Assembly (NCBI GenBank): GCA_001821765.1
Contig: MHOA01000010.1
Coordinates: 1 to 43,254, forward strand
Reading direction: 5' to 3'
Length of the DNA: 43,254 bases
Origin: Candidatus Ryanbacteria bacterium RIFCSPLOWO2_12_FULL_44_26
Lineage (GTDB): Bacteria; Patescibacteriota; Minisyncoccia; Ryanbacterales; HO2-45-13
Shown here: piece by piece, positions 1 through 43,254 of the stretch
Numbering within the stretch: position 1 is the stretch's first letter
How the letters are laid out: each line of letters starts with the position of its first letter
The notes under the pieces: generated by a model
Told to the model about the DNA's origin: nothing
The model's input: the letters and a program-made list of their open reading frames with translations, nothing else
The model's database searches: none
Translations under genes and position numbers: made by a program

Positions 1-419
1 GCTTCCGGGGTTGCCGAGTGAAGCCAGGCGGTGGCTGGGCATTCTCCGAGCGTACGATTTAGTTCCGAGCCACCATGTGCTCCGCGCGTGTGAAATGGGT
101 TCGCGCAAAGGTTAATATGTCAGCACCAACAGTTGACTTTCGGAAAATTGACCGACTTTTTCGTAGGCGGCGCAAAGCGCCGCCCATTGATTTTCCCCCG
201 ATGAATCCCCGCACGTTTTTAATCCCTGTAATAAATGTTGCGGCTGACGTAGGCTCAACCTCGGGAATTGAAGTGAGTAATTCAATCCGATGCGCGCCTG
301 CTGTTTGAAACAAGCAGCTGCTTGCAAATTTTACAGGGTTATATAAGATAGTTGAAGTCGTTCATTCACAACAGTTTTGATGTAGGAACTACTTCATGGT
401 GGTGCCAAGGGGGTGTTCA
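1..419. other. Left edge without a supported gene
   Basis: I see no convincing coding region here: the open frames on both strands are short, overlap each other and show no recognisable domain. The stretch holds a GC-rich hairpin at 166-184 and ends in the leader of the sigma factor gene. A weak -10-like TATAAG lies near 341, but I see no good -35. Confidence 0.5.
166..184. repeat. GC hairpin, copy 1
   Basis: Perfect 8-bp stem GGCGGCGC/GCGCCGCC with loop AAA, preceded by GACTTTTTC. A second copy with the same flank lies at 1798-1816, so the two copies bracket the sigma factor gene. No T-tract follows, so it does not look like a simple terminator on the plus strand. Confidence 0.6.
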
Positions 420-1709
420 ATGGCAAAAAAGAAGGTTCGCGTGTTTACAGCTCAACTTGAAAAAGAAGGTATCGCCCAATCGCTTGCGCAGACTCTTCAT
501 AAAGCGGGAATACGGGAAATCTCTGATTTTAAGCGAGTATGCGTTCATGATCTTGCCGCAATTGGGGTGGATAAGAAAGCCCTTGCTTCTATTAGAAATA
601 CTCTTAAAGCGCATGATCTGCGGATCATTGGCGACGAGAAGCGCCACAAAAAAAATGCTCATGCTGATGAGAGGCTTTGCACGGTTGATATAAAGAAACT
701 GCAAGAAGGGATGTCGTATGCCACCAGAGAAGAAAAAAGAAAAGCGCGCATCGCATTGTTAGCGCCATACGGTTTTCGTTTTTCTAACGACTTGCTGTGT
801 CTTCCTCATCCGACTCAAAAACAGCAAAACAATGCCCGCCGTATATTGGGGGAAGAGCAGTTTGTGCTGTTTCACGCATTGCGTTGCGGGACGCGCGAAG
901 AGCGCGAATGGGCGCGCAAAGAGCTTTTTAAGAAGCATTACGCACTGGTGTTCTTTGTATTGAGACGAGAGCGGTGGCTGCGAATCTCAAAAGGCACTGA
1001 CTCGACATCAAGCCCTGAAGATTCTCTTCAGGAAGGAAGTATCGGCCTTCTCCATGTGTTTGAGAAATATGATTATGCGCGCGGCATACGGTTTTCCACC
1101 TATGCGATCGGATGGATTCGTCTGTATATGCGGCGTGAAATAGAACGAGCTAACACAATACGGCTGCCCGCGGGTTTTCAGGCGCTGCTTACACAATGGA
1201 ACAAAGCGCGCAGAACGCTTATTGCATTGCACGGCAGAGCGCCTACAAGAGAAGAGATGAAGAAACAAACCAAGTTTTCAGACGCACAGGTGGATCGGTT
1301 TGAGGAAGTGTCATTATTTATTTTACAGCACCGGACAGCAATTTCTCTGCCGTCTCCCGGCATACATGAGAATCAGATGGATTTACTGCTCTATACTATT
1401 TCGCCGGCGTTGAAAGAAATGCTCCCTCACAGTAATTTTAGAGCGGAGTCGGCAGACCAGACATTTGAAAAGAAGGCGCTACAACTCACCATACTGCGGC
1501 TCATTGGAAATGCGAAGACATTAAATAGCAAGCAGAAGTATATTGTCATTAAACGTTTTGGGCTTGACGGAGAAGCGCCCAAAACCCTTGAAGAGATTGG
1601 TCAGGAGTTTAATGTCTCCAGAGAGCGGGTGCGCCAGCTTGAAAACCATGCGCTGGCAAAGTTGGCAAAACTGCAAAGTTGGCAAAACTGCTTGAAAGCA
1701 GTGATATAA
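420..1709 (+). CDS. RNA polymerase sigma-70 family factor
   Basis: Sigma-70 family transcription factor, 429 aa. Region 2 is clear at about residues 200-250 (DSLQEGSIGLL, then YDYARGIRFSTYA and WIRLYMRREIERANTIRLP), which recognises the -10 box. Region 3 follows at about 250-300, and region 4 with its helix-turn-helix (LEEIGQEFNVSRERVRQLE) sits at about 385-410. The first ~90 residues are Lys-rich and helical, with a helix-hairpin-helix flavour rather than a classic region 1.1. ATG 420 was chosen because AAGGGGGTG lies just upstream; an ATG at 396 lacks this. The extreme C-terminus has been rewritten by a 17-bp tandem duplication (1658-1691). It may be the primary sigma or a group 2 paralogue; I cannot tell which. 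Confidence 0.93.
   Translation: MAKKKVRVFTAQLEKEGIAQSLAQTLHKAGIREISDFKRVCVHDLAAIGVDKKALASIRNTLKAHDLRIIGDEKRHKKNAHADERLCTVDIKKLQEGMSYATREEKRKARIALLAPYGFRFSNDLLCLPHPTQKQQNNARRILGEEQFVLFHALRCGTREEREWARKELFKKHYALVFFVLRRERWLRISKGTDSTSSPEDSLQEGSIGLLHVFEKYDYARGIRFSTYAIGWIRLYMRREIERANTIRLPAGFQALLTQWNKARRTLIALHGRAPTREEMKKQTKFSDAQVDRFEEVSLFILQHRTAISLPSPGIHENQMDLLLYTISPALKEMLPHSNFRAESADQTFEKKALQLTILRLIGNAKTLNSKQKYIVIKRFGLDGEAPKTLEEIGQEFNVSRERVRQLENHALAKLAKLQSWQNCLKAVI
1658..1691 (+). repeat. 17-bp tandem duplication at the sigma gene 3' end
   Basis: AAAGTTGGCAAAACTGC is present twice back to back (1658-1674 and 1675-1691). Because 17 is not a multiple of three, the second copy shifts the frame and gives the tail QSWQNCLKAVI. 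Removing one copy would give LLESSDITAV and a stop slightly further downstream. Confidence 0.9.
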
Positions 1710-1737
1710 CAGCAGTTTAGGCCGCACCCAAATGACA

Positions 1738-1774
1738 GAAACCCGGAATTGCATTTCGGGTTTCTTCTTTTAAT
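1738..1774 (+). terminator. Intrinsic terminator after sigma factor gene
   Basis: Stem GAAACCCG/CGGGTTTC with an 11-nt loop, followed by TTCTTTTAATTT. It closes the sigma factor transcript. Confidence 0.8.
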
Positions 1775-1797
1775 TTATCACTGCTGACTTTTTCATG

Positions 1798-1816
1798 GGC
1801 GGCGCACAGCGCCGCC
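1798..1816. repeat. GC hairpin, copy 2
   Basis: Same hairpin as at 166-184, with loop ACA instead of AAA and the same GACTTTTTC upstream flank. Confidence 0.6.
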
Positions 1817-1835
1817 ATTGTTTAGCTGGCAAAAG

Positions 1836-1864
1836 TTGACAAGTGATAAAAAATTTGCTATGCT
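1836..1864 (+). promoter_or_regulatory. Sigma-70 promoter for the 1896 gene
   Basis: TTGACA (1836-1841), 17-nt spacer, TATGCT (1859-1864). The predicted transcription start is near 1871. Confidence 0.8.
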
Positions 1865-1895
1865 ACTTTTCAGTTGAACTTTTTTGGGGCAAGAG

Positions 1896-2186
1896 GTGAT
1901 AGATTTCAGAGCAGATTTGCCGAATTGGTGTTATAAACACCAAAAAGAAAAGGAAAAAGAAGACAATTTTTGTCCTGAATGCGGGATGGAGGAATTGCGG
2001 CAGTTGCGTTCCTTGGGCGATCGAAAGAAAAGCGGAAAGAAGCGGAAGCGCGAGCGCAAGGGAAAGTACGACATTGATTACAATGTCATAGCTCGCGCGC
2101 TCAAGACCGGCGTGATCAAGAACCGCAGAGTCACTTACAAGCAGCGCATCCTTTTCAAGAATCTCATCAAGGGTAAAGCCCGGTGA
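1896..2186 (+). CDS. Small basic zinc-ribbon-like protein
   Basis: I do not recognise the function. The ~96-aa product has one Cys-His pair near the N-terminus (WCYKH) and a CPEC pair about 15 residues later, which could bind one zinc ion. After that comes a strongly basic Lys/Arg stretch and a C-terminal basic helix, suggesting nucleic-acid or ribosome contact. GTG 1896 is preferred because GGGGCAAGAG precedes it; TTG 1884 in the same frame is the alternative and has no Shine-Dalgarno. It has its own consensus promoter 25 nt upstream and a hairpin after the stop, so it is a monocistronic unit between the sigma factor and tRNA-His. Confidence 0.7.
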   Translation: MIDFRADLPNWCYKHQKEKEKEDNFCPECGMEELRQLRSLGDRKKSGKKRKRERKGKYDIDYNVIARALKTGVIKNRRVTYKQRILFKNLIKGKAR

Positions 2187-2188
2187 GT

Positions 2189-2216
2189 CAGGCGTTCTCC
2201 AAAGAGAACGCCTGAA
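2189..2216 (+). terminator. Hairpin after the 1896 gene
   Basis: Perfect 11-bp stem CAGGCGTTCTC/GAGAACGCCTG with loop CAAA directly after the stop codon. The following AAACTTTAT is only weakly T-rich, so it may be a weak terminator or an mRNA 3' stabiliser. Confidence 0.6.
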
Positions 2217-2233
2217 ACTTTATAAGAGCATTT

Positions 2234-2262
2234 TTGAATCGCAGGTTTTTATATGATACGAT
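2234..2262 (+). promoter_or_regulatory. Promoter of tRNA-His
   Basis: TTGAAT (2234-2239), 17-nt spacer, TACGAT (2257-2262). Transcription would start a few nucleotides before the tRNA. Confidence 0.65.
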
Positions 2263-2273
2263 AACGGCGTCAT

Positions 2274-2346
2274 GGTGCCTATGGTGTATTGGTCAGCACA
2301 GGAACCTGTGGAGTTCCAAGAGAGGGTTCGAGTCCCTCTAGGCACC
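2274..2346 (+). tRNA. tRNA-His (GTG anticodon)
   Basis: Cloverleaf is complete: acceptor GTGCCTA/TAGGCAC, D arm, anticodon stem GGAAC/GTTCC with loop CTGTGGA (anticodon GTG), T arm GAGGG/CCCTC. The extra 5' G (G-1 at 2274) opposite discriminator C73 (2346) is the histidine identity element. The next bases are CAA, so the 3' CCA is not encoded and must be added by a nucleotidyltransferase. The cognate synthetase gene hisS is also in this window (34334). Confidence 0.95.
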
Positions 2347-2348
2347 CA

Positions 2349-2398
2349 ATCTGCTGAAAAACTTCCGACTTTCGTCGGGAGTTTTTCATTTGCAGATT
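2349..2398. terminator. Terminator after tRNA-His, probably bidirectional
   Basis: Hairpin centred on CCGAC TTTC GTCGG, extended by GAAAAACT/AGTTTTTC and by outer AATCTGC/GCAGATT arms, with A-tract and T-tract on either side. Confidence 0.8.
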
Positions 2399-2484
2399 GG
2401 AGTGTGCTGGGAGAGAAGCGAGCAGTGCACCCAAGTTTCAGAATATTTTGAGAAATAGTAACTCTCTTTTTGGTGGAGACCTTA

Positions 2485-2514
2485 TTACTTTTGCTACTCG
2501 AGTTGTGTTATAAT
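2485..2514 (+). promoter_or_regulatory. Promoter giving a leaderless mRNA
   Basis: TTACTT (2485-2490), 18-nt spacer, consensus TATAAT (2509-2514). The start codon at 2521 lies only 6 nt after the -10 box, at the expected transcription start. Confidence 0.75.
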
Positions 2515-2520
2515 GTGCGA

Positions 2521-3180
2521 ATGGAAGTATCGTCTATAAACTCAAAGTTTATATTTAAAGTGCTATCTATTGGGGCCATGCTTTTTATAAGCTATGCGGC
2601 CAGTCTTTTTGTTCAGTCTGTGGTAAATGACCGAATTTTATATCAAACAGAAGCATTAAAAACACAATTGGGAGACGCCTCAAAGGTTCTTATACATGGA
2701 AAACTTCCCGGGTTTGATGAAGAGAGAATCAGTATATACCGCCTCGTAGACAGAGTACTAAAATATGCAATTTTATTTATTTCACTCACGTTCATTGCCT
2801 TTTTTCTTACAGAGGTTATCTATCAGTTAAAACTTCATCCAATACAATACTTGCTTGTAGGACTGGGGCTTGCCGAGTTTTACCTCTTACTTCTTGCGTT
2901 TATGGAACATATCGGATTTCTGCGGGCGTATATTATTGCGGCAGTTATGATTATTTTACTCATCTCGCTTTATAGTAGTTTTATTTTAAAGAGCAAAAAG
3001 GGTGGTGCTTTGATAGCGATTTTGCTTACGGTTATTTACTCTTATCTTCTTGCCGTGCTTTATCTTGAGACTTATGCACTTTTGTCCGGCGCGCTTCTCC
3101 TTTTTGTTGTTCTTTCTGGGGTCATGTTTATTACCAGAAACCTCAATTGGTATGATGCTTTTAGTTATGTTAAAAAATAA
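2521..3180 (+). CDS. Multi-pass membrane protein of unknown function
   Basis: A 219-aa inner-membrane protein that I do not recognise. It has a TM segment near residues 15-35, an exposed loop of about 60 residues, and then five or six closely spaced hydrophobic helices to the C-terminus, ending in a short basic tail (YVKK). ATG 2521 is chosen because TATAAT ends 6 nt before it and no Shine-Dalgarno exists, so translation probably starts from a leaderless mRNA. The longer frame to 2470 would run through the promoter. It stands alone, and no terminator is obvious after it. Confidence 0.75.
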   Translation: MEVSSINSKFIFKVLSIGAMLFISYAASLFVQSVVNDRILYQTEALKTQLGDASKVLIHGKLPGFDEERISIYRLVDRVLKYAILFISLTFIAFFLTEVIYQLKLHPIQYLLVGLGLAEFYLLLLAFMEHIGFLRAYIIAAVMIILLISLYSSFILKSKKGGALIAILLTVIYSYLLAVLYLETYALLSGALLLFVVLSGVMFITRNLNWYDAFSYVKK

Positions 3181-3386
3181 CTTAGATTGGCAAAATCTTT
3201 TTCAATTCCAAGTTTATCCAAAGCGCTGAACGTGTCCAGTACACAACCCAGCAATAAAACAGCTTTCCCTTGTGGAGAATTATGTTATTGCGCAGATTTC
3301 TAGCTAAGAGGGGGGATCGAATGGGCATCTATGCTGTGTCAGCGGGATTTGCGATGGGCACATAGATTCACAACAACACCAAGTTA

Positions 3387-3414
3387 TTGACACACCTTTG
3401 CAATATGTTATCCT
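3387..3414 (+). promoter_or_regulatory. Promoter of the acetyltransferase leader
   Basis: TTGACA (3387-3392), 16-nt spacer, TATCCT (3409-3414). The start would be near 3421, leaving a leader of about 178 nt before the gene at 3599. The stretch 3181-3386 holds nothing I can assign. Confidence 0.6.
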
Positions 3415-3491
3415 TATAAATAATGTTTCAGCATAAGTCCCAGATGAATATTGGTCTTTATGCGCCTGTATGCGACAGGTTACTTTTTGCT

Positions 3492-3580
3492 GGGGCAATA
3501 TGTGCATCTCAATCTAGCTAATTCCTTTATCATATTGTGTTGTAGAAATTGCCTCGGCATCCCGCTGAGGCAATTTTGTT
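3492..3580 (+). promoter_or_regulatory. Attenuator-like leader of the GNAT gene
   Basis: A terminator-like hairpin AATTGCCTC/GAGGCAATT (3547-3555 with 3567-3575) followed by TTTTGTT sits just before the Shine-Dalgarno of the acetyltransferase gene. The upstream segment GGGGCAA (3492-3498) can pair with TTGCCTC (3549-3555) instead, with one G-U, which would dissolve the terminator. That is the layout of a transcription attenuator. No riboswitch class is recognised; the trigger is unknown. Confidence 0.45.
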
Positions 3581-3598
3581 CCTTGAAAGGAGGAAGCG

Positions 3599-4183
3599 AT
3601 GTCAGGAGAAAGTGCGAAGCCAAGTTTCCTGATAGGTAAGAGTATAAATCTGCGACCGTTTTCTCGAGATGATATCCCAACACTTACTCGCTGGATCAAC
3701 GACCCCGAGGTGCGAGTTTTCTTAACAGCAACGTTGCCTCAAACAGAACAGCAAGAAGAAGAGTGGTTTAATAAATTAGGCAGCGACGACAAGAATATTG
3801 TTCTTGCCATTGAAACGAAAGAAGGAAAACTTATCGGCTCAATGGGCATCCACAGTATTAATTGGAGAGACAGAACTGCTACCACAGGAGCATTGATTGG
3901 TGAGAAAGAGTATTGGGGCAGAGGATACGGCACCGATGCAAAGATGGTTCTCCTTGACTATGCTTTCAATACTCTCAATCTTCATAAGATTTGCTCCGCA
4001 GTCATTGCTTACAATAGGCGAAGTTTACAATATAGCCTGCACTGTGGATACAAGGTTGAGGGTAGACGCAGAAAACACATCTTCAAGAAGGGGAAATACT
4101 GGGATCTTATCGAGCTCGGTCTTTTCCGGAAAGAATGGTTGCCGCTTTGGAGACGGTACCGCAGCACTTGCAAGATGCGCTGA
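3599..4183 (+). CDS. GNAT acetyltransferase, RimJ/RimL type
   Basis: A 194-aa N-acetyltransferase using acetyl-CoA. The acetyl-CoA-binding motif A is visible as GEKEYWGRGYGTDA around residues 100-115, preceded by beta strands that begin LRPFSRDDIPTLTRWINDPEV, and followed by the RimJ/RimL-type NLHKICSAVIAYNRRSLQYSLHCGY. Members of this group modify ribosomal protein N-termini, polyamines, amino-sugar intermediates or drugs; the substrate cannot be told here. AAAGGAGG 8 nt before ATG 3599 fixes the start. A ~178-nt leader with an attenuator-like hairpin suggests inducible expression. Confidence 0.88.
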   Translation: MSGESAKPSFLIGKSINLRPFSRDDIPTLTRWINDPEVRVFLTATLPQTEQQEEEWFNKLGSDDKNIVLAIETKEGKLIGSMGIHSINWRDRTATTGALIGEKEYWGRGYGTDAKMVLLDYAFNTLNLHKICSAVIAYNRRSLQYSLHCGYKVEGRRRKHIFKKGKYWDLIELGLFRKEWLPLWRRYRSTCKMR

Positions 4184-4192
4184 CTCCAAGAG

Positions 4193-4221
4193 GAAGCCCG
4201 CATAAAAACGGGCTTCTTTTT
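4193..4221 (+). terminator. Terminator after GNAT gene
   Basis: Stem GAAGCCCG/CGGGCTTC with an 8-nt loop, followed by TTTTT. Confidence 0.85.
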
Positions 4222-4295
4222 GTGCATGAATATTCCTAAAATAAATCCCAATTCTTCACTGTGTTCAGGACGGGCATAATCCGCTAGCCCTCACA

Positions 4296-4333
4296 AGTTT
4301 ATACTGAACACCCGACTGCGCTCGGTATAAACT
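4296..4333. repeat. Palindromic dispersed-type repeat
   Basis: AGTTTATAC and GTATAAACT form a perfect 9-bp stem around a core containing GACTGCGCTCGG. The core resembles the widespread palindromic repeat that, when wrongly translated, gives peptides such as PERSR or LSEVEG. A related core (GATACGCTCAGG) lies inside the RNase P RNA gene. Confidence 0.55.
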
Positions 4334-4401
4334 TCGTTGAAGCGCTTAAGACAGGCTGCCTCGACACGCTCAATACAAGTAATGGAATCGGACTTTTGTA
4401 C

Positions 4402-4430
4402 TTGCGTGAAATTAATCCATTGTATATACT
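4402..4430 (+). promoter_or_regulatory. Promoter of the toxin-antitoxin operon
   Basis: TTGCGT (4402-4407), 17-nt spacer, TATACT (4425-4430). The -10 box ends 8 nt before ATG 4439, so the mRNA is probably leaderless. The short TATATA-rich stretch over the start region could be the antitoxin operator. Confidence 0.65.
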
Positions 4431-4438
4431 GTGTATAT

Positions 4439-4711
4439 ATGAAGACCATGTTAAATATTAAAACCGATAGAAAGCTCAAAGAAGAGGCCCAGAAAACAGC
4501 CAAGGCTTTGGGTTTGCCGTTGAGCCTCGTTATCAATCAGTACCTGAAAGAATTTATTCACGAACGGAGAGTGGAGTTTTCCGAGCCTTTAGCGCCAAAT
4601 GTGAAGACACAAAAACTCTTGGAAAAGATTAAGAAAGATATTCAAAAAAGAAAGAACCTTTCTCCTGTATTTTCCTCCGCTGATGAAGCAATAAAGCACT
4701 TGAACTCCTAA
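4439..4711 (+). CDS. Antitoxin, RelB/DinJ-like
   Basis: A 90-aa product with a ribbon-helix-helix N-terminus: a short strand (MLNIKTDRKLKEEAQKTAK) and the ALGLPLSLVINQYLKEF helix typical of RelB/DinJ antitoxins. This half would bind the operator as a dimer; the C-terminal half, rich in charged residues, would wrap around the toxin. Its stop TAA overlaps the start ATG of the toxin gene by one base, the classic coupled layout. It is likely autoregulated. The ATG at 4439 is preferred over upstream codons because of the promoter position. Confidence 0.88.
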   Translation: MKTMLNIKTDRKLKEEAQKTAKALGLPLSLVINQYLKEFIHERRVEFSEPLAPNVKTQKLLEKIKKDIQKRKNLSPVFSSADEAIKHLNS

Positions 4712-4968
4712 TGCGAATCATCTTCCACGCAAGTTTTAAGAAGAAGTATAAGAAACTACCAAGTGCAATTCGGAAAAAATACGACGAGAAACTTCATGTT
4801 TTTATAAAAAATCCACTTGATCCCGTATTAAACAACCACGCTCTTCATGGAAAATGGAAAGAATATCGCAGTATTAATGTGACAGGCGATTTTCGTGCCG
4901 TATTTGAGATTCTTGAGAACATTGTTTATTTTGTAGATATCAATACGCACAGCAATTTATATAAGTAG
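4711..4968 (+). CDS. Toxin, RelE/YafQ family mRNA interferase
   Basis: An 85-aa basic protein of the RelE/ParE fold: an N-terminal FHASFKKKYKKLPSAIRKKYDEKL helix region, then the LHGKWKEYRSINVTGDFRAVFEI beta sheet carrying an Arg, and an ILENIVYFVDINTHSNLY end with His. YafQ-type toxins cleave mRNA on the ribosome. It is translationally coupled to the antitoxin. Just past its 3' end lies the decayed remainder of a GFA-family gene whose reading frame enters the toxin's last codons, suggesting that this cassette inserted into or recombined with that gene. Confidence 0.87.
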   Translation: MRIIFHASFKKKYKKLPSAIRKKYDEKLHVFIKNPLDPVLNNHALHGKWKEYRSINVTGDFRAVFEILENIVYFVDINTHSNLYK

Positions 4969-5191
4969 AAGCGATGTTTCAATAACCAATAATGAAACAC
5001 TACAGTGGCATGATACCTCTAAAAAAGCAAAGCGCGGATTTTGCGGCAACTGCGGCTCGCGTTTATTTTACAAACCGAATGATAAAGACCACATGCTGAT
5101 ATCAGCCGGAATGATGGACGATTTAACGAAAACCCTTTCTAGAACACATGTTTTTACCAACGAAAAGAGAAGCCATTGCCGTTTGTCCTAG
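4960..5191 (+). pseudogene. GFA-family (formaldehyde-activating/CENP-V) gene remnant
   Basis: A plus-strand frame different from the toxin's encodes RSDVSITNNETLQWHD, then RGFCGNCGSRLFYKP and LISAGMMDD, which match the second half of GFA/CENP-V zinc proteins (CxxCGSxLFY and the AGxLDD motif). The N-terminal half with the first Cys cluster is missing, there is no start codon, and the end is abrupt (TAG 5189). The toxin gene overlaps its broken 5' edge. It is a truncated pseudogene. Confidence 0.75.
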
Positions 5192-5209
5192 TTTGGAATT
5201 CAAGCATTG

Positions 5210-5238
5210 TTGACAATTGGAACGCATTTCTCTATAAT
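5210..5238 (+). promoter_or_regulatory. Perfect consensus promoter
   Basis: TTGACA (5210-5215), exactly 17-nt spacer, TATAAT (5233-5238). Start near 5245, leaving an ~89-nt leader to ATG 5334. A second TATAAT at 5316-5321 lies closer to the gene and could give a nearly leaderless transcript. Confidence 0.85.
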
Positions 5239-5275
5239 ATATACCTATAAAGAAGTTTCGGGTTGAATGAGCGGT

Positions 5276-5341
5276 AACGCCATTTTTCTCAGAAATCCAA
5301 AAGGTCATTTAGCAGTATAATTGAATATAGAAAATGGCGTT
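5276..5341 (+). promoter_or_regulatory. Leader helix that buries the start codon
   Basis: AACGCCATTTT (5276-5286) is the exact reverse complement of AAAATGGCGTT (5331-5341), which includes ATG 5334. In the long transcript this 11-bp stem would hide the start codon; the transcript from the downstream -10 (5316) would lack the 5' arm and be free. This could be a translational switch. Confidence 0.5.
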
Positions 5342-5513
5342 TCAACAAGACGACAGCGGCTTTCGAAGACAGATGTTTCAGGGAGATTGGAAATGTTCAA
5401 AGTGCGGAGCGGATATAAAGGAGCTTCCTTTTAATCCTGATCCGGCTCGCATAGACCAGCTCCAGTGCAGAGATTGTCATCGAAAAAACCGCCCGCCTCA
5501 AAGAAGGTGGTAG
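5334..5513 (+). CDS. Small zinc-ribbon protein
   Basis: A 59-aa protein of unknown function. It contains CSKCGADI and, about 25 residues later, CRDCHRKN, a four-Cys zinc ribbon, followed by a basic RPPQRRW tail. Small zinc ribbons of this sort are common in CPR genomes and probably bind nucleic acid or ribosomes. It is monocistronic, with a perfect promoter upstream and a strong terminator downstream. No Shine-Dalgarno is present. Confidence 0.8.
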   Translation: MAFQQDDSGFRRQMFQGDWKCSKCGADIKELPFNPDPARIDQLQCRDCHRKNRPPQRRW

Positions 5514-5520
5514 GATAAAA

Positions 5521-5553
5521 AACAGCCCCGCAGTGATGCGGGGCTGTTTTTTT
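5521..5553 (+). terminator. Strong intrinsic terminator
   Basis: Perfect 12-bp stem AACAGCCCCGCA/TGCGGGGCTGTT, loop GTGA, followed by a run of T. Confidence 0.95.
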
Positions 5554-5650
5554 AAGATCGTCAGGCGAGTTTTTCTCCATGCCCGACAAAACAGCTTGTT
5601 TTTTAATATACGAAAGCCAACATTGTCCAGTTCTTACTAACTGCCGGTTA

Positions 5651-5687
5651 ACACAGAAAGACCTTTCCAGTAAAGGTCTTTCTGTGT
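5651..5687. repeat. Perfect 16-bp hairpin
   Basis: ACACAGAAAGACCTTT pairs perfectly with AAAGGTCTTTCTGTGT around a 5-nt loop. No T-tract follows on either side. It lies 17 bp upstream of the ECF-type promoter of the cellulase gene and may be an operator or insulator. The rest of 5554-5703 shows nothing else. Confidence 0.6.
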
Positions 5688-5703
5688 CTGAAGCATTTGA
5701 ACC

Positions 5704-5747
5704 TGTAACTTTTTTATGACGATGTTACATCTTACAGTTAAGAGCAA
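5704..5747 (+). promoter_or_regulatory. ECF-type promoter of the GH6 gene
   Basis: TGTAAC (5704-5709), 17-nt spacer, then ACATCTTACAGTTAAGAGCA. The same arrangement, nearly base for base, precedes the ECF sigma gene on the minus strand (10870-10915). TGTAAC resembles known ECF -35 elements such as that of B. subtilis SigX. Confidence 0.7.
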
Positions 5748-5823
5748 TGCGTAACTTATACGCGTTGCCGGAGAAAAAGCCTTGGGTTTGCACATTAAAA
5801 GCTTTAAACGGGGACAAGACATT

Positions 5824-7053
5824 ATGAACAGGTTCTTTGTGAGATTAGCCATTATTCCTTTTTTGGGAATAATTACTGTATTTTTGGGGAATACGTCAGC
5901 CGCTGCAGAAATTCCCAAGGTGGATTGCAGTAAAATAAAAACCCTGTCGCCTTTTTACCATAACAACTCCATGCAGGCGGTGCGTGTTGAGCAGGAACTT
6001 CGCCAAAAAGGCGACATTGAAAGCGCGGATACGCTAGAGTATATATCATGCGTTCCTCAAGGAACGTGGTTTGTTGGCGGAGATAAAAGCGCCGTGAAAT
6101 CTCGGGCATCGGGAATTGTTCGGGATGCGGCGGCGGAGGGAAAAATTCCGGTGTTGGTGCTTTATAATGCTCCTGCCGGAAATCGCAACGCATGGTTAAG
6201 CGGTGTTGGAGACGCCGGTGCATATAAAGAATGGGTAAGGGCGATTGCAGAAGGAGTCGGTTCGAACGAGGCGTGGGTCATGCTTGAGCCGGATGCGATT
6301 GCGCTTGCCGGAAATCTTAGCGGTCAAGATCAGAATGAGAGATTTGGACAAATCAGCGATGCCATATCTATTCTTAAAACATATGCCCCCCATGTTCGCG
6401 TGTATATTGACGGGGGACATAGCTCATGGAAAAGTGAACAGGCGCAAGCTGATTTTCTCCTTCGCGCGGGAATTGAAAAGGCTGATGGGTTTTTTACCAA
6501 CGTGTCTCATTTTCGCAGCACTGCTGATGAAATTACCTATGGGAAATCGGTTTCCGGGCTTGTTGGAGGAAAACACTTTGTCATTGATACCAGCAGAAAC
6601 GGAAAGGGGTCGTTGAACTATGAATGGTGTAATCCGTCCGGAAGAGCAATTGGAGTGCGGCCGACGTTGAATACCGGCGATCCGTTTGTTGATGCATATT
6701 TATGGATCAAACTGCCCGGAGAATCTGACGGCACCTGCAATGGCGGCCCGTCTGCCGGTAAGTTTTGGCTTGAATATGCGCTCGGTCTTGTACATGAGGC
6801 GCTGACACTGTCGTTATTTGAGGAACCGCTCACCATGGGAACGGAAAGCTCTCAAGCCGCTCCAGAAACGGTTCAAGAGGACAACACGGCACCAACCCCG
6901 ATCACAGAATCAACCCCAATTCGAGAACAGTCCTTTGGTACAAATGAAAGCGAAACTCATTCGCTCTATAAAAATGAATCCTTCTTTAAGAGGAGAACAT
7001 CCTATATTTCCGTAACGGAGCAATTGAGGTCGAGGTTTAGGAGCGGCACTTAA
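5824..7053 (+). CDS. Secreted GH6 cellulase-like glycoside hydrolase
   Basis: A 409-aa exported protein with an N-terminal signal peptide (RLAIIPFLGIITVFLG, cleavage probably after SAAA). The GH6 fold is clear: VMLEPDAIAL (D157, matching the general acid D221 of Trichoderma Cel6A), VYIDGGHSSW, HFVIDTSRNGKG, WCNPSGRAIG and LPGESDGTCNGGPSAGKFW. GH6 enzymes cut beta-1,4-glucan with inversion. The usual DRDC segment is replaced by GNRNAW around residues 119-124, so the auxiliary Asp (D175 of Cel6A) seems absent. The last ~70 residues are Thr/Glu/Ser-rich and disordered. ATG 5824 directly precedes the signal peptide. It is likely controlled by the ECF sigma factor encoded at 10313-10867. Confidence 0.92.
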   Translation: MNRFFVRLAIIPFLGIITVFLGNTSAAAEIPKVDCSKIKTLSPFYHNNSMQAVRVEQELRQKGDIESADTLEYISCVPQGTWFVGGDKSAVKSRASGIVRDAAAEGKIPVLVLYNAPAGNRNAWLSGVGDAGAYKEWVRAIAEGVGSNEAWVMLEPDAIALAGNLSGQDQNERFGQISDAISILKTYAPHVRVYIDGGHSSWKSEQAQADFLLRAGIEKADGFFTNVSHFRSTADEITYGKSVSGLVGGKHFVIDTSRNGKGSLNYEWCNPSGRAIGVRPTLNTGDPFVDAYLWIKLPGESDGTCNGGPSAGKFWLEYALGLVHEALTLSLFEEPLTMGTESSQAAPETVQEDNTAPTPITESTPIREQSFGTNESETHSLYKNESFFKRRTSYISVTEQLRSRFRSGT

Positions 7054-7112
7054 GCCATTTACATTTTCTCTGCGCTCAATGGTTTTCGGGCCTTGTTATG
7101 CACCTTGCGCGC

Positions 7113-7142
7113 TTGACAAGCCGGGACGAAAAACTCTACCCT
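7113..7142 (+). promoter_or_regulatory. Promoter of 6S RNA 1
   Basis: TTGACA (7113-7118), 18-nt spacer, TACCCT (7137-7142), with the RNA starting near 7148. Confidence 0.75.
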
Positions 7143-7147
7143 AAAAG

Positions 7148-7316
7148 TAGGCAGCGTTCCGATAGGCATTCCGATTAATATTTCATACTACTGCGTCCGA
7201 ATCGCTTCGGCCTGCGGGCTGTAAGCTGAGGACCAAACAATGGAGTTTTGCGGACATACCTTAAGAGCGCTGCCTACCCGTTGAAACAAAAATCCCCCGA
7301 GGGGGATTTTTGTTTT
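7148..7316 (+). ncRNA. ssrS: 6S RNA (copy 1)
   Basis: A promoter-to-terminator unit without a coding frame. The ends form a 10-bp closing stem, GTAGGCAGCG (7147-7156) with CGCTGCCTAC (7268-7277). Inside is CCGATTAATATTTCATACTAC, close to the central-bubble strand of E. coli 6S RNA (CCGATATTTCATACCAC), and on the 3' side ATACCTTAAGAGC resembles its AAGCCTTAAAACTGC. 6S RNA mimics an open promoter and sequesters housekeeping RNA polymerase. CATACTACTGC (7184-7194) is repeated exactly in a second 6S-like RNA at 19812-19980. The terminator (7287-7316) completes the unit. Confidence 0.72.
7287..7316 (+). terminator. Terminator of 6S RNA 1
   Basis: Stem AAAAATCCCCC/GGGGGATTTTT with a 2-nt loop and following TGTTTTC. 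Confidence 0.85.
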
Positions 7317-7382
7317 CTTATTTATAAGGGGACGGATAGTCTGTATTTCGCACTTTGAGAAAAATTGTTATAATCTTTAGGC

Positions 7383-7979
7383 ATGAAAAAAGAAAATATC
7401 AATAACATTGTCGATTTTCTTTTTGAGGTCGGGATGCTCGCGAAGACCCCGAGAAGCGGGTTTTTCTTTTTGGGAAGCGGCGAGCAAAGTGTTGCCGAGC
7501 ATGTAAACAGAACAGCGTACATCGGTTTTGTGCTGGCTTCCATCGCGAACGATATTGATGCTTCAAAAGTGCTTAAAATGTGTATTTTTCATGACCTCGC
7601 CGAGGCGCGGGTATCTGATTTAAATTATGTGCACCAAAAGTACACCGAAAGAAAAGAACACCAAGCCATAGAAGATTTAGCCAAGGCGCTGCCGTTTGGC
7701 GATGCCATTCGCAGCATTATCGGTGAATATGAACAAAGAGAAAGCAAAGAGGCAAAACTTGCTAAAGACGCGGACACCTTGGAATTTCTTTTGTCGCTTA
7801 AGGAGCAGGTTGATATCGGGAATGAACGGGCGAAAACATGGACACCGCCTTTGCTTAAACGGCTGTTGACCGATGAAGCAAAGGAACTTGCTAAAGTGAT
7901 TGTGGAAACGGACTCCGACCGATGGTGGTATGGCAATAAAAATGATGATTGGTGGGTGAGCCGGGGAAAAGAACGCTAG
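7383..7979 (+). CDS. HD-domain hydrolase, YfbR/HDDC2 type
   Basis: A 198-aa metal-dependent phosphohydrolase of the HD superfamily. The metal ligands are visible as AEHVNR, IFHDLAEARVSDL and AKDADTLEFLL. The closest known group is the 5'-deoxynucleotidase YfbR and HDDC2, which dephosphorylate deoxynucleoside monophosphates and keep nucleotide pools balanced. TATAAT (7369-7374) ends 8 nt before ATG 7383 and there is no Shine-Dalgarno, so the mRNA is probably leaderless. A palindromic terminator overlaps the stop codon. Substrate is inference from family. Confidence 0.85.
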   Translation: MKKENINNIVDFLFEVGMLAKTPRSGFFFLGSGEQSVAEHVNRTAYIGFVLASIANDIDASKVLKMCIFHDLAEARVSDLNYVHQKYTERKEHQAIEDLAKALPFGDAIRSIIGEYEQRESKEAKLAKDADTLEFLLSLKEQVDIGNERAKTWTPPLLKRLLTDEAKELAKVIVETDSDRWWYGNKNDDWWVSRGKER

Positions 7980-7989
7980 CGTTCTTTTT
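7967..7989 (+). terminator. Terminator overlapping the HD gene stop
   Basis: Palindrome AAAAGAACGC/GCGTTCTTTT followed by T; the stop TAG lies at its centre. Confidence 0.75.
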
Positions 7990-8116
7990 GCGTGAAAGTT
8001 TTCTAGCGGCGGCAGCCCGTCCGATTTCTCGGCTGGAATATAGAAGTGATATACTACTATATAAATAATGTACTTTTCACATGAACTTCTGAACTTCAGA
8101 AAGGAGGCGATGGAGA

Positions 8117-8749
8117 GTGCGACTAAAGAGAACGCGAGAGATTCTTTTTAGAGAATTAAGTAATCGCGAGATCAGAATATTCCTTATTTTTATTGCGCGG
8201 GACTGCGGATTGCTATCTGTTCTTGAAAAATCCGTGCAGCAAAGAAAAGATCAGCGCGCTTTCCCTGCAATAAACGCGCATCGGCTTCTTTGCTGCATGT
8301 CCAGATTGTTGACCGGCATTCCCGTTCGTGAGGTCAGCGTTAAAGAGCGCAAGATGCTTGTTGCTTCCGTTGGATTCTTGAAAAGACGGTTAGAACGGTA
8401 TTATCGCGGACGCATTTGGTCAGGCGTGCAGGATATTCATATCCTTCACCCTGTCTATGGAAAGATGTACGCGACACCCCACGCGATTGATCGCTTTTTC
8501 GAATGCGTTTCCCTCGAACTCTTGGTTGCATTGGCGCGTGACAGGAACGTATCAAGAAATATCATAAGCTGTTTCTGTGAATCTTTGAAGCGTTCGCGGC
8601 AAAAGGCCTTTATGGAGGGACGCAGGGCCGAATGTTCCATCGGCAGCGCCCGTGATGCTGTAAAGCATCTTCACGACGTATGGCTTGATGTGTGGTTCGC
8701 CGTCACGGAAAAAGGAGAAACGGTTGTTGCCGTCGAGCGGCCGTACTAA
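8117..8749 (+). CDS. Unknown protein, mostly helical
   Basis: A 210-aa Arg-rich product that I do not recognise. It contains several predicted helices, a central YRGRIWSGVQDIHILHPVYGK segment followed by ATPHAIDRFFECVSLELLVALARD, and a Cys-rich CFCESLKRS stretch. There is no signal peptide or TM helix. GTG 8117 is chosen because AAAGGAGG lies 9 nt upstream; an ATG at 8109 opens only a 13-codon frame. A small inverted repeat TTCTGAA/TTCAGAA sits against the Shine-Dalgarno and could modulate translation. A terminator overlaps its end, so it is monocistronic. Confidence 0.7.
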   Translation: MRLKRTREILFRELSNREIRIFLIFIARDCGLLSVLEKSVQQRKDQRAFPAINAHRLLCCMSRLLTGIPVREVSVKERKMLVASVGFLKRRLERYYRGRIWSGVQDIHILHPVYGKMYATPHAIDRFFECVSLELLVALARDRNVSRNIISCFCESLKRSRQKAFMEGRRAECSIGSARDAVKHLHDVWLDVWFAVTEKGETVVAVERPY

Positions 8750-8768
8750 GTGATACGGCCGCTTTTTA
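8737..8768 (+). terminator. Terminator overlapping the 8117 gene end
   Basis: Stem GCGGCCGTA/TACGGCCGC around an 8-nt loop, then TTTTTAT. The stop codon lies in the loop. Confidence 0.9.
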
Positions 8769-8793
8769 TATGCCAGAAAAGCTCTCTTATAGT

Positions 8794-10329
8794 TTATTGT
8801 GTCGTAAATGACTGCTCGGTTGACGTTGCGGTATTCCCGGCAGCGTCTTTAGAGATAGCGATGTAGTAATATGTTGTGCTTGCAGTGAGGTTTGGGAAAT
8901 TGAGCAGATGGGAAGTAAGCAGGTTGATGTGTTCGTTGGCAAACAGCGTATTTGGCGCGGTGACGGGCGTTGACGTGCCCATAAGAACGTTTCCGGTTGC
9001 CTCTTCGTCGGTTAGCCAGCTAACGGCCGTTGAGCTCGCGGTGATATTGGATGCGGTGAGATTGCTTATGGCGGGAGCTGTGGTATCCGGCGTAGTTGTT
9101 GCGGTGCCGTTGTCATGATCACCGTCTTCATCCTCTTCGCAGCGGCCTATCGTGTCGCCGTGCCGAAGGTGTTTTGGCAGATCTCTTCGTTTGATTATTA
9201 TGGTTTCGCGCCCGTCTTCATCCTCGTGTTCGTCATTTTCACTTTCGTCTTCATCTCTGTCGTCATCATCCCCATCATTTATATGGCAGATAGTAATTTT
9301 GCCTCTCTCGTCTCTATCGTCTCTTCTGTCTTTTCCTTTGTTTTCGTTGTCGTTTGCAGCTTCGTCTTCGTCATCTTCATCTTCATTCTTGTTTTCTTTC
9401 TGTTTTTCCACGTCATTTTTGTGTTTGATTTTAAGGTCTAGCTTTATATCGCCATCCTTCATCTTTAACATTTCCAGATTTTTATTGTTCTTATATTTAA
9501 GATCTGTCTTTGCGTCGTCATCATCTTGATCTTCGTCTTGCCCTTGAAACTGAAACATTACTTCCAGTTTTTCGGCTGATGTCTCTACCTTGATTTTTAA
9601 CTTTTCATCGCTTGATGTGATTTTTACCGTTTTAAGGGTGAACAGATGTTTTTCAACAATAGAGCGCAACTCTTCTATAATTTCGTCTATAACGGCAGCT
9701 GCGAGCGCGTTGCCCCTGTTCAGTAAATCTGTTTTGTTGCGTTCTAAGTGTTCAAGCGCCGTTGTAAGCGCAAGCTCGGCGCGGTCAACATTTCCTTTTA
9801 TCTTCGGCGGTTTTTCGCCGTCGGTATGCGGCGTGGTAGTTGCGGTTGTGGTTGCGGTAGCATCCTCCAGCGGGGTTGATGTGGCAGTTGCGGTAAGATG
9901 ATCAAAATCATCACCTGCTGCGGTTTCGGTTAAAACAGCGGCCACAATAATTTTCGCCTCATCAAGCCGCTCTTTTGAAAACCGAATAATAAGCTCATCT
10001 TTTTTCTTATTCGATGCAAGCGCGAGCCGCACCCGTTCTGCCGCTATATCAATAGAGAAAAGCAAATCTCCGGGCTTTGCGTTATCGGCAAACGCAACGG
10101 TTGTTCCCGAAGAGATAAGAAATAATATAAGCGCAATCGCCGTTGCAGCAAATTTTATTCGCCGTTTCGCAAACAGCAACGGTTCAAATAAGAAATGATG
10201 CCAGCGTGCAGTTTGTTTTTCGTGGCGTGAAAGGCGTGTTTCAATATGCGACCAAAGCACCTGTTGCTCGACCGGTGATAGCGGTTTTGGTTTAGCCTTT
10301 TTTAGCAACTGTTCAATGTTTTGGCGCAT
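8794..10329 (-). CDS. DUF5667-type membrane protein with acidic region and FN3 domain
   Basis: A 511-aa membrane-anchored protein, probably the regulator of the adjacent ECF sigma factor. The N-terminus (~55 aa) is cytosolic and basic, a TM helix lies at about 58-80 (FAATAIALILFLISSG), and the following KPGDLLFSIDIAAERVRLAL is the DUF5667 signature. The middle is extremely acidic (long Asp/Glu runs, ~270-400) and holds a split CHIN...LPKHLRHGDTIGRC motif, normally seen as CHxPPG...LPAHLxHGD in secreted proteins. A fibronectin type III-like domain fills the last ~95 residues. Its start overlaps the sigma gene end by 17 nt, so the two are translationally coupled. Anti-sigma function is inference. 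Confidence 0.82.
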   Translation of the reverse strand: MRQNIEQLLKKAKPKPLSPVEQQVLWSHIETRLSRHEKQTARWHHFLFEPLLFAKRRIKFAATAIALILFLISSGTTVAFADNAKPGDLLFSIDIAAERVRLALASNKKKDELIIRFSKERLDEAKIIVAAVLTETAAGDDFDHLTATATSTPLEDATATTTATTTPHTDGEKPPKIKGNVDRAELALTTALEHLERNKTDLLNRGNALAAAVIDEIIEELRSIVEKHLFTLKTVKITSSDEKLKIKVETSAEKLEVMFQFQGQDEDQDDDDAKTDLKYKNNKNLEMLKMKDGDIKLDLKIKHKNDVEKQKENKNEDEDDEDEAANDNENKGKDRRDDRDERGKITICHINDGDDDDRDEDESENDEHEDEDGRETIIIKRRDLPKHLRHGDTIGRCEEDEDGDHDNGTATTTPDTTAPAISNLTASNITASSTAVSWLTDEEATGNVLMGTSTPVTAPNTLFANEHINLLTSHLLNFPNLTASTTYYYIAISKDAAGNTATSTEQSFTTQ

Positions 10330-10867
10330 ATCGTTCGTTATCCTCGTTGGCTATCTGTTGTAATTTCGAAAGCGCGCGGTGGTGGCGTACCTTCGCAGTA
10401 TTCTCACTTATTCCCATAACAGCGGCGATACCAGCGAACGAGAGGTCACTCCAGTAGCGCAGACGCAGCAACTCTCGATCCTGCTCCCCGAGATGTCCAA
10501 GCAGCCCCTCAATATATTGATAATCGGGATATAAGATGTCATAGGAATCTTTTATATGCTGTTCGTTGAACTCTACAACATCCGCTCTTTTTTTAAAATG
10601 TCGTGACAGTTTTCGTTTGAGGATTATATATACAAATCCGAGGAACTCCTCATCGCTTGAATACTCAAAACCGTCAAATGAGATCCATAAATCTATAAAA
10701 GTTTCTTGGAGGATGTCCAGCGCATCTTCGCGCTGTCGGGTGCGTGAGAGCGCGTACGCGAACAACCTGTCTTGTAACAGCGTTACAATTTCGTGAAAAG
10801 CCTCCGTTTCCCCATGTAGAGCCTTTTTGATCAATGGCTGCAGGTTATGCTGCGTACGCGTACTCAC
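10313..10867 (-). CDS. ECF-type RNA polymerase sigma factor
   Basis: A 184-aa sigma-70 factor of the ECF class. Region 2 is seen around residues 25-90 (LFAYALSRTRQREDALDILQETFIDLW) and region 4 around 120-170 (LGEQDRELLRLRYWSDLSFAGIAAVMGISENTAKVRHHRALSKL). It would direct RNA polymerase to a special set of promoters. GTG 10867 lies just downstream of a TGTAAC-N17-ACAT element that also precedes the GH6 gene, pointing to autoregulation and control of the cellulase. It is co-transcribed with the DUF5667 gene. Confidence 0.92.
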   Translation of the reverse strand: MSTRTQHNLQPLIKKALHGETEAFHEIVTLLQDRLFAYALSRTRQREDALDILQETFIDLWISFDGFEYSSDEEFLGFVYIILKRKLSRHFKKRADVVEFNEQHIKDSYDILYPDYQYIEGLLGHLGEQDRELLRLRYWSDLSFAGIAAVMGISENTAKVRHHRALSKLQQIANEDNERYAPKH

Positions 10868-10869
10868 TG

Positions 10870-10915
10870 TAATGCTCTTTACCGTAAAATGTCATCTTAC
10901 CGTAAAAAGGTTACA
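10870..10915 (-). promoter_or_regulatory. ECF-type autoregulatory promoter
   Basis: Read on the minus strand: TGTAAC (10915-10910), 17-nt spacer, then ACATTTTACGGTAAAGAGCA. It matches the GH6 promoter in the -35, in the TTTTTA after it, and in most of the -10 block. TTTTACGGTAA also occurs twice here, 18 bp apart, which may be a further operator. Confidence 0.7.
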
Positions 10916-11063
10916 TTTTGGAAGGAAGTTCGGCGTTTATAGAAACCGCGAAAAGTCTTCGTGCGGATCGCCGCAACATATTAACTTTTCCGATCAAGTA
11001 AGTTAACATTCTTACTGGCTGCTTCATTGAAAATTTTCATGTTTTTTGGGAGGAAGGGCGCCT

Positions 11064-11513
11064 ATGCCGAATGATGAGGAACAAGTCAGTCAAGAATTAC
11101 GCAGTTCCCTTGAAAAAGAATACGATGTAGTTGGAGCTGACTGGAGATTTCTGATAGGTACCAGATTCGCTATGCTGGCTTTTTCTATCACCTTAATTTC
11201 ATTTCTGCTCGGTGTGTATCGTTACATGATTACTGCCTTTACGGATGTTGACTTGTCTGGATTATCAGCCGATCAAGTGTTAGACCTGATCAAACTGCGA
11301 AACGAAGCTTTGAGAGTAATCCCGGTCATCGGCGCTGTAACAGCGGGGTTGCTTTTGCTTGTTGAGTGGAGAACAAGAAATTTGTATCACCAAGGATGCG
11401 CGCAGAGAGCTGAAAAAATTGAGGAAATGTTAGGAATTGAAAATGGCCATTTCAGGAAGTTCGCCGATTCCTCGATTCCTTTCGGTTTTGGCACCCACCC
11501 TTTGCAATTGTAA
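11064..11513 (+). CDS. Two-TM membrane protein, module A
   Basis: A 149-aa protein with an acidic N-terminus, TM1 around residues 33-55 following a WRFLIGTRF motif, a short loop, and TM2 around 92-110 followed by WRTRNLYHQGCAQRAEKIEEMLGI, an amphipathic coiled-coil-like helix. It is a paralogue of the protein at 16762-17283, which repeats the RFxxGxRF and RNxxxYxxCxxRxxxxEExLxI pattern. The fold recalls small two-TM effector or sensor proteins, but I cannot name a family. ATG 11064 is set by GGGAGGAAGG upstream. A tiny one-TM gene follows at 11593. Confidence 0.72.
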   Translation: MPNDEEQVSQELRSSLEKEYDVVGADWRFLIGTRFAMLAFSITLISFLLGVYRYMITAFTDVDLSGLSADQVLDLIKLRNEALRVIPVIGAVTAGLLLLVEWRTRNLYHQGCAQRAEKIEEMLGIENGHFRKFADSSIPFGFGTHPLQL

Positions 11514-11592
11514 GCGTTTACGTGCTCATGATATTCATTTGGCCTATATTTATGGTCGAGTGAATATTTAGACGCACAAAGGAGGTAATGTG

Positions 11593-11727
11593 ATGCAGAA
11601 AAATGTTGAAGGTCACCACCCCGCAGTGCTCTGGTTCCACCGCAGGGTGATACCGGTTTTGTTCGGGGCTGTTTTTGTTGCATTCATGTATATTGCAGTG
11701 TTATACATAATGCGGCTCCTTGACTAG
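11593..11727 (+). CDS. Tiny one-TM protein, module A
   Basis: A 44-aa product: a short basic/His-containing N-terminus (MQKNVEGHHPAVLWFHRR), one TM helix (VIPVLFGAVFVAFMYIAVLYIM) and RLLD. AAAGGAGGT lies 6 nt before ATG 11593, a near-perfect Shine-Dalgarno. It follows the two-TM gene, as in module B (17303). Function unknown; it may be a partner subunit. Confidence 0.7.
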   Translation: MQKNVEGHHPAVLWFHRRVIPVLFGAVFVAFMYIAVLYIMRLLD

Positions 11728-11755
11728 CGGCTCGTTAGCGAGCATCAAGATATGT

Positions 11756-11791
11756 CCTTGTGTGTCAGATATACACAAGGGCTTTCTTTTT
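11756..11791 (+). terminator. Terminator of module A
   Basis: Stem CCTTGTGT/ACACAAGG followed by GCTTTCTTTTT. Confidence 0.8.
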
Positions 11792-11822
11792 CAGAAAAAA
11801 TGAGTCAGGAGGCGGCGGTGAA

Positions 11823-11879
11823 ATGCACTTGCTCATCACGCTTTCCTGTTTACACGAAGCGGCCTTTCTGATTGAATGA
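11823..11879 (+). CDS. Possible 18-aa leader peptide
   Basis: AGGAGG (near 11808) precedes GTG 11819 and ATG 11823. The ATG frame gives MHLLITLSCLHEAAFLIE; the GTG frame is also short and ends at 11870. It may be a leader peptide for the 11908 gene or simply a stray ribosome-binding site. Confidence 0.25.
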   Translation: MHLLITLSCLHEAAFLIE

Positions 11880-11907
11880 ATGTGGATTTGCGAACAAGGA
11901 GGTCTTT

Positions 11908-12186
11908 ATGACTGCCGATAAGATAAGAGAGGCGCTTTCAATCTATCAGGCAAAGTTTACCGCCGAAGAAATATCGAAATGGAGATTCCCAGACGACCAA
12001 AAAGCAGTGCCTTTCCTAAAGGCCACGCTTTCCCATGCGCACTGGATGATTGATGAGATATACGGTTTTCTTGCGGAGGGAAAGATTGAAAAGGCACACC
12101 GATGGCTCGGTTTCATACAGGGAGTTCTTTGGGCAACCGGGCAATATACCATAGAAGATTTGGCCGCACATAGCCGCTCTTTGTAA
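11908..12186 (+). CDS. Small helical protein of unknown function
   Basis: A 92-aa soluble helical protein. The second half contains EKAHRWLGFIQGVLWATGQYTIEDLAAHSR; I have the impression that this RWLGFIQGVLW pattern recurs in small proteins from CPR genomes and phages, but I know no function. AAGGAGG lies 5 nt before ATG 11908, so the frame's upstream Met at 11872 is not used. It is followed after 92 nt by another short gene with its own Shine-Dalgarno. Confidence 0.7.
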   Translation: MTADKIREALSIYQAKFTAEEISKWRFPDDQKAVPFLKATLSHAHWMIDEIYGFLAEGKIEKAHRWLGFIQGVLWATGQYTIEDLAAHSRSL

Positions 12187-12278
12187 AGGTTCTTTACGGA
12201 CAGTAAAAAACAGGCCCCTCGGATTTTGCATTTGATATAGGTGGGTAAAAAATAAACCTAAATGAAGGAGGCGAACCA

Positions 12279-12626
12279 ATGGCACAACTTTCCGAAATGT
12301 TAAGCGCGGTGAACCAGCATTGGAACATCAATGATCTAAAACGGGTGTATCCGCACCTTAGCAGGAAACCCAGGTCTCGGCATCAAGCAGAATGTGTCAA
12401 ACAGATCAGTCTTCATTTTGCCGAAGCCTGTGAAAGGCTTGCAGAGGCATGTGAGGAAGTTGGCCACGGGAATGTGCTTAACGTTCATAAGGTTCAGGAA
12501 GCGTTGCAACGTTTTCTTGTTAGTACGCTGCAGCTTGCCAACGTGTTGGGGTGCGGCGATCGCGACCTCGAGTTTCTGCTTAAGGAATGGGTAAAAAAAC
12601 GAGCAGTGTTGCCGGACGTGCGGTAA
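12279..12626 (+). CDS. Small helical protein of unknown function
   Basis: A 115-aa soluble protein, mostly helical, with HFAEACERLAEACEEVGHGN and a LQRFLVSTLQLANVLGC segment. No recognisable domain and no membrane segment. GAAGGAGGCG upstream fixes ATG 12279. It shares a transcript with the 11908 gene, and a strong terminator follows. Confidence 0.7.
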   Translation: MAQLSEMLSAVNQHWNINDLKRVYPHLSRKPRSRHQAECVKQISLHFAEACERLAEACEEVGHGNVLNVHKVQEALQRFLVSTLQLANVLGCGDRDLEFLLKEWVKKRAVLPDVR

Positions 12627-12668
12627 TACGCCCGGAGCATTACTAGTTCCAGCGGAACTATCCAAAAG

Positions 12669-12697
12669 AACCGCCCGCAAGCGTGGGCGGTTTTTTT
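12669..12697 (+). terminator. Terminator after the 12279 gene
   Basis: Stem AACCGCCC/GGGCGGTT with an 8-nt loop and a T7 tract. Confidence 0.92.
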
Positions 12698-12714
12698 ATA
12701 TAAAACTCGTGAAA

Positions 12715-13362
12715 CTAAACAATTTTAAGAAGATCTAGTATGGACCGTATAACGAAGTCGGCTCTGGAGAAATCATCATTTTTCGAGTAGTTGCTAGGTA
12801 ATACGGCACAACGCAGCCCAGCATTCTTTGCAGCTGAGAGACCTACAACCGTATCTTCCACAGCAAGAAGTTTTTTACTGGGAAGATTAAGTTGTTCAAT
12901 AGCACATAAATATGTTTCTGGATACGGTTTTCTATGTTTGACATTTTCACCGGTAATCACTACGGAAAACATCTTGTTAAGCCCGGATCTCTTAAAAAAC
13001 TTCTCAACAATTTCCAATCGATTAGTTGTAGCGATTGCCAATTTTTTCTTTTTAGAAGATAAACTTTGAATTATTTCTGGAATCTGTGACGGCACAACTG
13101 CCATTTTGTCCCATAGTTCATTATAATTTTTCTTGTTTTGTTCATATATTTTTTTTTGCTCCTTAGTGTCAATAATACTGCGTTTCTCCGCAAACAGAGG
13201 AATAAAGTCGACAGAAGATTTTCCCGGGATATAGGTTAATTCCGCAGCATCTAGGGGCTCACCTATATCTTCAAAAGTTTTTATGGCAGCTGATGTGTTG
13301 ACTTTTTCAGAGTCAACGAGTATACCATCGAAATCGAATATTATGCCTTTAATGTATCGCAT
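12715..13362 (-). CDS. HAD-family phosphatase (beta-phosphoglucomutase-like)
   Basis: A 215-aa haloacid-dehalogenase hydrolase. Motif I is IIFDFDGILVDSE at the N-terminus (nucleophile and acid Asp), the helical cap follows, motif II is LAIATTNRLEIV, the motif III Lys is in VKHRKPYPETY, and motif IV is LLAVEDTVVGLSAAKNAG. This layout is that of the PGM/phosphoglycolate phosphatase group; the substrate is unknown. A TATAAA box ends 6 nt before ATG 13362 and no Shine-Dalgarno is seen, so it may be leaderless. Palindrome CCAATGAACATTGG lies just upstream. Confidence 0.88.
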   Translation of the reverse strand: MRYIKGIIFDFDGILVDSEKVNTSAAIKTFEDIGEPLDAAELTYIPGKSSVDFIPLFAEKRSIIDTKEQKKIYEQNKKNYNELWDKMAVVPSQIPEIIQSLSSKKKKLAIATTNRLEIVEKFFKRSGLNKMFSVVITGENVKHRKPYPETYLCAIEQLNLPSKKLLAVEDTVVGLSAAKNAGLRCAVLPSNYSKNDDFSRADFVIRSILDLLKIV

Positions 13363-13380
13363 TCAATATTTATATAACTA

Positions 13381-13394
13381 CCAATGAACATTGG
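13381..13394. promoter_or_regulatory. Palindrome upstream of the HAD gene
   Basis: CCAATG-AA-CATTGG is a perfect 6-2-6 palindrome ahead of the -10 region of the HAD gene and may be an operator. A second, weaker inverted repeat GCAACAT/ATGTTGC lies at 13447-13467. Nothing else is seen in 13395-13527. Confidence 0.4.
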
Positions 13395-13527
13395 GAAGAG
13401 CTTTACTTACAGCCCCGGATTTTTTATTTAGCAGAAGGGTCGTTTTGCAACATACCCAAAATGTTGCCTTCCGTACCTTTATAATACTTCAACTTACTGT
13501 TATCAATCCAGTTTTTTGAACTTAGAC

Positions 13528-13570
13528 AAAAACAGGACCTCTCCTTAATTCCCAGGAAAGGTCCTTTTAC
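13528..13570 (-). terminator. Terminator after the small basic gene
   Basis: On the minus strand, AGGACCTTTCC pairs with GGAGAGGTCCT (one mismatch), followed by a T-rich tract. Confidence 0.7.
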
Positions 13571-13592
13571 TTGAGGAACAAATGAGGTAGTC

Positions 13593-13772
13593 CTATACCT
13601 CTACGAGTTCACCTCGCATAAGTTTTTTGTAGTCCTCTTTGGAAAGACCAACCCAGGAAGGATCTTCGTACCTGTAGGGATGTTTCGGGTCCAGTTCTCC
13701 GGGAAGGAATCTCTTTTTTGTGGAAGGGTTTTTCTTCCTTACTTTTACAGACTTGCGCTTCGGCCTACCCAT
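13593..13772 (-). CDS. Small basic protein of unknown function
   Basis: A 59-aa protein that begins MGRPKRKSVKVRKKNPSTKK, a strongly basic tail, and continues into a short folded part with YRYEDPSWVGLSKEDYKKLM. It may bind nucleic acid. GAAAGGAG precedes ATG 13772 by 7 nt. It lies 62 nt downstream of the SDR gene on the same strand and may share its transcript; a terminator follows. Confidence 0.75.
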   Translation of the reverse strand: MGRPKRKSVKVRKKNPSTKKRFLPGELDPKHPYRYEDPSWVGLSKEDYKKLMRGELVEV

Positions 13773-13834
13773 GAGGGTCTCCTTTCATCTTTTATAAAGT
13801 TTAGCATTTTGATGTATGAACTTCAAGAAAACAA

Positions 13835-14587
13835 TTACCGCATCAATCGGGCGCCATTCAGGTGCAAAATCTGCCCAGCCATGTACTCACAAGCCCTTGA
13901 GGATAAGAACAAAACTAGGTTCACGTATTCTTCAACACGACCAATTCTTTGGAGCGGGATGCGGTCAACAATTGTTGGGTCCTGAGAAATAGTTTCGCGG
14001 CCCATTCCAATATCAATAACGTGCGGCGCAATTGCATTTGCAGTAATCCCGAAGTTAGAACCCAGTCGCACATAAGCTCGTGTTGCAGCCTCAACACCAG
14101 CCTTAGCACAAATGTACAGAAGTTCGCTGGCATTTCCCGTGTACACACCGGCAGTCGAAATATTGACAATACGACCTCCGCCAGCTTGCTTCATCACTGG
14201 AAACACTGCTCGCATCATGTACAACGTACTGCGGAGCGTTAGGCCCATAATGGCCTCAAAATCTTTATCAGTAATTTCATCCGGAGATTGTCGATATATT
14301 ACCGATGCATTATTCACCAATACGTCAATCCGACTAAACTCGCGTAAAGCTCTTACGCACAACTTACGACATGAAATAGCAGAAGAAACATCCAATTTAT
14401 AGATACGGATATCGTCTCTTCTATCGGAAGGAACAACGTCCAAAAACTCCTGAGCCGAAGCGTCGTCCCGAAGATATGTGGCCACAACTTTCGCCCCTTC
14501 TTGAAGAAATCCCAGTGATATCGCTCGTCCTAAGTTTCTCGTACCACCAGTAATGATGGCGCATTTTCCTTGTAACTCTAAATCCAT
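13835..14587 (-). CDS. SDR-family oxidoreductase
   Basis: A 250-aa short-chain dehydrogenase/reductase. The Rossmann motif is ITGGTRNLGRA, the NNAS element follows at about 90, and the catalytic Ser-Tyr-Lys set is NIST...YICAKAG. FabG-like enzymes reduce ketones with NAD(P)H, but the active-site neighbourhood does not fix a substrate. GGAGGTG lies 5 nt before ATG 14587, so the frame extension to TTG 14599 is not used. A good promoter lies at 14632-14661. Confidence 0.9.
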   Translation of the reverse strand: MDLELQGKCAIITGGTRNLGRAISLGFLQEGAKVVATYLRDDASAQEFLDVVPSDRRDDIRIYKLDVSSAISCRKLCVRALREFSRIDVLVNNASVIYRQSPDEITDKDFEAIMGLTLRSTLYMMRAVFPVMKQAGGGRIVNISTAGVYTGNASELLYICAKAGVEAATRAYVRLGSNFGITANAIAPHVIDIGMGRETISQDPTIVDRIPLQRIGRVEEYVNLVLFLSSRACEYMAGQILHLNGARLMR

Positions 14588-14631
14588 ACCCACCTCCAAT
14601 CCGAAATCATTATTTTCAATGAACCAAAACC

Positions 14632-14661
14632 AAAGTAGCAGATGCGATGCTATTTTGTCAA
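14632..14661 (-). promoter_or_regulatory. Promoter of the SDR gene
   Basis: Minus strand TTGACA (14661-14656), 18-nt spacer, TACTTT (14637-14632). Confidence 0.75.
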
Positions 14662-14784
14662 GAAAAAGCCCATCGCGCCTTCGAAGCCCCGCCTTTTTTG
14701 TAATTGAGAAGACATATTAATTATCATTTTAGGCTCTGAGATTCAACTTAATATTCTCTCCCACATTGTTACCATAAATGATAT

Positions 14785-14798
14785 TTATTACGTAATAA
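14785..14798. promoter_or_regulatory. Perfect AT palindrome
   Basis: TTATTACGTAATAA is a perfect 14-bp palindrome between the divergent SDR and peptidase promoters and may be an operator. Confidence 0.35.
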
Positions 14799-14872
14799 CC
14801 TAAATATAGGAAAATTTGTAATAAGACACGACAGATAAAAGAAGCCGTATAAACAGATCAGGCATCAGTGAG

Positions 14873-14901
14873 TTGATAGCCGCTACAAAATCGGATATTA
14901 T
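14873..14901 (+). promoter_or_regulatory. Promoter giving a leaderless mRNA
   Basis: TTGATA (14873-14878), 17-nt spacer, TATTAT (14896-14901). The -10 ends exactly 8 nt before ATG 14910. Confidence 0.75.
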
Positions 14902-14909
14902 AAAGTGGC

Positions 14910-16367
14910 ATGAAAAAAGTGTTCATTATTGTCGCCGTTATTGTTGTGCTCGGTGTTGTGGGTTATGTTATGAGCCGATCCGGAGGGCCGGCTGATGAAG
15001 CCGCGCCGCAACATTTGCTGGGCGATGCGGTAACGATTTATGTGTACACTATAAATGGCGTAGCAACCGGCGGCGGCACGCTTTCAGTTCCGTTTATTGC
15101 TAACACAGACAAAGAGTGGTTTGTTAATGTGCTTGCCGATTTTAATAATGATGGAACATTCAATACTGACGAATGGGTTGCAAGAAATCAAGTCGCCCGG
15201 GTTTTTGAAAACTATAACAACAATTTTGTGCTTGACCTTTCGGATATTGCCCTAACAGAGGGGCAGCAAGTAAACACGCGCATGGTGTTAACCAATAACC
15301 GGCTTGAACAAACGTGGGACGGCGTTGCCCCGAAAAACAGCGCAGCACGAGACTCGCAGGCACTTGTTCAGACATATGAAATGGCGGATATCATCGGCAT
15401 TAATGTTCCCGGCGCTTCGGAAGATTTGAAGCGCGGGCCCCTTGCGGCGTTCTTTGCACCCATTCCACAAACTGCCTACGCGCAGGACAGCAATATAAAT
15501 ACATTCCGCCAACCGCCGATGCCCGACATCAGACAGGATGGAATGGAATGCACTCCGACCGCAACTGCCAATAACCTTATTTCCCTTGCGCAAGAGAAAG
15601 GGCGCCGAAACGATTTACCTCAAAACCCGCAGGACATTATCAATGAGCTTAAAAGGGACATGCAGTTTCATAACGGCGTGCTCTTAAGGAACATTATTTC
15701 AGGAAAGGAAGCGTTTGCACAAAGACACAATCTGCCGATTCTTACCGAACGGATTGACAATCCAACCGCTCAAGATATTGCCTCTGCTATTAACAGAGGG
15801 TGTGTGGTGGAGTTGAGTATGGCTTGGGTAAGGTCGCGCAGCGGCCACCCGAATACCGGTCACGTGGTGAGCGTTGCGGGCGTAAGCACCGCAAACGGCG
15901 TGAATCAAATTCAGGTCCACGATCCCGCAACTCCGAGCGGGGTTGATACATATGATCTGTCGTTTGAAGTGCAGGCAGGAGAGAGAAAATTTGAGGGCGT
16001 AAACTATCCCATGTGGGATGGGGTGGCGTTTATAGATGCGATTTTTGTGCAGTGTTGGACGGGCGTTGAGCATGCTACAACCGGAACCACACCGGATACC
16101 AGCCGCGTTGAGGCGCTTGTTATAAACGGCGGTTATTATCCCAAAAGCCAGTTTCACGCGGCGAGTCCCGACAGGTGCAATGCTTCCCACTGGCATGCCG
16201 GCGGTACGGTCTACGGACTTAAAACCAAAACATCAACGGATATTGTAAACGCCACTGATCCAAATCCGACCTCGTGCGGATTTGGAAAAATTGGCGAGGT
16301 GCCGGAGGAATTTATTGACATCACTTTTGAACAGTCAACGGAACTTATAAAAAACATTCCGTTATAG
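14910..16367 (+). CDS. Membrane-anchored C39-like cysteine peptidase, putative
   Basis: A 485-aa exported protein held by an N-terminal TM helix (VFIIVAVIVVLGVVGYVM). At residues 77-89 DFNNDGTFNTDEW looks like a dockerin/EF-hand calcium loop. The central part resembles papain-like C39 peptidases: Cys214 in MECTPTATANNL, His318 in TGHVVSVAG and Asp338 in VHDPATPSG have the spacing expected of a C-H-D triad. The C-terminal ~100 residues carry extra Cys residues. It may process surface proteins or peptides. There is no Shine-Dalgarno; the promoter implies a leaderless mRNA. Catalysis is inferred from motifs only. Confidence 0.65.
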   Translation: MKKVFIIVAVIVVLGVVGYVMSRSGGPADEAAPQHLLGDAVTIYVYTINGVATGGGTLSVPFIANTDKEWFVNVLADFNNDGTFNTDEWVARNQVARVFENYNNNFVLDLSDIALTEGQQVNTRMVLTNNRLEQTWDGVAPKNSAARDSQALVQTYEMADIIGINVPGASEDLKRGPLAAFFAPIPQTAYAQDSNINTFRQPPMPDIRQDGMECTPTATANNLISLAQEKGRRNDLPQNPQDIINELKRDMQFHNGVLLRNIISGKEAFAQRHNLPILTERIDNPTAQDIASAINRGCVVELSMAWVRSRSGHPNTGHVVSVAGVSTANGVNQIQVHDPATPSGVDTYDLSFEVQAGERKFEGVNYPMWDGVAFIDAIFVQCWTGVEHATTGTTPDTSRVEALVINGGYYPKSQFHAASPDRCNASHWHAGGTVYGLKTKTSTDIVNATDPNPTSCGFGKIGEVPEEFIDITFEQSTELIKNIPL

Positions 16368-16389
16368 AATACTATATAAAAACGCATAA

Positions 16390-16660
16390 AGCGGTTATTA
16401 TAAAGACCCGGATAGCAACGTGTTTGCCGGCATTTGCGGGGGCGGGCAATTATTTTGCCGTTGATCCGGTCATCATACAGGTACTTTGGCTTTTAGTCGT
16501 TGTTCTTGCAGGCGTTTTCCCCGGAGTGATCATTTGTCTTCTTTTCATGTTTGTTATTCCCGAGAAAACGGCGAAGCACAAAACCGGCGGGCAGGGTTAT
16601 CATATTCATGATACCGCGCCGCTTACGGCGCGATGGTTCATTACAGAATCGAAACAATAA
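16390..16660 (+). pseudogene. Broken pspC-like gene
   Basis: The frame from 16393 encodes YYKDPDSNVFAGICGG, the start of a PspC domain, but lacks a start codon and ends. After the G-rich run at 16436-16446 the domain continues in another frame as GNYFAVDPVIIQVLWLLVVV...FVIPEKTAKHKTGGQGY. So the PspC membrane domain is split by a frameshift. Either the gene is decayed or the run is a sequencing error. The end of this domain is copied again at 17566-17616. Confidence 0.7.
16550..16600 (+). repeat. 51-bp direct repeat, left copy
   Basis: Identical to 17566-17616 except one base (A for G at position 29). It encodes the PspC tail FVIPEKTAKHKTGGQGY. The two copies lie 1016 bp apart and enclose module B. 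Confidence 0.9.
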
Positions 16661-16694
16661 AATCGGTTCAAGCCATTGAACCATAACGAAACCG

Positions 16695-16723
16695 TTGACA
16701 GGCTTCAGAGAGTGTGCTATGTT
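16695..16723 (+). promoter_or_regulatory. Promoter of module B
   Basis: TTGACA (16695-16700), 17-nt spacer, TATGTT (16718-16723); start near 16730, giving a ~30-nt leader with a Shine-Dalgarno. Confidence 0.8.
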
Positions 16724-16761
16724 GAGTGTAGTTTTCACCAGAGAAATGGGAGGAAACGCAG

Positions 16762-17283
16762 TTGAGCGAAGAATCAACGGAAACCGGCAGCAGTAACGAT
16801 GAAGATGAAAAACCGGCGCCTGAAGACATCCGCCTTGAATATCAAGAGTGCGCGACGCTGTCCAGATTCTTTGTGGGCATCCGCTTCAGTTTCTTTGCGT
16901 CATTTATCACGTTCTTTGTCATTTTAATAGGCGGGTATCATTATGTGTGGTCAGCGAGGAGAGCGGTATTCGGAGAACTCCAGCCATATTTGCTGTTCGT
17001 TGTCGCATTCTCCGGCCTCATTGTTGCAGTTGTTGGATGGCTTGTTGAGAAAAGAAACGTCTTCCTTTACCGGACGTGTGACGAGCGGCTGCAGGAACTG
17101 GAAGAGGAACTGCGTATTCCTATGGGAATATATCGCCGCTTAAGGTTTCCCACTGCGTTCTCAAGATTTCTTGGCATTCCCGCCCGGCACGTTGTTGCGA
17201 TATACACGATGTATACGGCGATTTCAATTGTGTGGATTATCCTCGTGGTATACAGCGGTTACCGGGTTTGGGAAGTTTGGTAA
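16762..17283 (+). CDS. Two-TM membrane protein, module B
   Basis: A 173-aa paralogue of the module A protein. The N-terminus is acidic (about 30 residues); RFFVGIRFSFF leads into TM1, TM2 follows at about 75-92, and VEKRNVFLYRTCDERLQELEEELRI forms a coiled-coil-like helix. A third hydrophobic helix lies at the C-terminus (YTAISIVWIILVVYSGY), which module A lacks. TTG 16762 is the start; GGGAGG lies 8 nt before it and it sits behind a good promoter. A tiny one-TM gene follows after 19 nt. Function unknown. Confidence 0.72.
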   Translation: MSEESTETGSSNDEDEKPAPEDIRLEYQECATLSRFFVGIRFSFFASFITFFVILIGGYHYVWSARRAVFGELQPYLLFVVAFSGLIVAVVGWLVEKRNVFLYRTCDERLQELEEELRIPMGIYRRLRFPTAFSRFLGIPARHVVAIYTMYTAISIVWIILVVYSGYRVWEVW

Positions 17284-17302
17284 AAAACCAAAGGAGGTAA
17301 CA

Positions 17303-17470
17303 ATGAAAGACTACAAACCTTCTCCATGGGTGAAGGGTGAAGAGGATCCATGGGAGCGCTTTTTCACACGCGTGGCAGAAGTACTTTTTGCAATCGGTAT
17401 CCCGATAGCGATCATCGGTTTCATCATGTGGGCAATCGGGATTTTCAGCATCCCACTGCCAATCCATTAG
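17303..17470 (+). CDS. Tiny one-TM protein, module B
   Basis: A 55-aa protein with a hydrophilic Trp-rich head (MKDYKPSPWVKGEEDPWERF) and one TM helix (AIGIPIAIIGFIMWAIGIF). AAAGGAGGT lies 5 nt before ATG. It takes the same place behind the two-TM gene as the 11593 product in module A, although the sequences have little in common. Confidence 0.72.
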   Translation: MKDYKPSPWVKGEEDPWERFFTRVAEVLFAIGIPIAIIGFIMWAIGIFSIPLPIH

Positions 17471-17500
17471 CAAGGAGGCGACATTCCCGCCTTCGGAGCA

Positions 17501-17533
17501 CGGCACGACTTCGGTCGTGCCGTTTTTTTATTT
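17501..17533 (+). terminator. Terminator of module B
   Basis: Stem CGGCACGAC/GTCGTGCCG with loop TTCG, then T7. Confidence 0.95.
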
Positions 17534-17565
17534 TACTTTTTTATCCAAGCGTCCTTTTCTCCGCA

Positions 17566-17616
17566 TTTGTTATTCCCGAGAAAACGGCGAAGCGCAAAAC
17601 CGGCGGGCAGGGTTAT
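17566..17616 (+). repeat. 51-bp direct repeat, right copy
   Basis: Second copy of the PspC tail (FVIPEKTAKRKTGGQGY), here without the rest of the gene. Together with the left copy it brackets module B. Confidence 0.9.
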
Positions 17617-17651
17617 AGACTAGCGCCATTCTTAGTTTCGCACAGCGTTTT

Positions 17652-19139
17652 TTATTCTTCAACGGCGGCTTGTTTTCTGGTGGTGAGGCGATCTAGGAGC
17701 ACTGCAATAAACGGGGAGAGGATAATCGGCAAAGCCCCGATGTATACAAGCGCCCATATCGGGTACCCTTCGTACGGCGTTACGAATTCGTTTTTGAGGT
17801 TTATGATGAGCAGAATGGTAAGAAAAATCGGTGTTATATATTTAATGGCAATATTCCAACTCACGCCCAGTTTGACGGTTGAAGTTTTATTTACAAACTC
17901 AAGCAGTTTGTTCCCTTTCCATGCCCATCCCACGATTACGGTTTCAAGAATGCCCATGATCACAAGCCCGTAATTTACAATGAAATGATCTGCGATATCC
18001 AAAAAATAAAGGCCGGCGTGCGTGGTAAACAGTAGCCCTCCGGCGATGCCGACCAGTGAAATAAGAAGGGCAATCTTTTTGGTTGGCGCGGCGGCGTATC
18101 TGTCTCTAAACGCCGCCGAGAACGCTTCAAGGAGCGAGAAAGCGCTGTCTATGGCAAGTGTCAGCAGCATGCCGAAAAACAGCACGGCAATAAGCGCATT
18201 GAAGGCAGGAAGAAGCGAAATCGCCAGAGGAAATATCATAAATACCAATGCAGGACCTCCGGTTACCGCCTCCGTTACCGGGACTCCCTGCTGCGTTGCC
18301 ATGTATCCTAAAGTTCCAAACACGACAAGTCCCGACATGAAGCTTACAAGAAAATTCCCGACCGCAACCCAAACTGCGCTCATGGTTATTTCTGTTTGTT
18401 TGGGGTTGAAACTTCCGTACGCAATCATAATTCCGAACGCCAGTGATAAACTGAAAAATACCTGTGAGAAAGCGGCAATCCAAAGATCGGGATTTGCCAG
18501 CGACGACCAATTTGGAACAAGAAACAGCGAAACCCCCTCTCCCGCACCTTCAAGCGTCAGCGCCCGCACGATGAGTATTGCAAGAATGACAAAGGGCAGT
18601 GTTGCAGTCCACACGACCACTTTGCTTACGCTTTGCACCCCTTTCCATACGGAAAAATATACCAACGCCCATGCAAACAGAAGTCCGGAGAGTACCGGCC
18701 ACGAAATACCGCCGATGTCGTTCACTCCCCCAGATAAATTTAATATGTCTCCCAAGAAAAAATTCACCGTATCATCTCCCCACGCAAGGGTAAAGGCAGA
18801 AGCAAAATAATTAACGCTCCAACTCATTACTGCCATATAATAAAACAACACCATCATCCCAAGCGTGATTGCAAGCCATCCAAGGTAGCGAAATCCTTTT
18901 CTTATTTTTCCCATCGCATCAGGCGCGGCGCGCTGCATCATTTGTCCCAGTCCAATCTCAAGAATAAGCAGCGGGATGCCTATGACGATGTTCGCGAGCA
19001 CAAGGACTAATATGAAAGCGGCGCCCCCATGTTCGTACGCAAGAAAAGGGAAGCGCCATAAATTTCCAAGGCCCGCAGCCGAGCCGATTGCCGCAAGTAT
19101 AAAAACCCAGCGGCTTGGCCAATGCTGTCTTTGGAGCAT
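17652..19139 (-). CDS. Neurotransmitter:sodium symporter family transporter
   Basis: A 495-aa inner-membrane transporter of the NSS/SNF (LeuT-like) family with about 11-12 TM helices. The diagnostic TM1 is RWVFILAAIGSAAGLGNLWRFPFLAYEHGGAAF, holding the unwound GSAAGLGNLWRFP substrate/Na site. Family members bring in amino acids with sodium, which fits an organism that depends on outside nutrients. The start at 19139 sits right before TM1, in line with short bacterial N-termini. No neighbour points to the substrate. Confidence 0.93.
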   Translation of the reverse strand: MLQRQHWPSRWVFILAAIGSAAGLGNLWRFPFLAYEHGGAAFILVLVLANIVIGIPLLILEIGLGQMMQRAAPDAMGKIRKGFRYLGWLAITLGMMVLFYYMAVMSWSVNYFASAFTLAWGDDTVNFFLGDILNLSGGVNDIGGISWPVLSGLLFAWALVYFSVWKGVQSVSKVVVWTATLPFVILAILIVRALTLEGAGEGVSLFLVPNWSSLANPDLWIAAFSQVFFSLSLAFGIMIAYGSFNPKQTEITMSAVWVAVGNFLVSFMSGLVVFGTLGYMATQQGVPVTEAVTGGPALVFMIFPLAISLLPAFNALIAVLFFGMLLTLAIDSAFSLLEAFSAAFRDRYAAAPTKKIALLISLVGIAGGLLFTTHAGLYFLDIADHFIVNYGLVIMGILETVIVGWAWKGNKLLEFVNKTSTVKLGVSWNIAIKYITPIFLTILLIINLKNEFVTPYEGYPIWALVYIGALPIILSPFIAVLLDRLTTRKQAAVEE

Positions 19140-19326
19140 AGTATGAGTAGTAAAAAATTGAGTATAAGCGACCTCGTTACTATTATATGCTTTTCGGGCG
19201 CTGGTTGCTAAATACAGAAAAGCGCTTTTTTACATGTGTTTTCAATCATACTGGACGACGCCCACTTTTCTTATTATACTGAAGGCAGTGTTGATTATTC
19301 GTTAAAATATTATATATCAGTACATC

Positions 19327-19713
19327 ATGGACCCTCTTTTAAGAGAAATCGTCTTTATAACAGGAAGGATTCTTTTTGGCGGATTTTTTCTTATGAGTGG
19401 CGCTAACCATTTCATGAAGTTATCAGCAATGACCCAGTATGCCCAATCCAAAGGCGTCCCAAGTCCAAAACTCGCTGTGATGGCAACCGGCCTTTTGCTG
19501 ATGCTCGGAGGCGTTGGATTTATTTTGTGGAGGTATCTGCTTATTGCATCACTGTTGCTTATTGTGTTTTTAGTGTTCGTATCATTTATCATGCATCGGT
19601 TTTGGAAAGAGGAAGACCCGGGAGCAAAGATGGTAGAGATGACAAATTTTATGAAAAACATGGCGCTTCTTGGCGTGGCGCTTATCTTTTTTGCGTTTGA
19701 GATGGGCGGATAA
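19327..19713 (+). CDS. DoxX family membrane protein
   Basis: A 128-aa protein with four TM helices. GRILFGGFFLMSGANHFMKL is the DoxX signature, followed by AQSKGVPSPKLAVMATGLLLMLGG. DoxX proteins are linked to thiol and oxidative stress in some bacteria; the role here is unknown. The start lies shortly after an AT-rich TATATATC stretch and has no Shine-Dalgarno. A second DoxX-like gene lies at 21999 beside dsbA and the VKOR gene. Confidence 0.85.
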   Translation: MDPLLREIVFITGRILFGGFFLMSGANHFMKLSAMTQYAQSKGVPSPKLAVMATGLLLMLGGVGFILWRYLLIASLLLIVFLVFVSFIMHRFWKEEDPGAKMVEMTNFMKNMALLGVALIFFAFEMGG

Positions 19714-19775
19714 CTCATTACAAACTCCTTGTTTCAAACCCAAATCATCCACAGATAAAATAGCGCTGCACTTGA

Positions 19776-19805
19776 TTGGACGCAGGTTGTCGGTTATTCT
19801 ATAAT
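19776..19805 (+). promoter_or_regulatory. Promoter of 6S-like RNA 2
   Basis: TTGGAC (19776-19781), 18-nt spacer, TATAAT (19800-19805), start near 19812. Confidence 0.75.
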
Positions 19806-19811
19806 CAGAAG

Positions 19812-19980
19812 TTGATCATTGTTTCTTGCGTGGAGCGGTTCTCCATACTACTGCATAGAACGATTGAAATGCTTTCCACGAGAGTGGAAATCCCCTTTCA
19901 ATCGCTAGACACATCAGAAGGAGCGAGAACCGCCCCACGCAGCCAGTTTTCAAAGAAGGCCATCGGCCTTCTTTTTTTGT
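19812..19980 (+). ncRNA. 6S-like RNA (copy 2)
   Basis: A non-coding unit with the 6S plan. Closing helix: TGCGTGG and CGGTTCTC (19827-19843) with GAGAACCG and CCACGCA (19925-19941). Central bubble: CATACTACTGC (19844-19854) on the 5' side, identical to 6S copy 1, and CTAGACACATCAGAAGG on the 3' side. Apical arm: CGATTGAAA (19861-19869) with TTTCAATCG (19896-19904), capped by TTTCCAC/GTGGAAA. The length (~165 nt), a TATAAT promoter and a terminator complete it. It probably regulates RNA polymerase as B. subtilis 6S-2 does. Confidence 0.7.
19954..19980 (+). terminator. Terminator of 6S-like RNA 2
   Basis: Stem AGAAGGCC/GGCCTTCT with a 3-nt loop and T7. Confidence 0.92.
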
Positions 19981-20076
19981 GTGCGGGAATTTGTGTGGGG
20001 GGTTTGGGCGTGATTGATTTCTTTTTTCTGTTGCTATAAAATGGTTATAGCCATACGGCTTTGCTGGAGGGATCAT

Positions 20077-20367
20077 ATGCTCAATTTTCGGTGGGCAGGA
20101 CTGCCCAAACAAACCGAACAGAGGATCTGCGCAGCGGCATATGAAAACCACAGAGCAGCTCTGTTTGCAATGAAAAAGGAGCAGGCAATATCGAGCGTGA
20201 GGACAGAGCTCGGAAAGTACGTTCTTACTCGTTGGCATTGCGGGAGGCGGATGGCGCAGGTAAAGGTTTTTGTGAGCCGTTCAGATCTCCTGACCCCCCC
20301 GTTGATTCAAGAGATCAGAGTTCCGGACAGATATGTATGTATACGGTGTTGGAAAGCCGAATGCTAG
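20077..20367 (+). CDS. Small protein with C-terminal Cys pair
   Basis: A 96-aa protein I do not recognise. The N-terminal half is helical (QTEQRICAAAYENHRAALFAMKKEQ); the second half has WHCGRRMAQVKVFV, then RYVCIRCWKAEC, a possible zinc site made of one Cys-Gly turn and a CxxC. TGGAGGG precedes ATG 20077 by about 6 nt. TTGATT and TAAAAT upstream could be its promoter, and a terminator follows, so it forms a single-gene unit. Confidence 0.65.
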   Translation: MLNFRWAGLPKQTEQRICAAAYENHRAALFAMKKEQAISSVRTELGKYVLTRWHCGRRMAQVKVFVSRSDLLTPPLIQEIRVPDRYVCIRCWKAEC

Positions 20368-20384
20368 GAGGGTGGTAGTTTTAT

Positions 20385-20418
20385 ATGGGCTCTTCGTTTC
20401 GGAGAGCCCATTTGCTTT
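20385..20418 (+). terminator. Terminator after the 20077 gene
   Basis: Perfect stem ATGGGCTCT/AGAGCCCAT with a 9-nt loop followed by TTGCTTT. Confidence 0.8.
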
Positions 20419-20450
20419 CCCGCAGGTGCTGTTGAGGTTATTATATAAGT

Positions 20451-20609
20451 ATGGTGCAATGTATAAAGAAAAATGACGGAGCGCATTTTGTATGCGAAGT
20501 ATGCGGTTTAAAGTATCAAAAAAAAGAATTGGCTGGGAAATGCGAAGCATGGTGTAGGGAGCATAAAAGCTGTAATCTTAAGATTATACAATACGCGATC
20601 AAGGAATAA
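20451..20609 (+). CDS. Small zinc-finger protein
   Basis: A 52-aa Cys-rich protein: FVCEVCGLKY, then CEAWCREHKSC. The CxxC plus CxxxCxxHxxxC layout suggests one or two zinc ions. I recall similar tiny proteins with CEAWCxEHxSCN from archaea and CPR bacteria; no function is known to me. TATTAT ends 6 nt before ATG 20451 and there is no Shine-Dalgarno, so it may be leaderless. Confidence 0.75.
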   Translation: MVQCIKKNDGAHFVCEVCGLKYQKKELAGKCEAWCREHKSCNLKIIQYAIKE

Positions 20610-20636
20610 CGAGTTTTGTGTATAGAAGGTTGCCCT

Positions 20637-20665
20637 TTGCCAACAAACGCACAAACTGTTACAAT
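20637..20665 (+). promoter_or_regulatory. Promoter of the dsbA-VKOR genes
   Basis: TTGCCA (20637-20642), 17-nt spacer, TACAAT (20660-20665); the start near 20672 leaves ~8 nt before ATG 20680. Confidence 0.65.
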
Positions 20666-20679
20666 GACATCACTTTTGT

Positions 20680-21498
20680 ATGACAAACGAACAACAAAAT
20701 AATACAGGGCGCGCCGAAGAAGAGTCCGGTGGGACTGTAGCCGACTCAAATTTTCACCAAAGCCCGTACATGATTCCTATATCCATAATCATTGCGGGGT
20801 TGTTCATTAGCGGCGCTATTATGTATTCTGGCGGCAGTTCACAGAAATCCCCCGCCAGCACAGCAGATGCCGTGGATTCCGAGGAAAAGTCCGACGGCGA
20901 TGATGCCGCGGGAGCCGCAAGAAGCGTGGACAATATACGGCCGGTTGGAGCGGGAGATCATATTCTTGGATCACCGGATGCGCCGGTAAAGATTGTGGAG
21001 TATTCAGACACCGAGTGCCCGTTCTGTAAGCGTTTTCATCTTACATTGAAACAAATTATTGATGCTGATGAATATGGAAGAGCAGGGAAAGTCGCTTGGG
21101 TGTATAGGCATTTTCCGCTCGCCGCGCTTCATAGAAAAGCCTTTAGCGAAGCACAAGCGACGGAGTGTGCTGCGGAACTTGGAGGAAACGAGCAGTTTTG
21201 GCTCTACTTGGACCGCCTTTTTGAGGTAACTCCGTCAAATGACGGTTTGGAGGAGGCGGAACTGCCCCGCATTGCTCAATATATTGGACTTGATCAGGAA
21301 GCTTTTGAGCGTTGTTTGACAAGCGGGAGGCATGAAAACATCGTGAATGATGACTATGATAATGCCGTTGCTTCTGGGGGCACCGGAACGCCGTTTAGTG
21401 TTGTTATAACAAATAACGGCGGGAAATATATCATTTCGGGAGCCCAGCCGTACGAGACCGTAAAAAGAGTTATAGATCAGGCGCTTTCGTCAAATTAG
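20680..21498 (+). CDS. DsbA-family thiol oxidoreductase, membrane-anchored
   Basis: A 272-aa extracytoplasmic thioredoxin-fold protein. It has a hydrophilic N-terminus, one TM anchor (ISIIIAGLFISGAIM, ~32-50), a disordered Asp/Ser-rich linker, and a DsbA domain starting near 95 with the active site CPFC (C113/C116) and the cis-Pro loop GTGTPFSVV. It would introduce disulfides into exported proteins. The partner VKOR gene lies 71 nt downstream and would reoxidise it. Confidence 0.92.
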   Translation: MTNEQQNNTGRAEEESGGTVADSNFHQSPYMIPISIIIAGLFISGAIMYSGGSSQKSPASTADAVDSEEKSDGDDAAGAARSVDNIRPVGAGDHILGSPDAPVKIVEYSDTECPFCKRFHLTLKQIIDADEYGRAGKVAWVYRHFPLAALHRKAFSEAQATECAAELGGNEQFWLYLDRLFEVTPSNDGLEEAELPRIAQYIGLDQEAFERCLTSGRHENIVNDDYDNAVASGGTGTPFSVVITNNGGKYIISGAQPYETVKRVIDQALSSN

Positions 21499-21569
21499 CT
21501 TCGTTGCCGGTATACATTAGAACATACTCACGTTGAAGCTAGGGCGAACAAAGCCGACAAGTTAGAGTA

Positions 21570-21986
21570 ATGACTCCACACACGCTTCTTTTCACGCTTG
21601 CGGCCATTGGCATCAGTGAAACCGCATATTTGATTCGCAAACGCAGGGCGCTTGAGCAGCCTATTTGTCCTCTTGGCGAGGATTGTGTGAGCGTTTTACA
21701 CAGCAAATATAACCGGATTGCTGGAGTGTACAATGATGTTTTAGGGTTCGGCTTTTATGTTGTCCTGTCGTTTCTGGCCGCTTTTATTGTTTTGGGGCTC
21801 GAGCCATTTTCAACGCCGGTGTTTGCTACAAGATTGCTTCTTGTGTTTGGGACGATGCTCTCACTTCGGTTTATATATTTGCAATGGAGGGTTATTCAAT
21901 CCTGGTGTTTTTGGTGTCTTATGTCAGCTGTTACTATTTTTGGCATGACGGTCATTGCCTTTGTAAGCGACTTGGCAATGCCGTAA
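21570..21986 (+). CDS. Vitamin K epoxide reductase (VKOR) family protein
   Basis: A 138-aa membrane protein with four TM helices. The loop pair is C33 and C39 (CPLGEDC), the active-site pair is C113/C116 (WCFWC), and IAGVYNDVLGFGFY matches the bacterial VKOR core. Bacterial VKOR reoxidises DsbA and passes electrons to quinone, replacing DsbB. Position right after the dsbA gene supports this. No Shine-Dalgarno is seen. Confidence 0.9.
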   Translation: MTPHTLLFTLAAIGISETAYLIRKRRALEQPICPLGEDCVSVLHSKYNRIAGVYNDVLGFGFYVVLSFLAAFIVLGLEPFSTPVFATRLLLVFGTMLSLRFIYLQWRVIQSWCFWCLMSAVTIFGMTVIAFVSDLAMP

Positions 21987-21998
21987 GATAATAAATAT

Positions 21999-22394
21999 AT
22001 GAAAACTGCGGCATTTCATATCTTGCGTGTTGGTATAGCCATAACATTTATATGGATAGGGGTGTTGATACTTCGGGAGCCGGAAGTTTGGGGGCTGGGA
22101 TATATCCAGCCGTGGGCGCTTAATCTGATGCGTCTTCCGGTAAAGGATGCAATGATTTTTACCGCGATTCTTGATATTGTTGTCGGGTTTTTGCTGCTTG
22201 TGGACGTTGGAACGTGGGCAGCTTCGCTTGCGGCCTCCTTTCATCTTATGGTTGTCTTGGTTGTTTCTGGTATTAATGAAATCACCGTCCGTGACATTGG
22301 ACTTCTTGCCGCTGCGGTGTCACTTTTTGTCTGCACTGTTCCTTCAACGGTTGTTACCTTTGTCTTTCGAAAAAACCCTGAAACGCGACAGTGA
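21999..22394 (+). CDS. DoxX-like membrane protein
   Basis: A 131-aa protein with four hydrophobic helices: RVGIAITFIWIGVLIL at the N-terminus, FTAILDIVVGFLLL, and SLAASFHLMVVLVV. The pattern is that of the DoxX/DoxD superfamily. It starts 12 nt after the VKOR gene and is probably in the same operon, so a role in thiol or quinone redox is plausible but unproven. Confidence 0.72.
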   Translation: MKTAAFHILRVGIAITFIWIGVLILREPEVWGLGYIQPWALNLMRLPVKDAMIFTAILDIVVGFLLLVDVGTWAASLAASFHLMVVLVVSGINEITVRDIGLLAAAVSLFVCTVPSTVVTFVFRKNPETRQ

Positions 22395-22470
22395 TCTATA
22401 TTGCGTGTTGGAGTAGTGAGCTGAATTTTTCGTATATGCGCTCTTATTTGATTACTTTCATAATGCGGGC

Positions 22471-23415
22471 ATGCTGACAATATTTTGGTTTGTAATTTTT
22501 GTACTTAGTTTTTTTGTGCTTATTCAGGCCTCGCGTTATTTCGTTGAATCGGCTGAGCGTTTGGGACTGAAACTCGGAATGCCTTCGTTTATGGTCGGCA
22601 TTACAATTGTTGCCGTTGGAACATCTTTTCCGGAGCTGGCCGTTTCAATCATTGCTGTTGTCAGCGGTGCAACAGAGATTGTTGTCGGAAATGTTATAGG
22701 ATCCAATGTCACCAATATTTTTCTTATTCTGGGCGTGACCGCCATTGCCGCCGGGAGGATTAAAATTACAAGGGAACTGTTAAGCGTTGACCTGTCTTTC
22801 CTTGTCGGATCCTCGTTTCTTTTGGTCGCAGCGCTTTTAGACAGGCAGTTTACAATTTCAGAGGCGCTTTTATTCATTGCCGGGTTTATCGTGTACGTTT
22901 TGTATGCGCTTACGATTGAAAAAGAGGGAAAGCATGGGAAAATGGTGGCCGGTCGCCTTGATCATAAAGGGATAGAAGGGTCGCTTATAATGATTTTGGT
23001 AGCAAGTCCCGTTGTTATGTACTTTGGGGCGGAATACACCATTAAAGCCGTCCTTAAACTCTCTGAATTTTTAAACGTCGGAGTCGAAATAATCGCCGCA
23101 AGCGCCATTGCTTTGGGAACGTCACTGCCTGAACTCGCCGTCAGCTTAAGCGCAGTGCGGAAAGGAAAGGCTGAAATGGCGATCGGGAATATTCTCGGTT
23201 CAAACATTTTTAATACATTTGCAGTGATGGGAATCCCGGCCCTTTTTGGGACGCTGTTTGTCCCGGAAAGCATGATTGTGTTTGGTCTTCCCATGTTGCT
23301 TATAGCAACATTTTTATATTTCTTTGCCATAAGGGATAATATGACAACAAAATGGGAAGGGTGGATGCTGGTCATTTTCTATTTCTTTTTTATCAGCGAG
23401 CTTTTCAGCGTTTGA
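22471..23415 (+). CDS. Sodium/calcium exchanger (CaCA family, YrbG-like)
   Basis: A 314-aa inner-membrane antiporter with about ten TM helices in two inverted halves. Each half carries the alpha repeat: GTSFPELAVS with GNVIGSNVTN, and GTSLPELAVS with GNILGSNIFN, whose Glu and Asn/Ser residues coordinate the cation. It would export calcium against sodium or proton influx. CATAAT ends 6 nt before ATG 22471 and no Shine-Dalgarno exists. A P-type calcium ATPase gene follows. Confidence 0.93.
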   Translation: MLTIFWFVIFVLSFFVLIQASRYFVESAERLGLKLGMPSFMVGITIVAVGTSFPELAVSIIAVVSGATEIVVGNVIGSNVTNIFLILGVTAIAAGRIKITRELLSVDLSFLVGSSFLLVAALLDRQFTISEALLFIAGFIVYVLYALTIEKEGKHGKMVAGRLDHKGIEGSLIMILVASPVVMYFGAEYTIKAVLKLSEFLNVGVEIIAASAIALGTSLPELAVSLSAVRKGKAEMAIGNILGSNIFNTFAVMGIPALFGTLFVPESMIVFGLPMLLIATFLYFFAIRDNMTTKWEGWMLVIFYFFFISELFSV

Positions 23416-23492
23416 CGCGGTGTGCAGCCGCCCTATTTTGTTCTGCGTTGCTTTTTTGACAAACGTTGATCAGATGGCTTTCATAACTATCA

Positions 23493-26096
23493 ATGTGGTA
23501 TCAACTTTCGCTTGCCGAAATCGCTCGTAAGCTCGATACGAATCTCGAACAAGGCCTTTCTCATCAGGAAGCAGAAAAGAAACGGGCCGTTTTTGGTTTT
23601 AATGAGCTTCCGCAGGGAAAGAAACTGCGTTGGTGGCGGCTGATGCTTCGGCAGTTTAACAACCCAATGATTTATATCCTGCTCATTGCAGCGGCGATCA
23701 CGTTATGGCTTAAGGAGTTTATAGATTTTTATGTCATTACACTCGCCGTTATAGTAAACGTCGTTATAGGGTTTTGGCAGGAATTTCGATCAAGCAGAAT
23801 TTTTGAACAGCTTAGAAGTCTTGTGGCGATAAGAACCCTTGTGAAGAGGGATGGAAAGATTTTTGAGATTGACAGCAAAAATCTTGTCCCCGGGGACATT
23901 ATCATTCTTAAAGGAAGCGCGAAAGTTCCTGCTGATGGGCGGCTGATAAGCGCAAGGAAACTTACCGTTGATGAAGCGTTGCTTACCGGAGAATCCGCCG
24001 CTGTTGATAAGAAGGCAAAGGATATGTCCGGCACAGTCGCGATTGGCGATCGTGTAAATATGGTGCACACAGGAACGATTGTTGAAAAAGGGGAAGGTGT
24101 TGCGGTGGTGGTGGCGACCGGATTGAAAACGGAACTTGGGGAAATTGCGAGGTTAACGGCAAGCGTTGGGGAAGAAACAACGCCATTGCAAGAACGTCTC
24201 CGGTATCTTGGAAGGAAACTTGCGATCTACGTTACGATTATCTCGATCATTATTTTTGTTCTTGGGAGTCTGGAAGGCAAAGGGTTTGTTCAAATGTTTA
24301 CGGTGACGGTTGCGATTATCGTTGCTGCCATTCCAGAAGGACTGCCCGCCGCCTTAGCCGTTGTTTTAGCGGTATCAGTACAGCGGATCTTGCGGAGAAA
24401 CGGGTTAGTAAAAAAACTTATCGGAGCTGAAACGCTCGGTTCCGCTTCCATTATTGTAACCGATAAAACCGGCACTCTGACGGAGGGGAAAATGGAGGTA
24501 GAACAGCTCATCGGCGTTCGCGATACAAGACGAGCCGCCCTTGTCATGGCGCTGGCAAACGAAGCTATTGTTGAAGAAGGCGGCGAGAAGCAAATCAGAG
24601 GAGAGGAAACCGATCGCGCCAAAATACGGTTTTTTCTGGAAAGCGGCGGTGATATCCGTTCAGCGCTTCATGAATACAAACGCGAAGCGCTTCTGCCGTT
24701 TAATCAGATAAAAAAATATGTCGCATCGTTTCACACCGCGTCAGACGGGAACTCTTTCGTGTTTGTAACAGGCGCCCCCGAGATGTTGGTTTCCATTTCT
24801 AAAATTCCAAGAACTCAAAAGGAGAAAATTTTAAAAGATGTTGAGCAAAACGCGTCACGGGGTTTTCGGATGATAGGAATTGCCGAACGAACGCTGCCCC
24901 GTGAGCAAAAAGTGGACTGGGATGATGATGCAGCGCTGGATAACATGATATACGACCTTTCATTTGTCGGTCTTGCCGTTATTCGGGATCCGATTCGGGA
25001 CGATGTGAAAGAATCAGTGTTTATGACGAGAAAAGCCGGCATACAAATTGTCATGGCGACGGGCGATCATCGGCTTACTGCTCTTACAATAGGAAAGGAA
25101 TTGGGGTTTTCCGGCAAGCCGGACTCGGTTGTAAGCGGTGAAGAGCTTGAACGGATGTCTGATGAAGAGTTTTTAAAGAGAATCGGGGAAATTGAGATTT
25201 ATTCGCGCGTCAGCCCTTCCCATAAGATGAGAATAGTAAACGCACTTCGTGAAAAAGGAGAAGTTGTTGCCATGACGGGAGACGGCGTTAATGACGCACC
25301 AGCGCTGAAAGCGGCCGATATAGGAATTTCTCTTGCCTCGGGAACAGATGTGACCAAGGAGACTGCGGATTTGGTTCTTTTAGATAACAGTTTTTCTGTT
25401 ATCACAGAAGCTATCCGTCAAGGCCGTATTGCTTTTGATAATATTCGCAAGGTTACTGTGTTTTTGTTTACAAACTCTTTTACGGAGATTATTCTTGTGC
25501 TTTCCGCACTCTTATTTAGGATCCCATTACCGGTATCAGCTGTACAAATTTTGTGGGCGAACTTTGTAGAAGACGGTTTTCCAAACTTCGCGCTTGCATT
25601 TGAACCTGGCGAAAAAGATATCATGAGACGTAAACCCTTGCGCCGCAACGAGCCGATTCTCAATAAGCAAAGCCTTATTATCATTTTTATTGTTGGTATC
25701 ATTTCGGATTTATTGATGGTTGCTATATATTTGTATCTTTACTATTACACCGATTTCTCATTCCAATATATAAGAACCATCATGTTTTCTATGCTCGCCA
25801 CCGATGCATTAGTATATGTGTTTTCCATTAAATCGCTGGGCCGCTCCATACTTCGTACCAATGTATTGGATAATGTTTATCTGTTGTTTGCGGTGTTTTT
25901 TGGATTTTTGGTGATGGCGGCTTCTATTTATGTTCCAACCCTGCAGCGGCTTTTAAGCACTGTTTCTCTTAGTTTGCCCGCAATACTTTTTGTTCTTGGC
26001 AAGGGTCTCTTGTTGGTGACGCTTATTGAGTTGGTGAAGTGGTTTTTTTATAGAAAAAACACTTTCCAATTGGCAGCAGACAAACAGATGTGTTAA
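23493..26096 (+). CDS. P-type cation-transporting ATPase, calcium-type (PIIA)
   Basis: A full-length 867-aa P-type ATPase. In order: actuator-domain TGES at ~165, M4 PEGLP at ~281, phosphorylation site DKTGTLTEGKM with Asp324, nucleotide-binding region, and the hinge GDGVNDAPALKAADIGIS at ~596. M5 has NSFTE and M6 has NFVEDGFPN, like the Asn/Glu/Asp ligands of SERCA/PMR1 calcium pumps. It would pump Ca2+ (or Mn2+) out of the cell at the cost of ATP. A TTGACA lies at 23456 ahead of it. With the exchanger upstream it forms a calcium-efflux pair. Confidence 0.93.
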   Translation: MWYQLSLAEIARKLDTNLEQGLSHQEAEKKRAVFGFNELPQGKKLRWWRLMLRQFNNPMIYILLIAAAITLWLKEFIDFYVITLAVIVNVVIGFWQEFRSSRIFEQLRSLVAIRTLVKRDGKIFEIDSKNLVPGDIIILKGSAKVPADGRLISARKLTVDEALLTGESAAVDKKAKDMSGTVAIGDRVNMVHTGTIVEKGEGVAVVVATGLKTELGEIARLTASVGEETTPLQERLRYLGRKLAIYVTIISIIIFVLGSLEGKGFVQMFTVTVAIIVAAIPEGLPAALAVVLAVSVQRILRRNGLVKKLIGAETLGSASIIVTDKTGTLTEGKMEVEQLIGVRDTRRAALVMALANEAIVEEGGEKQIRGEETDRAKIRFFLESGGDIRSALHEYKREALLPFNQIKKYVASFHTASDGNSFVFVTGAPEMLVSISKIPRTQKEKILKDVEQNASRGFRMIGIAERTLPREQKVDWDDDAALDNMIYDLSFVGLAVIRDPIRDDVKESVFMTRKAGIQIVMATGDHRLTALTIGKELGFSGKPDSVVSGEELERMSDEEFLKRIGEIEIYSRVSPSHKMRIVNALREKGEVVAMTGDGVNDAPALKAADIGISLASGTDVTKETADLVLLDNSFSVITEAIRQGRIAFDNIRKVTVFLFTNSFTEIILVLSALLFRIPLPVSAVQILWANFVEDGFPNFALAFEPGEKDIMRRKPLRRNEPILNKQSLIIIFIVGIISDLLMVAIYLYLYYYTDFSFQYIRTIMFSMLATDALVYVFSIKSLGRSILRTNVLDNVYLLFAVFFGFLVMAASIYVPTLQRLLSTVSLSLPAILFVLGKGLLLVTLIELVKWFFYRKNTFQLAADKQMC

Positions 26097-26151
26097 AATG
26101 GGAAAGTCGGCTTCGCCGGCCGATATTATTGGTTTAATTATCATTTTTCGT

Positions 26152-26379
26152 ATGGGTTTATTTGATTTCTTAAAAGGGAAAAAAGGAGAAAAAAACACTT
26201 CCGTAACAGGGGAGCTGCAAGAAGAAGCATTTACGTGTGCGAAATGCGGAAAGGTGAAAAAGGAGATTGAAGGGAACTATGTGCTGGAGGGGAGCGCTTT
26301 TTGCTGCAAGGAATGCTGCGGTGATCCCGCGAAAGGGGAACACAAGCAAAAAACCGATAAAGTCTGCGAGTTTTGTTGA
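26152..26379 (+). CDS. Small Cys-rich zinc-binding protein
   Basis: A 75-aa protein: an amphipathic basic N-terminus (MGLFDFLKGKKGEK), FTCAKCGKV, then AFCCKECCGD and a final VCEFC. Four Cys pairs suggest two zinc sites. I have no function for it. ATG 26152 is chosen because the N-terminus then reads like a defined head; the frame's earlier start at 26098 would overlap the ATPase end region. No Shine-Dalgarno. Confidence 0.7.
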   Translation: MGLFDFLKGKKGEKNTSVTGELQEEAFTCAKCGKVKKEIEGNYVLEGSAFCCKECCGDPAKGEHKQKTDKVCEFC

Positions 26380-26441
26380 GTATGTTGCATAGCAAAATCA
26401 TTCATATACGAATCAATCAAATATCCGAATAACTTTTGGTA

Positions 26442-27005
26442 TCAACTCGTATATTCGTGGTTACTCCTTAGTTTTTTGAGGACTTCATATGCCCCCCGTG
26501 CGCCATTGATGGCACGGTGCGGGCTGGGCTCTACTGCCAGGTGAAGATGCGTTCTTATACATGAAAGCGATATTTTTTCTAGGTCAACTCCCTTTAGCAG
26601 TTCCGCGGCAGCGGTCCAGATGTCGTAGCGGTGGTAATCAAAAGGATCTTTCGTGCCCGTTTTTTTAAAACCTTCCTCAAGAAATGCCCAGTCTGTGGTG
26701 TTATTCCACGCGGCGAATACCGCATCGGAGTTTCCCAGAAATGACACATACATTTCAAGCGCTTCTTTTAATGGCGGAGCCTCTTTCCACAGGTCTGGTT
26801 CGTAGCCGGCTATTCTTAGTGAAACCGGATCGCCGGTTTCAACATGCGCGGGTGTTACCTTACTCTCAAATATTTTTATAATATCCATGCTTTCCTGATG
26901 CACAAGGAGCGCTGCGATTTCAATTATTTCGTGTTTTCGAACATCAAGCCCTGTAAGCTCAAGATCGGTGATCGCTAAATATTTTTTTATAAAAGGAGTT
27001 GCCAT
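26442..27005 (-). CDS. DnaQ-like 3'-5' exonuclease family protein
   Basis: A 187-aa RNase T/DnaQ-fold protein. Exo I is ITDLELTG (Asp14, Glu16) and Exo II is WNNTTDWAFLEE (Asp105). Exo III has His163 in PHRAINGARGAYEVL, but the expected Asp five residues later is Gly168. So one metal ligand of the DEDDh set appears to be missing, and activity may be lost or changed. Homologues proofread DNA or trim RNA. It lies convergent to the Cys-rich gene and near tRNA-Pro. Confidence 0.82.
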   Translation of the reverse strand: MATPFIKKYLAITDLELTGLDVRKHEIIEIAALLVHQESMDIIKIFESKVTPAHVETGDPVSLRIAGYEPDLWKEAPPLKEALEMYVSFLGNSDAVFAAWNNTTDWAFLEEGFKKTGTKDPFDYHRYDIWTAAAELLKGVDLEKISLSCIRTHLHLAVEPSPHRAINGARGAYEVLKKLRSNHEYTS

Positions 27006-27093
27006 AGTGAAAGTTTATTATAATATGGTGAGCAGTCTATAGTCCATGGTCTGTAGTTTATAGTTTGTGGCGCGGGGCAGTGTTTTCGGATTA

Positions 27094-27110
27094 TAGTATA
27101 GTAGCAGTAC
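27094..27110 (+). repeat. Copy of the tRNA-Pro D-arm
   Basis: TAGTATAGTAGCAGTAC differs at only one base from TAGTATAGTGGCAGTAC in tRNA-Pro (27190-27206), 96 bp downstream. No cloverleaf can be built around it. It looks like a tRNA fragment left by duplication or integration. Confidence 0.5.
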
Positions 27111-27182
27111 ACATGGATAGCCTCGACGGGATATGGGATGGCGGTAATCCGCACACACTTTCCCCGTTAGAAACCTTACCAA

Positions 27183-27253
27183 CGGGCCGTAGTATAGTGG
27201 CAGTACGCAAGGCTGGGGGTCTTGTAGCGGGAGTTCAATTCTCCCCGGCCCGA
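27183..27253 (+). tRNA. tRNA-Pro (GGG anticodon)
   Basis: Acceptor CGGGCCG/CGGCCCG, where the C1-G72 pair is typical of bacterial tRNA-Pro; U8 A9; D stem GTAT/GTAC; anticodon stem CAAGG/TCTTG with loop CTGGGGG (anticodon GGG); T arm GGGAG TTCAATT CTCCC; discriminator A at 27253. TAAAG follows, so CCA is not encoded. Confidence 0.95.
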
Positions 27254-27267
27254 TAAAGCAGATTTTT

Positions 27268-27286
27268 AACGCGAGGGCGTTTTTTA
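27268..27286. terminator. Short bidirectional terminator
   Basis: AACGC/GCGTT stem with loop GAGG, flanked by AAAA-rich and T6 tracts. It can end tRNA-Pro on the plus strand and the aminopeptidase gene on the minus strand. Confidence 0.6.
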
Positions 27287-27309
27287 ATTCTCCTAAGAAC
27301 AGAAGGTTT

Positions 27310-28815
27310 TTATTTCTCCGTTGAAGGAGTCGCAAGGTGTCTTGCAAGCGCCGTGAAGAGTCTTACCCCTGTTCCTTTGGCGCCCTTCGCAAGCTTATCC
27401 GAGTCAATTGCTGTCATGGTTGGAGCCATGTCAATATGCACCCACGGATAAGAAACGAATTGGCTAAGAAACATTGCGGCGGTGATGGAGCCACCATAGG
27501 CTTCTGTCTTGCCTACATTGGCAACATCGCCGAACGTTCCCTTGATGTCTTCTTCATATTCATCCCAAAGCGGCATTGGCCAAAGGTAATCACCCGAAGA
27601 TTCTCCAAGGGAGCGAAAAAGTTCCTCTAATTTTTCATCTTTTGTAAAGAGCGCCGAAACCCGTTGGCCGAGCGCAACCATCGCGGCCCCGGTAAGCGTT
27701 GCAATGTCAACAACGAGACGAGGGTTATATCGTTTTGCATATCCAAGCGCATCGGCCAGAATGATCCGCCCTTCGGCGTCGGTGTTGAGCACTTCAATAG
27801 TCCGCCCGGTAATTGAACGGAGAATATCTCCGGGGTGGTAGCTGGAGCCGGAAGGCATGTTTTCCACTGCCGGTATCAACCCGACGACGTGAATGGGTAT
27901 GTTAAGGCGGCTTATGGCGGCAACGCCATGTATGACAGCGGCGCCCCCGGACATATCCATATGCATTTCATGGATGGCTTTGTCCGGTTTTAAGTTTAAG
28001 CCGCCCGTGTCAAAGGTTACACCCTTTCCCACAAGCACCAGCGGAGCTTGTTTGTAATCAGGATGCTTATATTCCATTATGATAAATCGCGGTTTTTCGC
28101 TACTGCCGCGTGACACCCCGATTACTCCGCCCATGCCGAGTTTTTTAATTTGCTTTTCGTCTAAAATTGTTACCTTTACTTTCGTTTGCTTTCCCGCTTC
28201 CTCGGCAGCGGCGGCAAGTTTTTGGGGGGTCATGTCGCCGCCGGGCATGTTTGAAAGCCGGCGCGTGTGGTTGGTTTCCTCTCCGATAATAACTCCATTT
28301 GCAACGGCTTCCAGGAGCCGGCGTTTTTCGTCTGCAGAGTAATCGGTTGCCAGTTGCATTTTGTGTATCGTCGGCCATCCCTCTTTTGGTGTTTCTTTAT
28401 ATTCATTGTGCGCATAATCTGCGATGACAAGCTCGGCGGCCGTATTTTCAAGCAATTTCGCCTTTTCGGCCAGAGTGGCGGTTTGAGCAACGGATTCCAT
28501 AATAAGTGTTCCTTCTTTGAGATTGGCTGTTTTCATACTCTGTACGATCCTTCGTACAAGGATGCGTGCTTTTCGGTGATTCCAGTTTTTTTTGTTTCCT
28601 TTGCCGAGTATCAGTATTCTTTTCGCGTTGCCGGGAAGCAGAAGAGATTTTACATTTTCTCCGCGCACTTTATCTCTTTTCAGATAGAGACGCAGGAAAT
28701 CTCTGTCTTTTCTTGAGAGCTGCCTACGGGCAGATTCGGGGATTTCCTCTTTTTCAAAAAGCGGAACAACGAGGTCCCCCGTTTTTCTTGTTTTTGTCAC
28801 GAGTTGGATATTCAT
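27310..28815 (-). CDS. pepA: Leucyl aminopeptidase, M17 family
   Basis: A 501-aa cytosolic M17 aminopeptidase, near the family's usual length. The catalytic domain shows VGKGVTFDTGGLNLKP (metal-binding Lys and Asp), MHMDMSGGAAV and NTDAEGRIILADAL, the family signature with Asp, Glu and the catalytic Arg. It removes N-terminal amino acids from peptides using two metal ions, supporting peptide recycling. A TATATT stretch lies ~11 nt before ATG 28815, with no Shine-Dalgarno. Confidence 0.95.
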   Translation of the reverse strand: MNIQLVTKTRKTGDLVVPLFEKEEIPESARRQLSRKDRDFLRLYLKRDKVRGENVKSLLLPGNAKRILILGKGNKKNWNHRKARILVRRIVQSMKTANLKEGTLIMESVAQTATLAEKAKLLENTAAELVIADYAHNEYKETPKEGWPTIHKMQLATDYSADEKRRLLEAVANGVIIGEETNHTRRLSNMPGGDMTPQKLAAAAEEAGKQTKVKVTILDEKQIKKLGMGGVIGVSRGSSEKPRFIIMEYKHPDYKQAPLVLVGKGVTFDTGGLNLKPDKAIHEMHMDMSGGAAVIHGVAAISRLNIPIHVVGLIPAVENMPSGSSYHPGDILRSITGRTIEVLNTDAEGRIILADALGYAKRYNPRLVVDIATLTGAAMVALGQRVSALFTKDEKLEELFRSLGESSGDYLWPMPLWDEYEEDIKGTFGDVANVGKTEAYGGSITAAMFLSQFVSYPWVHIDMAPTMTAIDSDKLAKGAKGTGVRLFTALARHLATPSTEK

Positions 28816-28820
28816 AGTAT

Positions 28821-28876
28821 TCGCGAATATACGAATTTATGTAATGTGCAAATTCACGCGGTCATGTATTCGTATA
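28821..28876. repeat. Short AT repeat, CGTATATTCG type
   Basis: TATTCGCGAATATACGAATT and, nearby, GTATTCGTATATTTG. The same words occur at 26404-26457 (CATATACGAATC and CTCGTATATTCGTGG). The two clusters flank the exonuclease-tRNA-aminopeptidase block. Significance unknown. Confidence 0.4.
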
Positions 28877-28901
28877 TTTGTATTTGGTTGGTGTTTTGGT
28901 A

Positions 28902-29087
28902 TTACCCCAAATGTTTGTTCGCTTTTAGACATCTTGTGCAGATTTTTATTCGTTTTCCAGAAGGGATGTTCGCCCATTGCAAGTTCGGATAGCGTATCCG
29001 TTTTCCCGTTGGATTGTACTTTCCGCGTAATTTCTTTCGCTTGCCGCCGAATTGCGGTCCTTTATTACAAATTGCACACGTTTTCAT
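28902..29087 (-). CDS. rpmB: 50S ribosomal protein bL28
   Basis: A 61-aa ribosomal protein of the large subunit. MKTCAICNKGPQFGGKR and RYPNLQWANI, then RIKICTRCLKAN, are the bL28 core; CxxC at both ends forms a zinc ribbon, as in other zinc-type L28. The start at 29087 is set by TTGACG-N17-TATACT directly upstream, which ends 7 nt before ATG and makes the mRNA leaderless; the longer frame to 29123 would run into the promoter. Confidence 0.93.
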   Translation of the reverse strand: MKTCAICNKGPQFGGKRKKLRGKYNPTGKRIRYPNLQWANIPSGKRIKICTRCLKANKHLG

Positions 29088-29094
29088 TACAAGA

Positions 29095-29123
29095 AGTATA
29101 CTTAGGAAACGAGTGAACGTCAA
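29095..29123 (-). promoter_or_regulatory. Promoter of rpmB, leaderless
   Basis: Minus strand TTGACG (29123-29118), 17-nt spacer, TATACT (29100-29095), then 7 nt to ATG. Confidence 0.85.
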
Positions 29124-29137
29124 TTGCCGATGAGTTT

Positions 29138-29166
29138 TTGTCGTTTAAGGACAGATTTGATACAAT
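29138..29166 (+). promoter_or_regulatory. Promoter of the site-2 protease gene
   Basis: TTGTCG (29138-29143), 17-nt spacer, TACAAT (29161-29166), start near 29173. It is divergent from the rpmB promoter. Confidence 0.75.
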
Positions 29167-29181
29167 GTGATGTATTGTTTT

Positions 29182-29850
29182 ATGGAAATAGCAACGTTTA
29201 TATTTCTCATCGCAATTCTCATCATGTCTGTTGTGGTGCATGAAGTTTCTCATGGTTTCATTGCGCTTGCGCTCGGAGATTTTACTGCAAAGTATGCGGG
29301 GAGATTAACGCTTAATCCGTTAAAACATCTTGATCCGGTTGGTTCGTTTCTCTTCCCGGCATTGTTGGTGATGCTCGGGGTGCCGCCTTTTGGCTGGGCT
29401 CGTCCCGTTCCTTACAACCCTTATAATTTAAGGGATCAAAAATGGGGTCCGGCATTGGTTGCTGTAGCCGGTCCGCTGTCAAACATCCTCGTCGCTTTTG
29501 TTTTCGGTATGATGTTTAGGTTTGCGGCAATCAGCGAGGTTGCAGCGTCTACAGCATTTCTGACCTTATTGGTTGTTGTTATTTATATTAATATTTTACT
29601 GGCGGTGTTTAATCTCATACCGATTCCCCCACTTGATGGATCAAAGATTCTTTTTGCAGTATTACCCCATCGTTATCTTGCAATTCAAAGATTATTGGAG
29701 GCCTATGGATTTTTTATACTTTTAATTCTTATATTTATTGGCCGGGGCATTTTAGGACTCGTTATTCTCCCTCCAACATTTCTTCTCGCACAGTTACTAA
29801 CCGGATTGTCTCCCCAGGAGTTGCTGGGCGCCTTGGCGGCGTTTTTCTAA
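29182..29850 (+). CDS. Site-2 protease family (M50) membrane metalloprotease
   Basis: A 222-aa intramembrane zinc protease. TM1 carries HEVSH (zinc ligands and Glu), and a later helix carries NLIPIPPLDG, giving the third zinc ligand Asp. Short M50B members like this one cleave membrane-bound regulators or signal-peptide remnants; its target is unknown, though the anti-sigma-like DUF5667 protein is one conceivable candidate. ATG 29182 is chosen as the promoter's start lies at ~29173; upstream GTG/ATG codons overlap the -10 end. Confidence 0.9.
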   Translation: MEIATFIFLIAILIMSVVVHEVSHGFIALALGDFTAKYAGRLTLNPLKHLDPVGSFLFPALLVMLGVPPFGWARPVPYNPYNLRDQKWGPALVAVAGPLSNILVAFVFGMMFRFAAISEVAASTAFLTLLVVVIYINILLAVFNLIPIPPLDGSKILFAVLPHRYLAIQRLLEAYGFFILLILIFIGRGILGLVILPPTFLLAQLLTGLSPQELLGALAAFF

Positions 29851-29859
29851 ATATGTTCA

Positions 29860-29888
29860 TTGACAGGTTCTTACTGGCGTGATATCTT
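29860..29888 (+). promoter_or_regulatory. Promoter of the rpsL-rpsG genes
   Basis: TTGACA (29860-29865), 17-nt spacer, TATCTT (29883-29888); start near 29895, ~23 nt before ATG. Confidence 0.8.
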
Positions 29889-29917
29889 TTTGATGTTTAA
29901 CAGATTGTCTTTGCTTT

Positions 29918-30334
29918 ATGCCCACGATCCAGCAGTTAGTGCGAAAATCGCGAAAGCGTTATACAAAGAAACCGAAAGCGCCGGCGCTTCGGTATGGTTT
30001 CAATTTGAAAAAAAACAGGCCAGTACAGTATTCTTCTCCCTTTAAACGCGGTGTGTGCATTCAGGTAAAAACCATGACACCAAAAAAACCAAACTCCGCT
30101 TTAAGAAAAGTGGCGAGGGTTCGGCTGACGAATGGCGCAGAAATTACCGCATATATTCCCGGTGTCGGGCACACTCTTCAGGAACATTCCGTTGTGCTGG
30201 TAAGAGGTGGGCGGGTAAAAGATCTGCCGGGCGTTCGATACCACGTTGTGCGCGGTGTTCTTGACGCCCCGGGAGTAGAGGGAAGAAAGCAGGGGCGATC
30301 GAAGTACGGAGCGAAGCGCCCGAAAGAATCATAA
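29918..30334 (+). CDS. rpsL: 30S ribosomal protein uS12
   Basis: A 138-aa small-subunit protein at the decoding centre. [13 protein letters not shown], the [19 protein letters not shown] loop and [19 protein letters not shown] are all conserved; the Lys residues of both loops, where streptomycin resistance changes map, are intact. The Pro/Lys-rich tail [15 protein letters not shown] is normal. It leads the str-type operon with rpsG 8 nt downstream; fusA follows after a 143-nt gap. Confidence 0.98.
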
Positions 30335-30342
30335 ATGCAACC

Positions 30343-30813
30343 ATGCGGAGAAAGAAGAAATTCAAACGGGCTGTAAGACCGGATTTCAAGTACAACAATG
30401 AACTTGTGGCGTTGTTTATTAATCATTTGATGTGGGGTGGAAAGAAATCTATTGCGCGAAGCATTATGTATAAGGCGCTTGAGGATATAAAACAAGAAGA
30501 GAAAGGAAAAGACCCCATCGCTATTTTTAACACCGCCGTGAGCAATGTTGCTCCGATGCTGGAGGTAAAATCGCGGAGAGTCGGTGGAGCAACGTATCAG
30601 ATTCCTTGTGAAGTGAGAGGAGACCGCCGCAACACGCTTGCTATGCGCTGGATTATTGGAGCGGCACGTGCAAAGAGAGGTCGTCCGATGCCAAAGAAAC
30701 TTGCAGAAGAAATTCTTCTTGCTTCAAAGAATCAGGGTGACGCGGTGAAAAAAAGGGAAAACACCCACAAAATGGCTGAAGCAAACAAAGCGTTTGCGCA
30801 TTTTGCGTGGTAG
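30343..30813 (+). CDS. rpsG: 30S ribosomal protein uS7
   Basis: A 156-aa protein that binds the 3' domain of 16S rRNA. RRKKKFKRAVRPDFKYNN begins it, with VALFINHLMWGGKKSIA, then VEVKSRRVGGATYQIPCEVR and the C-terminal MAEANKAFAHFAW. Length and order match the family. It is co-transcribed with rpsL. Confidence 0.98.
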   Translation: MRRKKKFKRAVRPDFKYNNELVALFINHLMWGGKKSIARSIMYKALEDIKQEEKGKDPIAIFNTAVSNVAPMLEVKSRRVGGATYQIPCEVRGDRRNTLAMRWIIGAARAKRGRPMPKKLAEEILLASKNQGDAVKKRENTHKMAEANKAFAHFAW

Positions 30814-30956
30814 GTCTCTCGCGACTGTCCGGTCAAGATCAACATTCAAAGTGCAAAAATTAAAACCAAAGAACAACAGTCAAATATTATCAACTCCAAT
30901 TCTCTTTTAATTTTACTGCGTCGTTTCGGGGTTTGATTTTTTGTTTTTACATTTTT

Positions 30957-33026
30957 ATGCGCGAATACCCTATAGAAAAAACACGGGACATCGGCATTAT
31001 CGCCCACATTGACGCCGGGAAAACGACTGTTACCGAGCGAATTTTGTTTTATACTGGTGTTTCTCATAAAATAGGCGAGGTGCATAAAGGAGAAGCAATC
31101 ATGGATTGGATGGAACAGGAACAGGAGCGAGGAATTACCATTACATCTGCGGCGACGACCTGCTTTTGGCGCGATCATCGTATAAATATCATTGATACTC
31201 CGGGCCATGTCGATTTTACCGCCGAAGTAGAGCGCTCACTTCGTGTCCTTGACGGCGGGGTGGTTGTTTTTGACAGTGTTGCCGGTGTTGAGCCGCAGTC
31301 GGAAACCGTTTGGCGGCAGGCTGATAAATATGTTGTTCCTCGCATTTGCTTCATTAATAAACTTGATAGGATGGGCGCGAGCTTTGAAAAAAGCTTTCAA
31401 TCCATTCGTGAACGCTTAACACCCAATGCCATTCCCGTAACGATTCCTGTTGGAACCGAATCCTCTTTTGAGGGCATTATTGATCTTTTTTCAATGAAGG
31501 CATTGTATTTTGAAGGCGCGCACGGAGAAACAGTCGTAATAAAAGATATCCCGGATTCCTTAAAGAAATCAGCCAGTACGTATAGAGAAGCGATGGTTGA
31601 AAGAATTGCTGAAACGGACGACGCACTTGCTGAAAAGTATTTAGAAGGGAAACCCATTGAAACAGATGAGATGAAAAGAGCCTTACGGAAAGCATGCATT
31701 GCATATCGTCTTGTCCCTGTTTTTTGCGGATCAGCTCTAAAAAATAAGGGAGTGCAGACGCTTCTCGACGGCGTTGTTGATTATCTGCCGAGCCCGTCCG
31801 ATCTTCCCCCTGTAGAGGGTATGAATCTGGCTACGAATCAGGCAGAACAGAGAAACGCGGATGACGCCGCTCCATTTTCGGCGTTGGTTTTTAAACTGCA
31901 AACGGATCCGTATGTCGGGCAGCTTTCTTATTTTCGTGTGTATTCGGGGATGCTTCGCGCGGGTTCTTATGTTTTGAATGTAACAAAAGATAATAAAGAG
32001 CGTATAGGAAGAATTTTGCGCATGCATGCGAATCATCGGGAAGAAGTAAAAGAAATTTATACGGGGGAGATTGGCGCTGTTGTTGGTCTTAAGAGATCTT
32101 CGACGGGGGATACCATTACAGATCCGGATCATCCGATTCTGTTGGAGAGGATAGAGTTTCCGGAGCCCGTGGTTTCCATGAAGATTGAACCAAAAACAAA
32201 ACAAGATCAGGAAAAGATGGGTATTGCGCTGCACCGTCTTTCTGAAGAAGACCCGACGTTTCGTATAAGTACGGATCAGGAAACCGGAGAAACTATTGTG
32301 TCCGGAATGGGAGAGTTGCATCTTGAAATTATTGTTGACCGCATGCGCCGCGAATTTAAAGTTGAAGCGAATGTTGGGCGCCCCCAGGTAGCATATAAAG
32401 AAACTGTTACGCGGGAAGCGGAAGCTGAAGGACAATATATTCGCCAATCCGGTGGACGAGGACAATATGGAGATGTAAAAATTCGAGTTGCGCCAAGAAA
32501 GAGAGGCGAGGGGTTTGAGTTTCTTAATAAAATCAGAGGAGGAATCATTCCGCAGGAATTTATTCCTGCGGTTGAAAAAGGCGTCAGGGAAGCTATAGAC
32601 AAGGGAGTGCTTGCAGGGTACCCCGTTGTTGATATTTCGGTTGTGCTCTACGATGGTTCTTACCACGAAGTAGATTCATCGGAGGCCGCGTTTAAGATTG
32701 CGGGCTCCATAGCATTTCAGGAGGCTGCAAAGCGCGCAGGGCTGGTGATTTTAGAGCCGATTATGAATGTGGAAGTTGTTGTTCCTGAAGCGTTTCTCGG
32801 TGATGTCACCGGGGACTTAAGTTCAAAACGCGGAAGAATAAACAGCATGGAAGAACGCATGAATGTACGGGTTGTAAATGCCCTTGTGCCGCTCGCTGAA
32901 ATGTTTGGATATGTCACTCATCTGCGTTCCATGTCGCAAGGGAGAGGATCATATACTATGGAATTTGATCATTACGAGGAGGTGCCACGGAACGTAGCGG
33001 AGTTAATCAAAGAGGGTAAAAAGTAA
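30957..33026 (+). CDS. fusA: Elongation factor G
   Basis: A 689-aa translocase GTPase. G1 is [10 protein letters not shown]3 DTPGHVDF, G4 NKLDRMG; domain IV with [15 protein letters not shown] and the domain V end are complete. It moves tRNA and mRNA on the ribosome. ATG 30957 is used because [19 protein letters not shown] is the usual start; the longer frame lacks conservation. The 143-nt gap after rpsG contains only AT-rich sequence, and a TACATT lies 3 nt before the start. Confidence 0.98.
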
Positions 33027-33048
33027 AGCACATTGAGCAGATGCTTCT

Positions 33049-33080
33049 TACCAGGCACATAACATATTATGTGCCTGGTA
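33049..33080. terminator. Hairpin between convergent fusA and pth
   Basis: Perfect 14-bp stem TACCAGGCACATAA/TTATGTGCCTGGTA with loop CATA, in the convergent gap. T-rich sequence follows only loosely, so it may be a bidirectional terminator. Confidence 0.65.
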
Positions 33081-33127
33081 GTTCATGGTTTTTAGGCGTA
33101 GGACGCAGGATGTGGGATGTTGGCAGC

Positions 33128-33679
33128 TTATGTATTAAACTTTGACATTGCTTTTTCAGGGCCTTCTTGTAGAAATGAAAGAATGGCTTTATGGGTTTTT
33201 AAAAAAACTTGCTCCAGTTCTTTTTGCTCTTTAGATGAAAGCTTCATGAGCACGAGTTTTTCTGCCGGAATGCGTTTTTTCTTTTGAACGCCGATACGAA
33301 GCCGCCAGACATCGCGGGTTTTAAACGCTCTGAGCGCCGATTCGACTCCTTTATGACCGGCAGCCCGCTTCCCGAATGAGAACTTTATGCGTCCTAGTGG
33401 CAGATCGGCATCATCATGAACCAGCAGTGCCTCTGCCGGCTTTATGTTGAGCGCTTTTATTGCTGTTCCCGATTTATTCATAAATGTTTGCGGCAGGACC
33501 AATATTATGCTGGTTTTCCCAATAACTCCTTTTAACATCAAAGACAAACCGTCGGAACTTTCCTCCCAGTTCTTCAGTTTTTCTTTTTTGGCAAACGTGA
33601 AAGCGGCATTCCGACCGGCATTATGGCGGGTGTTTCCGTATTTTTCTTGCGGATTGCCCAGTCCGATTATTGTTTTCAT
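33128..33679 (-). CDS. pth: Peptidyl-tRNA hydrolase
   Basis: A 183-aa enzyme that releases peptides from stalled peptidyl-tRNA. GLGNPQEKYGNTRHNAG carries Asn and the catalytic His, FMNKSG the substrate-binding Asn, and HDDADLPLGRIK the Asp; GHKGVESAL follows. All active-site residues are present and the length is normal. It is divergent from lepB. Confidence 0.97.
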   Translation of the reverse strand: MKTIIGLGNPQEKYGNTRHNAGRNAAFTFAKKEKLKNWEESSDGLSLMLKGVIGKTSIILVLPQTFMNKSGTAIKALNIKPAEALLVHDDADLPLGRIKFSFGKRAAGHKGVESALRAFKTRDVWRLRIGVQKKKRIPAEKLVLMKLSSKEQKELEQVFLKTHKAILSFLQEGPEKAMSKFNT

Positions 33680-33724
33680 ATGGTTAGTGTAAGTAACATA
33701 GCCCCTGTTTTCAAACAGCAGTTA

Positions 33725-33753
33725 TTGCAAGGTCGAGGGAAAAAGCGTATAAT
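33725..33753 (+). promoter_or_regulatory. Promoter of lepB-hisS, leaderless
   Basis: TTGCAA (33725-33730), 17-nt spacer, TATAAT (33748-33753), then exactly 8 nt to ATG 33762. Confidence 0.88.
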
Positions 33754-33761
33754 CTTTACAC

Positions 33762-34337
33762 ATGGAGGAAAAAGAGGCTGCGGGCACTGAAAAGGAAGAG
33801 AAAGCAAACAGCTGGCTGAGGGAATTGTGGGGCTTTGTTAAGATTATTATTGTCTCTCTTGTTATTGTGCTTCCAATCCGGGCGTATATTGTGCAGCCAT
33901 TTATTGTTCGTGGGGACTCAATGAAGCCCACCTACTATCAAGGCGAATACCTTGTGATAGATGAGTTTTCATATCATATCCGTGGACCGCGGCGGGGAGA
34001 AATTGTCGTGTTTCGCTACCCTCAAAACCCTTCTCAGTATTTTATTAAGCGCATTGTTGGTCTTCCCCGGGAGCGCGTGGAGGTAAGAAACGGCGAGGTA
34101 TATATAGTAAATGAGGAATATCCGGACGGTATAGTGCTTGATGAGCCGTATCTGCAGGAAGGGGTGTTTTCCAGTCCGGACACAATACTCATGCTGGATG
34201 AAAAGGAATATTTTGTCATGGGTGATAACCGCTATCAAAGTTCAGATTCACGGTTTTGGGGCGCGCTGGACAGCCGTTTTATTGTTGGAAGGGCGTGGCT
34301 TAGGCTTTGGCCGATAGCCCGCGCATCGGTATTATGA
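33762..34337 (+). CDS. lepB: Signal peptidase I
   Basis: A 191-aa membrane-bound protease that removes signal peptides. A cytosolic Glu/Lys-rich head is followed by one TM helix (FVKIIIVSLVIVLPIRAYIV). The catalytic Ser is in RGDSMKPTY and the Lys in YFIKRIVGLP; the family box VMGDNRYQSSDSRFWG is present. The mRNA is leaderless. Its stop overlaps the hisS start (ATGA). Confidence 0.96.
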   Translation: MEEKEAAGTEKEEKANSWLRELWGFVKIIIVSLVIVLPIRAYIVQPFIVRGDSMKPTYYQGEYLVIDEFSYHIRGPRRGEIVVFRYPQNPSQYFIKRIVGLPRERVEVRNGEVYIVNEEYPDGIVLDEPYLQEGVFSSPDTILMLDEKEYFVMGDNRYQSSDSRFWGALDSRFIVGRAWLRLWPIARASVL

Positions 34338-35719
34338 TCAAACGAGCAAAAAAAGAGCCTTTAAAAACGTTAAAGGGGATGCACGATATCCTGCCGGATT
34401 CGGTACCCTATTATGATAGGGTGATCAGGGAAACACGCAAAGTCGCTGAATATTACGGATTTCAGACAATCAGGACTCCGCATATTGAACGCCTCGAGCT
34501 TTTTACCGCATCGCTTGGTAACACCAGTGATGTGGTTCAGAAGCAGATGTATACGTTCCGCGTCCGCGGTGGTACTCCTATTGTATTGCGCCCCGAAGGG
34601 ACGGCCCCATTGGTAAGGGCATATTTTGAACATGGCATGCAAAGCTGGCCGCAACCGGTGCAGTTGTTCTACAATGGGTCATTCTTCCGCCATGAAAACC
34701 CTCAAGCAGGCAGAACTCGGGAATTTCAGCAGTGCGGCCTGGAGGTGATTGGGGAAATGGATTCAATCCACGACGCCCTTGTTGTCAGAGTGTTATATTC
34801 AGCCCTTGAAGCGCTGCACTTACGTGATGTTATTGTGCACATCAATAGTATTGGGGATAAAAACTGCAGACCCCAATATCGTAAAGAAATTAGCGCATAT
34901 TTCCGCCGCAGACAACAATCCTTATGCCGTGATTGCAAGAAAAGACTTCGGGAAAATCCTTTACGGATCCTTGATTGTAAAAACGAGGATTGTGTTGCGA
35001 TAAAGGAAGGCGTGCCGCAGATGATTGATTTTTTATGTGAGTTTTGTAAAGCTCACTTCAAGTCAGTGCTGGAGTATTTAGACGAAATTGCTGTTCCCTA
35101 CAGCCTTGACCCGTACCTGGTGCGCGGCTTTGACTACTATACGAAAACCGTTTTTGAGTTCTTTATGACGGACGTTTCCAAAAGCGAAGTCTCGGGAAAA
35201 AGCGATGGTGAAGACGAACATACCAAGAAAGAAAAAGATACTGTTCCAGCAAACCAGGAAAAAGAGAATAAAAGACCTGCTGCTATTGCAATTGGATCAG
35301 GCGGCCGGTACGATGACCTCGCTAATATGTTTTATGGGAGAGCTGTTCCGGGAGTTGGTGGGGCGTTAGGTGTCGATCGTGTGGTTGCTGAGATGAAAGC
35401 AAGAAATTTGAAGGTACGGCCGGAGATATCTCCAAAAGTTTTTTTGATACAGCTCGGTGGGCATGCAAAGAAAAAAAGCTTTCTTATCACCGAGGAATTG
35501 AGAAAGGGCGGCATCTCGTTTACTCATCAGTTGAGCAAAGATTCTCTTCGGGGGCAGCTCAAAGCCGCTTCCCGCCTTGATGTGCCTTATGTATTGATCA
35601 TTGGCCAAAAAGAGGCAGTTGATGGGAAAGCGATACTTCGTGAGATGACAACAGGTACGCAGGAGATTATACCGTTTGCAAAAATCGTAAGCGTGTTGAA
35701 ATTAAGATTAAAGCAATAA
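34334..35719 (+). CDS. hisS: Histidyl-tRNA synthetase
   Basis: A 461-aa class II synthetase. Motif 1 region: GMHDILPDS and IRTPHIERLELF; motif 2: FYNGSFFRHENPQAGRTREFQQ; histidine loop: LVRGFDYYTKTVFEF; motif 3: GALGVDRV, then an anticodon-binding domain. Between the histidine loop and the AIGSGGRYDDL segment is an extra charged ~35-residue insert (rich in Lys, Glu, Asp). A Cys-rich CRDCKKRL...CKNEDC...CEFC section suggests zinc. ATG 34334 overlaps the lepB stop codon. Confidence 0.97.
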   Translation: MIKRAKKEPLKTLKGMHDILPDSVPYYDRVIRETRKVAEYYGFQTIRTPHIERLELFTASLGNTSDVVQKQMYTFRVRGGTPIVLRPEGTAPLVRAYFEHGMQSWPQPVQLFYNGSFFRHENPQAGRTREFQQCGLEVIGEMDSIHDALVVRVLYSALEALHLRDVIVHINSIGDKNCRPQYRKEISAYFRRRQQSLCRDCKKRLRENPLRILDCKNEDCVAIKEGVPQMIDFLCEFCKAHFKSVLEYLDEIAVPYSLDPYLVRGFDYYTKTVFEFFMTDVSKSEVSGKSDGEDEHTKKEKDTVPANQEKENKRPAAIAIGSGGRYDDLANMFYGRAVPGVGGALGVDRVVAEMKARNLKVRPEISPKVFLIQLGGHAKKKSFLITEELRKGGISFTHQLSKDSLRGQLKAASRLDVPYVLIIGQKEAVDGKAILREMTTGTQEIIPFAKIVSVLKLRLKQ

Positions 35720-35848
35720 TAGATGTAAAATGAAGTATGCACACCACAGTTGATATGTTCGGAAAAGAGACGGATACATTTATTCTTTTTTCTGCTGCCA
35801 AATTTGGAATTTATTGGTATAATTCGGTTACTATTTAATTATTTTGTT

Positions 35849-36070
35849 ATGGTGGAAGTTCGAAGAAGGGATAAAGAATCGTCAGGTGCGCTGGCGCGGC
35901 GATTTTCGAGAAAGGTACAGTATAGTAGCTTGTTAATCACCGCAAGATCGCTGCAATTCCGCGCCCGGAAAAAGTCCAAGGCACGCAAAAAGAAACAGGC
36001 GCTTCATAGGGAAATGAGAAAAAAAGAGTTTGAGCACCTCAAGAAGCTGGGAAAATCAGACAATGTATGA
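35849..36070 (+). CDS. rpsU: 30S ribosomal protein bS21
   Basis: A 73-aa basic protein of the small subunit. VEVRRRDKESSGALARRFSRKV is the family core, followed by an Arg/Lys helix. ATG 35849 fits this; the frame extension to 35750 is not conserved. TATAAT at 35818-35823 gives a ~19-nt leader without a Shine-Dalgarno. The stop overlaps the next start (ATGA). Confidence 0.93.
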   Translation: MVEVRRRDKESSGALARRFSRKVQYSSLLITARSLQFRARKKSKARKKKQALHREMRKKEFEHLKKLGKSDNV

Positions 36071-36531
36071 ATCTCTTGAACGTTCTTAGGGAAGATTTAA
36101 AAAAAGCGCAATTGGGGAAAAAAGAAAGTGTCAGCACAACGCTTCGAATGCTCCTTTCCGAAATTCACAATCTTGAGATTAAAGAGCGCAAGAAAGAAAC
36201 CGGCTTAACAAACGAAGAGATTATCGGAGTAGTTCGGAAAGAAATGAAGAAAAGGAATGACGCGATAGAGGAGTATCAGAAGGCCAAAAGGGAAGATCTT
36301 GTTGCGATTGAAAAAGAGGAAATTACCATACTTGAGCAATATGTACCGCCGCAGCTGCAGGATGAAAATATTCAACGGGTCGTTGAGGACAGCATACGGG
36401 AGGTAAACGCGTCAGGCATGCAAGACTTCGGCAAGGTGATGAAGGTCGCGATGGCTTCACTGAAGGGAAAGGCTGCCGGCGAGCGTATCGGGGAAATTGT
36501 AAAGAAAATGCTGGGTAACTCCGCTTCTTAG
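36067..36531 (+). CDS. GatB/YqeY domain protein
   Basis: A 154-aa protein made of the YqeY domain (LREDLKKAQLGKKESVSTTLRMLLSEI, then EQYVPPQLQDENI and DFGKVMKVAMASLKGKAAG). The domain resembles the tail of GatB amidotransferase and binds tRNA; free-standing YqeY has no firm role, though it often neighbours rpsU, as here. It is translationally coupled to rpsU. Confidence 0.92.
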   Translation: MNLLNVLREDLKKAQLGKKESVSTTLRMLLSEIHNLEIKERKKETGLTNEEIIGVVRKEMKKRNDAIEEYQKAKREDLVAIEKEEITILEQYVPPQLQDENIQRVVEDSIREVNASGMQDFGKVMKVAMASLKGKAAGERIGEIVKKMLGNSAS

Positions 36532-36543
36532 TCAGGGCGAAAC

Positions 36544-37761
36544 ATGGCTAGGGCAGATTACATTGCTGGATTGGATATCGGATCTGAAAGCACCCGATTT
36601 GCATTGGTTGAACGAAAGGCCGGAGGCGCTTTTCATGTGCTTGGTGTTTCTGAAATTCCCACGGAAGGTGTTAGGAGAGGAGCCGTTTTAAAGCCGGAAC
36701 AGACCGCCTTGTCTATTCGTGAGGCGAAGGAAGAACTGAAGAAAATGACAGGCGTTGATCCGCGCGATGCGTATGTTGGGATAGGGGATTTTCGTGTCGC
36801 AATGTACCTTTCAAAAGGAGTAGTCGCGGTTTCCCGCGCAGATGGACAGGTTACCGCAGAAGACTCAAAAAGGGTGATGTTTGCCGCGGAGGACGCGCTT
36901 CCTCGGCTTCAAAACCGGCAAGTCATACATCAATTTCCAAAGTATTACCGGGTGGATGGTGATACACCAGTGCAGGATCCGGTTGGGATGACCGGAGTGA
37001 AACTCGAGACTGAAGCGGTGTTCGTGACAGTCTTTCTTCCTCATTATAAAAATCTTATGGAGGCTCTTGATATAGCCCGCGTATCAGCTGATGATATTGT
37101 GGTTTCTCAACTGGCCTTATCTGATCTTTTGCTTTCAAGGAAACAAAAAGAGATCGGAGTTTTATCGCTCAACCTCGGTGCTCAAACAACAGAAGTATGC
37201 GTGTGGGAAGAAGGAACACTGCTCTCTTTAGAGGTGTTTCCTATTGGTTCTGCGCACATCACGCATGATATAGGGCTGGGCTTCCGTGTCGGTGTCGACG
37301 TTGCGGAAAAATTGAAACGGTCCTACGCTTCAGTTATTGAGGGGGGAAAAAGGGAAATTAAGTTTTCAGGTTTTGATAAAGATCTTGAGGCGGTGTTTTC
37401 ACCAAGAAAACTCAAAGAGATTGTGGATGCACGCTTGGGAGATATTTTTGAGTTAACGCAAAAGCATTTAAAAAGAATTGGACGTTCAGGCTTGTTGCCG
37501 GCCGGAGCAGTGATAAGTGGAGGGGGAATGCAGCTGCCCGGCATTGTTGATGTGGCGAAAAACGAGCTTTCCCTTCCGGTGGAGTTAGCCCGTATATCGG
37601 GGTTTACAGGAAAAAGAGAATTATCAGATACGCCAGAATGGATGACAGTGCTGGCGCTGTGCTATTGGGGAGCTGAGAGCGAGAAGAGTGAATTCCCTGT
37701 GTTTCTTGGCAAATCTGTGCCCAAGAAAATCAAGCGGTTTTTAAGGTCGCTTATCCCTTAA
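36544..37761 (+). CDS. ftsA: Cell division protein FtsA
   Basis: A 405-aa actin-fold ATPase that ties FtsZ filaments to the membrane. IAGLDIGSESTRFALVE is phosphate 1, LSLNLGAQTTEVCVW phosphate 2, and AGAVISGGGMQLPG the adenosine site; the C-terminal basic amphipathic helix (KKIKRFLRSLI) is the membrane anchor. It starts 12 nt after the YqeY gene, and ftsZ follows. Confidence 0.95.
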   Translation: MARADYIAGLDIGSESTRFALVERKAGGAFHVLGVSEIPTEGVRRGAVLKPEQTALSIREAKEELKKMTGVDPRDAYVGIGDFRVAMYLSKGVVAVSRADGQVTAEDSKRVMFAAEDALPRLQNRQVIHQFPKYYRVDGDTPVQDPVGMTGVKLETEAVFVTVFLPHYKNLMEALDIARVSADDIVVSQLALSDLLLSRKQKEIGVLSLNLGAQTTEVCVWEEGTLLSLEVFPIGSAHITHDIGLGFRVGVDVAEKLKRSYASVIEGGKREIKFSGFDKDLEAVFSPRKLKEIVDARLGDIFELTQKHLKRIGRSGLLPAGAVISGGGMQLPGIVDVAKNELSLPVELARISGFTGKRELSDTPEWMTVLALCYWGAESEKSEFPVFLGKSVPKKIKRFLRSLIP

Positions 37762-37768
37762 CATCTCA

Positions 37769-37797
37769 TTGACGGGAACCGTCCGGCAAGCTAGTAT
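37769..37797 (+). promoter_or_regulatory. Promoter of ftsZ
   Basis: TTGACG (37769-37774), 17-nt spacer, TAGTAT (37792-37797). It leaves a leader of about 135 nt before ATG 37941. An AAAGGAG near 37851 in the leader is followed by no gene. Confidence 0.6.
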
Positions 37798-37940
37798 ATG
37801 GTATATTTTCTCATGGCGCAGTTTTAATGATGTTGCTTCTTGAAATGTAAAGGAGCGAACTACGCCATTGAAACGCTTTTAATGCTATAGTTTTCTCTTG
37901 ATAGTGTTTTCTTTTATTTTATTAAGTTTCACCGCAGCAT

Positions 37941-39065
37941 ATGCCACATATTAAACCAGACATTGAATCCTTTGCCCGTATTAAGGTAGTTGGGGTTGGC
38001 GGGTCTGGCACAAATACCGTCGATCACATGATCCGGTCTAAAGTGCGCGGCGTGGAGTTTATTGCGGTGAATACAGATGCGCAAGACTTACATAACGCGC
38101 TTGCAAAAAGAAAAGTATTTATAGGAAAAAATATCACAAAAGGGCTTGGTTCAGGCATGAACCCGGAGCTCGGTCGCGAGGCAGCAGAAGAATCTCGGGC
38201 AGAACTTACGGAATCGTTAAAAGGCGCTGATATGGTTTTCATTGCATGCGGATTTGGAGGAGGGACAGGAACGGGTGCCGCTCCCATCATCGCCAATATT
38301 GTAAAAGAGACGGGCGCTCTTGCGGTGGCCGTCGTCACCAAACCGTTTTCTTTTGAAGGTTCAGAACGCGCGAGAATTGCGGAGGAGGGGTTGATGCAGC
38401 TGGTTGGAGCAGTTGACGCAATGATTGTTATTCCGAATGACCGGTTGTTCGAAATTATTGAAAAGCAGACGCTGTTCCTTGAGGCCTTCGCTATGTGCAA
38501 TGAAGTTTTGAGGCAGGCTGTGGAAGGCATATCTGATCTTATCACTGTGCCGGGCATTATCAACGTTGATTTTGCGGATGTTAGAGCTATTATGCAGAAC
38601 GCTGGCTCGGCTTTGATGGGCATTGGATCGGCGAGTGGCGAACGGCGTGCAGTTGAAGCAGCTGAACGCGCGATTCGTTCTCCGCTGCTCGATATGTCGA
38701 TTAACGGCGCCCAAGGAGTACTTTTTTCTATAGCTGGGGGCCCTGATCTTACAATGTGGGAGATCAATGAGGCAGCGCGCATTATTACCGGGCCTGTCTC
38801 GAAAGATGCCAAAGTGATTTTTGGCGCCATGCGTGATGAAAAATTAAGAAAAGGGGAGATAAAAGTAACTGTCATTGCGACAGGTTTTTCCGGTGTAACC
38901 TCTGAATCTGCCGTGGCAGGCTCTTCCATAAACCTTTTTTCAGGAAGCACCCTACCCACACCAAAAACATATACCACAAAGCAAATGAATCACGAGAAAA
39001 CTGACGAAAAGAGAGAAGAAGGAGAATGGGACGCAGTCCCTGCTTTCTTAAGGAGAAAAAAATAG
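37941..39065 (+). CDS. ftsZ: Cell division protein FtsZ
   Basis: A 374-aa tubulin-like GTPase that forms the division ring. GVGGSGTNTVDHM begins the Rossmann part, CGFGGGTGTGAAP is the tubulin signature, and NVDFADVRAIM is the T7/synergy loop. A variable linker leads to EWDAVPAFLRRKK, the conserved tail that binds FtsA. No Shine-Dalgarno lies close to ATG 37941. It has its own promoter and leader. Confidence 0.98.
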   Translation: MPHIKPDIESFARIKVVGVGGSGTNTVDHMIRSKVRGVEFIAVNTDAQDLHNALAKRKVFIGKNITKGLGSGMNPELGREAAEESRAELTESLKGADMVFIACGFGGGTGTGAAPIIANIVKETGALAVAVVTKPFSFEGSERARIAEEGLMQLVGAVDAMIVIPNDRLFEIIEKQTLFLEAFAMCNEVLRQAVEGISDLITVPGIINVDFADVRAIMQNAGSALMGIGSASGERRAVEAAERAIRSPLLDMSINGAQGVLFSIAGGPDLTMWEINEAARIITGPVSKDAKVIFGAMRDEKLRKGEIKVTVIATGFSGVTSESAVAGSSINLFSGSTLPTPKTYTTKQMNHEKTDEKREEGEWDAVPAFLRRKK

Positions 39066-39252
39066 AGTAGTTTACATTTCGGGCGTTTTATTTGTATGTT
39101 TTGACTCCGGCAGTGGAGCTGCAAGTGGGTCCTTTTGGGCAACAGTACGGTGGGGCTGATCGCTGTTTGCTGTGCCCAGCAATGTTTGTTGCGTGTTTTG
39201 TTTTTTAAAGCGTTTCAGGATTTGTTTTCCACACATGCAGCTTCATTTCATA
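39066..39252. other. Intergenic stretch after ftsZ
   Basis: No supported gene, terminator or RNA. An open frame at 39135-39329 has no recognisable content and runs into the small-RNA promoter. Confidence 0.5.
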
Positions 39253-39280
39253 TTGAATTTTTTGTTCATATGTATATAAT
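39253..39280 (+). promoter_or_regulatory. Promoter of a small RNA
   Basis: TTGAAT (39253-39258), 16-nt spacer, TATAAT (39275-39280), start near 39287. Confidence 0.75.
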
Positions 39281-39286
39281 AAGAAG

Positions 39287-39397
39287 CAAGGCCGAAGAAC
39301 GTAAAACATATTCGGCCAACAGGACATAGATCATATTACATACTGGAGATAAGGGCATAAAATCTCGGTAACCAACCGAGATTTTATGTTTTTTTTT
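39287..39397 (+). ncRNA. Probable small RNA of unknown class
   Basis: A ~110-nt transcript with no start codon-led frame. It contains a hairpin GGCCGAA/TTCGGCC, an unpaired ~35-nt middle, and a perfect terminator (CATAAAATCTCGGT/ACCGAGATTTTATG followed by T9). I do not recognise it as SRP RNA, tmRNA or a known riboswitch. It lies between ftsZ and rnpB. Confidence 0.65.
39356..39397 (+). terminator. Strong terminator of the small RNA
   Basis: 14-bp perfect stem CATAAAATCTCGGT/ACCGAGATTTTATG, 5-nt loop, T9 tract. Confidence 0.95.
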
Positions 39398-39617
39398 GGA
39401 AATTATAGTCCAAGCCACTGAGGTTTTGAGGCAAGCGGGTGCGTTTTAAGCAATCCTGTTATAATGTCGTTTTTCGTTTTTCGTTTTTGCTTTCCCAGTT
39501 ACAAAGTGAACACACCGGCACTGTTTTGTATTCTTAATTTCAGGAAAGCTATTAGTTTTAGCTTGTTGTGTATTTCTTTAAAGCCAATATAAACGTTTAT
39601 TGCTTTTTTTGACGCTC

Positions 39618-39646
39618 TTGATTTTCTGTAACTATTATGGTAATCT
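39618..39646 (+). promoter_or_regulatory. Promoter of rnpB
   Basis: TTGATT (39618-39623), 17-nt spacer, TAATCT (39641-39646); the start 7 nt later is G39653, the first base of helix P1. Between the small RNA and this promoter (39398-39617) I see only a short CGTTTTT microsatellite (3 units) near 39474. Confidence 0.8.
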
Positions 39647-39652
39647 ATTTTT

Positions 39653-40522
39653 GGAATGTATCGTGTAATCGCCCCCTCACCTAAAAAGCGTTATTTTTTT
39701 GATTGCTCCTTGGGACGCCTTCACCATTGATATGCTTTTCAGCGGTAAGGTCAACAATGGTTTTAGGAATCACAACATATGTTTAAAGCTTTTTAGGTGA
39801 GGGGGAGGAAAGTCCGGGCACCGCCGTGTGTACTTCGCACACAACTAATAATAAATAACTCATAGCAAATAGCTTTTGTCGATCGCTGTTATTAGTTGCG
39901 GGCGGGGTGTGCACGGGAGAGGTAGTGGCTAACGGCCACCCGTCCCAGCAACAATAATAAAAAATTTATTGTAGCCGGGATACGAGAAAGTACCACAGAA
40001 ACTATACCGCCCTTCGATACGCTCAGGACAAGCCGCTTTTTGAAGGAGGCCTCTAGTTCTGAGTCCGCCAGATGGCGGATCGAAGAGTAAGGGTGAAAAG
40101 TGTGGTGTAAGAGACCACGGCACAATATGGCGACATGTTGTGATGGAAAACACTTATCACATATTTTATCAAAGATGTGTGATCCTGCGTTTTGCAGGAC
40201 CCGGTGCAACCCTGTGCGCATCTCACTACCGTTCGATGCAGAGTTATGAATAACGAATTATGAATTTAGGGTTTACATTGATTTTCTAATTCTTTATTCC
40301 AGTTTCTTATATCGAGCTGTGGCGAGGTGCGAAGGGGCTTGAGTCCGGAAGCAATCTCGGACCTAGACAGATGATTACGCCAATTTTGTCTGGCGGAGTC
40401 GAAAACAACATTGAGCGTTCTGCTATGAGCGGGGGCAACCCCGCAATCCCGCGGGATCCTCAATGTCGCGGCTTTATCGCTTAGGTGAAATTGGAACAGA
40501 ACCCGGCTTATAGATACGTTCT
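39653..40522 (+). ncRNA. rnpB: RNase P RNA, greatly enlarged
   Basis: RNA subunit that removes tRNA 5' leaders. P1: 39653-39662 with 40513-40522. P2: GTAATC (39665-39670) with GATTAC (40373-40378). P4: GGAAAGTCCGGGC (39807-39819) with ACAGAACCCGGCTTAT (40496-40511). The conserved ACAGAAACTATACCG, GTAAGGGTGAAA and GGTGTAAGAGACCAC segments lie between, then CTTGAGTCCGG...CCTAGA. It is ~870 nt, over twice the usual 350-400. Additions: an 18-bp perfect P3 helix (39672-39689/39788-39805) with a 98-nt loop; an AACTAATAA/TTATTAGTT arm; a palindromic repeat at 40010-40085; a ~90-nt L15; and ~115 nt of paired sequence between P2 and P4 (40379-40495). Confidence 0.93.
40010..40085 (+). repeat. Palindromic repeat inside rnpB (P12 region)
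   Basis: CCCTTCGATACGCTCAGGAC folds with GTTCTGAG (40056-40063) and ATCGAA (40079-40084), with an extra hairpin TCCGCC/GGCGGA between. The core is of the dispersed type that mistranslates as PERIEG or VLSVSKG. Confidence 0.6.
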
Positions 40523-40570
40523 CAATACAACAAAAACCCCGCTTTAGCGGGGTTTTTGTTGTATTGAGAA
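40519..40570. terminator. Bidirectional terminator of rnpB
   Basis: A perfect 24-bp stem built on CAAAAACCCCGC/GCGGGGTTTTTG with loop TTTA. It overlaps the 3' strand of P1 and may also end the minus-strand regulator gene. Confidence 0.92.
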
Positions 40571-40602
40571 AAGCAATAAAACCGACTCGGTGCTATGCTT
40601 TG

Positions 40603-40833
40603 TTATTCTCCTTTCTCTTCTATTAGGGCAACCTCTATTTTTCTTGGTATATCCCTTCTTCTCTCGAGTCTTTCTAAAATTTCCTCTATCTGATTTTTTT
40701 TATAAAGACGGTAGTTATTAAAGGGGTGTCTGTAAGGAATAAGTTTGCCCTGTTTATCCCAGTTACGAAGTGTCAATGTGGTAACGCCCAACAAAGAAGC
40801 GGCAGATTTTATTGTGTAGTATTCGTTTTCCAT
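40603..40833 (-). CDS. MerR-like helix-turn-helix regulator
   Basis: A 76-aa DNA-binding protein: YYTIKSAASLLGVTTLTLRNWDKQGKLIPYR is the MerR/excisionase winged helix-turn-helix, followed by NNYRLYKKNQIEEILERL. It has no effector domain, like BldC or phage excisionases. Two 20-bp direct repeats immediately upstream are its likely binding sites. The divergent neighbour is the surface fibre gene, which it may control. Confidence 0.85.
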   Translation of the reverse strand: MENEYYTIKSAASLLGVTTLTLRNWDKQGKLIPYRHPFNNYRLYKKNQIEEILERLERRRDIPRKIEVALIEEKGE

Positions 40834-40836
40834 ATG

Positions 40837-40880
40837 GTTTATTAATGTTTTATACAGATGTTTATTAATGTTTTGTATAA
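40837..40880. promoter_or_regulatory. Tandem direct repeats, probable operator
   Basis: GTTTATTAATGTTTT(A/G)TA occurs at 40837 and again at 40860, 23 bp apart, covering the minus-strand promoter of the regulator gene. Direct repeats at two turns of the helix fit a MerR/excisionase-type protein. Confidence 0.6.
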
Positions 40881-41107
40881 ATCTTTAACTTTTGTTGGTA
40901 TACAAAGTGCTCACTGGTTCCTGTGTGTTTTAAAATGAAATCTTTTTTCATTCCTGCTTTTTTTATAATTTTTATGATAGTTCATGCATGTGCTTAGTAA
41001 AATTTTTTTTATGTAAACTTTTGCCTGAATTTTTTTTTGCTCATTTCTAGCCGTTTTATTTTTCCACAGGAATGCGTTTTATGGAGCGAGTTTTATCTTA
41101 TTTCCTT

Positions 41108-41158
41108 ATATTCATTGTTCTATAATGAATATAGGTTCTATCCGATATTATATCGGAT
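41108..41158. promoter_or_regulatory. Two inverted repeats ahead of the fibre gene
   Basis: ATATTCATT/AATGAATAT (41108-41132) enclosing TATAAT at 41121, and ATCCGATA/TATCGGAT (41140-41158). They lie within 80 bp of the fibre gene start and could be operators. The rest of 40881-41107 is AT-rich and shows nothing else. Confidence 0.45.
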
Positions 41159-41184
41159 AATGATATTTTTATCTAACGACTTCT

Positions 41185-43254
41185 GTGGAAAAAAAACGCA
41201 AGGACAAGTATATTCCAATATCAAAACTGGCGGATGAAACCCCTTACAGTGCGGAGTATTTAAGCTTGCTCGCGAGACTAAAAAAGTTAGAAGCAAAAAA
41301 GCTTGGACGTAATTGGTATAGCACTCAAGCCGCTATTAAAAAATACCTTGCAAGACAGGCTGAAAGAAAAACCGTTCACGGAAACTTATTAAAAAATTAT
41401 GCCGGCATTGAGGAACCAAAACACGAAGTTCATGCCGCTGTCGCTCCTTTTTTGGACGCCGATGCAGGCAGTAGCGAAATTTTTAAAAACCAAAAGGATA
41501 CGAAAACTCAAGGAAGGCCTGTTTTTACCAGCGGACAATTTAGTGAAATAAATAACAACAGTGAACAAAAAAATAAAGGCGATGCGTTGTTTGAACGGTT
41601 TATAGAACGGTTCATCAAATTTTTGGATCTCTCTATTGAATCGCATTTTGGAATATTCCACAAGGTTTGGCGAACATTTAAAAGAGAGGTTAAAAGAATA
41701 GCAAAAAATCCTGCTAAAACCCTTATAGCCCTCATTTTAATTATTTTACTTACGCTTTTCCCTGCGAGTAAAGTGTTTAGCGATTTTAATGATGTTGTGT
41801 TTTATGCATATCAAAAAATAAGAGATGCAGAAACGTTAATGGGTCATCGCGCAGGAACGAGTCCCGGGGATGTGTTGCTTATTGATAAGTTTGGAAATAT
41901 TTCTATAAGAGGTCATATTGAGACAGAGGGGCAATTGCGCTCCTTTATAAAAGATGGCGTAGCGCCCATAGTTGTTGACTCTCTAACGAAAGTTGAAAAT
42001 TTAAACGTTGATTATTTGGATAATTTGTCTTCGGAAGATTTTACGCTGGCGTTTGTTACAAAAAACGGAAACATTACGTACGAAGATGTGTTTTTGGAGG
42101 GAAATGTAGAAGTTGGGAAAAAATTGCTTGTGAGAGGAGCGACAGAGCTGATGCAGGAGTTGACGGCACATGGGAAGTTATATGCGCTTGATGAAGCATT
42201 CTTTTCTAAAAACATTACGGTGAAGGGCGCCGCTGGCGTGCGCGATCTCTTGGCTGAAGGTTTTATTGTCGGCAAAGCTATACAAGGGGAAACCATATTT
42301 GCAGAAAAGGAAATCGCAGCGCCGGTGGTTACCGGCACAACTCGTGTTGAAGGAAAGTTTATAAGGGCCGGGAATCTTACTGTTGACGGGCAAAGCGTCT
42401 TTGGAGGAATGACCATGCATAACGGGGGGCTTTGGGCTACGCATGGTTCATTTAGAGATTCGCTGGAAACGGGCGGGAATTTTAGCGCATTTGGCGATGA
42501 TATAAACTTAGGAAAAGCGGCAAAGAGTAAAATTGTCGTATATGGACAGAGTTTTACGTTTAATGGAAGCACTGTTTGCACCAAATCTTCATGTCCATCT
42601 GCAAACGACAGCGGCTGGACCGACGACGGAACAATAGTTCGGCTTACTGCCAACACCGACATTGTTGGAATTGGCACGACATCCCCGTGGGATAGCGCCG
42701 CTTTGGCAATAGAGCAAAACGGCTCCGCGCCGTCATTTGTTGTTGGTGATGACGGCACCTCCACGCCCCTTTTTTATATTGATCCAAAAGGAAATATCGG
42801 TATCGGCACCACATCCCCAGCGCGGGATTTTGCTGTGTTAGGAGCAACATACCAAACCGGCACATCAACAGTTGGAAATCTTATAAAAACCCTTGGCACG
42901 GGAACATCTACCATTGCCGGCCGACTGGAGGTTACCGGAAGAATACTTGCCGATGGCGGAGGCAGGGTTTGTACGTCAGCGAATGGGGTGTGTTCTGCCT
43001 CCGCCGCAGGCGGCTGGACCGATGACGGCACGGTGGTGCGGCTCACGACCGCCACCGACCAGGTCGGGATCAACACGACCACCCCGTGGGGGCAATTCTC
43101 CGTTGACCAGCTGGATGATCAGGGACGGCGCAAACCCATCTTTGTTGTCGGCGATAACGGCACCTCCACTCCGCTGCTGTTTGTCACACAGAAAGGCATC
43201 GTCGCGCTGGGGTCCACCACTCCCGGAGCCAATCTGCTCAAAGGAAGTCTGGTG
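41185..43254 (+). CDS. Giant surface fibre protein, 3' end outside window
   Basis: 690 codons are visible and the frame is still open. Residues 1-55 (KYIPISKLADETPYSAEYLSLLARL, NWYSTQAAIKKYL) form a MerR-like helix-turn-helix domain; a charged linker follows; a TM helix lies at ~179-197 (TLIALILIILLTLF). Outside are beta-rich repeats, among them units of WTDDGT(I/V)VRLT, GIGTTSPW, FVVGD(D/N)GTSTPL and GNIGIGTTSP. The sequence after ~43010 is much more GC-rich. The start is GTG 41185: a stop lies 24 nt upstream in frame and no other start codon is available. It is probably a CPR adhesin or pilus-like fibre with a cytosolic DNA-binding-like head. Confidence 0.85.
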   Translation, partial: MEKKRKDKYIPISKLADETPYSAEYLSLLARLKKLEAKKLGRNWYSTQAAIKKYLARQAERKTVHGNLLKNYAGIEEPKHEVHAAVAPFLDADAGSSEIFKNQKDTKTQGRPVFTSGQFSEINNNSEQKNKGDALFERFIERFIKFLDLSIESHFGIFHKVWRTFKREVKRIAKNPAKTLIALILIILLTLFPASKVFSDFNDVVFYAYQKIRDAETLMGHRAGTSPGDVLLIDKFGNISIRGHIETEGQLRSFIKDGVAPIVVDSLTKVENLNVDYLDNLSSEDFTLAFVTKNGNITYEDVFLEGNVEVGKKLLVRGATELMQELTAHGKLYALDEAFFSKNITVKGAAGVRDLLAEGFIVGKAIQGETIFAEKEIAAPVVTGTTRVEGKFIRAGNLTVDGQSVFGGMTMHNGGLWATHGSFRDSLETGGNFSAFGDDINLGKAAKSKIVVYGQSFTFNGSTVCTKSSCPSANDSGWTDDGTIVRLTANTDIVGIGTTSPWDSAALAIEQNGSAPSFVVGDDGTSTPLFYIDPKGNIGIGTTSPARDFAVLGATYQTGTSTVGNLIKTLGTGTSTIAGRLEVTGRILADGGGRVCTSANGVCSASAAGGWTDDGTVVRLTTATDQVGINTTTPWGQFSVDQLDDQGRRKPIFVVGDNGTSTPLLFVTQKGIVALGSTTPGANLLKGSLV

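Follow-up and report, generated by a model that had tools for sequence, protein, structure and literature searches.

The two similar sequence blocks that stand before an ECF sigma operon and, 5 kb away, before the gene for a secreted GH6-family protein are probably promoters of one ECF sigma factor, namely the one encoded in that operon. On the best reading of the evidence, they represent the promoter by which an ECF subgroup regulates itself, GH6 being a second target specific to this lineage. The relevant features of the window, by which we mean the whole analysed stretch of 43,254 nucleotides, are as follows:

5651 to 5687, no strand assigned: perfect 16-bp inverted repeat just 5' of the GH6 promoter, where it may terminate the preceding gene
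5704 to 5747, plus strand: predicted GH6 promoter block, with -35 TGTAAC at 5704-5709, -10 CAT at 5728-5730 and purine patch AAGAGCA at 5740-5746
5824 to 7053, plus strand: gene for the secreted GH6-family protein, 409 aa (Pfam PF01341, E 1e-49; signal peptide by eye)
7283 to 7316, plus strand: terminator-like hairpin 3' of GH6
8794 to 10329, minus strand: gene for a putative membrane anti-sigma factor, overlapping the sigma gene by 17 nt
10313 to 10867, minus strand: gene for the ECF sigma factor, 184 aa, with regions 2 and 4 (Pfam Sigma70_r2 and Sigma70_r4_2, above cut-off)
10870 to 10915, minus strand: predicted sigma-operon promoter block, with -35 TGTAAC at 10915-10910, -10 CAT at 10891-10889 and purine patch AAAGAGC at 10880-10874

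The sequence-only reading from which this analysis started had claimed both blocks, and they are present as it described them: in each, TGTAAC is followed by one variable base and TTTTTA, the distance from TGTAAC to ACAT is exactly 17 bases, and TTAC-GT-AAGAGCA recurs further on with single changes. Ungapped, the blocks are identical at 33 of 46 positions, compared with 9 of 40 in the 40 bases just upstream, and an ungapped local comparison of the two 200-bp upstream regions peaks at a score of 21, against a maximum of 17 among 500 random pairs (250 for each of two compositions). The GH6 site is correctly oriented, its CAT ending 93 bases before the ATG at 5824 (an alternative earlier start, TTG at 5782, is possible), while at the sigma site 21 bases separate the end of CAT from the GTG of the sigma gene. 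On the plus strand between 5400 and 5824, no sigma-70-like match of at least 9 of 12 bases was found. A weak match of this kind (9/12) overlaps the sigma promoter at 10895-10866, which counts against the best explanation; sigma-70-like matches in the region number 13, versus 7.0 in shuffles. The sigma promoter also contains a perfect 11-bp direct repeat, TTACCGTAAAA, with copies 18 bp apart (window 10879-10907), the second of which overlaps the likely start region.

The sigma-operon promoter recurs in relatives, defined here as ECF orthologues with the same pair of ECF-sigma and DUF5667-type genes (n=12, two classes). In the class sample of 383 genomes, 13 matched at E 1e-14, the window's own genome included, and five were used; the phylum sample of 379 genomes yielded two matches at E 1e-20 (own included), of which one was used; and a third sample, 380 genomes from the class of that phylum-sample relative, yielded eight at E 1e-22 (counting the query genome), of which six were used. 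Listed genomes of the class and phylum samples measure about 0.5-1.2 Mb, in keeping with the CPR affiliation assumed by the sequence-only reading. The ECF matches L097, L098, L104-L109 and L171 were left out because their sigma similarity or next gene did not fit; L171, from the third sample, has a different partner and no motif. The next genes of L097, L098 and L105-L109 were inspected once the motif was already known, and L172 was retained among the 12 despite its absent CAT. In all 12 relatives the sigma gene is preceded by [T/A]GTAAC (TGTAAC in 11, AGTAAC in one), and thus by the ECF hallmark AAC, as in the window. In 10 of them CAT follows exactly 18 bases later, whereas L166 has TAT and L172 neither. 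Several also show a TAGAGG-like patch about 8 bases past CAT, the same place at which AAGAGCA had been noted in the window. The conservation upstream of orthologous ECF/DUF5667 operons that had been proposed as a check is therefore found, suggesting that the sigma factor activates itself and, in this lineage, GH6.

The motif appears to be characteristic of this group of sigma factors. Of 80 further ECF loci taken from public genomes, only two have TGTAAC-N17-19-YAT within 400 nt upstream, and none of the nine excluded loci has TGTAAC-N18-CAT in promoter orientation. The next gene of L106 and L109 is DUF5667-like by eye, and no [T/A]GTAAC occurs in the stretch searched; the motif therefore tracks the sigma subgroup, not the partner. 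At L107, L108 and L016, which belong to other ECF subgroups, the last being the second ECF gene of the window's own genome (G000), TGTAAC is followed by CGTT at 16-17 bases (by eye). Judging from these pairings, TGTAAC may be the general ECF -35 of the phylum and CAT the mark of one ECF subgroup. The same pairings bear on a different interpretation of the block, in which a separate DNA-binding regulator would use it as an operator with the inverted repeat TGTAAC-N14-GTTACA. Perfect 6-base half-sites are indeed present in GH6, L099 and L100, and the sigma site of the window is partly symmetric. In the remaining sites that were compared, however, the left half matches at 5-6 of 6 positions and the right half at only 2-4, the conserved part on the right being CAT, whose T falls outside the dyad. 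Since the right half is not conserved, and with CGTT in its place at the three other ECF genes, we consider an operator distinctly unlikely.

Upstream of L016 (G000:C1, ECF gene at 227479-227979, minus strand), the sequence reads TGTAACCTTT-N13-CGTTAT together with a TAAGAGG patch; the CGTTAT, a classical -10, lies 17 bases past TGTAAC. Given the shared -35, it is conceivable that this second ECF factor drives GH6. Its site, however, agrees with the GH6 block at only 16 of 46 positions ungapped, or 24 with a 2-base gap, compared with 33 for the first ECF site, and the L016 site has, two bases further along, CGTTAT in place of the CAT of GH6, rendering this assignment very improbable.

By its domain structure, the sigma factor of the preferred reading is an ECF (group IV) protein, consisting of regions 2 (residues 28-95) and 4 (117-170) only, with a short linker. 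The first descriptions of ECFs relied on AAC and CGT in their promoters and on self-regulation, whereas a more recent definition uses sigma regions 2 and 4, so that CGT in the -10 is an early hallmark and no longer a defining one (PMC8103513, available part). We nevertheless count it against the best explanation that CAT replaces CGT in the window and in 10 of the 12 relatives. In the partner, a conserved N-terminal segment is followed by one TM segment (by eye), DUF5667, an acidic stretch and an FN3-like end. Membrane anti-sigma factors have this layout of short N-terminus, TM and outside domain, and the same role is putative for the partner. An alignment of 7 of the 13 partners, with the six from the 380-genome sample left out, has 16 invariant positions; in these seven, Pfam (to E 0.01) reports DUF5667 in six, Pur_ac_phosph_N in four, fn3 in two and a recognised anti-sigma domain in none. 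For the window's DUF5667-type protein, both Pfam matches fall just below the curated cut-offs. Unlinked to the sigma operon, the window also holds a gene for an M50 peptidase (site-2-protease family; 29167-29850, plus strand), a candidate that could serve in sigma release via membrane proteolysis. A RelB/DUF6364-like and YafQ/ParE-like pair at 4337-4968 (plus strand) is a probable toxin-antitoxin module.

To assess the GH6 site, we scored it with a weight matrix built from the 12 relatives only, with nothing from the window; this is the more independent test, the pattern of the sequence-only reading having come from these same two sites. That the length of 44 positions was picked after the purine-rich patch past CAT had been noticed in relatives counts against the best explanation. 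Within the window, the sigma site ranked first (28.7) and the GH6 site second (19.5), followed by the next place at 12.9. In a leave-one-out analysis, the 13 sigma sites scored between -3.8 and 32.4, with GH6 exceeding 6 of 13; that it lies below most sigma sites counts against the best explanation. In random sequence, this relatives-only model yields about 0.25 chance sites per genome at the GH6 score, a figure that falls to 0.012 once the window's sigma site is included. A 30-position model from 5 relatives and a 27-position core from 12, with 2.7 and 2.9 chance sites per genome, were unable to judge GH6 and were discarded. The sigma promoter could be real and the GH6 site a chance or decayed match, as the figure of 0.25 and the absence of the site from every GH6 relative elsewhere (8 loci) would permit. 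Its correct orientation, its distance of 93 bases from the start codon and its 33/46 identity with the local sigma site argue otherwise, and we deem a chance match unlikely. Orientation, start-codon distance and closeness to the sigma operon add support for GH6 as a target, albeit unquantified. That the family sample consists of this genome alone counts against the best explanation. Taken as a prediction from sequence, an ECF-type promoter like that of the sigma operon probably also drives GH6.

Genome-wide counts delimit the regulon. In the 890,527 bp (14 contigs) of G000, the pattern of the sequence-only reading has 14 matches with up to three mismatches, versus 19 for the reversed control, and only two of the 14 are exact; that the genome holds no third exact match counts against the best explanation. 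With up to one mismatch, TGTAACNTTTN14CAT gave 6 matches (control 5) and the same two exact sites, where a simulation predicts about 0.27. TGTAAC-N18-CAT alone gave 6 matches, as did its control. Of the four matches besides the two promoter sites, L148 is situated some 80 nt upstream of a gene resembling that for ribosomal protein L24, L150 and L159 are antisense inside open frames, and at L154 no open frame of 80 aa is placed as a target. With no third exact site in G000, the predicted regulon therefore comprises two promoters.

The GH6 protein contains the family's catalytic domain, with solved relatives matching at E down to 4.9e-61. The conserved GH6 active-site aspartates, which we take to include the Asp of the RDC loop, are only partly present, EPD, YID and ESD being retained while the RDC-loop Asp is Asn. 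The catalytic domain can be aligned with those of M. tuberculosis Cel6 and T. fusca E2, retaining EPDA, YIDGGHS and PGESDG, but the window protein has GNR where RDC stands, and therefore lacks both the aspartate and the cysteine of this loop. Its predicted activity is plausible, not assured; a binding module is not reported by Pfam. With the G344 protein left out of the count, the RDC-loop motif is also absent from the second G000 copy and from G006, G007 and G156, and present in G107, G382 and G352. The second GH6 gene of this 0.89-Mb genome (L145, G000:C7:68523-69401) encodes a protein 50% identical to the first and is not preceded by the promoter; neither G000 copy has the RDC-loop aspartate. 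GH6 relatives occur in 8 of the 383 class-sample genomes. Within about 1.5 kb on each side of the 8 other GH6 loci, including the second G000 copy, TGTAAC-N17-19-YAT was never found in promoter position, which counts against the best explanation; an occurrence at L142, with spacing 19, is directed away from its GH6 gene. A dedicated cellulase circuit as a general feature was therefore rejected, the promoter in relatives lying mainly before the sigma gene. What stands of the small regulon originally proposed is the ECF-type promoter before the sigma operon, shared by 12 relatives, and probably that before GH6, but not a dedicated or conserved ECF/cellulase circuit.

Across the 13 genomes, TGTAACYTTTN14YAT without mismatch has 20 matches, versus 4 for the reversed control. 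Nine of these are promoters of the sigma genes themselves, the source of the pattern. Among the other 11, GH6, L151 and L175 precede genes whose products have an apparent signal peptide. L151 is a second high-scoring site in G597 (27.0), before the gene for a secreted 158-aa protein; this protein has a relative in one other of nine genomes searched (G335), where no TGTAAC precedes the homologue. L175 in G730 is a weak further target (12.2) before a secreted-protein gene. L182 (G811:C52:3928-3954), which reads TGTAACTTTTT-N13-TAT and scores a weak 15.8, is found about 180 nt upstream of a second gene for an ECF sigma factor, making cross-regulation among sigma factors possible. The remaining 7 of the 11 fall within open frames, on either strand, or are not followed by a gene. 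One of these seven, L118 (G102:C2:137698-137724), with a score of 23.5 and no gene behind it, counts against the best explanation; on the opposite strand, it overlaps the beginning of a gene whose product is a secreted glycine-rich protein. Further secreted genes behind the motif, sought as a check, are found in other genomes, with L151 as the best case.

In the mechanism that we propose, the sigma holoenzyme would recognise the -35 TGTAAC[C/T]TTT and, at a fixed distance, a subgroup-specific -10, about G-R-CAT, with transcription starting some 7-10 bases past the -10, at the purine-rich patch. One promoter would serve the sigma gene together with the DUF5667-type membrane-protein gene that overlaps it, providing positive feedback along with its own brake, and the other, 5 kb off, would serve the secreted GH6 protein. 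The conserved N-terminal segment of the membrane protein may hold the sigma factor until an extracytoplasmic event releases it; we infer this signal, the enzyme activity of GH6 and the function of the DUF5667 protein as an anti-sigma factor. GH6 may have been recruited to the regulon in this lineage only, perhaps by acquiring a duplicate of the sigma promoter, since the match extends past the -10 into the leader.

The system resembles the general ECF design, as given in the available part of PMC8103513, in regions 2 and 4 only, in the -35 AAC, in the own-operon promoter and in the overlapping one-TM gene, but differs from it in the -10, which is CAT rather than CGT, in its DUF5667 partner and in its predicted regulon of two promoters. 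According to the available part of PMC4711584, the SigI factors of Clostridium thermocellum control glycoside hydrolase genes as well as the operons that encode them, from promoters of the form AAA-N13/14-CGWA, and RsgI1-6 carry carbohydrate-binding modules. If our reading is right, the two systems would be alike in coupling an own operon to a secreted glycoside hydrolase and possibly in a sensing outer part of the anti-sigma factor. They are not of the same family, however, as TGTAAC-N18-CAT does not conform to the SigI consensus; in the 7 partners, Pfam (to E 0.01) found neither an RsgI N-terminal domain nor a carbohydrate-binding module. In the open-access literature, with subscription papers outside this scope, no paper defining an alternative-sigma promoter in Patescibacteria is apparent by title and abstract start, and none mentioning DUF5667 was found.

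More tentatively, CPR-type bacteria might share an ECF/DUF5667 envelope-sensing module, its promoter conserved across at least two classes, to which each lineage would add its own secreted effector, a GH6 glucanase in this case and a different secreted protein in another, through capture of the sigma promoter in duplicate; such a module would be a one-effector switch and not a broad stress regulon. In these mostly uncultivable bacteria, an exactly spaced, conserved promoter from 13 operons provides a handle for finding regulated secreted proteins.

Follow-up and report, generated by a model that had tools for sequence, protein, structure and literature searches.

A long RNase P RNA gene whose P2–P4 insert most likely derives from a palindromic repeat family of the Paceibacteria

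The window analysed here, the whole stretch of 43,254 nt, carries a gene for class A RNase P RNA (rnpB) downstream of ftsZ. According to a covariance-model scan with an E-value threshold, positions 39653–40522 match RF00010 over model positions 1–367 with 74.5 bits (E 1.8e-22). This score is below the curated cut-off of the family (100). The gene is consequently not reported by a default Rfam scan, because its insertions push the score under the cut-off. A sequence-only reading of this DNA had described an RNase P RNA with P1, P2, P4 and core strands, and had named a search with the bacterial class A model as a check. The match bears out this identity, and the proposed coordinates are exact, giving 870 nt from P1 to P1. 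The cmscan alignment sets P1–P3 too far 3′; the helices were read directly. Both P4 strands and the universal core blocks are present, with the blocks in the expected order, and P3 was found as had been described: a perfect 18-bp helix with a 98-nt loop. The gene and its flanking elements are as follows.

39609–39638, + strand: promoter-like site TTGACG-18-TATTAT (consensus scan, 10 of 12 matches; such sites are no commoner in the sequence than in shuffles)
39653–40522, + strand: the rnpB gene of 870 nt, class A (RF00010 match; strands by direct reading)
39653–39662, + strand: 5′ strand of P1, pairing with 40513–40522
39665–39670, + strand: 5′ strand of P2, GTAATC, pairing with GATTAC at 40373–40378
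39672–39805, + strand: expanded P3, a helix of 39672–39689 with 39788–39805 whose loop folds further
about 39805–39819, + strand: 5′ strand of P4 (GAGGAAAGTCCGGGC), pairing with ACAGAACCCGGCTTAT at about 40496–40511
40523–40570, + strand: terminator-like palindrome AAAAACCCCGC..GCGGGGTTTTT directly 3′ of P1, by sequence

The placement of the promoter-like site suits a transcription start just 5′ of P1. The 3′ palindrome is absent from the output of a simple terminator scan. The host genome comprises 0.89 Mb in 14 contigs and is rated 100% complete; a search of it found no second copy of rnpB. The window's FtsZ is nearest (∼60–67% identity) to those of Parcubacteria such as Giovannonibacteria, Tagabacteria and Taylorbacteria, a similarity that suggests that the host belongs to the CPR class Paceibacteria. 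Most likely, the locus encodes a working class A RNase P RNA with enlarged peripheral helices.

Folding of the segments, together with a comparison against nine same-order genomes, identified six expansions in the RNA, all of them peripheral and at sites known to vary. Besides P3, these are:

39823–39918, + strand: expansion between the 5′ strands of P5 and P7 (segment fold; relatives also have hairpins there)
40011–40088, + strand: expanded P12, three-way (segment fold)
40157–40199, + strand: two hairpins between the 3′ strands of P7 and P5 (segment fold)
40207–40342, + strand: expanded P15 (segment fold, −50.6 kcal/mol)
40379–40495, + strand: insert of 117 nt in the P2–P4 joint, a head-to-head pair of palindromic repeat units (homology with other inserts)

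The extra domains previously noted are thus present, but they number six rather than five: the one that had been overlooked, 40157–40199, is missing from the same-order relatives, whose sequence there is ACACTTACCCGGTGCAA. Similarly, an expansion assigned to the specificity domain exists and is more exactly placed between P5 and P7. "Expansion segments" is a fair term for the expansions other than that in the P2–P4 joint, which occupy known variable helices. When the genome was searched with an 881-nt rnpB query for copies of these other expansions, only short chance matches were returned. The P12 expansion contains, at 40011–40027, CCTTCGATACGCTCAGG, which resembles a hairpin (H3) of the repeat described below and is possibly a trace of another decayed unit; the motif has one match in the window, where 0.01 is expected.

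The RNA is long. RNase P RNAs are mostly 250–550 nt (PMC2996960), and the RF00010 matches in the nine same-order genomes span about 360–570 nt. The P4-to-P4 span of 706 nt ranks third, after 735 and 713, among 86 distinct Paceibacteria genes (median 374.5), a set enriched for carriers of the repeat element. The size is therefore unusual, not unique. In one published study, P3, P12, P15–17 and P19 were left unaligned, their sequence not being conserved (PMC4264200). In the portions drawn on here, Lui et al. 2021 (PMC8172020) describe CPR RNase P RNAs that are diverged, have greatly extended helices, score below the Rfam thresholds and often lack the UGG motif; judged by these, an enlarged CPR RNase P RNA alone is a known kind.

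The insert in the P2–P4 joint was characterized further. It aligns with an insert in the same joint of another genome (G001) and with a P5–P7 insert of a third (G008). The joint had been singled out as a striking site, being very short in E. coli. The insert is indeed there, 117 nt long, but the site itself is not novel: in the established nomenclature it is the position of helix P19, which provides a precedent for an insert at this joint. A covariance model of the three inserts (R1) matched more copies outside rnpB in G001, G000 and G005, as well as the rnpB P3 of G039, a genome from another order. The element consists of two ∼62-nt units arranged head to head, each unit being a hairpin H3 followed by a hairpin H4. 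H3 has the consensus CCCTTCGAC..CTCAGGG, and its foot may often bear a GTAA/GTAG-like tag; H4 is CTCAATTTTG..CAAAATTGG with one base bulged. A model of the single unit (R2) was built from 12 training sequences, seven of them from rnpB. In whole-genome searches, R2 located the two units of the window, whose copy belonged to its training sequences:

40376–40431, − strand: left repeat unit, H1 + H2 (37 bits, E 1.0e-5)
40437–40498, + strand: right repeat unit, H3 + H4 (46.8 bits, E 5.3e-8)

R2 detected the unit in 157 of 384 Paceibacteria genomes (E ≤ 0.01), with 1–13 units per genome and eight in the window's own (E ≤ 0.5). Among 240 genomes drawn from the entire phylum, a match at E ≤ 1e-4 was seen in just five that lie outside Paceibacteria. 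By its distribution, the unit is essentially a Paceibacteria element, and the P2–P4 insert is a worn copy of this palindromic repeat family. One of the meanings proposed for 40379–40495, an inserted RNA element, is upheld to the extent that homologous repeats occur at several other rnpB sites and elsewhere in related genomes. Open-licence papers yielded no match for such a repeat in Patescibacteria, nor for one as a source of rnpB expansions; relative to that literature, the palindromic-repeat origin of the P2–P4 piece and the other settings of the repeat are new.

The unit recurs in rnpB. At least 40 of the 150 unit matches listed (scores from about 40 bits upwards) fall inside rnpB or no more than 350 nt away from it, in 21 genomes, and uniform placement would put well under one listed unit there; the 40 genomes with a located rnpB were picked partly for odd rnpB genes, and the four rnpB-training genomes supply only 6 of the 40 matches. 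The remainder comprise 73 matches elsewhere and 37 in genomes without a located rnpB; at least two matches from these two groups proved on reading to be rnpB (L172, L246). Close head-to-head pairs with both units among the matches listed were inside rnpB in 14 of 14 cases. In the rnpB genes that were read, the element stands in place of P3 (G124, G093), between P5 and P7 (G008, G283, G331, G327, G055, G093), at P8/P9 (G265), in P12 (G079), probably in P15 (G013), and in the P2–P4 joint (the window, G001, G063, G269, G350, G081, G093, G055, G053). A single RNase P RNA, that of G093, holds three pairs; in that of G055 there are two and a half.

Seventeen pairs from the rnpB genes of 15 Paceibacteria genomes align across five sites with a mean column identity of 59%, and the alignment includes invariant loop-distant and bulged positions. 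These features, together with unit E-values as low as 1e-14, make it extremely unlikely that AT-rich hairpins grew independently in variable helices with no common repeat, even though the peripheral helices of RNase P RNA vary freely (PMC4264200). An assembly or binning error has a next to negligible probability: the genome is a draft, but it has a single rnpB with an intact core and its completeness rating is full, and inserts of the same family are present in rnpB in 14 or more other, independent assemblies. A single orientation of all rnpB copies, which would have pointed to selection on the RNA, was considered and dropped, the pair being nearly symmetric to its own reverse complement.

Several further observations concern rnpB in these genomes. 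The G005 gene (L026) has two copies of another palindrome, CCAGCACCTA..TAGGTGCTGG, in P12 and in the P2–P4 joint; more than one repeat family may thus enter RNase P RNA. G097, with an estimated contamination of 4%, has two rnpB-like genes (C17:1825–2226, L183; C4:12229–12569, L173), the second flanked by units. Finally, G121 and G276 are nearly complete and carry units, and their rnpB was undetected even by a permissive search.

The fold of the element was evaluated using the homologues. In the RNAalifold consensus, the hairpins are local and 24 of 37 pairs show compensatory change, as compared to a mean of 12.6 in shuffles, none of which scored as high. When H1 and H4 each form a local hairpin, 97.3% of cells are paired, with 36 double changes. 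By contrast, a rod in which the outer arms pair with each other leaves 85.6% of cells paired, shows 3 double changes and does not outperform shuffles; it was rejected as the conserved fold. The minimum-energy fold of the window copy is nevertheless the rod (−52.6 kcal/mol, z −4.6), and imposing the four hairpins costs energy in every copy. The self-pairing originally proposed for 40379–40495 accordingly agrees with the minimum-energy fold, while comparison of homologues supports four local hairpins. By covariation, the hairpins are conserved, which is compatible either with selection on the RNA or with a DNA hairpin used in movement.

These data also bear on whether the P2–P4 piece is an intervening sequence that an enzyme such as RNase III removes from the transcript, leaving a two-piece RNase P RNA. 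Intervening sequences of 23S rRNA are excised post-transcriptionally, and a long self-complementary element with its feet together would suit this process. We consider it very unlikely. Covariation points to several short hairpins instead of a single long rod, a cut would detach the P4 3′ strand and P1 from the remainder, and no intron or ribozyme family was found: group I, group II and self-cleaving Rfam families gave no match at E ≤ 1 in 39500–40620. Moreover, removal of the insert would not be needed, as the two feet of the element meet beside the core.

Outside rnpB, single units occur in many genomes, including the window's own. We took 80 further unit matches with their flanks and oriented them; at least one of these proved to be rnpB. 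In 32 of the 80, the unit ended within −3 to +1 of an ATG opening a frame of at least 60 codons, as compared to 0.8% of control positions. Units that end exactly at a gene's ATG (..CAAAATTGGCATG..) include L142, L156, L169, L176, L177, L178, L323 and many of L220–L299. Judged by eye from their first residues, the genes that follow units putatively include rplC, rplK (in the window's own genome), rplP, rplT, rpsL, rpsT, rpmA, rpmF, nusA, ileS, dnaK, dnaJ, trxB and mutM. A further ten or so units lie directly against the 3′ end of a tRNA gene encoded on the other strand (L221, L229, L234, L244, L256, L260, L271, L272, L289, L290). The lower stem varies with the setting, being TGC/GCA before genes and CAC/GTG at tRNAs. 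In one genome, G031, four different genes are each preceded by a nearly identical unit. Outside rnpB, a second subtype, TCCTCGATTTTG..CAAAATCGGGACA, also occurs in weaker head-to-head pairs; this subtype is often head to head with TCCCGATTTG..CAAATCGAGGA (L248, L259, L274, L284, L293 and, in the window's own genome, L324 and L325).

The main rival explanation is based on these settings: the unit would be a functional RNA module of the translation apparatus, bound or processed by a shared factor such as RNase III or a translation regulator, and selection would have put it at mRNA starts, at tRNA 3′ ends and in RNase P RNA. This reading draws most strength from the exact fit to start codons and tRNA ends, poorly explained by tolerance alone; in addition, the hairpins covary and many of the adjoining genes, as read by eye, belong to translation. 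We nonetheless regard such a module as rather unlikely, inasmuch as the rnpB site changes between lineages, most genomes of the class are without detectable units, the neighbouring genes are not all of one pathway, and near-identical copies within a genome resemble recent dispersal. A related proposal, that the hairpin module is a common tag on the translation machinery, copied between sites and read by one shared factor, appears improbable. If true, it would place RNase P RNA under the same control as the start codons of ribosomal-protein and other genes and the 3′ ends of tRNAs.

We also looked for features of known mobile repeats. A GT occupies a fixed place of the H3 foot in 18 of 47 anchored units (p 2e-12), which recalls GTAG-tagged REP repeats (PMC3733652). 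An unanchored count gave no GTAG excess, and the window copy is without a GTAG-like tag. No unit was found within about 1.2 kb of 20 Y1-transposase loci. The Y1 family occurs in 106 of 157 unit-bearing genomes and in 119 of 227 others, a weak co-occurrence (p 0.003) in which phylogeny was not controlled. Y1 transposase was therefore set aside as the mobiliser. Exact-pattern scans of viral contigs for the P3–P4 stretch and for the unit gave no match, and hence no phage carrier was seen.

Overall, the explanation that we favour, with moderate confidence, is that the insert is a dispersed REP-like palindrome, tolerated in peripheral rnpB stems and kept in the mature RNA. The unit would disperse as a non-autonomous repeat and survive where a self-folding hairpin does little harm: in peripheral rnpB stems, at start-codon edges and at tRNA ends. 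Two units head to head would form four hairpins whose outer feet meet, capping a helix and leaving the core undisturbed. In rnpB, the element would remain part of the mature RNA, substituting for P3, P12 or P19, since the meeting of its feet would let P2 and P4 form. Dispersal is favoured by the four near-identical units before four genes of G031; it is weakened by the low copy number per genome, by the absence of units beside the 20 Y1 loci and by the weak co-occurrence with the Y1 family. Simple tolerance also under-predicts the exact start-codon fit, the fit to tRNA 3′ ends and the setting-dependent lower stem.

If REP-like dispersal is correct, the repeat entered, or was copied to, five or more peripheral sites of rnpB in different lineages and is a concrete source for big expansions in an essential ribozyme. 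RNase P RNA would then show, as a natural experiment, where a ribozyme can accommodate inserts, and repeat inserts would partly explain why CPR RNase P RNAs score below Rfam cut-offs. The units lying exactly at start codons and tRNA ends point to a class of hairpin, absent from the open-licence literature, in a very large and mostly uncultured bacterial group.

In comparison with class A RNase P RNAs, including the CPR forms in the cited portions of Lui et al. 2021 (PMC8172020), the window RNA shares the core strands and helix order and, with the CPR forms, the sub-cut-off Rfam score and large extensions such as P15. It differs from them in being longer (870 nt), with expansions at six sites, and in that one expansion is traced to a dispersed repeat, of which those portions make no mention. 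The unit resembles REP/BIME repeats with a GTAG tag (PMC3733652, PMC2817692) in being an imperfect palindrome, perhaps often with a GTAR-like tag at one foot, that occurs singly or in inverted pairs, mostly outside coding sequence. Unlike REP/BIME, which number more than 100 copies per genome, it has few copies per genome and a second hairpin (H4), was not seen beside Y1-transposase genes at 20 loci, and exactly fits start codons, tRNA ends and rnpB stems. The insert occupies the same position as helix P19, between the P2 and P4 3′ strands; unlike P19, it is a four-hairpin, 117-nt element with homologues at other sites of the RNA. Repeats are tolerated inside functional genes in the Rickettsia palindromic elements and the short tandem repeats of cyanobacterial rnpB. 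Those cases are from other bacteria; here, a single repeat family occupies five or more sites of one RNA.
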